A stretch of 51,021 bases of DNA from NCBI GenBank assembly GCA_037479115.1, contig JBBFLK010000023.1:1-51021 (forward strand). Direction: 5' to 3'. Positions 1 through 51,021 of this stretch are shown here, in pieces. The position numbers and the translations under genes are program-made. The stretch comes from Anaerohalosphaeraceae bacterium (GTDB taxonomy: Bacteria; Planctomycetota; Phycisphaerae; Sedimentisphaerales; Anaerohalosphaeraceae). Numbering within the stretch: position 1 is the stretch's first letter; every line of letters begins with the position of its first letter. The notes below the pieces were generated by a model. It did not search any database, was not told the origin of the DNA, and saw only the letters and a program-made list of their open reading frames with translations.

Positions 1-73
1 TCTGTCATGCAGCGGATCCTCTTTGGGGGGATACGATGTTCCATGGCCATCCCAGAAATTTTGGAAATTTTTC

Positions 74-102
74 TTGACTCTGAAACGGCAATCTGGTTAA
101 AT
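74..102 (+). promoter_or_regulatory. Candidate sigma-70 promoter upstream of the PEP-CTERM cluster
   Basis: TTGACT and TTAAAT are separated by 17 nt. A second candidate, TTGACA-16-TGTAAG, lies at 193-220. Either would give a long 5' leader (about 270-380 nt) before the first PEP-CTERM gene. This is a pattern match only. Confidence 0.35.
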
Positions 103-487
103 ACACTTATCATCCAATCTGGGGAGGTCGAGGAAAGATAGCAGGATCATAAACAGTGCCGAACGAACGTGTATTTTGAGCCTGCACTTTTTTTGACAAG
201 TTTTTGTCTGCGGATGTAAGGACACATCTTACCGTTCGAAGCGGGGAGGGTAGGACGCTTTCTTAGAGGAAGAGGAAACACGAGCCGGAGAGATTCTGCG
301 CCCGTTTTGAACAGCGCAGCCTTTCCGCACAAAACGGTGTGGTGCTCGAATCCGTCGGCGTGCGGCGGGTTCGAGTAGAAATAGCGTGTGTGTGTGGTGC
401 AGTGTGCGTTTTGTGTGTGTTTCAGAAGTGTGTGTGCAGTTTTGTGTGTGCAGTCTATCGTGTAAACTCTTTCTGTAAGGGGAGACT
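103..487. other. Leader/intergenic region with a GT-rich tract
   Basis: No convincing gene is visible. From about 380 to 462 the plus strand is dominated by irregular runs of GTGTGTG broken by CAG and TTT, unlike the flanking coding DNA. The tract ends about 25 nt before the first PEP-CTERM start, so it would lie in the mRNA leader. I could not assign it a function. Confidence 0.5.
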
Positions 488-1072
488 ATGAAACCGATTC
501 AAAGGCAATGCCGGATCGTGCTTCTGGCGTTGCTGGTTTCACCCATCGCCCTGGCCGGAATGGCTGATGAGGGGGTCCTGGTTGATTCTCTCACCTCCAC
601 CTTCCTGCCGGGCTACGGCACCGGAATCGCCACCGTAGATTCCAAAGTCTATTGGGCGAATCCGGACAGTGTCTATGCCGGCAACTACATCTACACCTAT
701 CTGATTTCCGGATCGCAGGTCAACCTGAGCTTCTTCTCGGTGGAGCTGTATCCGGATGTGCTCATTTCGAGCTGGGGTGTGGAAACGCCGGGCAAACAGC
801 CGGCCGTCTGGTCGCCGGTCAACAATCCATATGAAAGTATGGAAGCCCTGTTTGTCAGTCCGATTCTGCCGGGTGAAACCTCCGCAACGCTCTGGTTCAT
901 CAGCCCCTACGGCCCCATCAAAGCAGACGGTGCTTTGGCCGGGATTACGCGCGGGAGCTACAACTTCCTCGTCGGGCAGGTTCTCTCGCCTGTTATCCCG
1001 GAACCGGCAACCGTGCTGCTTTTGACTGTCGGAGGCCTGCTGAGCCGTTTTTCTCGAAAGAGAAAAAGCTGA
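488..1072 (+). CDS. PEP-CTERM sorting domain protein
   Basis: A secreted 194-residue protein of unknown function. It has an N-terminal signal peptide (basic MKPIQRQCR, then a hydrophobic run ending ALA around residue 24). At the C-terminus is a PEP-CTERM tail: PEP near residue 171, a hydrophobic helix, and a final basic cluster RKRKS. In the PEP-CTERM/exosortase system this tail directs membrane-associated processing and surface sorting. The middle is rich in Tyr, Ser and Gly and matches no domain I recognise. An AAGGGGAG ribosome-binding site supports the start. It is the first of three consecutive PEP-CTERM genes just upstream of a type II secretion operon. No exosortase gene is in the window. 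Confidence 0.85.
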   Translation: MKPIQRQCRIVLLALLVSPIALAGMADEGVLVDSLTSTFLPGYGTGIATVDSKVYWANPDSVYAGNYIYTYLISGSQVNLSFFSVELYPDVLISSWGVETPGKQPAVWSPVNNPYESMEALFVSPILPGETSATLWFISPYGPIKADGALAGITRGSYNFLVGQVLSPVIPEPATVLLLTVGGLLSRFSRKRKS

Positions 1073-1130
1073 ATGAGAATGACTGCCTTGAGAAAGCAAC
1101 GTCAACTTTAACCGTGAGGAGGTCATAGAT

Positions 1131-1784
1131 ATGACCCGAATCCAAAAGACTTGTTTGTGGCTCTTTCTGATAGGGATGCTTGCAGCCAGCCCGGCGGCGC
1201 AGGCAGCCCTCACCTACCTGCCGGAAAGCTCCTATTACTCCGGGAAAACGTACTACAACGTCAATCTCGGAAACGGTCAGGTCCTCAGCGGACGCATTGA
1301 ATTCGCCGTGTACGACACCTCCGTTTATCCGGGCGAATTCACCGGAACCGCCCCCGGAACCGGACGCTACATCTACGCGTACCAAATCTTCCACAACTCC
1401 GGAGGTTCCAATGCCGCTCTGACCGCGTTTGTGATTAAGCAGATTGGCGACGGGGCTATCCCCGCCGACAATCCAAACAGTTATATCGGCACGGACAGTT
1501 CCGTTTCCGGTGTGAATGCCACCTCGGCCTTCTTCAATGTCAGCCGGACCGAAGGAAACTGGCTCTTTGAAGGACCGAACATTCTGGCCGGACAGAACTC
1601 CGTATTCCTCCTGGTTCGCAGCAACAGCCCGATTAAGGTCGGAACCTATGACCTCTTCCCGCCCAAAGACGGGGAAATTCCTGTCCCGGGTGAAGAAGAC
1701 AACGGCAATCCGATCCCTGAACCGGCTACGCTGCTGCTCCTCGGAATTGGACTAGCCGGATCCGTAATCCGAAAAGCCCGTTAA
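1131..1784 (+). CDS. PEP-CTERM sorting domain protein
   Basis: A secreted 217-residue protein with signal peptide (residues 1-25, ending AQA) and a C-terminal PEP-CTERM tail (IPEPATLLLLGIGLAG, then a basic RKAR end). It resembles its upstream neighbour in layout and composition, with a beta-rich middle full of Tyr, Ser, Thr and Gly, which suggests duplication and divergence. A short acidic/proline stretch before the tail (PVPGEEDNGNPIPEP) is shared in style with the third gene of the cluster. A GAGGAGG-like ribosome-binding site precedes the start. The substrate or binding role is unknown. Confidence 0.85.
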   Translation: MTRIQKTCLWLFLIGMLAASPAAQAALTYLPESSYYSGKTYYNVNLGNGQVLSGRIEFAVYDTSVYPGEFTGTAPGTGRYIYAYQIFHNSGGSNAALTAFVIKQIGDGAIPADNPNSYIGTDSSVSGVNATSAFFNVSRTEGNWLFEGPNILAGQNSVFLLVRSNSPIKVGTYDLFPPKDGEIPVPGEEDNGNPIPEPATLLLLGIGLAGSVIRKAR

Positions 1785-1838
1785 TCCCGACAAATGCCAA
1801 CGAATGTTCCAAACTTACAATCGGCTGGGGAGACCCAA

Positions 1839-2465
1839 ATGTCCGAAACAACCAAGACAACATTCAATCGAGGGATAAAGGGACTGATTGCAGCGGCCCT
1901 GCTGCTGACAACAGCGGCCGGGTTCGCCTCCACGGATGAGAACGGCTATGCCGTGCTGATCGAACAAACTCCGGTTCATGCAGGAACGATTAACCCCGGT
2001 TTGGGCATTCACAAAATGGCTGTCGGCGCTACAGTCACGCTGACTGCCATGCCCAAACCGGGCTTTCGTTTCCTGTACTGGCTCGGCGACGTAAGCGACC
2101 CGGCCAGTATGGTCACGCAGATGCGGGTGGATGCACCGAAAATTGTCATCGCCGTTTATGAACGAGAGGACTTCGAAATCCCGCTCGAACGAAGCGGACT
2201 GCAGAAAGGCGCTCCCCTCGGCGGGGCGATTCGTTCTGCTGAATCCTTCGGAAACGGCGTTTCTATGATGGCCCACTATCCGGAAATCAGCTACGCCTCC
2301 TTCACGTGGCCCAACCTGCCGGATGAAAACAATGACCCATTCCCCGTGCCGGGTGAATCCAGCGATTTCCCGGTACCGGGCGATAATCCGATTCCAGAAC
2401 CAACAACAGTGTGTCTGTTAGCTGCCGGGACTGTTCTGCTTCGATTCAAACGCGTATCAGGATAG
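1839..2465 (+). CDS. PEP-CTERM protein with a bacterial-repeat (InlB-like) segment
   Basis: A 208-residue secreted protein. The in-frame ATG at 1794 gives 15 more residues, but the ATG at 1839 has GGGGAG about 6 nt upstream and starts a better signal peptide (basic start, hydrophobic run through LLLTTAAGFA). Residues about 45-105 carry the pattern VTLTAMPKPGFRFLYWLGDV followed by a beta-rich end. This is typical of the small 'bacterial repeat' fold often found in cell-surface proteins. The C-terminus has a PEP-CTERM tail (IPEPTTVCLLAAGTVLL, then basic residues) preceded by two PVPG motifs. It is the last gene of the trio, with a terminator about 105 nt downstream. Confidence 0.8.
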   Translation: MSETTKTTFNRGIKGLIAAALLLTTAAGFASTDENGYAVLIEQTPVHAGTINPGLGIHKMAVGATVTLTAMPKPGFRFLYWLGDVSDPASMVTQMRVDAPKIVIAVYEREDFEIPLERSGLQKGAPLGGAIRSAESFGNGVSMMAHYPEISYASFTWPNLPDENNDPFPVPGESSDFPVPGDNPIPEPTTVCLLAAGTVLLRFKRVSG

Positions 2466-2789
2466 ACCTGCAGGCGAGGAAGCAACCAACGAACTTATGA
2501 TACGTTCTACACTGGAGCGTTAGGAAAAGACACACGTTCGTTGGCACTGGAGGAGGTGTTGTGAATATGGCCGAGTGTCCCCGGACACTCGGCTATATTC
2601 GTTTTCTAAATCCCCTTTTCCTAAAGATTTAAAAAAATCACTTCAAAAACCGCTTAAAAATTTCAGTTTTCGAAACAAACCCAGATTTTCATACGTCTAT
2701 CTTTCCGGGACAGGGCTTCCGCCAAACCTTGTCTATTCTGTACGATGTAAAAAACGCACAAATTTTAGACAGATAAACAGGGAATAGAC
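2466..2789. other. Intergenic region between the PEP-CTERM cluster and the T2SS operon
   Basis: About 320 nt without a gene. It holds an inverted pair CCAACGAAC (near 2486) and GTTCGTTGG (near 2536), then the terminator hairpin at 2570-2593. An AT-rich stretch that probably contains the T2SS promoter follows; I could not pick a confident promoter. Confidence 0.5.
2570..2605 (+). terminator. Rho-independent terminator after the PEP-CTERM genes
   Basis: A perfect 11-bp inverted repeat (GCCGAGTGTCC ... GGACACTCGGC) at 2570-2593 is followed by TATATTCGTTTTC. It closes the PEP-CTERM transcript before the secretion operon. Confidence 0.7.
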
Positions 2790-4532
2790 GTGAAATTAAA
2801 AATCGGACAACTTCTTTGTCAGCAGGGACTTATAAATGATGCACAACTGGCCTCCGCCCTCGAGTCCCAAAAGCATACTCGTAAAAAACTCGGCCAGATT
2901 CTCCTGGATTCCGGGGTCATCACGAGCCGACAGCTGATCGAGTGCCTCGTGGCACAAACAGGAATCCCCAGAAAAAACCTTGAAGATATCGCGATAGAAC
3001 CGGACGTTCTCAAGAAAGTACCTCCGGAATTAGTGACTCAATACAACGTTTTGCCCCTCGAACAAAGTAACGGTCGGCTGACGGTAGCCATGGCTGATCC
3101 GTTTAACAGCGAGGCCCTCCAGAACCTTCGGCTGGTAACCGGCTGCAGCATCAGCCGCTGCTACAGCACCCCGATGGAGCTGGAAAAGGCCATCCTGAAA
3201 TATTACGGCAGCAACGTCGCCCGGATGCTCAAAGACCTGGCTCCGGCAGACAAGGGCTCGCCTGCCGACATTGAAACCAACGGCGAACTGACCCCCGCCA
3301 AGCTCCATGAACTGGCCCGGGAGCCCTCCCTGGTTAACCTGGTCAACCTGATTATCCTCGAAGCCATCGAAGCACGGGCCAGCGATATTCATATTGAGCC
3401 GTTCGAGAACTGCGTGAAAATCAAATACCGCATCGACGGAATGCTCATCGAAAAATCCGCCTCTCCGAAACGGCTTCAGGCCGCTATTCTTTCCCGCATC
3501 AAAATCATGGCCAATATGAATATCGCTGAGCGGTTCATCCCGCAGGATGGACATATTGAGTTTCCGACCGCCCGCGGCAAAATCGACATCCGTGTTTCCA
3601 CCGTCCCCAGCATCTTCGGCGAATCCGTGGTTATGCGTCTGCTGGACCGCAGCACTGCCTTGATCGCGCTGGAAGACCTCGGGATGGACAAAGAAACCCT
3701 CAAGGGGTTCACCCACTGCCTGACGAAGGCCCACGGCATCGTTCTGGTTACCGGTCCGACCGGCAGCGGAAAAACCACGACGCTCTATGCCGCCCTGAAC
3801 AAAATTTATGACCCGAGTCTGAAAATCATCACCATCGAGGACCCGGTGGAATATCAGCTGGAAGGAATTATTCAGATGCCGGTCAACCCCCGCCGCGGCC
3901 TGACCTTCAGCCGGGGGCTCCGCCATATCCTTCGCCAGGACCCGAACATCATCATGGTCGGCGAAATCCGCGACCGCGAAACCGCCGACATTGCGATTCG
4001 GGCCGCCCTCACCGGCCACCTGGTCTTCTCGACCCTTCATACCAACGATGCCGCCGGAGCCGTCACCCGTCTGATTGATATGGGCGTGGAGCCCTTCCTG
4101 CTGGCCAGCTCACTCGAAGGTGTCCTGGCGCAGCGGCTCGTCCGCAAAATCTGCCCCTTCTGCAAAGAACGCTACACGCCGGACCCGCATCTGCTGGAAA
4201 CGCTGACAAACTCCATCTCCATCGGGCCCAACGATATTCTCTATCACGGACGCGGCTGTGAAGAATGCAATCAAACCGGAATGAAGGGGCGAATCGGCAT
4301 CTTCGAACTGCTCCGCATTACGGAACCTTTGCGGAAACTGATTGCACAAAAACCGACCACCGACCAAATCCTGCAGGCCGCCCCTGAAGACCATACGTCC
4401 ATGCGGCATGACGGCATCCAGAAAATTCTCAAAGGCCTTACGACGCCCGAAGAAGTCCTCCGCGTCACCCAGGGAACGGAAGACGAGGACCGAACCGAAA
4501 TCACACCGGCGGCCCCCGTCGAAACGTCATAA
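2790..4532 (+). CDS. gspE: Type II secretion ATPase GspE (MshEN-type N-terminus)
   Basis: Cytoplasmic hexameric ATPase that drives pseudopilus assembly. It has 580 residues and a GTG start with AGGGA upstream. Residues 1-150 form an MshEN-type N-terminal domain (starting KIGQLLCQQGLI). The ATPase core has Walker A GPTGSGKT at 322-329, an Asp box and the GEIRDRETA Walker B region near 391. A four-Cys zinc site is present: CPFC near 455 and CEEC near 490. It is first in the operon, 15 nt before gspF. PilB/MshE of type IV pili share this architecture, but the following secretin, GspG and GspK genes indicate a type II-like system. A second ATPase of the family ends the operon. Confidence 0.93.
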   Translation: MKLKIGQLLCQQGLINDAQLASALESQKHTRKKLGQILLDSGVITSRQLIECLVAQTGIPRKNLEDIAIEPDVLKKVPPELVTQYNVLPLEQSNGRLTVAMADPFNSEALQNLRLVTGCSISRCYSTPMELEKAILKYYGSNVARMLKDLAPADKGSPADIETNGELTPAKLHELAREPSLVNLVNLIILEAIEARASDIHIEPFENCVKIKYRIDGMLIEKSASPKRLQAAILSRIKIMANMNIAERFIPQDGHIEFPTARGKIDIRVSTVPSIFGESVVMRLLDRSTALIALEDLGMDKETLKGFTHCLTKAHGIVLVTGPTGSGKTTTLYAALNKIYDPSLKIITIEDPVEYQLEGIIQMPVNPRRGLTFSRGLRHILRQDPNIIMVGEIRDRETADIAIRAALTGHLVFSTLHTNDAAGAVTRLIDMGVEPFLLASSLEGVLAQRLVRKICPFCKERYTPDPHLLETLTNSISIGPNDILYHGRGCEECNQTGMKGRIGIFELLRITEPLRKLIAQKPTTDQILQAAPEDHTSMRHDGIQKILKGLTTPEEVLRVTQGTEDEDRTEITPAAPVETS

Positions 4533-4547
4533 ACAGGGATGGATTTT

Positions 4548-5786
4548 ATGATTCGGTTTTCGTACAAGGCAGTATCCAGAGACGGCAAACCCGCCGCCGG
4601 CATCATCGAAGCGGTGGACCGAAAAAGCGCCGTGTCGCTGCTGGCCCAGCGGGGGCAATTCGCCCTCGAAATTCAGGAGGCCGCCCCCGGCGCTGTCTCC
4701 CCGACAGCCCCCCTTGAGGAAACGTCTTCCCTTTTTGTCTCGAACCGAATCAGCAGCCGGGACATCCTGCTGATTACCGAACAAATCACCACAGCGCTGC
4801 GGGCCGGCCTGCCGATTCTTCAGGCCCTCGAAATCGTCGCCCAGCAGCAAAACAAACTGCCCATCCGGCGGATTCTCGAACAGCTCGCTCAGGCCGTCCG
4901 CTCCGGACGCTCCTTGTCCGAAGCCATGGCCGAATACCCCGCCGTCTTCCCCTCGCTGTACCGTTCCATGGTCCAGGTGGGCGAAACGGGCGGCATCCTC
5001 GAAGAAACCATGCAGCAGCTGGTCCGGCTGCTCTCCCGCGAACACAAGGTCCAGTCCAGCTTCAAAAACGCTTCGGCCTATCCGATTTTCGTTCTGACGG
5101 TCGGGCTGATTTCCATTATCGTAATTCTGGTCTGGATTCTGCCCCAGCTGATTGAAGCGCTCGGCACGGAACCGTCTGCCCTGCCGCTTCCGACGCGAAT
5201 GCTGATGGGGACCAGTCATTTTCTGCTGTACTACGGCTGGCTGCTGGGGGCCGTGCTGGCGGCCGCTGTGTATTTCTTTCTCCGCTGGAAACGCACAGAT
5301 GACGGCCTGCTCCAATGGGATGCCTTCAAACTTCAGGTTCCGCTGCTGGGACCGGTCCTCCGAACTCTTTCCGTCGGCCGATTCGCCCGGACCCTCGGCT
5401 CCCTGACCAAATGCGGCATCCCCATCCTGGAGGCCCTTCGCGTCGTCCGTGACACCCTCGGCAACGAAGTCCTTGCGCGGCAAATCGACCATGTCTGCGA
5501 GGAAGTGAAAGCCGGCAGCGACCTGGCCCGTCCGCTGGGCCAGTCCGGCCTGTTCGACCCCCTGCTGGTTCAAATCGTCTCCATCGGCGAACAAACCGGC
5601 AAACTCGACGAGATGCTCCTGCAGGCCGCCGATACCTTCGACGAACAGGCCGATTCCACCCTGCAGCGGTATATGTCTCTCGTGCCGGCTCTGCTGATTC
5701 TGATGCTGGCCGCCGTTATCTTTTTCCTGATCGCCGCCACCCTGCTGCCCGTCATTGGAATGGATTTAAGCGTCTTCAGCCGTTAG
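4548..5786 (+). CDS. gspF: Type II secretion inner-membrane platform protein GspF
   Basis: Polytopic inner-membrane protein that contacts the ATPase and pseudopilins. Of two nearby ATGs, 4548 is chosen because AGGGA ends 8 nt upstream; the ATG at 4539 overlaps that site. The protein (412 residues) opens FSYKAVSRDGKPAAG, as is typical of GspF/PilC. It contains the two repeated T2SSF domains, each with a GxxLxEA-type segment (SGRSLSEAMAEYP and AGSDLARPLGQSG). There are three membrane segments, two in the middle and one at the C-terminus. Gene order between gspE and gspG is canonical. Confidence 0.93.
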   Translation: MIRFSYKAVSRDGKPAAGIIEAVDRKSAVSLLAQRGQFALEIQEAAPGAVSPTAPLEETSSLFVSNRISSRDILLITEQITTALRAGLPILQALEIVAQQQNKLPIRRILEQLAQAVRSGRSLSEAMAEYPAVFPSLYRSMVQVGETGGILEETMQQLVRLLSREHKVQSSFKNASAYPIFVLTVGLISIIVILVWILPQLIEALGTEPSALPLPTRMLMGTSHFLLYYGWLLGAVLAAAVYFFLRWKRTDDGLLQWDAFKLQVPLLGPVLRTLSVGRFARTLGSLTKCGIPILEALRVVRDTLGNEVLARQIDHVCEEVKAGSDLARPLGQSGLFDPLLVQIVSIGEQTGKLDEMLLQAADTFDEQADSTLQRYMSLVPALLILMLAAVIFFLIAATLLPVIGMDLSVFSR

Positions 5787-5823
5787 AGACAAGCAGAGAG
5801 TAAAAAGAAAGGAAACAGGTTAT

Positions 5824-6243
5824 ATGAAACGAAAACGAAAAGCATTCACCATCATCGAGCTGCTGGCCGTAGCGATGATTATCGCCCTGCTGGCGGTCTT
5901 TGTCGTCCCGCGGGCCTTTCGGGGACTGGGCAAAGCCAAACAGGATATCGCCCGCGGCAAAATGGCCATCATCGAACAGGCCATCGCCCAGTTTCAATAT
6001 GACTGCGGACGTCTGCCCACCGGCAGCGAAGGCCTGGAAGCCCTGCTGCGGGCCCCTCGAGACGTGGAAGACAAATGGGCAGGACCCTATCTGAAACAGT
6101 CCGAAATTCTCGACCCGTGGGGGCGCCCCTATCTTTATATCGAACCGGGCACAATCAATGTCGGCAGCTATGACCTTATCTCCCTCGGCGCCGACGGCCT
6201 CGAGGGCGGTGAAGGCGAAAATGCAGACATTATCAATGACTAA
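5824..6243 (+). CDS. gspG: Major pseudopilin GspG
   Basis: Main subunit of the periplasmic pseudopilus. The 139-residue product has a short basic leader (MKRKRKA), then the prepilin peptidase site and helix FTIIELLAVAMIIALLAVF. Phe follows the leader, with Glu at +5. The leader ends in Ala rather than the usual Gly. The C-terminus has the calcium-binding GspG signature: DPWGRPYLYIEPG, then YDLISLGADG and GGEGENADI. This signature separates it from type IV pilins. No prepilin peptidase gene lies in the window. Confidence 0.93.
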   Translation: MKRKRKAFTIIELLAVAMIIALLAVFVVPRAFRGLGKAKQDIARGKMAIIEQAIAQFQYDCGRLPTGSEGLEALLRAPRDVEDKWAGPYLKQSEILDPWGRPYLYIEPGTINVGSYDLISLGADGLEGGEGENADIIND

Positions 6244-6246
6244 GCC

Positions 6247-6789
6247 ATGAAATTTTCGCTCAAACAGAATGGTTTTACGCTGATTGAACTGCTGGCCGTG
6301 ACGACGGTCATTGCCGCCGCAGCCCTGGCCGGCACCGCCCTGATGATGCGCAATCAGTCCAAAACCAAGCTGCTTCAGGCTGCTCAGCAGATTGCCTTAA
6401 CCGCCAAGGCCGCCCGCATCCAGGCCGTCCAGTCCGGACAGCCCTATCGGCTCATGTTCGACCGCGAAAACAGAAAAATCTTCGTACTGCCCTCTGGGCC
6501 GCAGAACCTTCCGTCGGAAACAGCCCCGCTCAAAGCCGTTCAGCTGCCCAGCTCTGTTTCGTTTGAACAAATTCTGATTCTCAGCGATGTGCCGACAGAT
6601 GCCCTCGAAATTGAATTTCAGCCGAACGGTTCCGCCAAAACCGCCGTCATCCAGTTGTCTGATGGGAAAAAACAGGTCGCCGTCGCAGTTCATCAAGTCA
6701 CAGGCCGTGTCAAGATCCTGCACGGTGAACAGACAACCCTCCTGCTTGACCGTATTGATTTGGACCAGGAGCAACGAGCCATCCAATGA
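6247..6789 (+). CDS. gspH: Minor pseudopilin, GspH-like
   Basis: Pseudopilin of 180 residues with prepilin motif NGFTLIELLAVTTVI (cleavage after Gly, Glu at +5) and a GspH/FimT-like body. It starts 4 nt after gspG stops and overlaps the next gene by 4 nt, so translation is probably coupled. Position between gspG and gspI supports GspH. The body has diverged enough that the assignment rests on the leader and synteny. Confidence 0.8.
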   Translation: MKFSLKQNGFTLIELLAVTTVIAAAALAGTALMMRNQSKTKLLQAAQQIALTAKAARIQAVQSGQPYRLMFDRENRKIFVLPSGPQNLPSETAPLKAVQLPSSVSFEQILILSDVPTDALEIEFQPNGSAKTAVIQLSDGKKQVAVAVHQVTGRVKILHGEQTTLLLDRIDLDQEQRAIQ

Positions 6790-7232
6790 AACCCCGAAGC
6801 AGCCCATTTCGTTGCGGATTTAATCTGCTGGAGACAATTCTGGCCTCCTCGCTGCTGGCCGGCGCTGTGATGACTCTGGGCGCCCTGAGCAGCCGAAGCA
6901 TTCAGACCGTCCGGCTTGACCAGGAAACCGAACGCGCCTGGGAGCTGGCTGACATGCAGCTCAAACTTATCGACGCCTACGGAGTATCCGCCTTTCAGAA
7001 ACTCGGGCAATTTTCGGGGCAGTTTGCTCAGAATGAATCCTATTCCTGGCAGGCCGAAATCAAAGAACTTACGATTCCATCTTTGTATTCCGTCGAAATT
7101 GTTGTATCGTGGAAGTCCGGCTCCAAAGTTCATTCCATTCGCTGCCAGACCCGCTTCTGTGAGCCGCCTGACATCCAGGAATCCACCCAAACAACCGAAT
7201 CGCAAACACCCCAGAGCCAAATGTCCTTATGA
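6786..7232 (+). CDS. gspI: Minor pseudopilin, GspI-like
   Basis: A 148-residue pseudopilin. The leader MKPRSSPFRCG precedes FNLLETILASSLLAGAV, a prepilin helix with Glu at +5. Start and stop codons overlap those of both neighbours by 4 nt (ATGA). The short length and the position between gspH and gspJ fit GspI, a core component of the pseudopilus tip. The C-terminal 20 residues are Gln/Thr/Ser rich. Confidence 0.75.
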   Translation: MKPRSSPFRCGFNLLETILASSLLAGAVMTLGALSSRSIQTVRLDQETERAWELADMQLKLIDAYGVSAFQKLGQFSGQFAQNESYSWQAEIKELTIPSLYSVEIVVSWKSGSKVHSIRCQTRFCEPPDIQESTQTTESQTPQSQMSL

Positions 7233-7954
7233 AAACACGCGGCTTTACATTACTGGAAGTGCTTTTGGCCGCCGTTTTGACGGCCTTTGTTGCCCTGGTT
7301 GCCGTGGCGGGCCTTCGCTCCGTCAGTATGACGCGGACCACGATCGACCAGGCCTCCGAAGCCGCCGATGCGCTTCGCTACGCCGCGGAAATCCTCGAAC
7401 GAGACCTGGCCTCCGTCGTTCGCGACTCCGTCATCTTTGAGGCCATTGCCGCCGACCCGGCCATCGGAATGCCCCCTTCGCTTCGGATGCGGGTCTATCA
7501 AACCGACCCCGCCCGTCCGAATGCCCCGGAATCCGACCTGTACGAAGTCGAATATTCTCTGCTCCAGTCTGAAGACAAAACCCTGTTCGTCCGTCGGATT
7601 TGCCCTCTGGTAGGCGTCGAAGTTGACCGCGAGGAAACCTCCGGCGGCGTTCTGACCGTCCTGAGTGAATCCATCGTGGATTTTCAGGCCCAGTATTTTG
7701 ACGGCAGCCAATGGCTGGATTACTGGCTGACCGAAACGGAACTGCCTCAGCTGGTTTTAATCAATCTGCTGGCCGCCGACACCTCCCAGCTGCAAAACAG
7801 CAGCCAGCCCTCTTCCGGCAAGCCGCCGAAGGTGCTCCAAAGAACAATTTGGATGTTTTTCCCGGGACAGCCTCGCATCGGACAAAATACCTCGACAACA
7901 ACCGCAGAAACAGGAACCGCCGTTTCAGGAGAGATACAAACCGGTGCCCAGTAA
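7229..7954 (+). CDS. gspJ: Minor pseudopilin, GspJ-like
   Basis: A 241-residue pseudopilin. The prepilin motif is RGFTLLEVLLAAVLTAFVALVA. The helix continues into a GspJ-type segment (RYAAEILERDLASVVRD). A long beta-rich body follows, consistent with the usual size of GspJ. It overlaps gspI by 4 nt and gspK by 11 nt. The C-terminal 30 residues are Thr/Gly rich and probably disordered. Confidence 0.8.
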   Translation: MKTRGFTLLEVLLAAVLTAFVALVAVAGLRSVSMTRTTIDQASEAADALRYAAEILERDLASVVRDSVIFEAIAADPAIGMPPSLRMRVYQTDPARPNAPESDLYEVEYSLLQSEDKTLFVRRICPLVGVEVDREETSGGVLTVLSESIVDFQAQYFDGSQWLDYWLTETELPQLVLINLLAADTSQLQNSSQPSSGKPPKVLQRTIWMFFPGQPRIGQNTSTTTAETGTAVSGEIQTGAQ

Positions 7955-9500
7955 ACCCCGAACAATTTGGAAAAACGGTTCTGCTCTGGTCATCGTTCTG
8001 TGGCTGGTGATGCTGATGACCACTGTGGCCGTCGTCACCGCCCGAATGGCAATGCTCGAAAGCCGCATCAGCCAGCTGGCGGTCGAGCGCATCCGCTGCC
8101 GCTGGGCCGCCCGCGCCGGCGTCGAAACCGCCCGGGCTCTGCTCCTGTCGGATGAGCGGGGGTCCGACACCAAACTCGACATCTGGGCTCAAAACGAAGC
8201 CGACCTCGTCGATGTCCCCCTCTACGGCTGCCGCTTTACGGCAAAAGTCATCGACGAATCCTCGAAACTGAACATCAACACCGTCTCCGAAACCGCCCTG
8301 GCCTATCTGCCCGATATGACGCAGGAAATCCTCAGCAGCATCCTTGACTGGCGGGATGAAGACGAGGAAATCCGCGCCGGCGGTGCTGAATCCGGATACT
8401 ATCTGACCCTCCCCAACGGCTACTATTGTCGCAACGGGGCCCTGCAGACCATTCGAGAACTCCTTCGCGTCAAAGGAGTTACCCAGGATATTTTCTACGG
8501 CCCCTCCTCGCCCGAACTGGCCTGGAGCGAAAATGAGGGATGGATCAATTACCTGACCTGCCATTCCGCTCAGCCCAACATTGACAGGCAGGGCAATCCC
8601 AAAATCGACATCAATCAGGCCCAGCGGGACGAGTTGACCAGCTCGCTGTCCTTCAGCCGCAATGAAGTCCAATGGATTCTGAACAACCGCCCCTTCCAGA
8701 ACCTCGTGTCGCTGACGCAAGGCACCTCCTCCTCGACTGCTGCGGCGTCTTCAGCTTCTACGACTGTCAGAACAGGGGGCTCTTCCGGTACCTCGTCGGG
8801 TTCTTCTGCGGGCGGTTCCTCCGCCGGCTCTTCTTCGGGACAGACAGGCAGACAGTCCGGTCAGTCAGGCCAATCCGGCTCTTCCCGTCAAAACAGCTCC
8901 GCCGGCTCCGGCCAAACACAGGGGGCCTCCGGCCGCACCGGTTCCGCCGCTTCCGAACCCGGCAGAACCGGCTCCTCCGGCTCCCCAAATCAGCAATCCT
9001 CCCGACAGTCCGGCACCGGCACATCCGGAACTTCCGCCCGTACCGGCCAAAACCGCACAGCCGCCGGCTCCGCGACGCCCGCCCGCACCTCCGGCCAGCA
9101 AACCTCGGCAGCAGCCCCCTCCTGGCAGAGTGTTCTGGCCAATGCCGACCAAATCGGCTTCAGCAGCCAGACCGTTACCGCCGGCAAAGTCAACGTCAAC
9201 ACCGCCGGACTGATTGTGCTGACCGCCCTGCTGGAGGGTCGGCGGGACCTGGCCGAAAATATCATCACGTTCCGCGAAGGCCGGGCCGCCGGTTTTGAAA
9301 CCCTTCAGGACCTGGCACAGGTCGAGGGGATGACCGAGACTGTCCTCCGGCAGATTATTGACCGGGTCGATGTCCGCTCCAGTGTCTTTTCCATTCAAAG
9401 CACCGCCGTTTCCGACGCCACCGGACAAAAATATACCATCGAGGTCATTCTCAATCGGGATGAACAAAACGGACGTATTCTCTATTGGAGAGAACAATAA
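7944..9500 (+). CDS. gspK: Pseudopilin tip protein GspK with a long Ser/Gly-rich insert
   Basis: Large pseudopilin capping the pseudopilus (518 residues). The GTG start at 7944 follows AGGAGA, 11 nt upstream. The N-terminus is WKNGSALVIVLWLVMLMTTVAVV, a GspK-type helix without Glu at +5. A helical K domain follows, with KLNINTVSETALAYL (helix-hairpin-helix like), and a second copy of the motif appears late (KVNVNTAGLIVLTALLEG). Between them, residues about 256-392 are low-complexity Ser, Gly, Gln, Thr and Arg. This insert is not typical of the family and should be disordered. Confidence 0.85.
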   Translation: MPSKPRTIWKNGSALVIVLWLVMLMTTVAVVTARMAMLESRISQLAVERIRCRWAARAGVETARALLLSDERGSDTKLDIWAQNEADLVDVPLYGCRFTAKVIDESSKLNINTVSETALAYLPDMTQEILSSILDWRDEDEEIRAGGAESGYYLTLPNGYYCRNGALQTIRELLRVKGVTQDIFYGPSSPELAWSENEGWINYLTCHSAQPNIDRQGNPKIDINQAQRDELTSSLSFSRNEVQWILNNRPFQNLVSLTQGTSSSTAAASSASTTVRTGGSSGTSSGSSAGGSSAGSSSGQTGRQSGQSGQSGSSRQNSSAGSGQTQGASGRTGSAASEPGRTGSSGSPNQQSSRQSGTGTSGTSARTGQNRTAAGSATPARTSGQQTSAAAPSWQSVLANADQIGFSSQTVTAGKVNVNTAGLIVLTALLEGRRDLAENIITFREGRAAGFETLQDLAQVEGMTETVLRQIIDRVDVRSSVFSIQSTAVSDATGQKYTIEVILNRDEQNGRILYWREQ

Positions 9501-9547
9501 AAAAATCAGGAGATTCAGGATTGACTGTCGAAAGAGAAAAAAGTGAT

Positions 9548-10927
9548 ATGCCGAACACCTCCATCGGGCTCCGATGGTCCGCTGCAGAAAATTGTATTCA
9601 GACTGTACGGCTCCGCCGCAGCCCGCAGGGAATTGAGGTTCAGGATTTCCAAACCTTTCCTCTCAACTCTTCCGTCTCCGAGTCGCTCCGCCGGGCGATT
9701 GCGACAAATGCCGGCGATGGGCCCCTCTCCCTGGCGGTCGGCATCGATTCGGCCTGCGTCGGATTCTACCGTCTGGAGGTGCCGCCTCTTCCGGCCCCTC
9801 AGCTGGTCGCCGTCGTCCGCACTCAGGCGGAAGGATATCTGCCCCTTCCGGTTTCGGCCATGCGGCTGGCCTGGCACATAGACAACGACTCCTCCGAAAA
9901 CCGCTGTGTTCTGGCGGCCGTCAAAAATGACCTGTATGAACAGGCCGCCAAAGCGCTCCCTTCGGACGTCTCCGTTTCCATCGTGCCCGACCTGGTCGGA
10001 CTGCTGACTGCCTGGCGGATTTTTTTCCAGCCTGCACCGGGACCGCAGGAAACCGTCCTGCTCAAGCTGACCGCCCATCAGGCATCTGCTGTCCTCACCG
10101 AAGAGGGCCGGCTCCTCGGCGCTGCCCGCATCGACATTGACCCGCAGGCCCCTGCAGAGCTGCTCAAAACCGACCTCATCCAGATGCTCGAGTCCCTCTC
10201 CCCTCAGGTCCGCTCCAGACCGATTTTCGTGCTCGACACGCAGGCCGAGCCTTTTCCATCGCTCCTCGAAGAACTTCGACAGGAGAACTTTCAGATTCAG
10301 ACCTGCCGGCCGTCTGCGGACAAAATTAAACGTCTGGCCCGCCTGACCCCAGAAATTACCGCCGACTGTCCGGAAGCACTCGGTCTGGCCCTGTTGGCTC
10401 TGGACGGACAAACCATTGATTTTGACTTTACCATCGAACAGACTGAGCCGGCTCCTTCACTTCGACAGCAGCTGTTCTCAGCGCCCGTCCGCCGCACCGC
10501 CCTTTCGCTGGTGCTGGCCGTCGTCCTTGTGCTCATCGGCCTCTATTGGAAAGATAAAACCGAACTGCGCATCCTTCAGCAGCAGCTCAGCACGGCGGAA
10601 AAAGGCCAGACTGCACAGCAGATGCTCCAAATGATGGAGTTTCGAAAACAGGTCGCCGCCGCCCGACCCGATTTGCTCGAACTGCTGGATTTGCTCCGCC
10701 AGACCCAGCCCGAAGGCCTCCTGCTCGACCAGTTCCTCTTTGAACGCGGCAAACCCGTCGAGCTGCGGGGGGTGGCCGCCAGTTATGAACAGGCCTACGA
10801 ATTTCAGAAAAACCTCCAGAATCGAAATGAGTTTCGGCAAGTCCAGCTTATCGAGCCCACACTCGATGAGAAAACCAGAAAAGTCAATTTCCGGATTCGT
10901 TTCCTGTATCGAAACTTCAGCGGATAA
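9548..10927 (+). CDS. gspL: GspL-like / PilM-PilN-type assembly platform protein
   Basis: Inner-membrane platform protein linking the ATPase to the periplasmic parts. The ATG at 9548 is chosen; an in-frame TTG at 9485 overlaps gspK and would add 21 poorly pilin-like residues. The 459-residue product begins with an actin-like cytoplasmic domain (SIGLRWSAAENCIQTVRL, as in PilM/GspL). One membrane helix lies near residues 316-335 (LSLVLAVVLVLIGLYW). A coiled coil and a small PilN-like periplasmic domain follow. Position after gspK is canonical for gspL. Confidence 0.75.
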   Translation: MPNTSIGLRWSAAENCIQTVRLRRSPQGIEVQDFQTFPLNSSVSESLRRAIATNAGDGPLSLAVGIDSACVGFYRLEVPPLPAPQLVAVVRTQAEGYLPLPVSAMRLAWHIDNDSSENRCVLAAVKNDLYEQAAKALPSDVSVSIVPDLVGLLTAWRIFFQPAPGPQETVLLKLTAHQASAVLTEEGRLLGAARIDIDPQAPAELLKTDLIQMLESLSPQVRSRPIFVLDTQAEPFPSLLEELRQENFQIQTCRPSADKIKRLARLTPEITADCPEALGLALLALDGQTIDFDFTIEQTEPAPSLRQQLFSAPVRRTALSLVLAVVLVLIGLYWKDKTELRILQQQLSTAEKGQTAQQMLQMMEFRKQVAAARPDLLELLDLLRQTQPEGLLLDQFLFERGKPVELRGVAASYEQAYEFQKNLQNRNEFRQVQLIEPTLDEKTRKVNFRIRFLYRNFSG

Positions 10928-10930
10928 CCG

Positions 10931-11482
10931 ATGCCTATGCTCGAAAAACTTCATCCAAGAGAAAAACGAATTGTCCTGTTTAGTCTGACGGTGTGCGGCC
11001 TGATTCTGCTCTATTTTCTGGCCGTCGAACCGCTCACCCGAACCTGGGGGGCTGTGCGAACTCAGCTTCAGTCGGCTCGTCAAAAGGCCGCTCTGCTCCG
11101 ACTGGATCCGAAAAGTCCGCAAACCCAGCAGCAGAAGCGGCTGATGGAATTGGTCCCTGTGCTCGAATTGCCCAAACCTTCCGACCAGCAGGGCCCGCTC
11201 CTTCAGGAGACCTTCACCAATCAGCTCCGCAAAGTCGGACTGGTCTCCCGGCGAATGCAGCTGATTCGAGGGCGAACCATCCGCAACGACCCGTCCGGAT
11301 ACATCGTGCTCAACCTGACCGCCCAGGGCACCGGCCGATACGACCAAATCCTCAGCCTGCTGGCCGATTTGCCCCAGAATCCGTACTGCGTCGGCGTTCA
11401 GAAATGCTCCCTCAAGCCCGACCCCAGAGACCGGCAAAAACTCGAATGGGAAATCACCGTTTTTACATATGCCAGCCGTTAA
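10931..11482 (+). CDS. gspM: GspM-like assembly protein
   Basis: A 183-residue bitopic protein: short cytoplasmic start, one membrane helix (IVLFSLTVCGLILLYFLAV), a coiled-coil segment, and a small periplasmic domain. It starts 3 nt after gspL. Another ATG lies two codons downstream (10937) and neither has a strong ribosome-binding site. Size, topology and synteny fit GspM, which pairs with GspL. Sequence alone would not decide between GspM and PilO. Confidence 0.7.
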   Translation: MPMLEKLHPREKRIVLFSLTVCGLILLYFLAVEPLTRTWGAVRTQLQSARQKAALLRLDPKSPQTQQQKRLMELVPVLELPKPSDQQGPLLQETFTNQLRKVGLVSRRMQLIRGRTIRNDPSGYIVLNLTAQGTGRYDQILSLLADLPQNPYCVGVQKCSLKPDPRDRQKLEWEITVFTYASR

Positions 11483-11495
11483 AGGAGACAGTCCC

Positions 11496-12215
11496 ATGAA
11501 ACCGACCAAAGAACCCAAACTGATTTCCTCGATGAAAATGGTCCGCCGAGCCGGCTGGGCCTGTGCCGGACTGATTCTCATCGGCACCTGGGTCAAGGCC
11601 GCCGGTGAAATCTTTCTGAATCCCTACCGAATGGAAACCGCCGCCGAACGCTTTGAATCGCTTCAAAAAGAAGCCCTCGCCGCGGCCCCTGCCGTTACCC
11701 ATCGACTCAAGCCGCTGCAGGAGCGAAATCTCTTCGCCCCCAAAATCATCCAGCAGCCCCCGCAGGCCACCCAGATTTTGGGCAATGCCGCCTTCTTCGG
11801 CGACCGATGGGTCAAAGTAGGAGAAGAAATCAACGGGGCCAAACTCATCGCCATTGACAGCACCTCCGTCACTCTTCTCTGGGAAGGCAAGGAAATCAAG
11901 CAGTATCCGTTCGAATACAGACCCGAAGGACAGGGACAGCCTGGCCGCGGCCCCGGCGGGTCTCGTCAGGCAGGCCCCGCCCCCTCCGGCAGTGCACGAA
12001 CCTCCGGCCGTCCCTCACCGGAAGGCTTCGGTAATTTCTCCGGACGAGCTCCCTGGATGATGTCTCCCGAAGAACGAGAACAGATGCGTCAGCGGTTTGA
12101 ACAGATGACTCCGGAGGAACGCGAGGCGCTCCGCAATGAAATGCGCCGCCGTTTTGAAGAAGGCAGCTTCGGCAGAGGCCGACGCGGCGGCGGCCCAGGC
12201 CCCGGCGGACAATAA
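11496..12215 (+). CDS. gspC: GspC-like protein with a charged C-terminal tail
   Basis: The ATG at 11496 is chosen because AAAGGAGA lies 7 nt upstream; an in-frame ATG at 11469 overlaps gspM. The 239-residue protein has a membrane helix near residues 15-33. A periplasmic homology-region-like segment follows (RNLFAPK, then FGDRWVKVGEEINGAKLIAID). This is how GspC/PilP contact the secretin. There is no PDZ domain. The last 80 residues are a Gly/Pro/Arg linker and a charged helix with two repeats, MSPEEREQMRQRFE and MTPEEREALRNEMR, ending in Gly/Arg. This tail is unusual for GspC. It directly precedes the secretin gene. Confidence 0.65.
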   Translation: MKPTKEPKLISSMKMVRRAGWACAGLILIGTWVKAAGEIFLNPYRMETAAERFESLQKEALAAAPAVTHRLKPLQERNLFAPKIIQQPPQATQILGNAAFFGDRWVKVGEEINGAKLIAIDSTSVTLLWEGKEIKQYPFEYRPEGQGQPGRGPGGSRQAGPAPSGSARTSGRPSPEGFGNFSGRAPWMMSPEEREQMRQRFEQMTPEEREALRNEMRRRFEEGSFGRGRRGGGPGPGGQ

Positions 12216-12285
12216 CCTGTTCAACATTCACACAACGAAAGATTCCTAAAAAGAAGAAAAATCATAAAAAAACAGGATTACGAAT

Positions 12286-15200
12286 ATGAAAAAGACAGGA
12301 TGGATTGTAATTATTCTGATTTGCGGCCTTTTCTTAATCGGATACTGGATGTCGGCACGCTCCAAACCGACCGCTCCAGAATCTAAAACAGACTCCGCCA
12401 AAACAGAATCCGTTCAAACTGAATCGCCAAGCTCTCAGGCAAACGTTCAGCGAAGTCAGGCGTCCGCTCCGACGGCTTCAGAACAAGCCCCCTCTCCGCA
12501 GAACGGCGAGCCGGACCAGCCGCAGGCGGAGGAGTCCCGCCGTGCACGTACTTTCGGCAGACGGACCGAGGGCTTCGGTGGTTTCCCCGGTTTCGGTGAA
12601 CGGGGGCCCAGACCCGGTGAGATGGGCCGCTCCGACCCGAACCAGTTCGGCGAAGAGCTGGAATCCATTCAGCTGAATGATATGGAGATGAAAAACATCC
12701 TCCGTATTTTGGCCGACTGGACCAACAAACCGGTCATCCCTGTCAACGATGAAATCATGCAGACCCGCATCACGGTGTATTCTCCCAAACGGGTCACCCG
12801 GCAGGAGGCCTTGGCCCTGCTCGTATCCGCCCTGCACGCCCGCGGCGTGCTTGTGGACCAGACCGGCAATACCATTTTCCTCAAACCGCTGGCCGCCGCC
12901 CGCATCGGGGCGGTGCCGACTCTGGGCGTCAATGAACCGCTGGCCCGCATCTCCGACCCGGCCCAGGTCGTCGAAAAATGGTATCAATTATCAAATTACA
13001 AGGCCTCCCAGATGGCACAGGTCGTCAGCTCGCTGACCGCCGACTACGGCCATGTCACCGCCGATGACTCCACCGGACGCATCTCCGTCATTGACACCGT
13101 CGAAAATCTGCGGCGAATCGAACAGGTTATCCAGCAGCTTGATGTCCCCGAATCCGCACAGGCCGTCGAACGCATCTTTGAACTCAAAACCGCCGATCCC
13201 ATTGAGGTCGTCCAGGTGCTTAATCTCATCCTCGGCCAAACGGCCCAACCCCAGCGGACAGGAGCGGCTCAAACGGGATTCCGCGGCGGCCCCGGAGGCG
13301 GGCGCGGACGCGACAGCACTCAAACCGCCGCTCCCGCCGTCGTCATCGGAACCGGAGAAATACCGATTCGGCTGATCGCCATGCCCAAACAGCACTGGAT
13401 TCTGGCGCGGGCCTCCCGAGCCGATATGCAGACCATCGAATCCTGGATTCAGAAACTCGACATCGGCGAAATGTCGGAGCCCAAGCAGCAGGTCTTCCAG
13501 ATTCGCTACGCCGACGTCCGCGAAGTCGCCACCATGGTCACCCAGGCCCTGCGCGACATGCCCGGCACCGACCTGACCGCCAACCTCGTCGTCCAGCCCC
13601 TGCAGGGCACCAATCAGATTGTCGTCTTCGGCAGCGATGAAAACCGAAAAATCGTCGAAAGACTCATCGCCCAGATTGACCTGCCTAAACAAGACATCTA
13701 TATCGAACGCACCTTCAAACTCAAACACGCCGACCCCGACCAGATTAAGCAGAATATCGAGGGGCTTTATGAAACGGACGCCGGAACCCTCAGTTCCTAC
13801 AGCTGGACGACCAGCCGAAGCACCTCACGCACACGAATCATCAATCCGGAGGAAACCGTCAAAGTCATCTCTTATCCGACGCTGCGTCAGGTCACTGTCA
13901 TTGCCTCCGAAAAAAACATGCAGCGCATTGCCCGACAGATTGAAGAAGAATGGGATATCCCCCTCGACTTGCGCAAAGACCAGTACCGCATTCTCACGCT
14001 TCAAAACTCCGACGCTGTGAAAATGGCCGACCTGCTCACCCGCCTGTTCAGCGAGGAATCGCAGTCCGCCGGCTCCCAGTCGCTTCTTCGGATTCTGTTC
14101 GGAGAACAGGGACAGTCCAAGAGCAAAATCGTCGGCTCCCTTTACGGAATGCTCACCTTCGAAGCCGTTCCCGACACCAAAAAAATCCTGGTCATCAGCA
14201 AAATCCCTGAAGCCTACGATGTCATCGAACAGCTTGTGCAGGATTTGGACGGACAGGAAGGCGCCGAAGTTCCCCGCGTCGTTACACTCAAATACGCCGA
14301 CGCCGAGCAGCTCAGCGAGCAGCTGAACGCCATTCTCAACGAATCCGGCACCACCGCCACGATTCAGCGTAGCGTGCAGGGGCTCAGCGCCTACAGTACT
14401 GAATCCGCCTCTTCAACGGTTACAGAGGCCCAGATGCAGGAATCCGCCGGCACCATCCGGCCCTGGTGGACAACGCAGCGGCAGACGCAGGACCAGATGC
14501 CGCCCAGCAATCTGATTGGACGGGTCCGGTTTATCCCGGTGGCCCGCAGCAAGGCCCTGCTGGTTCTGGCCCCGCCGAAGTTTATGGATGACATCCTGAA
14601 TATGATTGAGCAGCTCGATCAGCCCGGCATGCAGGTGATGATCAAAGTCGTCATTATGGAAATTGACCACAGCGATGTCACCTCCCTGGGCGTGCGGCTG
14701 TCGTCTGACCCCAGTGCCTTCGGCACCATCGGCGTCAATGCGATAGATATTCTCAACAACCTGACCGCCACCTATACACGAAAATCCTTCGCCATTTCCG
14801 CCGAAAGCAATGCCGACCTGCTCATTGATTTCCTGGTCAAAAACGCCAACGCCAAGATTCTCAACCAGCCCACCCTCTGGACCAAAGACAACGAAGAGGC
14901 CCGGTTTGTCAAAGCCCAGAAGGTGGCTTTCATCACCGGCGATTCCTTTGACCGAACCAACACCAACTCCGTGCAGCGCACCTTCGACTTCGAAGATGTC
15001 GGCGTCACGCTGCGCATCCGGCCCAACATCACACCGGAAAAGGCCGTTGACATGGCCATTCACCTGAATATCTCCCAGCTTCAGGAGGAAATCGTCAACA
15101 CCCAGCCGATCCGAAAGAACCTGGACACAATGACCCACATGATTGTCAATGACGGCCAGTCCGTCATCCTCGGCGGTCTGCTCTTCCAGAACGATGTCGA

Positions 15201-15483
15201 TATCGTCCAGAAGGTTCCGCTCCTCGGAGATCTCCCGCTGGTCGGCGGCCTGTTCCGGCACAAAAACAAGATCCTTCAGAATAATGAACTGCTTGTTTTT
15301 GTCACCCCCTACGTCATAGACGACCGCGGGCTGGCTCAAATGCCTACAGATACAGAAAAAGAACGAAACCAGCAGGTTTACCAGCCGCATTCAAGAGTAA
15401 AAACCCAAATCGAGCAAATGCAGGAAAACGTCCGACGCCGATTTTTCCAGGAGGATGACCTCGAAAACGGAAAACCCAATTGA
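12286..15483 (+). CDS. gspD: Type II secretion secretin GspD, extended form
   Basis: Outer-membrane secretin channel of 1065 residues, longer than the usual 650-700. Residues 5-22 are a hydrophobic segment without a clear signal peptidase site. A Ser/Pro/Gln-rich linker follows, then an N0/STN domain (about 125-205). Six N1-type repeats start near 228, 293, 400, 471, 564 and 662, each ending in a motif like IEQLD. The secretin domain runs from about 784 to 1010 and includes VPLLGDLPLVGGLFRHK and ELLVFVTPYVI. Most GspD proteins have three such N domains, so the periplasmic vestibule here should be longer. Confidence 0.92.
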   Translation: MKKTGWIVIILICGLFLIGYWMSARSKPTAPESKTDSAKTESVQTESPSSQANVQRSQASAPTASEQAPSPQNGEPDQPQAEESRRARTFGRRTEGFGGFPGFGERGPRPGEMGRSDPNQFGEELESIQLNDMEMKNILRILADWTNKPVIPVNDEIMQTRITVYSPKRVTRQEALALLVSALHARGVLVDQTGNTIFLKPLAAARIGAVPTLGVNEPLARISDPAQVVEKWYQLSNYKASQMAQVVSSLTADYGHVTADDSTGRISVIDTVENLRRIEQVIQQLDVPESAQAVERIFELKTADPIEVVQVLNLILGQTAQPQRTGAAQTGFRGGPGGGRGRDSTQTAAPAVVIGTGEIPIRLIAMPKQHWILARASRADMQTIESWIQKLDIGEMSEPKQQVFQIRYADVREVATMVTQALRDMPGTDLTANLVVQPLQGTNQIVVFGSDENRKIVERLIAQIDLPKQDIYIERTFKLKHADPDQIKQNIEGLYETDAGTLSSYSWTTSRSTSRTRIINPEETVKVISYPTLRQVTVIASEKNMQRIARQIEEEWDIPLDLRKDQYRILTLQNSDAVKMADLLTRLFSEESQSAGSQSLLRILFGEQGQSKSKIVGSLYGMLTFEAVPDTKKILVISKIPEAYDVIEQLVQDLDGQEGAEVPRVVTLKYADAEQLSEQLNAILNESGTTATIQRSVQGLSAYSTESASSTVTEAQMQESAGTIRPWWTTQRQTQDQMPPSNLIGRVRFIPVARSKALLVLAPPKFMDDILNMIEQLDQPGMQVMIKVVIMEIDHSDVTSLGVRLSSDPSAFGTIGVNAIDILNNLTATYTRKSFAISAESNADLLIDFLVKNANAKILNQPTLWTKDNEEARFVKAQKVAFITGDSFDRTNTNSVQRTFDFEDVGVTLRIRPNITPEKAVDMAIHLNISQLQEEIVNTQPIRKNLDTMTHMIVNDGQSVILGGLLFQNDVDIVQKVPLLGDLPLVGGLFRHKNKILQNNELLVFVTPYVIDDRGLAQMPTDTEKERNQQVYQPHSRVKTQIEQMQENVRRRFFQEDDLENGKPN

Positions 15484-15507
15484 GGACATAGCAAATCAAA
15501 AAGTAGG

Positions 15508-15536
15508 TTGCCCGAGACGCCTCGGCCTGATAGAAT
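15508..15536 (+). promoter_or_regulatory. Candidate internal promoter before the second ATPase
   Basis: TTGCCC and TAGAAT are 17 nt apart in the 104-nt gap after gspD. The spacer contains a small inverted repeat CCGAG-acgc-CTCGG. It could drive the second ATPase and the CvpA-like gene separately. Confidence 0.35.
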
Positions 15537-15587
15537 AGCTGCTGAAAAAAGCGGAAACACAGGCAGGTTGAGGAGTGTAGAGACGGT

Positions 15588-17177
15588 ATGACCGATCTGA
15601 GCGAGTTTCAGGCGGATTGGGGGCAGATTGACGGAACCCTTCCCTTCAATCCCTACAAAATTCTATTTCTGGTGGCCTGGTTTTTCTTGTGTCTGTATTC
15701 CGTCCGCCGCTCCGATGAAAGTCCCCTGATTCTCAATCAATACCGGGCTTTGGCCAATACGGCCGCCCTTTTTGTCGGGCCGGGGGTTCTCTTTGTCCTT
15801 TTTGTGGTCGATGTTGTCCAGAAAATTCAGGCCGGAAAACTCACCTGGGCCGAGCTGCCTCGGTACACCCTCGCCGCCGTCTTTCGAACCAACCCTGTCA
15901 GCAAAGCCCGCCCCATCACCTCCACCGGCCCGTCCATCGAACTGATGGACACGGCCGGACGCCACTTTGCCGATGTTTACGCACAGCAGTCCTCCGGCAG
16001 ACGCACCAACCGCGAGATTCTGGACCTGACCGAGCGGCTTATCCTCGAAGGCCTCCAGGGACGGGCTACGGACATCCTCATTGACCCCAAATCGGATGCC
16101 GTCTATACCGTCCGCTATCGAATCGACGGCATGCTCCGTGTGCACGAAGAAATCGACGCCAAGGTCTGCAACGCCGTCATCAACAGCATCAAGGCCATCT
16201 CCGGCATGGATATTGCTGAAAAACGCCGCCCCCAGGACGGGGCCTTTATGGCCCGCACACCCGACGGCGAAATCTACTTCCGCGTGGCCTCCTCCGGCGT
16301 CCTCGGCGGGGAAAAACTGGCCATCCGCGTCCTCGACCAGACCCGCAGTCTGATGTCCCTGGAGGAAATCGGAATGGATGAACGAACCCAGAAGGCCATT
16401 CGGAATATCATCCGGCAGCCCTCCGGGATGGTTCTGGTCTGCGGTCCGACCGGCAGCGGAAAAACGACAACCCTCTACGCCATGCTCTCGAATATGAATT
16501 TTCAGGAGCGCAACATCGTCACCATCGAGGACCCCATCGAACACGTCCTGCCCCACGCCAGCCAGATTGAAGTCAATGTCAAGGCCGGCGTTACGTTTGC
16601 CAATTCCCTGCGAAGCATCCTTCGGCAGGACCCGGATGTCATCTGCATCGGCGAAATCCGCGACGCCGAAACCGCCGCCATGGCCGTCCAGGCCGCCCAG
16701 ACCGGCCATCTCGTTCTGGCCACGCTTCACGCCTCCAGCAACATGGCCGCCCTCGTGCGGATGATGGATTTGGGCGTGCGTCCGCTCCTGCTGGCCTCAG
16801 CGCTGAGCGTCATCATCTCCCAGCGCCTCGTCCGACGGCTCTGTGATGCCTGCAAAGGCCCCGCTGAACTGACCCAAAGCCAGCTTGACTTCTGTCTCCA
16901 GAACAACCTTGACCAGACCAAAATTCTTCAGGCCCGCGGCTGCGCTCGATGCGGCGGAACCGGCTATTACGGGCGTATCGCCATTATGGACGTAACCTAC
17001 ATGGACGACAAACTCCGCCATACCCTCGTCAGCGGCACTCTTTCCCCGGCCGACATGAAACAGAAAGGCGACCGGGACTTCTTTGCCACACTCCGCCGCG
17101 ACGGCATGGCCAAAGTTTTAGCCGGGATAACAACGCTGGAAGAAATCAAGAGGGTTACATCCCACTTAGGAGGCTGA
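15588..17177 (+). CDS. Second GspE/PilB-family ATPase with N-terminal membrane segments
   Basis: A 529-residue secretion ATPase. Instead of an MshEN domain, residues 1-80 contain two hydrophobic helices (about 24-40 and 58-76), so the protein should be anchored in the inner membrane. The ATPase core is complete. It has Walker A GPTGSGKT at about 286-293, GEIRDAETAA as Walker B region, and a four-Cys zinc site (CDAC near 419, CARC near 452). It lies 104 nt after gspD and 1 nt before the next gene. A single T2SS operon with two such ATPases is unusual. It may replace the first ATPase under some conditions or serve a different platform; neither can be shown here. Confidence 0.85.
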   Translation: MTDLSEFQADWGQIDGTLPFNPYKILFLVAWFFLCLYSVRRSDESPLILNQYRALANTAALFVGPGVLFVLFVVDVVQKIQAGKLTWAELPRYTLAAVFRTNPVSKARPITSTGPSIELMDTAGRHFADVYAQQSSGRRTNREILDLTERLILEGLQGRATDILIDPKSDAVYTVRYRIDGMLRVHEEIDAKVCNAVINSIKAISGMDIAEKRRPQDGAFMARTPDGEIYFRVASSGVLGGEKLAIRVLDQTRSLMSLEEIGMDERTQKAIRNIIRQPSGMVLVCGPTGSGKTTTLYAMLSNMNFQERNIVTIEDPIEHVLPHASQIEVNVKAGVTFANSLRSILRQDPDVICIGEIRDAETAAMAVQAAQTGHLVLATLHASSNMAALVRMMDLGVRPLLLASALSVIISQRLVRRLCDACKGPAELTQSQLDFCLQNNLDQTKILQARGCARCGGTGYYGRIAIMDVTYMDDKLRHTLVSGTLSPADMKQKGDRDFFATLRRDGMAKVLAGITTLEEIKRVTSHLGG

Positions 17178-17178
17178 T

Positions 17179-17820
17179 ATGGTTTGGGCAGTTGCCGGAA
17201 TTTTCGCAATTTTGTTTGCCTGGCTGGGCGTCAAAAAAGGCGTTTACACCATGGCCGCCGCCGCCTTCAACTTTCTTCTTTCGGTTTATATCGCCGTTCT
17301 TTCAGCCCCGACCCTGCTGAAAAACAACCCTCCCCTTCAGGAGTCCCCCTATTATGCCGCCTTCGCCGTGCTTTTCATGACCGCCGCCTGCTTCACCCTG
17401 CTGCAGGGAATCTGCTTTTATCTCTTCCTCCGCGATGCAGACTGTGTTTTTCCGGAGCCCTTCGAAAAAGGCGCCGGCGCGCTGCTGGGACTTCTGATCG
17501 GATACATCCTGACGGCGCAGATTTTCCTGGCCGTCTGCATGATGCCGTTTTCCAGACACGAACTCTTTGAACGGTTTGTTTCTCTGGAAAGAACAAAGAC
17601 CTTCTCCGCCGCCGCCCTGACCAGAGTCTGCCGCGTGATGGCCGGCTGGTCCCTTCAATATCTGGCCGACAAACCCGAAAAAACCATCGGATACCTCCTC
17701 TCGCTCGGAGACCCCAAACCGCTTCAGACTCCTTCGCCTGCACAGCCTCCCTCTTCCGGACCTCAAGAACCCTCGACTCCCGCTTCATTCCCACGTCTAA
17801 GCGACGAAAGCACTCTCTAA
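17179..17820 (+). CDS. CvpA-like membrane protein
   Basis: A 213-residue polytopic inner-membrane protein with about four hydrophobic helices in the first 125 residues. A soluble tail ends in a Pro/Ser-rich stretch. The opening VWAVAGIFAILFAWLGVKKGVYTMAAAAFNFLLSVY resembles CvpA/colicin V production family proteins, but similarity is by eye only. A TAGGAGG ribosome-binding site lies 5 nt upstream. It follows the second ATPase by 1 nt, so the two are probably co-translated. Function is unknown. Confidence 0.55.
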   Translation: MVWAVAGIFAILFAWLGVKKGVYTMAAAAFNFLLSVYIAVLSAPTLLKNNPPLQESPYYAAFAVLFMTAACFTLLQGICFYLFLRDADCVFPEPFEKGAGALLGLLIGYILTAQIFLAVCMMPFSRHELFERFVSLERTKTFSAAALTRVCRVMAGWSLQYLADKPEKTIGYLLSLGDPKPLQTPSPAQPPSSGPQEPSTPASFPRLSDESTL

Positions 17821-17835
17821 CAACACTCGGGAATC

Positions 17836-18723
17836 CTACCGGCTCTGGGCGGTCCGTTCTGCGGACTCTACGGTATTGTATAAAAGCATCGTAATTGTCA
17901 TCGGTCCCACTCCGCCCGGCACCGGCGTAATCATCGACGCCTTCTGTCGCACCGCTTCAAAGTCCACATCGCCGACCAGCCGATAACCGGTTTTGGCCGA
18001 CGCATCCTCGACCCGATTGACGCCTACGTCAATTACCACCGCTCCTTCCTTAACCATATCGGCCGTAATTGTCCTCGGACGGCCTGCCGCCGCTATCACA
18101 ATATCCGCCCGACGAACATGCTCAGCCAGATTTCGCGTTTTGGTATGACAAACCGTCACCGTTGCATTTCCCATTCGCCCCTTCTGAATCAGCAGATTGG
18201 CCAGCGGCTTGCCCACAATATTGCTCCGTCCTACAATCACCACCTCGGCCCCTTCCAGCACAACCCCGCTTCGCACGAGCATCTGCACAACCCCGTGCGG
18301 CGTACACGGCAGGAAACACCGCTGTCCAATCACCATCCGCCCCACATTAACCGGATGAAATCCGTCCACATCCTTTTCCGGACAAATTGCGTTCAAAATC
18401 CGCTCCTCATTTATGTGCTTCGGCAAAGGCAGTTGCACCAGAATCCCGTGTATCTTTGGGTCCTGGTTGAATCGTTCAATCAGCCCTAACAGTTCCGACT
18501 CCGTCGTAGCGGCAGGCAGCCGATTGTCGCTCGAATAAATCCCGACTTCTTCGCACGCCTTTTCTTTGGCCGTCACATACGATTTGGACGCCGGGTCATC
18601 CCCCACCAGAATGACTGCCAGTCCCGGACGAATCCCCCGCTGAGCAAGTCCAGCAATCCGCCCCTTCAGTTCTTCCCGCATTTGAGCCGCTATCTGCCTG
18701 CCGTCAAGTATCTTTGCCGCCAC
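17836..18723 (-). CDS. folD: Bifunctional methylenetetrahydrofolate dehydrogenase / methenyltetrahydrofolate cyclohydrolase
   Basis: Cytoplasmic C1 enzyme interconverting methylene-, methenyl- and formyl-tetrahydrofolate with NADP. GTG at 18723 is chosen: GGAGAGG lies 9 nt upstream and the protein then begins VAAKILDGRQIA, as FolD usually does. A TTG at 18741 would add six residues. Signatures present are SYVTAKEKACEEVGI (catalytic Lys), the dinucleotide-binding VVIVGRSNIVGKPLANLL, and the C-terminal PVPGGVGPMTITMLLYNT. Length (295) is normal. It converges on the CvpA-like gene with 15 nt between stops and no clear terminator. Confidence 0.95.
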   Translation of the reverse strand: MAAKILDGRQIAAQMREELKGRIAGLAQRGIRPGLAVILVGDDPASKSYVTAKEKACEEVGIYSSDNRLPAATTESELLGLIERFNQDPKIHGILVQLPLPKHINEERILNAICPEKDVDGFHPVNVGRMVIGQRCFLPCTPHGVVQMLVRSGVVLEGAEVVIVGRSNIVGKPLANLLIQKGRMGNATVTVCHTKTRNLAEHVRRADIVIAAAGRPRTITADMVKEGAVVIDVGVNRVEDASAKTGYRLVGDVDFEAVRQKASMITPVPGGVGPMTITMLLYNTVESAERTAQSR

Positions 18724-19077
18724 GTCTGAGGTCCTCTCCAAACTTCATGAATCTTTTTCCACCAAAGTAAAAAAACTATTCACCTTGTCAACAATCAAAA
18801 AGATCTGTTCCTCAAAAAGTCCCATAAAAGAAAATCATACCCAATAAAAACAAGCCGAAAATCAAAAAAAACAGTCACTTAAACAAAAAAACCTCTCCTA
18901 ATTTCTTTCATAAAACAAATTTATGAACATATAGGAATTTTATATATAACAAAATAGGAATAATTTCCTTTAATCCTATACCGGTCTTTTTCGATTCCTT
19001 CCTGCAAGTTTTTGCCTTACGTCCTGGTGAGGTCTCCTCGTAACAAAAAAGGAAGTTCAGGATTAAGGAGCTTCATA
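18724..19077. other. AT-rich divergent intergenic region before the hydrogenase operon
   Basis: About 350 nt, markedly AT-rich against its surroundings, between folD (leftward) and the hydrogenase operon (rightward). ATAGGAA occurs twice (about 18931 and 18954), and AGGAA-TAAT-TTCCT at 18956-18969 is a perfect small palindrome. These could be operators. A TATATA box lies near 18941. I found no confident sigma-54 site and no riboswitch I recognise. Confidence 0.4.
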
Positions 19078-20616
19078 ATGACACAAACGGTTGTGCTCAG
19101 TCCCTTGACACGCATTGAGGGTCATTTGGCCATCCACCTCGAAACCGAAGAAGACTCATCCTCCGGCCAAACCATTATCAAAAAAGCCCAATGCGAGGGC
19201 GAAATGTTCCGCGGACTGGAGACCATCCTCCACGGCCGCGACCCGCTGGACGCCCAGCAAATCACCCAGCGTATCTGCGGTGTGTGCCCCATTGCGCACG
19301 GCATCGCTTCCGTTATGGCTCAGGAAATGGCCTTCGGCATTGTCCCGACTCGAAACGGACGAATCGCCCAAAACCTGATTTTGGCCGCCGAATATCTGCA
19401 CTCCCATATCCTGCATTTTTATCATTTGGCCGCTCTGGACTTCGTGGACATCACCGCCATCCTGAAATACAATGGAACCGATCCGACCCTGGTTAATCTG
19501 CGAAATTGGGCCAAAAACGCTCTCGACAAAAATCTGGCCTTTCCGGGCGCCCCCTTCCTGCCCCGCCCTGAAACGGACCAATACATCAAAACCGACGAAG
19601 CCAACTGGCGGCTGATTGACAGCTATGTCAAAGCCCTGAAAATCCGCACGCTCGCACACGAAATGGCCGCTGTTTTCGGCGCCAAGCTGCCTCATTCTAC
19701 CTCACTGGTCCCCACCGGCGTCACCGGCGAAGTCACCATCGAACGCGTTCTGGCCTGCAAGTCTCGGCTGGACCAAATCAAAACCTTCATTCATACGGTC
19801 TATCTGCCGGACCTTTTTACGGCCGCCGCCGCATTCCCGCAATACTGGGATATTGGGAAAAGTCACGGGAATTTCCTCAGTTACGGCGTCTTCCGGATGG
19901 AAGAGAAAACCGGAGAAGCCCTGAACAATTTCCTGCCTTCCGGAGCTGTTATCGGCGGAATTTACCAGCCGCTCGACACGTCAAAAATTCGCGAGTTTGT
20001 CGAGCATTCCCGCTACTCCTCCGGCTCGGGTCTTCACCCCTGGCAGGGTACAACGCAGCCGGAGCCTCAAAAGGGCTACAGCTGGATTAAAGCCCCGCGA
20101 TATGACGGCCAGGTCATGGAAGTCGGGCCGGCCGCTCGACTAATGGTTCTGTGCCTGGGGCCGGGAAATCCCGAAATGAAACAAGATGTTCAAAATGCTC
20201 TGAATGCCGCAGGGGTACCCCTCGAAAAAATTAACTCCGTTCTCGGACGCCACCTCGCCCGCGGACTGGAGGCCAAATGGATTGCCGACCAGTGTGAACG
20301 CTGGCTGGACGAGCTGGAAATCGGCAAACCGGCCGCAGCGGAATTTGCTCTTCCGGAACAGGGCCGGGGCGTTGGTCTGACAGAGGCCCCCCGCGGAGCA
20401 CTCGGACACTGGCTGACAATCCGAAACTACAAAATCGAACGCTATCAGTGCATCGTCCCGACGACCTGGAACTGCTCGCCGCGAGACAATCAGGGACGCC
20501 CCGGCGCCGTCGAAAAAGCCCTCGAAGGAACCGTCCTGCAGAACCCGGCTGAGCCGATTGAAGCAGGCCGTATCGTCCGTTCCTTCGACCCCTGTATTGC
20601 CTGCGCCGTTCATTAA
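19078..20616 (+). CDS. [NiFe] hydrogenase large subunit without C-terminal extension
   Basis: Carries the Ni-Fe active site for H2 activation. ATG at 19078 has AAGGAG upstream and gives the family start TQTVVLSPLTRIEGHL; an earlier TTG in frame lacks support. Ligand Cys pairs are Cys67/Cys70 (RICGVCP) and Cys506/Cys509 (DPCIAC). The protein (512 residues) stops at His512 of DPCIACAVH. Most large subunits carry a further peptide, removed by an endopeptidase after Ni insertion; this one has none. Among known enzymes this is a feature of H2-sensing regulatory hydrogenases and a few others. Gene order is large before small, the reverse of the usual. No maturation (hyp) genes are in the window. 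Export would be by hitch-hiking on the Tat signal of the small subunit. Confidence 0.93.
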   Translation: MTQTVVLSPLTRIEGHLAIHLETEEDSSSGQTIIKKAQCEGEMFRGLETILHGRDPLDAQQITQRICGVCPIAHGIASVMAQEMAFGIVPTRNGRIAQNLILAAEYLHSHILHFYHLAALDFVDITAILKYNGTDPTLVNLRNWAKNALDKNLAFPGAPFLPRPETDQYIKTDEANWRLIDSYVKALKIRTLAHEMAAVFGAKLPHSTSLVPTGVTGEVTIERVLACKSRLDQIKTFIHTVYLPDLFTAAAAFPQYWDIGKSHGNFLSYGVFRMEEKTGEALNNFLPSGAVIGGIYQPLDTSKIREFVEHSRYSSGSGLHPWQGTTQPEPQKGYSWIKAPRYDGQVMEVGPAARLMVLCLGPGNPEMKQDVQNALNAAGVPLEKINSVLGRHLARGLEAKWIADQCERWLDELEIGKPAAAEFALPEQGRGVGLTEAPRGALGHWLTIRNYKIERYQCIVPTTWNCSPRDNQGRPGAVEKALEGTVLQNPAEPIEAGRIVRSFDPCIACAVH

Positions 20617-20651
20617 AGCAAAAGGTGTTCGGACTGATAAGGAACAAAACC

Positions 20652-21617
20652 ATGAAAACGGAAATTCCCTTTACCCGACGCGATTTTCTCAAACTCGGAA
20701 GTTTTCTGGCCGCTTCCGTCTCCATTCCGGGCAAGTGGGCGGAGATTTTCGCCGCCGGTCTGGAAAAAATGACCTCCCATACACCCGTTGTCTGGATTCA
20801 GACGCAATCCTGCACCGGAGATTCCGTCTCACTGCTGAACAGCACAGACCCGGAACCGGCCGACCTGCTGACCCGATACATCACCCTGGTTGTTCATCAG
20901 ACCCTCGGAGCCGCTCAGGGACAGACCTTTATGAAAGCGCTGGATGATGCCGCCTTTCTGAACGGATACCTCCTGGTCATCGAAGGGTCGATTCCGCTCG
21001 GAATGCCGCAGGCCTGTCTGATTGGCGGCAGACCCGCAGAGGAGATTCTTGTGAAATTAATCCCAAAAGCCAAGGCCGTTGTCGCCGTCGGCACGTGTTC
21101 GGCCTTCGGCGGCATTCCTGCCGCAGAAGGCAATCCGACCGGCTCCGGCAGTGTTCAGGATTTGATGAACAAGCATCATCTCAGCTGGAAAAGAAAACTC
21201 GTCAACTGCCCCAGCTGCCCCCCCCATCCCAAACCCATCATCGGCACACTGGCCTATCTGGCCGCCAAAGGATATCCCGAGGTGGACGAAGTGCTGCTGA
21301 CTCCCAGATTCTTCTACGGCACGTCCACACATGACCAGTGCCCGCGCTATCATGACTACGAGCGAAAAATCTTCTCCAGACATTTTGGAGACCCGCACGG
21401 CTGCCTGTTCAAGCTCGGCTGTCTGGGGCCTCTGACCCGTACAGAATGTCCGCATCGGCAGTGGAACGGCGGCGTCAACTGGTGCATCCGGGCCTCCGCC
21501 CCCTGTATCGGATGCAGCTCACCGCATTTTGCCAAAAAGAAAAATTTCCCCTTCTACCGCCTCGGCGAAAAACACCATTCCGTAGAGTACACCGAAAAGG
21601 ACCGAAAAGGAGTCTAA
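20652..21617 (+). CDS. [NiFe] hydrogenase small subunit, Tat-exported, Asp in proximal cluster motif
   Basis: Iron-sulfur subunit passing electrons from the Ni-Fe site. ATG at 20652 follows AAGGAA and opens a Tat signal (RRDFLKLG, residues 9-16), so the enzyme should be periplasmic. Proximal cluster ligands would be Cys54, Asp57, Cys149 and Cys189: the usual CTGC motif reads CTGD. A 3Cys-1Asp cluster is known from actinobacterial-type group 1h enzymes. Distal cluster residues His227, Cys230, Cys251 and Cys257, and medial residues Cys266, Cys285 and Cys288, are all present. There is no C-terminal membrane anchor. The 35-nt gap upstream and 3-nt gap downstream hold no terminator. The electron acceptor is not apparent. 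Confidence 0.92.
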   Translation: MKTEIPFTRRDFLKLGSFLAASVSIPGKWAEIFAAGLEKMTSHTPVVWIQTQSCTGDSVSLLNSTDPEPADLLTRYITLVVHQTLGAAQGQTFMKALDDAAFLNGYLLVIEGSIPLGMPQACLIGGRPAEEILVKLIPKAKAVVAVGTCSAFGGIPAAEGNPTGSGSVQDLMNKHHLSWKRKLVNCPSCPPHPKPIIGTLAYLAAKGYPEVDEVLLTPRFFYGTSTHDQCPRYHDYERKIFSRHFGDPHGCLFKLGCLGPLTRTECPHRQWNGGVNWCIRASAPCIGCSSPHFAKKKNFPFYRLGEKHHSVEYTEKDRKGV

Positions 21618-21620
21618 ACC

Positions 21621-23243
21621 ATGAAGATGTTTCGACTGACTCTCTTTGGAAAAATGCTTTTGATTACGCTGCTGCCGTTTGTGCTGCTGGCCCTGATTCT
21701 TCAGAGCATCAATTACGCCCTTACACGAAAAAATCTCTCGGCACTGGTCAGCCAGTTTGAACAGTCTCTGAACCAAATCAGCGAACAGTCTATCGGTGAA
21801 ATGACCGCCCTGAGCGAAGCCGCCGCCAAAGACCTCCTTCAGGAAATCTTCATCGCCGTAGGCAGCTCCCTTCAGCCCGGCGAAGGGGCCAAATTCCTCG
21901 ACCTGGCCAAAAAGCAAAGCCAGCTCGAACAGGTCAATGAATTCTCCTTCTACGGCCCCGACGGTCGGCTGGAACTGTCTTCCAATCCAAATACCGATAA
22001 ACAAATCATCCCCGCCGACGTGCTTCGGCAGGCCCTCCAAAAGCGGGAGGTCGTCATTCAGGGGCTCGAACAAAATGCTCAAACCCTTCGATTCTACATG
22101 CCGTTGTTTCTCGACGCCGATATGGCCCGGATGAATCCCACAATGGAAATCGGACAGTTTTACGGAATGCTGTTTGTGGAAATGAAAAAAGACCGAATCC
22201 TCCGCAGCATTGCCTCCCAGAAAGAAACCATCGAGAAGGCCGTCACTGAATCTGAACAAAGCAATCAGCGGATTCTCGCCAGGAGCCTTTGGTTCAGTAT
22301 CATTATTGTCGGCCTGTTTTTGCTGCTGGTTTCGGCAGTCCTTGTACCGCTTGCGGCCGGAACCATCATTCGGCCTCTTCGAAAAGCCGTGGAAGCCAAC
22401 CGCACCATTTCGGAGTATCTTTCCTCCGCCGCCGTACAGTTTACTTCCGCCTCGAAAAGTATTGCCAAAGGCGCTTCGGAACAGGCCGCCGCTCTGACCC
22501 AGACGAGCTCCAGTCTCGAACAAATCACGGCCATGACCAAGACCAATGCCCAGCACGCTCAGGAAGCCAACCGTCTGGCCGAAGAAGCCCGGCAGAATAC
22601 CGAAAAAGGACGCCGTGCCATCGAAACCATGAACAATGCCATTGAAAACATCCAGAAAAGTTCGGAGGGAACCGCAAAAATCATCAAGGTTATCGATGAA
22701 ATTGCCTTCCAGACCAACCTTTTGGCCCTGAATGCCGCCGTAGAGGCCGCCCGGGCCGGTGAGGCCGGAAAGGGATTTGCCGTTGTCGCCGAAGAAGTCC
22801 GCAACCTGGCCATGCGGAGCGCCGAAGCCGCGAAAAATACCGCTGCTCTCATTGAAGAAGCCGTCAACCAGGCAAAAAACGGTGTCGGGATTGTCGGTCA
22901 GGTCCGGCAGACTCTCTCTGAAATCGAAACCAGCGTCGTCAAAACCGCCCAAATCATTCACGAAATTGCTCAGGCCAGCGACGAGCAGGCCAAGGGCGTC
23001 GAGCAGATTTTTACCGCCATCAATCAGATGGACCAAATCACTCAGCAAAATGCCGCAAGCGCTGAACAGTCCGCCAGTTCTTCGATGGAACTGGAACACC
23101 AGGCCGGGCGTCTTCAGCAGACCGTCTTTGACCTGCTGGCCCTGCTCGACCGCTCCGTCGAAGGACACATCCCTGTCGGGACCTCTGAAAGGACATCCGC
23201 AGTTCCTGCCGCCCATCCCAAACCGGTCAGGACAACCGTCTAA
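21621..23243 (+). CDS. Methyl-accepting chemotaxis protein with periplasmic sensor domain
   Basis: Transmembrane chemoreceptor (540 residues). TM1 spans about 11-31 and TM2 about 222-244. Residues 32-221 form a periplasmic sensor with a long helix followed by a Cache-like beta region ([15 protein letters not shown]). The HAMP-like stretch after TM2 is short. The signalling hairpin is highly conserved, with its tip around residue 380 (the [19 protein letters not shown] block starts at 363). No CheR-tethering pentapeptide is visible at the C-terminus. It starts 3 nt after the hydrogenase small subunit, with AAAGGAG inside that gene's end, so it is co-translated with it. A terminator follows. 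The close coupling suggests that the receptor reports on the hydrogenase or its redox state. Confidence 0.93.
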
Positions 23244-23258
23244 TTGAATCTCCCCTTG

Positions 23259-23304
23259 GCAGGCGGCTGTTTGTTCGCCCTGTGCGGCCGCCTGCTCCTT
23301 TTTT
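23259..23304 (+). terminator. Rho-independent terminator of the hydrogenase-receptor operon
   Basis: GCAGGCGG at 23259-23266 pairs with CCGCCTGC at 23288-23295, followed by TCCTTTTTTATT. It is the only terminator seen from 19078 on, which supports one transcript for the three genes. Confidence 0.75.
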
Positions 23305-23379
23305 ATTACTCTGCCAAAAATCCCTTTCTTGCTTCAGAACCTCTCGGTATAATGGGCAAAAAGGGAAAGGAGATATAAA

Positions 23380-24255
23380 ATGAGGACATTTATTCTTTTC
23401 TTTATCAGCATTTTCACCGCCGGTCAGCCGGAATCTGCAATCTCCCCTGTTCGACCCTCCGCTGTGCCCCAAAAAATTGCCGGCGGTTTTCAATTCACCG
23501 AAGGCATCACCGCCGACCCAAACGGCACGCTCTATTTTTCCGACATCCCAGCCGGTCTGATTTACCGAATCTCTCCCGATGGGACCCTCTCCAAATATAT
23601 CGAAACCAACCGTTCCAACGGCCTTCAGGTTGCTCCGGACGGTTCGCTGATTGTCTGCGAATCCGCCGGCCCCCGGCGTCTCCTGCGAATTGACCGCCAA
23701 AAAAATATCCTCACCCTGGCCGACGGCTATAACGGCAAAAAATTCAACAGCCCCAACGACTGCTGGCTCGACCCCAAAGGCGGCGTTTACATGACCGACC
23801 CCCGATACGGCAGCCGTGACGATATGCAGCAGGACGGCGAGCACGTCTATTACATCACCCCGGACCGACGGGTTATCCGTGTGATTGACGACATGATACG
23901 TCCAAACGGACTCATCGGAACCCCCGACGGAACTCTTCTCTACGTGGCCGACCATGCCGCCGGCAAAACCTGGCTCTATGACATCCAAAAAGACGGCACT
24001 CTCGCCAACAAGCGGCTTTTTTGCTCCGACGGCTCCGATGGGATGACCCTCGACAGCCGCGGAAACGTCTATCTGACCTGGCGTCGGCAGGTCAAAATCT
24101 ATGCCCCCGATGGGCAGCTTCTCGATACGATTGACCTGCCCGAGAGTCCCACCAATGTCTGCATCGGCGGCCCTGAGCGGCAAACCCTTTACATCAACAC
24201 CCCATCCTCTGTGTACGCGATCGACTTAATCACAAAGGCCGTCGGAACCAACTGA
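23380..24255 (+). CDS. Secreted SMP-30/gluconolactonase-like beta-propeller
   Basis: A 291-residue secreted protein with a signal peptide (hydrophobic residues 3-15) and repeated beta-propeller strands typical of the SMP-30/gluconolactonase/LRE family. Examples are FTEGITADPNGTLYFSDIPAG, SNGLQVAPDGSLIVCE and NSPNDCWLDPKGGVYMTDP. The Glu in TEGI, Asn in SPND and Asp in YVADH positions match the usual metal ligands. It likely hydrolyses a sugar lactone, but the family is broad. AAAGGAGA precedes the start. It stands alone between the terminator and the repeat array. Confidence 0.82.
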   Translation: MRTFILFFISIFTAGQPESAISPVRPSAVPQKIAGGFQFTEGITADPNGTLYFSDIPAGLIYRISPDGTLSKYIETNRSNGLQVAPDGSLIVCESAGPRRLLRIDRQKNILTLADGYNGKKFNSPNDCWLDPKGGVYMTDPRYGSRDDMQQDGEHVYYITPDRRVIRVIDDMIRPNGLIGTPDGTLLYVADHAAGKTWLYDIQKDGTLANKRLFCSDGSDGMTLDSRGNVYLTWRRQVKIYAPDGQLLDTIDLPESPTNVCIGGPERQTLYINTPSSVYAIDLITKAVGTN

Positions 24256-24302
24256 ACCTCTGGAACCGACCGAATCTGTCTAAAGGTGTGTCAGGCAAAA
24301 TC

Positions 24303-24803
24303 CCTGTCACTCCCGCGCATCCCCCTACATTCCCGCGCATCCCCCCGTCGTTCCGATGCATCCTCCGTCATTCCCGCGCATCCCCCCGTCGTTCCGACGC
24401 ATCCTCCGTCATTCCCGCGAAGGCGGGAATCCAGCCTTCCCGCGACCTGTCCTTCGAAGCTTCAGCGAAGAAGGAAGGCGAAAATCCAGACCTTTTTTGG
24501 TTCGACGAAGCGCCTGCCCCCTTTTCCCCGGGCTTACGCCCGGGGCTATTTCCCTCGCCAAGCCCCTGTCGTTCCGACGCATCCTCCGTCATTCCCGCGA
24601 AGGCGGGAATCCAGCCTTCCCGCGACCTGTCCTTCGAAGCTTCAGCGAAGAAGGAAGGCGAAAATCCAGACCTTTTTTGGTTCGACGAAGCGCCTGCCCC
24701 CTTTTCCCCGGGCTTACGCCCGGGGCTATTTCCCTCGCCAAGCCCCTGTCGTTCCGACGCATCCTCCGTCATTCCCGCGAAGGCGGAAATCCAGGCCTTT
24801 CTA
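24303..24803. repeat. Tandem-repeat array: 41-bp units followed by 180-bp units
   Basis: Two 41-bp units start at 24328 and 24369 (CATTCCCGCGCATCC type). They are followed by two full copies of a 180-bp unit and a decayed third (GTTCCGACGC at 24391, 24571 and 24751). The overlap 24421-24540 is identical to 24601-24720. Each unit holds an ATTCCC-N8-GGGAAT palindrome, a CCCCGGGC-ttac-GCCCGGGG hairpin and a CTTCG/CGAAG pair. Because 180 is a multiple of three, several frames stay open on both strands, but their products are repeats of repeats and I do not count them as genes. No transposase is nearby. Confidence 0.9.
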
Positions 24804-24817
24804 TTTTGTTCGATGCT

Positions 24818-25651
24818 CTAAGGCTTCTTCTGATACACCCGCACATAATCAATCTCAAAGCGGGCCGGAAAGTCTGTCCCTGAAGGGTCGCCGCCCTGTG
24901 TGCCGCCGATGGCTAAATTCAGCAAAATATAGTGCGGCTCATGAAACGGATTTGCCCCCTGCCCGTCCTGATTGATGGTTTTAGACAGGTCAATCTCGTT
25001 GAGCAGGATATCATCCACATACAGCCGGATAAACTGTTCATCCCAGTCCATCCGCCAGATGTGAAACTTTTCCGACCAGTCCGGGTCGCCGAACTCTTCC
25101 AGGGGCTTTTTCAGGTCATCCCACGCCGGCCGTCCGCCTCCGCCGTCCCAGCAGGCATTCGCCAGCAGCATCCCCCGATAATATTCCATAATGTCGATTT
25201 CACCGCAGCCCGGCCAGCCGCGGGCAAATCCGAGCGTCCAAAACGCCGGCCACAGCCCCGCACGGGTATCAATCCGCCCCCGCATCACAAACCGCCCGAA
25301 TTTCCACGAATGCTTCCCCGCGGTCTTAACACAAGCAGAGGTATATTCCGCATACTCCCGATTCCGCCGCCAGGACCGGCTGTCCGAGCTGTAATTCGGA
25401 TTCCTGACCCGCTCCCGCCTGCCCTCAATAATCAGCATTCCCCCTTCACAGAAGGCGTTTTCCGGCTGATACCACTGGAGCTCCTCATTCCGAACAAACC
25501 CAATCTCATACGTCCAGTTATTCGGGTCCGGCCTGCCGTCTTTTTCGAACTCATCCGCCCAAACCAGCACATATCCGTCCGACGTTTCGGCTTCGGCCGC
25601 AGCCGATGCCGCCAACAACCATCCTGCTGTAAACACCAGCAATTGTTTCAT
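24818..25651 (-). CDS. Secreted glycoside hydrolase family 16 (beta-glucanase type)
   Basis: Hydrolyses beta-1,3 or beta-1,4 linkages in glucans or galactans. ATG at 25651 is chosen: GGGAGGT lies about 6 nt upstream and a clear signal peptide follows (ending SAAAEA); an ATG at 25759 adds 36 unlikely residues. The 277-residue enzyme has the GH16 start VWADEFEKDGRPDPNNWTYE and the catalytic motif GEIDIME (Glu151 nucleophile, Asp153, Glu156 acid/base). The conserved C-terminal strand (FEIDYVRVYQ) is present. Substrate cannot be told; laminarinase or agarase/porphyranase types share the motif. It is divergent from the GH43 gene, 92 nt away. Confidence 0.93.
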   Translation of the reverse strand: MKQLLVFTAGWLLAASAAAEAETSDGYVLVWADEFEKDGRPDPNNWTYEIGFVRNEELQWYQPENAFCEGGMLIIEGRRERVRNPNYSSDSRSWRRNREYAEYTSACVKTAGKHSWKFGRFVMRGRIDTRAGLWPAFWTLGFARGWPGCGEIDIMEYYRGMLLANACWDGGGGRPAWDDLKKPLEEFGDPDWSEKFHIWRMDWDEQFIRLYVDDILLNEIDLSKTINQDGQGANPFHEPHYILLNLAIGGTQGGDPSGTDFPARFEIDYVRVYQKKP

Positions 25652-25683
25652 TGCAACCTCCCATCTTTTTACTGAAAACGACT

Positions 25684-25711
25684 TTGTAAAAACCAGTTTA
25701 GCAACTACAAT
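25684..25711 (+). promoter_or_regulatory. Candidate promoter for the GH43 gene
   Basis: TTGTAA and TACAAT are separated by 16 nt, 32 nt before the GH43 start, within the divergent gap to the GH16 gene. Pattern match only. Confidence 0.35.
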
Positions 25712-25743
25712 GGATCCCGGCAAAACCTTTTCGGAGTCCAAAA

Positions 25744-26805
25744 ATGAAACAGCCAGCAATTTCTGCCGCCTCTCTTCAAATCTTGCTTTTACCCCCTCTC
25801 TTTCTGCTGCTCATCTGGCCCAGCCTTTCCTGTGCCGACGTGCCGGACCGAGAGCCCGTTATGCTCGAACTGGAGGGAGATTTGAATGTCCACGACCCGG
25901 TTCTAATCAAGGAAAAAGACACATACTACCTGTTTTGCACCGGAGGAAACCGCCGAACCGGCTATGTCCCTATCCGCTGCTCCAAAGACCTTCGGCACTG
26001 GCAGCTGCGCGGTTATGTCTTCGAAACCCTTCCCGAATGGGCCCCCATCGAAATCCCCGGAACCCGCGGCGTTTGGGCACCCGATATTTCCCATTTTAAC
26101 GGCAGATACCATCTCTATTACTCCATTTCCACCTTCGGCAAGAACAACTCCGCTATCGGCCTGGCCACGAACAAGACCCTCGACCCAAACAGCCCGGATT
26201 ACCGATGGGAGGACCACGGAATGGTTATCCGCTCTACAGAAGGCAAAGACGACTGGAACGCCATCGACGCCAACATCGTCATCGAAGATGAAAAAAATAT
26301 CTGGATTTGCTGGGGCAGTTTCTGGAGCGGCATTCAGATGCGCAAAATCGACCCCGCCACCGGCAAACTGTCCGCAGAACATACCGCTCACTACACACTC
26401 GCAAGCCGACCCAGAAAAGCAGGACACACGACCCCGCCCGTCGAAGGGGCTGTCGAAGCTCCCTTCATTGTTCGCCGAAACGGCTTCTGGTACCTGTTTG
26501 TCTCCTTTGACCTCTGCTGCCGCGGGACCGAAAGCACCTACAACATCGTTGTCGGCCGTGCTGAAAAAGTCACCGGCCCTTATTGCGACCGCGAAGGTGT
26601 CCCGATGCTCGAGGGCGGCGGCACCCAGGTCATCAAGGCAACCACAGAGAACTGGAAAGGCCCCGGCCACTGCGCCGTGTTCCGGGAAGGCGACCAGGAC
26701 TACCTGGTCTTCCACGCTTATCATGGACAGACCGGAAGACCTTATTTGAAAATCTCCACGATGGAATGGAAAGACGGCTGGCCTGTGGTCGCCCCCCTGC
26801 CGTAA
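25744..26805 (+). CDS. Secreted glycoside hydrolase family 43 (arabinanase type)
   Basis: Likely endo- or exo-acting alpha-L-arabinanase. The 353-residue protein has a signal peptide (hydrophobic run to about residue 30, ending LSCA). A five-bladed GH43 domain follows. The three catalytic acids are in place: Asp51 in NVHDPVL (base), Asp175 in AIDANIV (pKa modulator) and Glu238 in VEAPFI (acid). Conserved GVWAPDISHFNGRYHLYYS and the late GPGHCAVF match the arabinanase subfamilies. Arabinan use fits the arabinofuranosidase and arabinose isomerase genes 15 kb downstream. The end lies 25 nt before the rRNA terminator, which faces the other way. Confidence 0.92.
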   Translation: MKQPAISAASLQILLLPPLFLLLIWPSLSCADVPDREPVMLELEGDLNVHDPVLIKEKDTYYLFCTGGNRRTGYVPIRCSKDLRHWQLRGYVFETLPEWAPIEIPGTRGVWAPDISHFNGRYHLYYSISTFGKNNSAIGLATNKTLDPNSPDYRWEDHGMVIRSTEGKDDWNAIDANIVIEDEKNIWICWGSFWSGIQMRKIDPATGKLSAEHTAHYTLASRPRKAGHTTPPVEGAVEAPFIVRRNGFWYLFVSFDLCCRGTESTYNIVVGRAEKVTGPYCDREGVPMLEGGGTQVIKATTENWKGPGHCAVFREGDQDYLVFHAYHGQTGRPYLKISTMEWKDGWPVVAPLP

Positions 26806-26821
26806 ATGGATTCTTCAGCGC

Positions 26822-26856
26822 AAAAGGAAAGGCCCGCCGGATATCTCCGACGGGCC
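26822..26856 (-). terminator. Terminator of the 23S-5S rRNA unit
   Basis: On the minus strand, stem GGCCCGTCGG / CCGGCGGGCC (one mismatch; 26831-26856) is followed by TTTCCTTTT. On the plus strand there is no T-run, so it serves the rRNA transcript. Confidence 0.7.
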
Positions 26857-26863
26857 TCATAAA

Positions 26864-26970
26864 CCTGGCAATCACCTACTTTCGCCCCGAAGGACTATCA
26901 TCGGCCGGACGGGCTTAGCTTCTGAGTTCGGAATGGGATCAGGCGTTTCCCCGTCCGCATGGTCACCAGG
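26864..26970 (-). rRNA. rrf: 5S ribosomal RNA
   Basis: The minus strand reads CCTGGTGACCATGCGG at its 5' end, through GATCCCATTCCGAACTCAG and GAAAGTAGG, to GCCAGG at its 3' end. The ends pair, and length is about 107 nt. It lies 129 nt after 23S on the same strand. Confidence 0.95.
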
Positions 26971-27099
26971 AGTTCGTGAATCGGCACATCCCGTTCGGGA
27001 CCTGCCGAAATTCTCGTACCTTGTAAAAAAGCAGATTGGTTCAATCCAGCGCCGTTTCCAACCTTCAGCGAAACGTCCACACAACCGACCGATTGATAT

Positions 27100-30100
<3,001 letters not shown>

Positions 30101-30180
30101 ATATCAATCCGCGATTGCATGGCCTTTCGCCGACGGCACATTGCTGTGCCGTACAGGTTGGTCTTGACGCTTGAGTGGTG

Positions 30181-30200
30181 AATGAAACGAATGTTTCATT
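30181..30200 (-). other. Small hairpin in the tRNA-Ala/23S spacer
   Basis: AATGAAAC-gaat-GTTTCATT is a perfect 8-bp inverted repeat in the spacer. It probably forms part of the processing structure of the precursor RNA. Confidence 0.45.
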
Positions 30201-30223
30201 TCCCACGATTGAACCAATCTGCA

Positions 30224-30237
30224 CTTGTCAAAGAGCT
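30224..30237 (-). promoter_or_regulatory. Spacer boxA-like antitermination site
   Basis: The minus strand reads AGCTCTTTGACAAG between tRNA-Ala and 23S. This resembles the spacer boxA bound by NusB/S10 in many rRNA operons. Confidence 0.55.
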
Positions 30238-30273
30238 TTATCAGCTCGGCCCTTCGGGCCGACTCTGAACCAT

Positions 30274-30346
30274 TGGAGACGATGGGACTCGAACCCACGA
30301 CTTCCGGCTTGCAAAGCCGGCGCTCTCCCAGCTGAGCTACGTCCCC
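30274..30346 (-). tRNA. tRNA-Ala (UGC)
   Basis: Cloverleaf on the minus strand: 7-bp acceptor (GGGGACG / CGTCTCC with one G-U), D arm TAGCTCAGCTGGGAGAGC, anticodon loop TTTGCAA (UGC), T arm GTGGGTTCGAGTCCC. The discriminator is A and no CCA is encoded. It lies between tRNA-Ile and 23S, as in standard rRNA spacers. Confidence 0.95.
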
Positions 30347-30424
30347 GGACCCTTCGGCTCAAATCCCTGCTTTTCCCCTGCAGGAGTTCGGCCTTGTGTG
30401 CTTCCCTGACCGAAGGCCAAGGAA

Positions 30425-30498
<74 letters not shown>

Positions 30499-30578
30499 GA
30501 CAGGTAGCCGCACCGGACAGCAAGACATTTGTCCTGAAGAACCAGTCGGCTCTCAACACTCAACCATCGTCTATTCGT

Positions 30579-30591
30579 TTCTTAAAGAGCA
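30579..30591 (-). promoter_or_regulatory. Leader boxA antitermination site
   Basis: The minus strand reads TGCTCTTTAAGAA, very close to the classic boxA TGCTCTTTAACAA, 80 nt before tRNA-Ile. It marks this as a true rRNA leader. Confidence 0.75.
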
Positions 30592-30642
30592 ATAAAAAAT
30601 GCCGCTGCCCATCTTTATCAGCGACATTTGCTGAGAACCAGA

Positions 30643-30670
30643 AGTCTAACGACTTCCGATGAGCAGTCAA
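30643..30670 (-). promoter_or_regulatory. Candidate rRNA promoter
   Basis: On the minus strand, TTGACT (30665-30670) and TAGACT (30643-30648) are 16 nt apart. An A/T-rich upstream region precedes it and boxA lies about 50 nt downstream. Confidence 0.6.
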
Positions 30671-30903
30671 GTACAAAATCTTTTTTTTCGATTTTTTTTC
30701 AAAACTGCTATGCCGCTCTGTGTTTTCATCACATTGCCCGTTCCTCACTCCAGAAATGTAAGTGTACCGGCAACGAAAAAAACGTCAACAAGATTTTTTA
30801 AAAATTTTTTCATTTTCTTTCGGTCATCAAAAAATATCGGCGAAAACGCACGAGGGGTTTTATCCAAGTATCGAAAAAAGGCCTCTTTACAAAACCCGAC
30901 CCT

Positions 30904-31899
30904 CTATCTCCGCAACTGGGCGGCAATTTCCTGAACCATCCGCTCCTTGGCCGCTTCCAGCGGCCCTTCCAGCGTTACGCCCGCCGCCAGGGTGTGCCCG
31001 CCGCCCCCATATTTTTGAGCAATCACCCGCACATCGACATGTCCCTTGCTGCGGAGCGAACAGCGAAACCGCCCGTCGGAAAGCTCCACCAGCAGAAATG
31101 CCGCCTCCACCGTCTTGAGCCGCTGGCACTCATCAATCAGATTTTCCGTATCCGGCCCTTTTGCCCCCGTCTGCTCAAAATCTCTGCGCAAAATGTACTG
31201 CGAAGCAATCCGCTCCTGTTCATGCAATTCCAGATGCTCGAGCATGCGAACCATCAGCCGCAGCCGAGCCGGCGTAAAACTCTGATACATCAGCCGGTAC
31301 AGCTCATCCGGCCGAGCACCCGCCTCAATCAGCTCCGCCGCTGTGCGGAAAATCCGGCTGTCAGCATTTCCAAAGCGAAACCAGCCCGTATCCGAGGAAA
31401 TCGCCGCAAAAACCGCCTCCGCTGCAGAAGCCGTAATGGGCCAGCCGGCCGCCTTAAACAAATCAAACACAATTTCTCCGGCCGCCGCCGCTTGCGAATC
31501 CAGCAGCTGCACATCCCCTAAACCATCCCCCGTAATATGATGGTCTATCACCAGTACGTTCTTTTTCGAACGCTCCGCAAGCCACCCTTCAAGTCCCGGC
31601 AGCTGGATGATGCTGTTCGTATCCACCACAATTGCCAAATCCGTCTCTGACCACGGCTTTGACGCCAGCTCCTCCGGCCTCAAATCATTTCCCAAGACCG
31701 GCACCTTTTCTCCAAACAGCTCCGCATACCACGAAGCCGGCGGCGACAGCAGAAGCGGATACACCTGTTTGCCCAGACGCCGCAGCGCCTCCATCAAAGC
31801 ACGCATGCACCCGCAGGCATCTCCATCCGGGCGGATATGACTGGTAACGACGATTTGGCGGGAGTTGTCTATCAGCTGTATGGCCTTTTGGAAATCCAT
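30904..31899 (-). CDS. nrnA: DHH-family phosphoesterase, NrnA-like (oligoribonuclease / pAp phosphatase)
   Basis: Cytoplasmic enzyme degrading very short RNAs (nanoRNA) and/or 3'-phosphoadenosine 5'-phosphate. The 331-residue protein has all DHH metal motifs: His21 and Asp25/Asp27 in SHIRPDGDA, Asp93 in VVDTN, and Asp119-His120-His121 in VIDHH. The DHHA1 domain ends with the substrate loop GGGGHTLAAG (near 297). Length matches NrnA. AAGGAAGG precedes the ATG. It may be read from the strong minus-strand promoter at 32244-32272 through a leader of about 335 nt. Confidence 0.88.
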   Translation of the reverse strand: MDFQKAIQLIDNSRQIVVTSHIRPDGDACGCMRALMEALRRLGKQVYPLLLSPPASWYAELFGEKVPVLGNDLRPEELASKPWSETDLAIVVDTNSIIQLPGLEGWLAERSKKNVLVIDHHITGDGLGDVQLLDSQAAAAGEIVFDLFKAAGWPITASAAEAVFAAISSDTGWFRFGNADSRIFRTAAELIEAGARPDELYRLMYQSFTPARLRLMVRMLEHLELHEQERIASQYILRRDFEQTGAKGPDTENLIDECQRLKTVEAAFLLVELSDGRFRCSLRSKGHVDVRVIAQKYGGGGHTLAAGVTLEGPLEAAKERMVQEIAAQLRR

Positions 31900-32133
31900 C
31901 TCTTTCCTTCCTTGTGACTGAATCTTTCTTGCGGCTGTTTTTCCCGTAAAATTGCCCGATAGAAATCAGAAAATCCAACAAAAAACCGGAACAGAGAAAA
32001 GAAAACGCAATGTGGACCCTTCTTGTCCTGTAAGAGTGTGGCCTTCTCGGGGAAAAATCCGGACAAAATACGCGATAACTCTCTATAAAGAAAGAACTTA
32101 GATGAATTCTCTTCCCCAAAATCCGTTCGTTGC

Positions 32134-32236
32134 GCAAAAAATTGGCGAGGATGTGGGTCCGTCTGGGGGGGAAAACGGATGACCACTTAGCCTCGCCGAG
32201 GACTATGGTCAAATTGCTTTTCGCAACTTAACTTCC
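32134..32236 (-). ncRNA. Candidate small RNA or 5' leader attenuator
   Basis: A transcript starting near 32236 on the minus strand would form a GAAA-capped hairpin (TTGC-gaaa-AGCAA), then a nested stem. The nested stem has an outer 7 bp GGCGAGG/CCTCGCC (32144-32150 with 32191-32197), then 4 bp and 5 bp inner helices around a C-rich loop. AATTTTTT follows at once, as in a Rho-independent terminator. With the promoter just upstream this defines a unit of about 100 nt. It could be a free small RNA, or a leader that controls read-through into nrnA. It matches no RNA family I know. Transcription is not shown. Confidence 0.5.
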
Positions 32237-32243
32237 TTCACTT

Positions 32244-32272
32244 CTTATATCGGAACTTTTCGGTTCTGTCAA
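32244..32272 (-). promoter_or_regulatory. Strong sigma-70-like promoter
   Basis: On the minus strand, TTGACA (32267-32272), 17-nt spacer, TATAAG (32244-32249). The -35 is perfect and the -10 has one mismatch. Confidence 0.65.
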
Positions 32273-32407
32273 GAACCAATTTTTAAAATTTTTCTTTTCC
32301 TTTCCCCTGTTCGGCTTTCCTCATAAGTCCTTTCATTCTTGCAAGCAACTGCCTTTTCGCATAAAGTATCCGTCATCAGACAAAACAACATCAGGAGAAA
32401 AAATAAA

Positions 32408-33553
32408 ATGGCCCATAGTTCGTCCAAAAAAGCGGCTCCCCAGCCCTCAGAAAAAAAGCAAAAAACCGCCGCTAATCCGCCGGTCCTTCGGCGGATTATC
32501 GCCAATGCGCGCGAAGTCTATGAAAAAATCGAAAAAAACCAAAAGCCGACCATGAGCACCCCCATCCGCTCCCTGGCCAACGTCAAATACATCCCGCAGA
32601 AAGGCCATTTTGAGATGGTCGGCAAGACCAAACGCCGTACCCTCACCGTCAGCACCGTCAAGACTTTTGCCCAGACCCTCAAAATGATGGCCCTCTCCAA
32701 AGAGCTCATTGAAACCGATGACATGGCCACCAAACGAGAGGCCTACTACATCTCCAAAAACTGGGGCAAAGCCGGTTTTGATGAGCAGCCCGAATCCGAC
32801 ACCATCATGGACGACATCGAAGCCATGTTCGGCGTCAACCGCGAACAGCTCAAGTTCGTTCCTGAAGAAAAAGGCGGCGATGTCGCCGGACGTCTGTTCG
32901 TTATTGACAAAGATGCGCAGGGCCGCAAACTCCGCATCGACTGCACCAAGTTCGGCTCCGGCGCCTACTCCATTCCCGTCGCCGTTGAAGACCTGCAATT
33001 CGAAAGCAAAGCCAAGTTTATCCTGGCCATCGAAACCGCCGGTATGTTCCAGCGTCTGGTCAAGTACGACTACTGGGACAAGGCCGACTGCATCCTCGTC
33101 AGCATGGGCGGTGTCCCGACGCGGGCGGCACGCCGCTTTATCCGCCGGCTCAGCGATGAGCTGAAAATTCCCGTGTATGCCTTTGTGGACGGCGACCCGT
33201 ACGGCTACTTCAACATCTATCGAACGCTCAAGGTCGGCTCCGGAAACGCCGCCCATCTGAATGAGTTTTTCTGCGTCCCGCAGGCCACCTTTTTGGGCGT
33301 TACGCCGCAGGACATCAAAGACTATCAGCTGCCGACGCATCCGCTCAAAGACGTGGATATCAAACGCGCCAAGGACGCCCTGAAGAACGACCCCTTCGTC
33401 AAGCATCACAAGCCCTGGCAAATCGCCATCAATCAGATGCTCAGCATGGGCGTGCGTGTCGAGCAGCAGGCCTTCGCCAAACACGGCCTGGACTTTGTCG
33501 TCAATGAATATCTGCCGGCAAAACTCAAGGATCCTTCTCGGTTTCTGCCTTGA
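32408..33553 (+). CDS. DNA topoisomerase VI subunit A (Spo11/TopVIA family)
   Basis: Type IIB topoisomerase cleavage subunit. ATG at 32408 has AGGAG upstream; an earlier TTG in frame has no support. The 381-residue protein has the catalytic tyrosine motif TKREAYYISKNW (Tyr113/Tyr114) in a winged-helix domain. A Toprim domain follows, with Glu209 (AIETAGMF) and Asp261/Asp263 (DGDPYG). In archaea and plants this subunit works with the ATPase subunit TopVIB, normally encoded next to it. No TopVIB gene lies in the window. The first 50 residues are a Lys/Ser/Pro-rich extension. Topo VI is uncommon in bacteria. Confidence 0.9.
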   Translation: MAHSSSKKAAPQPSEKKQKTAANPPVLRRIIANAREVYEKIEKNQKPTMSTPIRSLANVKYIPQKGHFEMVGKTKRRTLTVSTVKTFAQTLKMMALSKELIETDDMATKREAYYISKNWGKAGFDEQPESDTIMDDIEAMFGVNREQLKFVPEEKGGDVAGRLFVIDKDAQGRKLRIDCTKFGSGAYSIPVAVEDLQFESKAKFILAIETAGMFQRLVKYDYWDKADCILVSMGGVPTRAARRFIRRLSDELKIPVYAFVDGDPYGYFNIYRTLKVGSGNAAHLNEFFCVPQATFLGVTPQDIKDYQLPTHPLKDVDIKRAKDALKNDPFVKHHKPWQIAINQMLSMGVRVEQQAFAKHGLDFVVNEYLPAKLKDPSRFLP

Positions 33554-33613
33554 AATCACCGGAAAAAATGGAAACAATAATGTTGCGTTGAATTCGTCGG
33601 GTCATCGGCTGTT

Positions 33614-34333
33614 ATGGGTAGCATTGCAGAACGCATTCAGACCATTCAGAAAAATATCGAAGCGGCCTGCCGCCGGAGCGGACGCGACCCCGAACAAATC
33701 CAGCTGATCCTCGTGACCAAAACCGCCTCCATGGCCGCCATTCAGGAAGTCATCCGGCTCGGTTTTACCGACCTGGGCGAAAACCGCGTCCAGCACCTCA
33801 AGCAGATCGCGGATGAAGTGGATGCCTTTCTTAAGCAGCAGGCGGACAATCCGTCTTTCCCCAAACAGGTCCGCTGGCACATGATCGGCCACCTCCAGCG
33901 CAACAAGGTCAAACAGACCCTGCAAATCTGCAATTACATCCATTCCGTTGATACCCTTCGCCTGGCCGAAGAAATCAACACCGTCGCCGCCAAACTCGAC
34001 CACCATCCCAACGTCCTCCTTCAGGTCAACTGTTCCGAAGAGCCCCAGAAATATGGCGCCCCTGTCGGTGCGGCCGTCCATCTGGCCGAACAGATTGCCT
34101 CCATGCCCAACCTGCGTCTTATCGGACTGATGACGATGGCCCCCCTGACAATGAACAAAGAAATTGTCCGGGCCTGCTTTGCCCGCTGCCGCGAAATTTT
34201 CGAAGAAATCCGCGCCGAAAACATCGGCGGAGCCAAATTCAAACATTTAAGCATGGGAATGAGCCAGGATTACGAAATCGCAGTCGAGGAAGGCGCTACC
34301 ATCCTCCGCATCGGCTCGGCCGTCTTTGCTTAA
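33614..34333 (+). CDS. yggS: YggS/PROSC-family pyridoxal phosphate homeostasis protein
   Basis: Single-domain PLP-binding TIM barrel that buffers pyridoxal phosphate; it has no established catalytic activity. The 239-residue protein has the PLP lysine Lys36 in LILVTK and the conserved GENRVQ (LGENRVQHLKQI), WHMIGHLQRNKVK, LRLIGLMTMAP and the C-terminal LSMGMSQDYEIAVEEGATILRIGSAVF. Length is normal. It begins 60 nt after topoisomerase VI A and may share its transcript. Confidence 0.93.
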   Translation: MGSIAERIQTIQKNIEAACRRSGRDPEQIQLILVTKTASMAAIQEVIRLGFTDLGENRVQHLKQIADEVDAFLKQQADNPSFPKQVRWHMIGHLQRNKVKQTLQICNYIHSVDTLRLAEEINTVAAKLDHHPNVLLQVNCSEEPQKYGAPVGAAVHLAEQIASMPNLRLIGLMTMAPLTMNKEIVRACFARCREIFEEIRAENIGGAKFKHLSMGMSQDYEIAVEEGATILRIGSAVFA

Positions 34334-34375
34334 TGAAACCCAAAAACGTCCGATAATCCTCTTTTGCAACCTATG

Positions 34376-34437
34376 TTTGCCTATTTTAAACCTTCTCCCT
34401 TAAGCATATTCACAAATTGGACGATAAAATAGGCAAA
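34376..34437. repeat. Perfect 13-bp inverted repeat
   Basis: TTTGCCTATTTTA (34376-34388) and TAAAATAGGCAAA (34425-34437) are exact complements with 36 nt between them, in the gap between yggS and the phosphatase gene. No T-run follows. It could be an operator pair or a long hairpin in the leader of the phosphatase gene, whose ATG is 33 nt downstream. Confidence 0.8.
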
Positions 34438-34469
34438 GCCAAAAGACAAACCTCAAAAACAGGGGTATT

Positions 34470-35273
34470 ATGACCCAGAAAATTGGCCGGATTTCGGAAA
34501 CGGAAATCCCTCAAAACAATCAGAACACGCTGTCGCCGGACATTACCGAACAGCTGGAAATGGCCGGCCGAGTCCAGCGGAACTTTCTGCCGTCCCGGCT
34601 TCCGAATACGGAACATTTTCATTTTGCCGCTCTTTTCAGACCCGCCGAATGGGTCTCCGGCGATATTTACGACGCCCGACGTCTGGATGAAACACACATC
34701 GGCTTTTATATCGCTGATGCCGTCGGCCACTCGATGCCCGCCGCCCTGCTGACCATTTTCATCAAACAATCGATGGTCATGCGGCAGACCTACGAACACA
34801 GCTGGCAGATTTTCCCGCCCAAACAGGTCATCAGCAACCTGAACCTGAAAATGATTGAGCAGGAACTCCAGGGGTGTCTGTTTTCAACCGCCTGCTACTT
34901 TTTGCTGAACTGTGAGACCTTCGAAGCCCGATGGACCCGGGCCGGACACCCTTATCCGATCCTTATCCGGAATGGAAAACCCAAACTTCTCGAATCTCGA
35001 GGAGGCCTGCTCGGTGTCTTCGAACAAACACAGTTTGAGGAAAAAAGCATCCAGCTGTGCCCGGGCGATAAACTGCTGCTTTATTCCGACGGAGCCGAAC
35101 CACTCATCGGCATCGGCAAAGATGCAGAATTCAGTTTTCATTTCTCCTTTCTGGACTTATGTCGCCTGCCTGTTGATGAGCTGATTGCCGCCCTTGACCA
35201 TCTAGCTGACACCTTCAAATCCGCCCCCGGGCAAAAAGATGACATCACCGCTCTGGCCCTCCAGGTCCTTTAA
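34470..35273 (+). CDS. SpoIIE/RsbU-type PP2C serine phosphatase
   Basis: Phosphatase of partner-switching pathways that dephosphorylates an anti-anti-sigma factor-like protein. The 267-residue product is little more than the catalytic domain. After a short N-terminus it has the linker helix AGRVQRNFLP and metal-binding VSGDIYDAR (Asp65) and IADAVGHSMPAAL (Asp83, Gly86, His87). Late motifs include WTRAGHPYPIL, LLYSDGAEP and KDDITALAL. No receiver or PAS domain is present, so its input must come from a partner. No STAS or anti-sigma gene is adjacent. Confidence 0.9.
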   Translation: MTQKIGRISETEIPQNNQNTLSPDITEQLEMAGRVQRNFLPSRLPNTEHFHFAALFRPAEWVSGDIYDARRLDETHIGFYIADAVGHSMPAALLTIFIKQSMVMRQTYEHSWQIFPPKQVISNLNLKMIEQELQGCLFSTACYFLLNCETFEARWTRAGHPYPILIRNGKPKLLESRGGLLGVFEQTQFEEKSIQLCPGDKLLLYSDGAEPLIGIGKDAEFSFHFSFLDLCRLPVDELIAALDHLADTFKSAPGQKDDITALALQVL

Positions 35274-35419
35274 ACCGTCCCCCGCCGGCCCCAGAGAAAA
35301 TCACTGCTTTTCCGTTCTCTTTTATAAGCAACAGGTATTTGCTGAACAGCGAAAAGCCGCCGGTCCAGACGGAACTCTTTTCTGACCACCACTCTTTTAT
35401 ATAATTCCGGCATCAATTC

Positions 35420-37201
35420 TCAGGGGGCAGGAGGCGCATCTAACTGAATGCGGATTGTACCAGACGGCTGCACAGTCGTCTTTTTGGATTGGACATCAAG
35501 AATGCGGCAGTAAATCCAGCCCTCTGCATCAGCAAACCGCTTGATTTTTGACAAAATCCGCGGTTCCAAAACCAGATAATTGACATTCCTGGGCAGCGCA
35601 ATCGCCGTTTGAAGCTTTCGATCAGTAAACTGGTCATCGCGGCAGAATACCAGCCGAAGGGGTCCGGCCTGTGCGGGTGCAGACCATAGGAACCCAAGAT
35701 TATATCCGGGAGGATTCCGAAAGCCGTCGTTAGGAGCAGCCAGAGCAATCGCCAGCGGTTCCCATTCAAAGACAGAGGTGTCAGACACATGGGAACCATT
35801 GACCACACGCCAGGACAGCTTACGGTCACCGTCATCTTTCGGCAGGGCTTGAAGCCACATCGTCTTGTTGACAAACATCTGTGTCTGGCGTGCTTTTGCC
35901 CTGAAACGGACAATCGACCTGCGGTCGGAAAAATCTCCTTTCATCGCCAGTTCAAGAACCGACCCCGTCGTCCAGTCCAGCGGTTGAGTCCAACGAAACA
36001 GGGCTGTGCCGCCGCTGATATCCTTTTCCTCACCGGGGGAATCCTCCAAGAGAGCAATCCAGGACATCCCGTCTGTCAACTCCGCCGTCCCCTGCCAAAA
36101 CTGCTCCGTCAGAGCCGCGATGGTACGAAGAACATCGGGCACAGCATTCCAATCCGGATTCTCGCGGATGGAACTCCACAAATCAGCAATCTGCTCATAC
36201 AAATCGGCCAAATCTTCATAGCCGGCTGAATCCAGCCACTGTGCCATCAGTGCGGTCATTTCGGCCTTGCGGTCGCGGAAATTCTGACTCAAAATGGATG
36301 GGCCGTTCTGAGGAGCCGACTCAATCGCATTTGCCGCTTTATAAAGAGCCTCCGGCCCGTTAGTTCCGCGAAAGGCAAGATGTTTCAGTATCTGAGCAGA
36401 GGACGCACGAACCGGTCCCCAGTCCTCATCCAAATAGAATAGATAATAGGGTCCGAAACGGAGGTTTCTGTCATTTTGATTGAGCATTCCGCCGTTGTAC
36501 CAGGCAGCCAGGAACGTCTCCCAGCTGAGCGGAACACCCAGGCCGTCTTTCTGCCCATCCTCATCCACATCATTCGCCCGCGTCGGGTCGTTGTCGGCAA
36601 AGTAAACATACTCATCATCATATCCGTGGACAATCACATAATGACTCGTGGCGCCCCGGTTCCAATCTTGCCAAAATGGATAATATACCCCCGCTTCATC
36701 TGCAACATACTGAAAATCCAGATGAACCTGCACCGGCCGACCGCTGTCAAGAACTTGTTTCAGCCGGGCAACCGCCTCTCCCTCCGATTTAAAAAGCGTT
36801 ACAGACCGAGCCTGGGCCTGTATCGAAGGCCCGGCACCCCCGCCCCGTAAGTACCCGATGTGATAAACCAGGCCCGATAACTGATAAAGGTCGAGCGACT
36901 GCCCCGAAAAGAGTCGAACGCGTGTATTGTAAATATAGGCGTGGGGGTCCACCATCCACATCCCGCCCGGGCCCTGAACCCAGGCATACTCGGAACAGAA
37001 TCCGCTCATAGTCATCAGCTCCTCCATAGTGGAACTGTTGTCGGAGCAGTGAATCAGCTGGCCGACACTGGCCAGATAGCAGATCCCGCCTGGATAGGCC
37101 TTGTCCTGTAAAACAGATACATTCAGAATGTTGGCTCGAAGGGAAAAACAAACCCCAAAAATCCCAAACAAAACAACCATCCATTTTTTATCCGGTTTCA
37201 T
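35420..37201 (-). CDS. Secreted C39/papain-like peptidase-type protein
   Basis: A 593-residue secreted protein of uncertain role. A signal peptide covers about residues 1-23. The first 230 residues resemble the C39-like cysteine peptidase fold: Cys41 in GGICYLASVGQL, His187 in SHYVIVHGYD, and Asn204/Asp205 in the FADNDPTRA strand would form the catalytic set. The rest contains a helical region and a beta-rich C-terminal part that I do not recognise. GGAGG lies 5 nt before the ATG. It is a lone gene, convergent with the phosphatase gene and divergent from the TRAP transporter. Peptidase activity is a guess from motif order. Confidence 0.6.
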   Translation of the reverse strand: MKPDKKWMVVLFGIFGVCFSLRANILNVSVLQDKAYPGGICYLASVGQLIHCSDNSSTMEELMTMSGFCSEYAWVQGPGGMWMVDPHAYIYNTRVRLFSGQSLDLYQLSGLVYHIGYLRGGGAGPSIQAQARSVTLFKSEGEAVARLKQVLDSGRPVQVHLDFQYVADEAGVYYPFWQDWNRGATSHYVIVHGYDDEYVYFADNDPTRANDVDEDGQKDGLGVPLSWETFLAAWYNGGMLNQNDRNLRFGPYYLFYLDEDWGPVRASSAQILKHLAFRGTNGPEALYKAANAIESAPQNGPSILSQNFRDRKAEMTALMAQWLDSAGYEDLADLYEQIADLWSSIRENPDWNAVPDVLRTIAALTEQFWQGTAELTDGMSWIALLEDSPGEEKDISGGTALFRWTQPLDWTTGSVLELAMKGDFSDRRSIVRFRAKARQTQMFVNKTMWLQALPKDDGDRKLSWRVVNGSHVSDTSVFEWEPLAIALAAPNDGFRNPPGYNLGFLWSAPAQAGPLRLVFCRDDQFTDRKLQTAIALPRNVNYLVLEPRILSKIKRFADAEGWIYCRILDVQSKKTTVQPSGTIRIQLDAPPAP

Positions 37202-37424
37202 TTTTCCTCCTAATCAATCAGGGACTCTTCAGAAAATATCTCCACTTTTTTCGACAGTTTCCAGCCAGAAACTTGAAAACAAAGCCGTCCATTCGAAAAA
37301 AGTTAGGCAGTTTTTTTTTGAAAAAAAGCAAGTTGGCGATATACTGCGGCGAGAAATATCCGGTCCCCAATATGCCGGGGCCAAATGAAAGAATTGAAAA
37401 GAATGGATTTAGGAGGCAAGTATT

Positions 37425-38453
37425 ATGAGACGAACTGTTTGGGCCGCAGTCTTAGCACTGACAGCAGGAGGGCTGATTTGTTTCGGCTGCGGAAAAAGAG
37501 ACGCAGACCGAAAAACCATCGAATTAACCTACAGTATCTTCTTTCCTTCCACCCATATTCAGTGCATTGCCGCACAGGAATGGGCGGATGAAATCGCCAA
37601 ACAAAGCGGCGGCCGGGTGAAAATTACAATCTATCCGGCCGGAACACTCAGCAAAGCCGACCAGTGCTATGCAGGAGTAGTCAGCGGGATTTCCGATATC
37701 GGAATGAGCTGCTTTGCCTATACACGCGGGCGGTTTCCGCTTCTGGAGGGACTTGATTTGCCGCTCGGTTATCCGGACGGGATAACCGCGACACGAATCG
37801 CCAATGAACTGGCGGCCAAATATCAGCCTGCCGAACTGGCGGATGTAAAACTGCTCTATGTCCACGCACACGGCCCCGGAATCCTGGCCTCCAAAAAGCC
37901 GGTCAAAACGCTGGAGGATGTCAAAGGGCTCAAGATTCGCGCAACCGGACTGTCTTCGAAAATCGCCGCCTGCCTGGGAGGGGTGCCGGTGGCAATGAGT
38001 CAGGGAGAAACCTACGAAGCCCTCCAGAAAGGGGTCGTAGAAGCAACGCTCTGTCCGGTGGAAACGCTGAAGGGCTGGAAGCAGGGGGAAGTGATTTCAT
38101 CCGTAACCAACAGCCGCGCAATCGGTTATACGACGGCGATGTTTGTCGTCATGAACAAAAATAAATGGGAATCTCTTCCGGAAGATATCCAAAAAATTTT
38201 CACGGAGGTAAGCCGACGGTGGATCGAACGCCACGGACAGGCCTGGGATAAGGCCGATGAGGACGGCTGGGCCTATGTCCGCCAGCTGAACCGGGAGATT
38301 ATCGAATTGAGCCCCGAACAGCAGGAAGCATGGAAAAAGGCGGTCGAGCCTATTATCCAGGAATATATTGCAGCCGCAGGCGAAAAGGGGCTGCCGGGCA
38401 AAGAGCTGATTGAGGACATCCGAAAATTGATTGACCAGGCCCAGACCAAATAA
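37425..38453 (+). CDS. dctP: TRAP transporter substrate-binding protein DctP
   Basis: Periplasmic solute receptor of a tripartite ATP-independent transporter. The 342-residue protein has a hydrophobic export signal with two Cys near residues 19-22 (CFGC), so it may be a lipoprotein, though the lipobox is imperfect. The carboxylate-clamping Arg is Arg172 in [10 protein letters not shown]. LVKxYPxGxL-like [17 protein letters not shown] and [15 protein letters not shown] are family signatures. TAGGAGG precedes the ATG. The substrate is probably an organic or sugar acid; the sequence does not say which. Confidence 0.93.
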
Positions 38454-38477
38454 AAAAAGGCCAATCAGAAAGAGGCA

Positions 38478-38975
38478 ATGCAGCGGTGGATTGCAGAATA
38501 TGAGCGGATGCTTCGGGCGGCCGTGCTTGGGCTGGCGGGCGTGTCCGGGTTGTCGGTTTTGGTTATGACGGCCGTAACGGTCGCAGATGTGCTCCTGCGG
38601 AAAACCCCCTGGGCGTTTGCCGGAGCGTATGACCTTGTAAAGATTCTGGGGGCGATTGCCATTTCCGCCGCCCTGCCCTACACTACAGCCGTCAAAGGAC
38701 ATGTAGCTATCGAGTTTTTCTACCACAAACTTGGACGAACAGGCCGGCTGATTCTGGATGTTTTTCTTCGCGTCTTATCCATCGGCCTTCTAAGTCTTGC
38801 TGTTCGAGAATGCATCCAATACGGACAGATGCTGCAGCAGACCGGACAGGTTTCTCAAACGCTGCAGATGCCGATTTTCTGGCTGCCCTACTTTTTTGCG
38901 GGCTGTCTGGCTGTGATGATTCTGGTAAAAATTTATCATATGACCCACCCGGGAAAGGTGCTGCTGAAACCGTGA
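38478..38975 (+). CDS. dctQ: TRAP transporter small membrane subunit DctQ
   Basis: Four-helix inner-membrane subunit linking the receptor to the large permease. The 165-residue protein has the usual helices near 14-37, 53-70, 93-110 and 130-150, and the family motif ALPYTTAVKGHVAIEFF. It lies 24 nt after dctP and overlaps the next start by 4 nt (GTGA). Confidence 0.9.
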   Translation: MQRWIAEYERMLRAAVLGLAGVSGLSVLVMTAVTVADVLLRKTPWAFAGAYDLVKILGAIAISAALPYTTAVKGHVAIEFFYHKLGRTGRLILDVFLRVLSIGLLSLAVRECIQYGQMLQQTGQVSQTLQMPIFWLPYFFAGCLAVMILVKIYHMTHPGKVLLKP

Positions 38976-40273
38976 GTCCTTTTCAGATTGGTCTTGTAGG
39001 CTGTGTTTGTCTTCTGGTGCTGCTGTCCAGCAGCATGCCGGTGGCGATTGCCATGATGCTGGTGGGAACGGCAGGGTTTGCGGCGGTGGTTTCCCCGTCG
39101 GCGGCAATGAGCATGCTCACAGCCGAACTCTATGACACCTTTACCTCCTATTCACTGACGGTCATTCCTCTGTTTGTGCTGATGGGCCAGGCGGCCTTTC
39201 ATTCCGGCATCAGCCGACGGCTCTTCCAAACGGCGTATCACTGGATGGGGCACTGGCCCGGCGGAATGGCCATTTCGACTATTGGGGCCTGCACGGCCTT
39301 CGGAGCAATTTGCGGCTCCGGGCCGGCCACCGCCGCCACGATGGCTTCCGTTGTTCTGCCCGAGATGAAACGGTTCCGGTATGATATGGAGCTGGCCACC
39401 GGAGCCGTAGCCGCCGGAGGCAGTTTAGGAATGCTGATTCCGCCCTCAGTGGTTTTCATCGTCTATGCAATCCTCACGGAACAATCGATTGGAAAACTTT
39501 TTATGGCCGGAATCGGACCGGGAATCCTGATTGCTGTACTTTTCTGTCTGACGATTTGGATTCTCTGCAGACGCAGGCCCCATCTCGGACCCGCAGGGCC
39601 CCGGGTTCCTCTGAAAGAAAAAATCCGCTCTCTGTTCGGAATTTCTGAGACCATTGTGCTTTTTTTGGGCGTAATCGGCGGGATGTTTGCAGGGCTTTTT
39701 ACACCTACGGAGGCCGCCGCCGTTGGAGCAGCCGGGGCCATTCTGATCGCGGCTTTTCAGAAGAAACTAACCTTCACAATGCTGAACCGGTCCCTGCGGG
39801 AAACCGTGCGAACCTCCTGCATGGTCATGTTCATCGTCACGGGAGCCGTCATTTTCGGACGGTTTCTGGCCATTACCCGCATTCCTTATGAACTGGCATC
39901 ATTCCTGGCCTCCCTGCCCCTGCCGGGCTGGGCAATTATGGCCTTGATTATCCTCTTCTACCTGTTTGCCGGCTGTTTTGTCGATGCGCTGGGACTGATT
40001 ATGCTCACAATTCCGATTTTCTATCCGGTGGTTGTTCAGCTCGGATTTGACCCCATCTGGTTCGGGGTCATTATTGTAGTCGTCACCCAGATGGGGGTTA
40101 TCTCCCCGCCCGTCGGCGTCAACGTTTATGTCGTCGGCGGAATCGAACGGGATGTACCTCTTCAGACGATCTTTCGCGGGGCGATGCCTTTTTTGGCAGC
40201 TCTGGTTATCGCGGCGATCCTGCTGATGTGTTTCCCGCAAATCGCCCTGTTTCTGCCTAATCTAACGCAGTAA
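38972..40273 (+). CDS. dctM: TRAP transporter large permease subunit DctM
   Basis: Sodium-dependent permease with about 12 helices. GTG at 38972 is chosen because it overlaps the dctQ stop and gives the family start VSPFQIGLVGCVCLLVLLSS; a longer frame from 38810 would run through dctQ. The 433-residue protein has the DctM/SiaM landmarks GAICGSGPATAATMASVVLPEM, GGSLGMLIPPSVVFIVY and MGVISPPVGVNVYVV. It completes a standard P-Q-M operon. Confidence 0.93.
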   Translation: MSPFQIGLVGCVCLLVLLSSSMPVAIAMMLVGTAGFAAVVSPSAAMSMLTAELYDTFTSYSLTVIPLFVLMGQAAFHSGISRRLFQTAYHWMGHWPGGMAISTIGACTAFGAICGSGPATAATMASVVLPEMKRFRYDMELATGAVAAGGSLGMLIPPSVVFIVYAILTEQSIGKLFMAGIGPGILIAVLFCLTIWILCRRRPHLGPAGPRVPLKEKIRSLFGISETIVLFLGVIGGMFAGLFTPTEAAAVGAAGAILIAAFQKKLTFTMLNRSLRETVRTSCMVMFIVTGAVIFGRFLAITRIPYELASFLASLPLPGWAIMALIILFYLFAGCFVDALGLIMLTIPIFYPVVVQLGFDPIWFGVIIVVVTQMGVISPPVGVNVYVVGGIERDVPLQTIFRGAMPFLAALVIAAILLMCFPQIALFLPNLTQ

Positions 40274-40287
40274 AGGAGCCGGCAAAT

Positions 40288-40794
40288 ATGGAACCGGAAA
40301 AACCGCAAGGCCTGTTTGAAAAGATTCTGTTCTGCACGGATTTTTCCTCCAATGCGGACTTTGCCTTTTCCTATGCTCTGAATCTGGCAAAGATGAACCC
40401 AAACAGCACGCTTTATCTGCTTCACGTTGTGCCGGAATCGGACGCCCAGTTCTGGAAAAACTATATCTACGAAATTGAAAATGTGGACCAGAAAGCCAAA
40501 CAAGACATTGAAGAGCGTCTGGACCGGACCTATCGGGCCAAAGTACCCGCAGAGATTCGTTTTGAACCGATTTTCCGAATCGGCCGTGAAAGCCAGGAAA
40601 TTCTGGCGGTGGCACAAGAAAAACAGGTTGACCTGATTGTGATGGGACGGCACAGTCAGGGGTCCCTGCAGAAGATGTTTTTTGGAAACATCACGGAAAA
40701 AGTGGCCCGACAGGCCCCCTGTGCCGTGCTGATTGTCCCGTTATCTTATCAGGAAATGCTTCGAAAAACGCCCGGTCGTTTCAGCGGCGAATAA
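40288..40794 (+). CDS. Universal stress protein (UspA family), TRAP-linked
   Basis: A 168-residue cytoplasmic USP. The ATP-binding signature is intact: IVMGRHSQGSLQKMFFGNITEKVARQ (G-2x-G-9x-G-N/T pattern). AAAGGAG precedes the start, 14 nt after dctM. USPs encoded after TRAP permeases, such as TeaD of the ectoine transporter, tune transport activity; that role is inferred here. Its last 14 nt overlap the 3' end of the convergent GH127 gene. Confidence 0.88.
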   Translation: MEPEKPQGLFEKILFCTDFSSNADFAFSYALNLAKMNPNSTLYLLHVVPESDAQFWKNYIYEIENVDQKAKQDIEERLDRTYRAKVPAEIRFEPIFRIGRESQEILAVAQEKQVDLIVMGRHSQGSLQKMFFGNITEKVARQAPCAVLIVPLSYQEMLRKTPGRFSGE

Positions 40795-43126
40795 CCCGGC
40801 AGCCGAACACGCCGCCGGCAATGTGCTGCGGATGCGCCTGGAAGCGGATTTTTACCTTTTCCTTCCCTTTCGTCAGCTCTTCCGGAATCGGATACACCAC
40901 ATCATAAAACTGGTTTGGCTTGTCCATTCCGAGGGTCTGAGTGGCAATTTTCGTCCCGTCCACCAGAATATCAAAACGGCGGGGACCGCTCTCAGAACCC
41001 CAGTACGTCACCACCAAATCCATCGGTGCATCCGGCAGGACCTTCATATCAAAGGCAAACCAGCCGCCGTTGCGGGCATCCCGCCACCGCCGGTCACTGT
41101 GGATGCCGGTATAGGTGTTCTCCCCTTCGAGATTGTGGTCCCGCTCCGGCTGCATTTCACCGATGCGAAGGACATCCACCGTTCGGGCTTCCATTTCCTG
41201 ACGGCGCTTCAGTTCGGCCTCATACTCCGCCTGACGCTGCTTCCACTGCTCCGGCGTAAAAAGGTCCAGATAGACGGTATATTTCTCCTCGACAATCTGC
41301 CAGTGCGGACGGAAGAGCAAATCCTGCGGTTCCGGACTGCCCAGAACATATCCGAGCCGTTTGGCCTCAAACGTCAGCGGCTCCCGGCCCGATGGTTTCA
41401 GCGAAGCCAAAACGGCCTTCGGTTCGCCGATAAGAACCGGCACGGGTCGGTCCCCGTCGAGGTCCGCCGCCAGCAGAATCGGACCATACAAGAAAGCAAT
41501 CCGATTGGGATTATCCGGCATCGACTCGGTCCGCAAGGTCATCGGCAGCTCCAGCCGAATCGCATCGCCGCTGCGGAACTGGGCGGAAACAGGAATATAC
41601 CCATCGGAATCAGCCGCCGCAGACAGACTTTTGTCATTCAGAAAAACCTGTATGTCCCTACACCAGTAGGGCTTGCGGATGCGAATGGTCATCGAAACCG
41701 GCTCCGACGCCGTGAAAACCAAACGGCTTTGCGGGTCAAACGGAAAGGTCGTTTCCTGACGAACCGACAGATTCTTTTCCGGCCAGCTCAGCTCAGAAGC
41801 AATGAAAAGGTTGACATAGAGGGTTCGGCCGTCCGCACTGCGGCTGTAGATAGACTCGGGATACTTGACATGATTTTCCATTCCAGTGCCGACACAGCAC
41901 CAGAAATCATCAAACGGACGCGAGAAATGCTTGCGGGCGGGCATATCCAGAAAGCCCTTGTACTTGAACATCCCCGTCTTCGGATGCTGATGAGCCAGAA
42001 TGTGGTTATAGAGAGCCCGCTCATAATAATCCATCGTCTCGGCTTTCGGCTCCCACGCAAACAGGTGGCGCGTCAGTTTGAGCATATTGTAGGTGTTGCA
42101 CGTTTCGGTGGTGTCGTGCATCCGGTCGCTGAGTCGTCCGGGCGGCCCGAAATATTCGCCGGAACTGTTGCCGCCGTTGACATACGAGTGATAATGGACG
42201 ACGCGGTCCCAGAAAAAGGAAGCAATCGTTTTGAATTTGTCCTCTTTGGTCAGCTCATAAATGCGAGCCGCCCCGATGACTTTGGGAATCTGGGTGTTGG
42301 CGTGCAGACCGGCCAGACGGTCTTCCCGGGCAGCCAGCGGCTCGAGGACATAGCGGTGATAAAACTTTTTGGACAATTCGAGGTACTTGCTGTCGCCGGT
42401 CAGGGCATAAAGGTCGGCCAGAACCTCATTCATCCCGCCGTGCTCGCAGGCCAGCATCTTCTGCCAGTCTTCATCCGTCAGGTCGGCGGTGATTTGGTCC
42501 GCCCAGTCGGCCAGTTTGGTCAGCACCGTAAGGGCCTTGCGGTTGCCGCAGTACAGATAGACATCGCGAAGCCCCGCCATCTGCTTATGGAGGGTGTACC
42601 AGGGAACCCAAAGTCCGTTCAGGTCAAAACCGGCGGAGCGGATTTGCCCGCGAGCAATCTCCTCAAAAACCTTTTTGCCGTTGGGAATCGCCGCTACATA
42701 GCCGTCGCCGTGCCTGCGCTGACAAAGGGCCAGCTCATCGACGATATATTCGACCCGCTCGAGGATTTGCGGGTCCTGCTCATTGGCATACAGCAGGGCA
42801 CAGGCGGACAAATAGTGTCCGAGCGAGTGACCCGCAATGGTCTGGGACTCCCAGCCGCCGTACACAGGGGCCTTGGGCTCCAATCCCGCCTCCTTGCGAA
42901 ACCAGGCCAGCAGCCGGTCAGGCTCCAGCGAAAGCAGGTAGGCCTTATCGAGTTCCATCGCATGTCGGAAAGGCCCCGGCAGAAGACGGACTTGCGAAAG
43001 CGGGAAATCCTCCGCCTGAATCGGAACCATCAGACGAACCCGATACGGCAAATCCCCTGATTGCGCCGCAGCCGTACTCAAAACCATAGCCGACACTATC
43101 AGCTCCGCAAGTGTTTTGGTCAACAT
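40781..43126 (-). CDS. Secreted GH127 beta-L-arabinofuranosidase
   Basis: Releases beta-L-arabinofuranose from arabinosides. ATG at 43126 is chosen (AAAGGG upstream, clean signal peptide ending AAAQ); an ATG at 43171 abuts araA and adds 15 residues. The 781-residue enzyme has the Zn site of the family, Glu341 and Cys343 in TTETCNTYN and Cys410/Cys411 in WCCVGTG; one of the paired Cys is the nucleophile in characterised enzymes. After the barrel and beta domains, a C-terminal module from about 640 (VDVLRIGEMQPERDHN ... VIRR) resembles accessory domains often attached to GH127. It is downstream of araA by 45 nt on the same strand, probably one operon. Confidence 0.93.
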   Translation of the reverse strand: MLTKTLAELIVSAMVLSTAAAQSGDLPYRVRLMVPIQAEDFPLSQVRLLPGPFRHAMELDKAYLLSLEPDRLLAWFRKEAGLEPKAPVYGGWESQTIAGHSLGHYLSACALLYANEQDPQILERVEYIVDELALCQRRHGDGYVAAIPNGKKVFEEIARGQIRSAGFDLNGLWVPWYTLHKQMAGLRDVYLYCGNRKALTVLTKLADWADQITADLTDEDWQKMLACEHGGMNEVLADLYALTGDSKYLELSKKFYHRYVLEPLAAREDRLAGLHANTQIPKVIGAARIYELTKEDKFKTIASFFWDRVVHYHSYVNGGNSSGEYFGPPGRLSDRMHDTTETCNTYNMLKLTRHLFAWEPKAETMDYYERALYNHILAHQHPKTGMFKYKGFLDMPARKHFSRPFDDFWCCVGTGMENHVKYPESIYSRSADGRTLYVNLFIASELSWPEKNLSVRQETTFPFDPQSRLVFTASEPVSMTIRIRKPYWCRDIQVFLNDKSLSAAADSDGYIPVSAQFRSGDAIRLELPMTLRTESMPDNPNRIAFLYGPILLAADLDGDRPVPVLIGEPKAVLASLKPSGREPLTFEAKRLGYVLGSPEPQDLLFRPHWQIVEEKYTVYLDLFTPEQWKQRQAEYEAELKRRQEMEARTVDVLRIGEMQPERDHNLEGENTYTGIHSDRRWRDARNGGWFAFDMKVLPDAPMDLVVTYWGSESGPRRFDILVDGTKIATQTLGMDKPNQFYDVVYPIPEELTKGKEKVKIRFQAHPQHIAGGVFGCRVIRR

Positions 43127-43171
43127 CCTGCACCCTTTCTTCTCTTCAAAACAGTCCGTTGTTTGGAGCAA

Positions 43172-44665
43172 TCAGAATCCCTTGGCCAGGGCGTAATAGA
43201 CTTCGTTCCAGCGAAGTTCCTTTTTGATGTCGGGAATCGTGGTGTTCTTGTCAATCAGGACATATTCGATGCCCGCCATCTCACAGAAATCTTCGATGAA
43301 CTCACTGGTGACGGCCATACTGAACGCCGTGTGATGGGCCCCGCCGGCCAGAATCCAGGCCGCCGCCGCCGTTTTAAGATTGGGCTGAGGAATCCAGACC
43401 ACACGCGCCACGGGCAGCTTGGGCAGGTCGGCATCGGGCTTGACCACTTTCACTTCATTGACAATCATCCGGAAGCGGTTGCCCATATCAATCAGCGAAG
43501 CGTTAATGCCGTCCCCAGCCGGCGTATTGAAAACCACGCGGACCGGGTCGGCCTTGCCGCCGATGCCCAGCGGATGCACTTCCAGACTGGGTTTGCCCGC
43601 CGCAATGGACGAACAGACCTCAAGCATATGCGCTCCGAGAACCTTGCTGCACTTGGGGTCCATATGATAGGTGTAGTCTTCCATAAAGGATGTGCCGCCC
43701 TTCAGGCCGGTTGCCATCACCTTCATCGCCCGCACGAGGGCGGCGGTTTTCCAGTCGCCTTCGGCGCCGAAGCCGTAGCCGTCGGCCATCAGACGCTGAA
43801 CAGCCAGACCGGGCAGCTGAAGCAGACCGTGCAGGTCTTCGAATGTGGTTGTAAAGGCCTTAAAGCCCCCTTCCTCGAGGAAGGCCCGCATCCCCGCTTC
43901 AATTCGGGCGGCAATGCGGACGGATTCCATCTGCTCGGGCTTGACCTTCATCTTGTAGGCATCCTTGTATTCCTTGATAAGGGCATCGACCTGCGCATCG
44001 GAAACCTCTTCGATTTTGGCCACGAGGTCGCCGACGCCGTAGCCGTTGACGGAAACACCCAAACGAATCTGGGCCTCGACCTTGTCGCCTTCGGTCACAG
44101 CGACCTGTCGCATATTGTCGCCCCAGCGGCAGACCTTGAGGTTCTGCATTTCATTCCAGCCGCAGGCGGCCCGCATCCAGACGGCCAGCCGCTCGATGAC
44201 TTCGGGGTCCTTCCAGTGCCCGACAACGACTTTGCGGTTCTTGCGCATCCGGGTCATGATAAAGCCGTATTCGCGGCAGCCGTGTGCGGACTGGTGAAGG
44301 TTCATATAATCCATATCAATCGTATCCCACGGCAGGTCGCGATTAAACTGCGTGTGAAGATGAACAATCGGCTTCTTGAGAAGGTCCAGTCCCTTAATCC
44401 ACATCTTGGCCGGCGAGAACGTGTGCATCCAGGTAATCAGGCCGACACAGGCGGGCGTGCTGTTGGCCTCCAGACAGAGCTTGGCGATTTCATCCGGGCC
44501 GGTCAAAACCGGTTTGAAGACAACCTTGCAGGGGATTGCCGGGTCTGCATTGATGGATTTGGCGATCTGCTCGGAATCTTTATCGACCTGCTTGAGGGCC
44601 TTGGGACCATAGAGATGCTGACTGCCGGTGACAAACCAGACTTCGTACTGCTTGAGGGTATCCAT
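43172..44665 (-). CDS. araA: L-arabinose isomerase
   Basis: Converts L-arabinose to L-ribulose in the cytoplasm, Mn-dependent. The 497-residue protein has the family start [18 protein letters not shown], the motif [16 protein letters not shown] and [12 protein letters not shown]. Catalytic and metal residues sit in regions around [37 protein letters not shown] and the C-terminal GAHHTAFS. Length is normal. AGGGAGA lies 7 nt before the ATG. Neither araB nor araD is in the window. It lies upstream of the GH127 gene, linking extracellular release of arabinose to its catabolism. Confidence 0.96.
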
Positions 44666-44721
44666 AAAATTTCTCCCTAATGCGCCGCTTTTTTGTTAGA
44701 AAGGTTTTAACCAATGTCGGT

Positions 44722-44750
44722 ACACTACCGCCGAAAAATGCATCTGTCAA
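44722..44750 (-). promoter_or_regulatory. Candidate araA promoter
   Basis: On the minus strand, TTGACA (44745-44750) and TAGTGT (44722-44727) are 17 nt apart, 57 nt before the araA start. Confidence 0.5.
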
Positions 44751-44827
44751 GAAAGAACCCCTCGAGTTTCAGGAACGAAACGGCTATACTATCATCCAGC
44801 AGCGGAACCGGATGAAAAGGAACGACT

Positions 44828-45916
44828 ATGACGACAACTATCGCTTTTCTTATGGGGTTTGGCGTTATGCTTCCTGCCGAGCCGATTCAGTTCAAAGAAA
44901 TGACCTTTCGTGGGGCGGCGGACATTTCTGCGGCGGTCTTTCTGGACCCCAATCATTTTGCCGTCGCCAATGATGAATCAAACAGAATTCGGATTTACTC
45001 GATTGAAAAAACAGACAAGCCCGCCTGGAGTCTCGATTTAAGCGGTTTCTTGAGAGTGGACAACCGGTTTCCGGAGGCGGATATTGAGGCGGCCGCTGAG
45101 GCGGACGGCGTAATTTACTGGATTACTTCACACGGGCGCAATAAAGACGGCAAGGTGCGCACAAGCCGCTATCGCTTTTTTGCGACCGCCCCGTCGAAAA
45201 CCGCCCCCGCCCTGCCGACGGTCGAGCCGCTCGGCGAACCGTGTCTGAATCTGATGGAACAGTTTTTGGCGTGGCCGGAGGCGGCCTTTTTGAAACTGGA
45301 CAAGGCTGTACGGCTGAACGAGGATTTGTCCAAAAAAGAACGCGAAAAACTGGCCCCGAAAAAAGAGGGACTGAATATTGAAGCCATGACGTACTTGCCG
45401 ACACGCCGCTCGCTTCTGGTTGGACTGCGGAATCCGCTTTACAGGGCCGACAAAAAAAGCCCCCCCAAAGCAATTGCATTCGAGCTGCTCAACCCGCAAG
45501 ACGTTGTACAAGGACAGGCGGCACGATTCGGGCGGATTGTTTTGTGGGATTTAAAAGGTCGGGGATTGCGGGGAATGGAATATAACCCGGCCAGAAAAGT
45601 CCATTATGTGCTGGCCGGACCGGTGGACAGTGAAAGCACCTGTGCCTTGTACATTTGGGACGGGGATTTTGAACAGTCTCCCCAACCGGTATGGGAATGG
45701 GACCGCAAAGACCGATTCACCCCGGAAGGAATCGCTGTTCATCCCGTCAGCGGCGAGCTGTGGGTATTCAGCGATGACGGAACGCTCGAAATCGAGGTCA
45801 GCTCCCCTGCCGACTGTCAGGAAGGGGAAATCCTGCCCAACGGCAACTGTCCGAACAAATTTCTGACCGATGACCTGCGGAAAACATTCCGGGTGCGGAT
45901 TTACAAACCGCTTTGA
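44828..45916 (+). CDS. DUF3616-like protein
   Basis: A 362-residue protein of unknown function, divergent from araA. A short hydrophobic N-terminus (residues 3-15) may be an export signal. The body looks like a beta-propeller of the DUF3616 type: FRGAADISAAVFLDPNHFAVANDE, then EADIEAAAEADGVIYWITSHG, the LNIEAMTYLP motif, and FTPEGIAVHPVSGELWVFSDDG near the end. I assign the family from these repeats by memory. No enzymatic role is known to me. Confidence 0.7.
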   Translation: MTTTIAFLMGFGVMLPAEPIQFKEMTFRGAADISAAVFLDPNHFAVANDESNRIRIYSIEKTDKPAWSLDLSGFLRVDNRFPEADIEAAAEADGVIYWITSHGRNKDGKVRTSRYRFFATAPSKTAPALPTVEPLGEPCLNLMEQFLAWPEAAFLKLDKAVRLNEDLSKKEREKLAPKKEGLNIEAMTYLPTRRSLLVGLRNPLYRADKKSPPKAIAFELLNPQDVVQGQAARFGRIVLWDLKGRGLRGMEYNPARKVHYVLAGPVDSESTCALYIWDGDFEQSPQPVWEWDRKDRFTPEGIAVHPVSGELWVFSDDGTLEIEVSSPADCQEGEILPNGNCPNKFLTDDLRKTFRVRIYKPL

Positions 45917-45936
45917 ACCTCCTGAATGAAGCAAAA

Positions 45937-45972
45937 CAAAAAAGGCCGGCTTCAGAAGCCGGCCTTTTGTTC
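45937..45972. terminator. Bidirectional terminator between convergent genes
   Basis: A 12-bp perfect stem AAAGGCCGGCTT-cag-AAGCCGGCCTTT (45941-45967) has an A-run on its left and TTTTGTT on its right. It can end both the DUF3616 gene and nrdJ transcripts. Confidence 0.85.
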
Positions 45973-45988
45973 ATCTTTCGCATTCTTA

Positions 45989-48900
45989 TTAACTGCATCC
46001 CATCGAGTTGCCGCAGTTGTAGCAGCGGTAGCAGGCGCCGTTCCGAACACAGATGCTTCCGCAGACATCGCAGGCCGGCGCATCATCCTGAAAATGCTCA
46101 AACTGGCTGTTGTACTGCTGGATGAGAACGGCCTCGGCCTGGGTGCCGTCCGGATTCTGAAGAACCGAACCAACCAGCTCGACCGCTCGGTCGGCCGCCC
46201 GGTCAAACCGGGCCGAAACCGGACGCTCCGCTTTCAGCGCCGCCGGGGTCTGGGAGTCCGGCTTGGCAGACGCCGCCTTTCTCTCGAGGGCTCTTGCCTG
46301 CCCGATTTTCTTGGCCAAATCCTGTGTCTTTTCCACCAGCTGCTTGGCGGTGGTGGTTGTAGGATTCTCCGCCGGGGCCGGGGCATGGTTGGGCATATTC
46401 TTTTCCGCATAGCCCGGAATAAACTGACAGCCCAGCCAGCAGAAGATGTAGTCAATCAGACTCTTGGCAAAGGGAATGTTCTTGTTGGAGGTCATGCCGG
46501 CCGGCTCGAATCGGGCATGCCGGAACTTGTCCACCAGCGTAATCAGCGGCACACCGTACTGCAGAGCCATCGATACACAAGTGCCGACGACATCCATCAG
46601 GCCGCCGACCGTGCTGCCCTCTTTGGCCATCGTGATAAACAGCTCACCGGGCTGGCCGTCTTCGTAAAGGCCGACCGTCAGATAGCCCTCGTGGCCCGCC
46701 ACAGAAAATTTGTGGGTAATGCTGTTGCGGGTATCAGGCAAACGGCGGCGGAAAGGCCGTGCAACAGCCTGATTTTCCGAAGATTTGGTTTTTTTTTGCT
46801 CTTTGTTTTCCACATTGACGGGCTGGAGGCGTTTGGAGCCGTCGCGATAGATTGCCACGGCCTTCAGACCCATTTTCCAGCCCTCGATATAAGCGGACAT
46901 AATCTCTTCCGTGGTGGCCTCGTTGGGCATATTGATGGTCTTGCTGATCGCACCAGACAGGAATGGCTGAACGGCGGCCATCATCTTCAGATGAGCCATA
47001 TAGTGGATGTGCCGCTTGCCGTTCTTGGGCTTGAAGGCACAGTCAAAGATGGGCAGGTGTTCAGGCCGCAGGGCCGCCGCCGTTTCGATGGTGTCGTCGC
47101 GGTCAATTGCATCGCAGATGCTCTTGATTTCCTCCGGGCTGTAGCCGAGCCGCTCGAGGGCCATCGGAACGGTGCGGTTGACGATTTTGAGCATGCCGCC
47201 GCCGGCCAGCAGCTTGTACTTTACCAGCGCGATATCCGGCTCCACACCGGTGGTGTCGCAGTCCATCATAAACCCGATAGTGCCGGTCGGGGCCAGCACA
47301 GTGGTCTGCGCATTGCGGTAGCCGTACTGCGAGCCGGCATCGAAAGCCTGGTCCCAGACGTTCTTGGCCGCACTGAGCAGGTCCTGCGGACAGTGCATCT
47401 CGGGCAGATGATAGGCATGCTCGCGGTGCATCGCAATTACGCGCATCATCGGCTGGCGGTTCTTCTCAAACGCGCTGAACGGCCCCTTCACCGAGGCCAG
47501 CTCCGCACTGGCAATGTAGGCCGTGCCGGTCAGAATAGCCGTAATGGCTGCGGCAATCGCCCGGCCGCCTTCGGAATCATACGGCAAAGCCAGACTCATA
47601 ATCAGACTGCCGAGGTTGGCATAGCCCAGCCCGAGCGGGCGGAACCGGTGGCTGTTTTCAGCAATTTTGGGCTCCGGATAGCTGCCCATATCCACGAGGA
47701 TGTCCTGCGCGATGATAAAGATGCGGACGGCCTGCTTAAACCGCTGGATGTCAAACGTGCCGTCGTCGCGGCGGAACTTCATCAGATTCAGCGAGGCCAG
47801 ATTGCAGGCCGAATCATCAATAAACATATACTCGCTGCAGGGGTTGGAGGCATTGATAGGCCCGCTGTTGGGGCAGGTGTGCCACTTGTTGATGGTGGTA
47901 TGGTACTGCACACCCGGGTCGCCGCAGATGCGAGTGCCTTCGGCAATCAGCCGCATCAGTTCGCGGGCGGAATAGGTCTCCACGGGCTGGCCGGTCGTGA
48001 CCGAGCGGGTCGTCCAGAGGCCGTCTTTTTCGACGGCTTCCATAAACTCATCCGTCAGCCGCACGGACAGATTGCTGTTCTGGAACATGATGCTGTCGTA
48101 GGCCTCGTTGGGGTCGTAGCCCTGCTCAATCAGCGCCCAGGCCTTCTTTTCCTCCAGCGTCTTGCAGGTGATAAACTCCTTGATGTCCGGATGGTCGATT
48201 TTGAGCGACTGCATCTTGGCGGCGCGGCGGGTCTTTCCGCCCGATTTGATGACGGCCGCAATCTGGTCATAGACGCGCATAAAGCTCAGCGGGCCCGAGG
48301 GTTTGCCGCCGCCGGACAGTTTTTCGCGGCTGCTGCGGAGCGTGGACAGGTCCGTGCCGGTGCCCGAGCCGTGCTTAAAGAGCATCGCCTCGCTGCGGGC
48401 CAGCCGCATAATATCCTCCATCGTGTCCTGAACGGACTGGATAAAACAGGCCGAGGCCTGCGGATATTCATAACTGTTGGGGCATGGGACGGCCTTTTTC
48501 TGGCGGTCGTCCCAGTGGTAGTTGTGCGGGCTGCCTTCAATATGGTAGACGTCATAGAGGCCGACGTTGAACCAAACGGGGGAATTGAAGGCGCCGTATT
48601 GATTTACGCACAGCCAGGTGAGTTCGTGATAGAAGTTTTCGGCGTCCTGTTCGGTCAGAAAATAGCCGTCGCGAAGGCCGCGGTCAGCGATGGCGCGGCA
48701 GACGCGGTGGACTAACTGCTTGACGGAGTTTTCGCGCTGGCCGGACTGGATATCGCCGTAAAAATATTTGCTTACAACTACTTTCGTCGCCAGCTGGCTC
48801 CAGGAAGCCGGCACTTCGACGTCGTTTTGCTCGAAGATGGGCTTGCCGGAATCGTCGGTAATCTTGGCCTGGCGGGTCTCCCAGACGATTTCCTCGAAGG

Positions 48901-49012
48901 GGTGACGGCCGGGCGTTGCAAAAAACGGGTCTATCTTTAAACCCTTGCGGGCAGAGTGGTTAGAATGATTTTCCCACGGCTGAAGCCCTTTTTTTTCGGG
49001 TGTCTGATTCAT
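45989..49012 (-). CDS. nrdJ: Adenosylcobalamin-dependent (class II) ribonucleotide reductase
   Basis: Makes deoxyribonucleotides using coenzyme B12, with or without oxygen. ATG at 49012 is chosen (AAGGAAAGGA upstream); an ATG at 49054 adds 14 residues. The 1007-residue protein has the catalytic barrel with the radical-site Cys in ASNPCSEYM near residue 390, and TCPNSGPI just before it. PTGTIGFMMDCDTTGVEPD is a further class II landmark. The C-terminus has a TSCPD-like domain and a Cys-rich end (CDVCGSICVRNGACYRCYNCG) that shuttles reducing equivalents and may bind zinc. Length fits the large NrdJ subtype. NrdR-box-like sites overlap its promoter. Confidence 0.96.
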   Translation of the reverse strand: MNQTPEKKGLQPWENHSNHSARKGLKIDPFFATPGRHPFEEIVWETRQAKITDDSGKPIFEQNDVEVPASWSQLATKVVVSKYFYGDIQSGQRENSVKQLVHRVCRAIADRGLRDGYFLTEQDAENFYHELTWLCVNQYGAFNSPVWFNVGLYDVYHIEGSPHNYHWDDRQKKAVPCPNSYEYPQASACFIQSVQDTMEDIMRLARSEAMLFKHGSGTGTDLSTLRSSREKLSGGGKPSGPLSFMRVYDQIAAVIKSGGKTRRAAKMQSLKIDHPDIKEFITCKTLEEKKAWALIEQGYDPNEAYDSIMFQNSNLSVRLTDEFMEAVEKDGLWTTRSVTTGQPVETYSARELMRLIAEGTRICGDPGVQYHTTINKWHTCPNSGPINASNPCSEYMFIDDSACNLASLNLMKFRRDDGTFDIQRFKQAVRIFIIAQDILVDMGSYPEPKIAENSHRFRPLGLGYANLGSLIMSLALPYDSEGGRAIAAAITAILTGTAYIASAELASVKGPFSAFEKNRQPMMRVIAMHREHAYHLPEMHCPQDLLSAAKNVWDQAFDAGSQYGYRNAQTTVLAPTGTIGFMMDCDTTGVEPDIALVKYKLLAGGGMLKIVNRTVPMALERLGYSPEEIKSICDAIDRDDTIETAAALRPEHLPIFDCAFKPKNGKRHIHYMAHLKMMAAVQPFLSGAISKTINMPNEATTEEIMSAYIEGWKMGLKAVAIYRDGSKRLQPVNVENKEQKKTKSSENQAVARPFRRRLPDTRNSITHKFSVAGHEGYLTVGLYEDGQPGELFITMAKEGSTVGGLMDVVGTCVSMALQYGVPLITLVDKFRHARFEPAGMTSNKNIPFAKSLIDYIFCWLGCQFIPGYAEKNMPNHAPAPAENPTTTTAKQLVEKTQDLAKKIGQARALERKAASAKPDSQTPAALKAERPVSARFDRAADRAVELVGSVLQNPDGTQAEAVLIQQYNSQFEHFQDDAPACDVCGSICVRNGACYRCYNCGNSMGCS

Positions 49013-49062
49013 TGTGCTGTTCCTTTCCTTCCGACACGGGGACATCCCTGTCATAACTGATT

Positions 49063-49108
49063 ATTATACAAGATATTGCAATGATAATAAAGAACATACA
49101 AGATGTTG
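49063..49108 (-). promoter_or_regulatory. nrdJ promoter with two NrdR-box-like sites
   Basis: A perfect -10 box TATAAT (minus strand, 49063-49068) sits 50 nt before the nrdJ start. Directly upstream is CAAGATATTG (49069-49078), and 30 bp further CAAGATGTTG (49099-49108). Against the NrdR core CwAtATaTwG the first has one mismatch and the second two. Paired sites about three helical turns apart are the known NrdR arrangement. Confidence 0.6.
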
Positions 49109-49344
49109 TTGTTCACCTACTCTTATAATACTTTGGGGCGGGCTGGGGACAAGAGGAAAAATAGCAAAAAAAATGTTAGCGAAACGTTAGTCCTTGCCGG
49201 GATTGAAGCTACGGGAAAAAATTTTTTTGCGGGGCGGATTGTCCGGCTTTTTTTGGGTGTTAGGGAAAACGCAGCGGCCGAAATTTTTTGTGTTTTGACT
49301 TTGGCAAGAAATGTATACATGGGATACACAAAATGTACAGGGAG
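49109..49344. other. Gene-free stretch before the short-repeat cluster
   Basis: No gene, RNA or terminator can be supported here. The region is A/T-rich with long T and A runs; small open frames on both strands have no recognisable product or ribosome-binding site. Confidence 0.5.
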
Positions 49345-49430
49345 ACAGGAATGCAGGAATGCAGGAATACAAGAATACAGGTATACAGGTATTCAGGTAT
49401 ACAGGTACTCAGGTAGGCAAGTAATCAGGG
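49345..49430. repeat. Degenerate 8-bp tandem repeat array
   Basis: At least ten successive octamers of the form WATNCAGG (AATGCAGG, AATACAAG, TATACAGG, TATTCAGG and similar). The 8-bp period is exact over about 80 nt while the bases vary. Confidence 0.85.
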
Positions 49431-49436
49431 AAAAAT

Positions 49437-49507
49437 ACGAAGCACGAAGTACGAAATCCGAAATCCGAAATCCTAAACAAATTCGAAGTACGAAATACGA
49501 AATTCGA
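49437..49507. repeat. Degenerate 7-bp tandem repeat array
   Basis: Successive heptamers of the form NCGAAAT (ACGAAGC, ACGAAGT, ACGAAAT, CCGAAAT, TCGAAAC), with one interruption near 49476. It lies between two octamer arrays. Confidence 0.85.
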
Positions 49508-49521
49508 AACAAGACAAAAAG

Positions 49522-49585
49522 ACACAAGAATACAGGAATGCAGGAATACAGGTTGTCAGGGAATCAAGTAGACAGGGAAGCGAGG
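49522..49585. repeat. Second degenerate 8-bp tandem repeat array
   Basis: The octamer pattern of the first array returns (AATACAGG, AATGCAGG, TTGTCAGG, GAATCAAG, TAGACAGG). No gene lies between the arrays. Confidence 0.8.
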
Positions 49586-49787
49586 AAGAGAAAAATGCAA
49601 CAAAGAATATCCGGAGAGACGGGTTTTTGGGGTCGGGCAAAATGGGGGTTGAAAGGAGAGAGGAAATCAAGTAAATAGGATTGAGATTTTCGGGAAGGAT
49701 GTGAGTTGGAAGGGAACGAGTTTTATTCCTGGCCAAGAAACCTATAACAGCTGAAACTGCGCGCCCAAATAAGGAGAGCCAAAAACT

Positions 49788-51021
49788 ATGCCGAGAAGGA
49801 AACAGCCCGCCGACACAAAACGAAAGATTGAAACATACGAACATCGAGATAAAGAACGGCCGAACAACCCGCCTGTCGGGCTGGTCACACCGGAAACCGA
49901 CCCGGACAGCGGACAGAAGAAAAAGGAATACGAATACGACCCGCACCTGGACCCGCAACTGGTTTGGGCTGGCAAGGCGGAGCATACCTCGTTTGAAGTG
50001 CCGACGGTTTCCCTTCACGTTCACGAACGAATCGACCCGCGTACTATCATCGAGGCCGTGCGCAAAAAGAACGGCCAAAAAGGACAAACCCAGATGACGC
50101 TCTTCGAAGAAGAGCGTCAGGAACCGCTTCGCGAAGCCGTTGAATTTTACCGGCATAAGCACGGCTGGTCGAACCGTCTGATTGCCGGCGATTCGCTTTT
50201 GGTGATGAACTCGCTGCTGGAAAAAGAAGGGTTGGCAGGCAAAGTGCAGATGATTTACATTGACCCGCCCTACGGCATCAAGTACGGCTCCAACTTCCAA
50301 CCCTTTGTAAACAAACGCGACGTCAAGGACGGCAGGGACGAAGACCTGACCGCCGAGCCGGAACAAATCAAGGCCTTCCGCGACACCTGGGAACTGGGCA
50401 TCCATTCTTACCTGACCTACCTGCGCGACCGCCTGCTCCTGGCGAGGGAACTGCTGACCGAAAGCGGCTCGATTTTCGTACAGATTTCCGATGAGAACGT
50501 CCACCGTGTGCGCTGTTTGATGGATGAGGTGTTCGGGGTAGAGAATTTCGTTAGACTCATCACCTTTACCAAAACCGGAAGTATGGTTTCTAACGAACTT
50601 GGACGCACCAGCGACTATCTGATTTGGTACACAAAGGATAAAACGGTTCTCAAATATAGACCACTCTACGACCAAAAGTTGCCTGACGATTTTTACAGCA
50701 ATGTAGATTTGTCCGATGGCAGGCGACGGAAAATCACTCATCAGGAAATGGTGGATATGACGCTATTGCCCGACGGCGGGCGAGTATTCCAGTTGGTCAG
50801 CCTTGAAAGCGCCGGTCCGCCGAGCGAAGACACCCCACTCGACTTTCAGGGCAGAGTATTCAGACCAAGTTCGAATAGACATTGGAGCCTTATTTACCCG
50901 GAAGGGATGCATGGTGCACTCAAATCCGGCCGTGTGATTCAGGATGGTCAGAAACTGCGCTGGAAATACTACATTGACGACTATCCGCTCAAAGTGATGT
51001 CAGAAGTATGGACGGATACGG
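49788..51021 (+). CDS. Type III-like site-specific DNA methyltransferase (Mod), cut by the window edge
   Basis: Beta-class amino-methyltransferase, probably N6-adenine. ATG at 49788 follows AAGGAGAG at 9 nt. The frame stays open for the 411 codons to the window end. The catalytic motif is DPPYG at residues 159-163 (IDPPYGIKYGSNFQPF). It is followed by FRDTWELGIHSYLTYLRDRLLLARELL and GSIFVQISDENVHRVR, as in Mod subunits of Type III and related restriction systems. The first 120 residues are charged and partly disordered. The AdoMet-binding FxGxG motif should follow past the edge. A restriction or helicase partner would be expected downstream, outside the window. Confidence 0.9.
   Translation, partial: MPRRKQPADTKRKIETYEHRDKERPNNPPVGLVTPETDPDSGQKKKEYEYDPHLDPQLVWAGKAEHTSFEVPTVSLHVHERIDPRTIIEAVRKKNGQKGQTQMTLFEEERQEPLREAVEFYRHKHGWSNRLIAGDSLLVMNSLLEKEGLAGKVQMIYIDPPYGIKYGSNFQPFVNKRDVKDGRDEDLTAEPEQIKAFRDTWELGIHSYLTYLRDRLLLARELLTESGSIFVQISDENVHRVRCLMDEVFGVENFVRLITFTKTGSMVSNELGRTSDYLIWYTKDKTVLKYRPLYDQKLPDDFYSNVDLSDGRRRKITHQEMVDMTLLPDGGRVFQLVSLESAGPPSEDTPLDFQGRVFRPSSNRHWSLIYPEGMHGALKSGRVIQDGQKLRWKYYIDDYPLKVMSEVWTDT

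Follow-up and report, generated by a model that had tools for sequence, protein, structure and literature searches.

An exported [NiFe] hydrogenase encoded with a chemoreceptor in a planctomycete: a candidate hydrogen-sensing unit

The solved structures closest to both hydrogenase subunits described here are those of [NiFeSe] enzymes such as the periplasmic HysAB, which like the present enzyme is Tat-exported and soluble. HysAB has a metabolic role, the gene order small-large, a C-terminal extension and Sec in the active site. On the receptor side, we know of no hydrogenase partner for the haem-c chemoreceptors DcrA, GSU0582 and GSU0935 or for the sCache_heme/Tll0287 family. These are described as MCPs (methyl-accepting chemotaxis proteins) whose periplasmic sensor is Cache/PAS-like and carries a single c-haem, with potentials of -251 mV for GSU0935 and -156 mV for GSU0582 and a redox-linked coordination switch (PMC8396549), and one haem-Cache transducer is presented as a NO sensor (2026 preprint, PMC12889525). 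A sensory hydrogenase encoded beside its transducer is known from HupUV/HoxBC (HydDB group 2b, with the kinase HupT/HoxJ), whose large subunit HoxC ends in DPCMVCTVH without a C-terminal extension. That enzyme is cytoplasmic, HoxB having no Tat signal, and its output is described as kinase-regulator control of hydrogenase genes (PMC6978683). The H2-sensing groups 2b and 2d are reported to be extensionless, but the same holds for three non-sensory types of group 4 (PMC7294309). A link between a hydrogenase and MCP signalling has also been proposed for HydDB [FeFe] group C2, termed "chemotactic (putative)" (PMC5037454), which is an unrelated metalloenzyme and not an exported [NiFe] enzyme.

The window, i.e., the whole stretch of 51,021 nucleotides that was analysed, carries three consecutive genes on the + strand: a [NiFe] hydrogenase large subunit (19078-20616, 512 aa; PF00374, E 2.1e-146), a small subunit (20652-21617, 321 aa; PF01058 and PF14720) and an MCP (21621-23243, 540 aa; PF00015, E 3.1e-46). 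The intergenic gaps are 35 nt and 3 nt, and a rho-independent terminator on the same strand (23258-23303) closes the unit. Folding gave a hairpin of -25.6 kcal/mol followed by a T run (fold z -4.63, with 0 of 200 shuffles equally stable); it was not listed by the consensus scan, because this takes loops of 3-8 and the loop here is 13. Coordinates, Pfam matches and fold thus agree with the packed, singly terminated trio of the original prediction. Its description of the large-first order as reversed was also correct, as E. coli hya and pHG1 hox both place the small subunit first. An alternative, longer frame of the small subunit is open from a GTG at 20625.

The large subunit has both the N- and the C-terminal CxxC pair and terminates in DPCIACAVH-stop, so that the C-terminal maturation peptide is missing. 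It scored 587.7 bits against NF033181, slightly below the cut-off of 600. When aligned with HoxC, HoxG and HyaB, it was 36% identical to HoxC, with CGVC at the gas-channel position as in HoxG and HyaB, whereas HoxC has CGIC; the active-site codon is Cys, in contrast to the Sec of HysAB. The small subunit begins with FTRRDFLKLGSF, which includes a Tat-type motif (RRDFLK) that sets it apart from HoxB, and has no C-terminal membrane anchor. Its Fe-S ligands identify it, together with the CxxC pairs of the large subunit, as part of a [NiFe] hydrogenase, except that the proximal-cluster motif is CTGD instead of CTGC; the remaining Cys/His ligand columns are kept. This replacement of a Cys by Asp could have weakened electron transfer.

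The original prediction had also relied on the lack of a neighbouring cytochrome or anchor. The immediate neighbours are indeed FolD and an SGL-family protein, and hydropathy showed no TM segment in either subunit. Together with the missing extension, these features separate the enzyme from respiratory group 1 uptake hydrogenases. However, as a sole argument against a respiratory role the missing partner gene is weak evidence, because soluble periplasmic [NiFeSe] hydrogenases likewise have none adjacent, and taking it as proof of sensing was rejected. The enzyme could instead be a catalytic periplasmic uptake hydrogenase that feeds a soluble acceptor encoded elsewhere, the receptor being merely co-transcribed so that the cells swim where the enzyme is useful. 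This would fit the metabolic role of the [NiFeSe] relatives with known structures and the intact active-site and most Fe-S ligands, but not the loss of the C-terminal extension. In addition, no cytochrome c3 (PF02085) match was found in the genome, although among the control genomes only one gave a match.

Related loci were collected from sampled genomes of two phyla with large-subunit cut-offs of 1e-60 and 1e-110, which distant members may escape. The former cut-off gave 23 places, 7 extensionless and 16 with extension, and the latter 42, 22 extensionless and 20 with extension. Of the 29 extensionless loci, 28 could be assessed, and all 28 have a transmembrane signal transducer next to the hydrogenase genes; L095 was left out, as its contig stops before the next gene. 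The transducer is an MCP in 25 loci and a histidine kinase with two CxxCH in three (L173, L174 and L175), which rules out that every extensionless locus has an MCP. In contrast, none of the 36 extension-bearing relatives had an adjacent MCP within the flanking sequence examined, which varied from nearly none on one side (L015, L038, L172, L182) to 12 kb and was scanned for MCPs, not kinases. Conservation of the hydrogenase-receptor unit in related genomes was therefore confirmed for the extensionless type, the opposite of the refuting case in which most homologues would lack the receptor gene. Homologues with the extension have no such link to an MCP, which limits the claim to one clade. Both the pairing with an output module, be it kinase or MCP, and the lack of MCPs at the extension-bearing loci speak against the uptake hydrogenase with a co-transcribed receptor, which we consider unlikely.

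Another nearby gene was shared by only 12 of the 253 pairs among 23 module loci (L168 and L007 omitted), and the small subunit and MCP genes overlap by 4 nt in 6/24 loci and also in L168. A scan of genome contigs with the large subunit gave 2 loci only. Class-level searches with the small subunit (63 and 12 genomes) revealed no new extensionless locus; the small-subunit matches L120-L122, L129-L131 and L133-L136 were left unclassed because the large-subunit end lies outside the locus. No close relative was found in the plasmid collection, where all 139 records were below 60% identity.

On the trees, from which L168 was left out as it was from alignment A1, a single change suffices to explain the extensionless state. 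As the extensionless loci are one clade, the counts above are not independent events; the clade's own branch is weakly supported (SH-aLRT 44 and 62). Fisher tests, which count related loci as independent, were given no weight. In L060, the extension-bearing row closest to the clade, the small subunit gene has a gene for a maturation protease next to it. HoxC, the single 2b reference and a long branch, is not part of the group, supported at 99, that unites the extensionless rows with L060; this placement and the 36% identity indicate that HupUV/HoxBC is a different lineage. Distances of the large subunit correlated with those of the sensor at r 0.85, versus r 0.63 for the signalling part of the MCP.

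The MCP of the window has two TM segments (residues 12-30 and 227-245 by hydropathy) with about 196 residues between them, in good accordance with the predicted periplasmic domain of about 190. The genome contains one CheA, CheR, CheX, one receiver protein, four MCPs, flagellin matches and HypD, so the signalling domain is accompanied by a che system. The sensor had no Pfam match and no CxxCH. In alignment A1, residues 83-190 (21867-22190, + strand) run from SLQPGEG to DADMARMN plus the following conserved Gly region; SLQPGEG corresponds to SLERGEM and DADMARMN to the DCxRCH of the haem-bearing relatives, MARMN standing at the position of the CxxCH. HHalign matched the sensor to the linked haem-c sensors with a probability of 98.1 and an E-value of 7.5e-14, while the scores of two further MCPs from this genome were 3.1 and 2.8. 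From these alignments, the sensor is homologous to the haem-c sensors of its relatives and has lost both the CxxCH and the candidate axial Met.

In the second phylum, each of the 18 linked MCPs has one CxxCH (haem c) in its sensor, compared to 5/28 other MCPs sampled (30 of 110 MCP places, mostly high-scoring). The Met was present in 18/18 haem-bearing and 0/7 haem-free rows, one of the latter being the second MCP of L034, which has a different sensor and whose alignment there means little. Judging from its position and co-variation, this Met could be the distal haem ligand and is a putative counterpart of Met60 in GSU0935. Among 14 linked haem sensors, weak Pfam matches were seen to Tll0287-like (5/14, best E 0.006), Mcp40H-20_sensor (4/14, best E 0.0007) and dCache_1 (2/14, best E 3.2e-5) domains. 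Searching PDB sequences with the haem-sensor profile recovered no haem sensor. Two sensor models were of low confidence (pLDDT 50.6 and 62.5) and were closer to haem-free Cache/PAS domains than to haem-bearing ones: Foldseek found 3b42 (GSU0935) for both (E 1e-4 and 3.8e-4), with rmsd >12 and ranked below WalK, and VIA-align placed Tll0287 (5b82) at rank 28 (Z 8.8, rmsd 3.2 over 115), below haem-free Cache domains with Z up to 11.8.

Published accounts assign redox, oxygen or NO sensing to haem-Cache and DcrA-type receptors (PMC8396549, PMC12889525). The receptor studied here might likewise use its haem to detect a cue other than H2, be it redox, NO or O2, with the hydrogenase only keeping the haem reduced and ready. 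This explanation does not predict that the planctomycete receptors retain the hydrogenase despite the loss of the haem, and we regard it as quite unlikely. The same loss, of CxxCH and axial Met, raises the question of whether the unit is decaying in the window's lineage, as a small-subunit cluster ligand is lost as well (CTGD, CSGD or CSGE instead of CxxC in 4/25 loci, all of family f1). However, all three genes are intact in four species of the family, and dN/dS was 0.06-0.11 in the pairs compared, with dS >1 for the more distant pair. Moreover, Asp is known as the fourth cluster ligand in the actinobacterial-type hydrogenase. Decay is therefore very unlikely.

Sensing is indicated by the absence of the extension, by the haem c of 18 linked receptors and by an output module that can be either MCP or kinase. 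With the 28/28 pairing, these features support the predicted role of the hydrogenase as sensor or signal generator for the receptor: we think it likely that the unit is a dedicated, exported H2 sensor signalling to the chemoreceptor, which probably reads the hydrogenase. In the following scheme, we infer that the proteins form a complex and transfer electrons, that H2 is the signal and that taxis is the output. The heterodimer would be loaded by general Hyp proteins, needing no peptide-cleaving protease, exported by Tat and kept as a soluble periplasmic enzyme next to the sensor domain. Oxidation of H2 at the Ni-Fe site would reduce the Fe-S chain, and the reduced enzyme would switch the Cache-like domain of the receptor to another state and thereby alter CheA activity and flagellar behaviour. 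In the haem-bearing relatives, the electron would pass to the single c-haem of the receptor, with a Met-on/Met-off change as the switch; the haem potentials of GSU0935 and GSU0582 are within reach of H2. Signalling via a c-haem, which is lost from the receptor of the window, is probable for 18 of the 25 MCP loci. This best-supported wiring does not apply to the window, where the signal would have to be transmitted through direct contact, since the haem is lost in its planctomycete lineage. On balance, we lean towards an exported sensory [NiFe] class that arose from periplasmic group 1-type enzymes, apart from HupUV, and passes electrons straight into the c-haem of a transmembrane receptor with exchangeable MCP or kinase output; in Planctomycetota the haem would have been dropped for contact signalling, one family having a re-ligated proximal cluster.

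No description of a [NiFe]-MCP unit was found in the literature searched, which agrees with the expected novelty of a periplasmic hydrogenase-receptor pair; the general idea is not new, as chemotactic [FeFe] hydrogenases had already been proposed (PMC5037454). For bacteria of the termite gut, orientation in H2 gradients by putative sensory hydrogenases has been hypothesised (PMC4704652). The archaeon Methanococcus maripaludis reportedly swims towards H2 (Brileya 2013, as cited in PMC4266047), a sulfate reducer is suspected of doing the same (PMC12004927), and the passages concerned in these two sources name no receptor. The unit supplies candidate genes, a wiring that can be tested (from the Fe-S chain to the haem of the receptor) and, for comparison, a version that is naturally haem-free. 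It also suggests a sequence rule, a large subunit ending in DPCxxCxxH-stop beside a transducer, with which such sensors might be recognised in genomes that perhaps list them as uptake hydrogenases at present. If our interpretation is true, sensory forms of [NiFe] hydrogenase have evolved repeatedly, on either side of the membrane, and here the sensing step of a chemotaxis receptor falls to a separate metalloenzyme. H2 is a key currency between anaerobes, and this bacterium may sense it and steer by it.

The genes for a [NiFe] hydrogenase large subunit (19078-20616), a small subunit with a Tat-type motif (20652-21617) and a methyl-accepting chemotaxis protein (MCP; 21621-23243) lie on the same strand, and a strong hairpin terminator behind the MCP gene closes the unit, as the original prediction of a Tat-exported hydrogenase and a receptor under a single terminator had stated. 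The periplasmic domain claimed for the receptor, of about 190 residues, was confirmed as approximately 196 residues between the two transmembrane segments of the MCP, and no such segments were found in either hydrogenase subunit. The genome of the window comprises 3.0 Mb and is 99.85% complete. The nearest relative, L006, has the same three-gene arrangement, in which the intergenic gaps measure 33 and 2 nt, and a large subunit 92% identical to that of the window. All three genes are under purifying selection, with dN/dS values of 0.06-0.09 against L006 and 0.08-0.11 against another planctomycete locus, L031, where dS exceeds 1. An inverted repeat, GAGGTCTCCTC (19029-19039), which precedes the large-subunit start by approximately 40 nt and is also present in L006, is a possible regulator site. 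A repeated DNA block at ~24286-24980 gives repetitive ORFs in several frames.

The nearest solved relatives of the hydrogenase are periplasmic [NiFeSe] enzymes. Its large subunit ends at the His behind which a protease normally cleaves, and in this it resembles HoxC, the H2-sensing subunit of pHG1, the only one of four references compared to lack the C-terminal extension present in HoxG, HyaB and HybC. On the other hand, the gas-channel motif is CGVC, as in HoxG and HyaB, whereas HoxC has CGIC. The extensionless trait is not unique to sensors because, according to PMC7294309, it is found in the H2-sensing groups 2b and 2d but also in three group 4 types. Judged from its sequence, the window hydrogenase is built like a sensor. 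HypD was found in the genome, as were two further [NiFe] large-subunit genes, at C13:53485-54798 (group 1-like, with extension) and C5:105053-106210. A relative's counterpart of the C13 hydrogenase (L029) has the extension, and its large-subunit gene contains a single in-frame TGA.

Among 392 genomes of the window's phylum and 395 of a second phylum, the one to which L007 belongs, extensionless loci were found in 6 and 18 genomes, respectively, giving 29 loci including second copies. A same-strand transducer adjoins in all 28 loci with a visible next gene (25 MCPs and three histidine kinases). The large-small-MCP order, whose conservation as a unit had been proposed as a check, is kept in 24 of the 25 MCP loci, the exception being L007 (small-MCP-large). 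Within the sequence available around each locus, none of 36 extension-bearing relatives has an adjacent MCP; in two of them, L098 and L099, MCPs lie ~4 kb off. On quick trees one change suffices for the extensionless rows, for which branch support is low (44 and 62) when taken alone and 99 when L060, an extension-bearing locus with an adjacent maturation-protease gene, is included. Since the extensionless loci form one clade, the weight of the pairing evidence rests on retention: when 23 loci with the module were compared in 253 pairs, only 12 pairs had any other gene within 6 kb in common.

In the kinase-linked loci (L173:1793-6633, L174:369-6095 and L175:1557-7392), the gene after the small subunit encodes a ~780-aa protein that combines Hpt and HATPase domains with two CxxCH motifs, and in two of the loci it overlaps the small-subunit gene by 4 nt. 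CheX comes next in L174 and L175, with a receiver-domain protein too in L175. The genomes of all three also carry an MCP-linked copy. A relationship to the haem sensors of the MCPs (98.7%) was found for the sensor of the L175 kinase, which nevertheless lacks their Met. The same kind of input thus meets two kinds of output, which favours a signalling role. In the window's genome, a single CheA is accompanied by CheR, CheX and a receiver protein; the genome also has four MCPs and matches to flagellin.

In the second phylum, each of the 18 linked MCPs bears a single CxxCH, which lies in the sensor and takes the form DCxRCH; any CxxCH before the signalling tip was found in 5 of 28 unlinked MCPs sampled from five genomes of that phylum. 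The Met in the SLERGEM column occurs in 18/18 haem-bearing linked MCPs versus 0/7 haem-free rows and is predicted to be the distal haem ligand. The known haem-c chemoreceptor GSU0935 has, according to PMC8396549, a His-Met ligated haem (-251 mV) whose coordination shifts with redox state. Over 24 loci, distances correlate with those of the hydrogenase at r 0.85 for the sensor and 0.63 for the signalling part.

The MCP sensor of the window is homologous to these haem sensors (hhalign, 98.1% over 154 columns), while two other MCPs of its genome score 3.1% and 2.8%. The haem-sensor family extends beyond the module, because L142, an unlinked haem MCP, matches at 95.8% over 60 columns around its own haem motif and L117, an MCP in a module-bearing genome, at 100%. 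About 6 kb separate L117 (6695-8554, overlapping L099) from a hydrogenase that has the extension and is accompanied by an Fe-S protein gene. In the window the haem site reads DADMARMN, with both Cys and the His gone and Asp and Arg retained; CxxCH is also missing from the other aligned planctomycete loci, L006 and L031-L034, and from L168. The proximal motif of the small subunit is CTGD, CSGD or CSGE in the window's family only; of the 25 loci compared, the remaining 21 have CxxC. In L034 (1259-6066), tandem MCPs stand behind the hydrogenase, the second with a Cache_3-Cache_2 sensor.

No description of a [NiFe] hydrogenase-MCP unit was found in the literature searched, most subscription papers lying outside its reach. 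HydDB lists a putative chemotactic [FeFe] class (PMC5037454), termite-gut bacteria are hypothesised to orient in H2 gradients via putative sensory hydrogenases (PMC4704652), M. maripaludis is reported to show H2 taxis (as cited in PMC4266047), and an MCP cluster comprising 87 genes is tabulated in a 2025 survey of the gene neighbourhoods of [NiFe] large subunits (PMC12727194). The export signal, missing extension, transducer pairing, sensor homology and che system are established at the sequence level. In the proposed mechanism, the hydrogenase and receptor would form a complex in which the Fe-S chain would hand electrons on to the haem of the receptor, the haem-free version would signal through contact, and the output may be taxis to or from H2.
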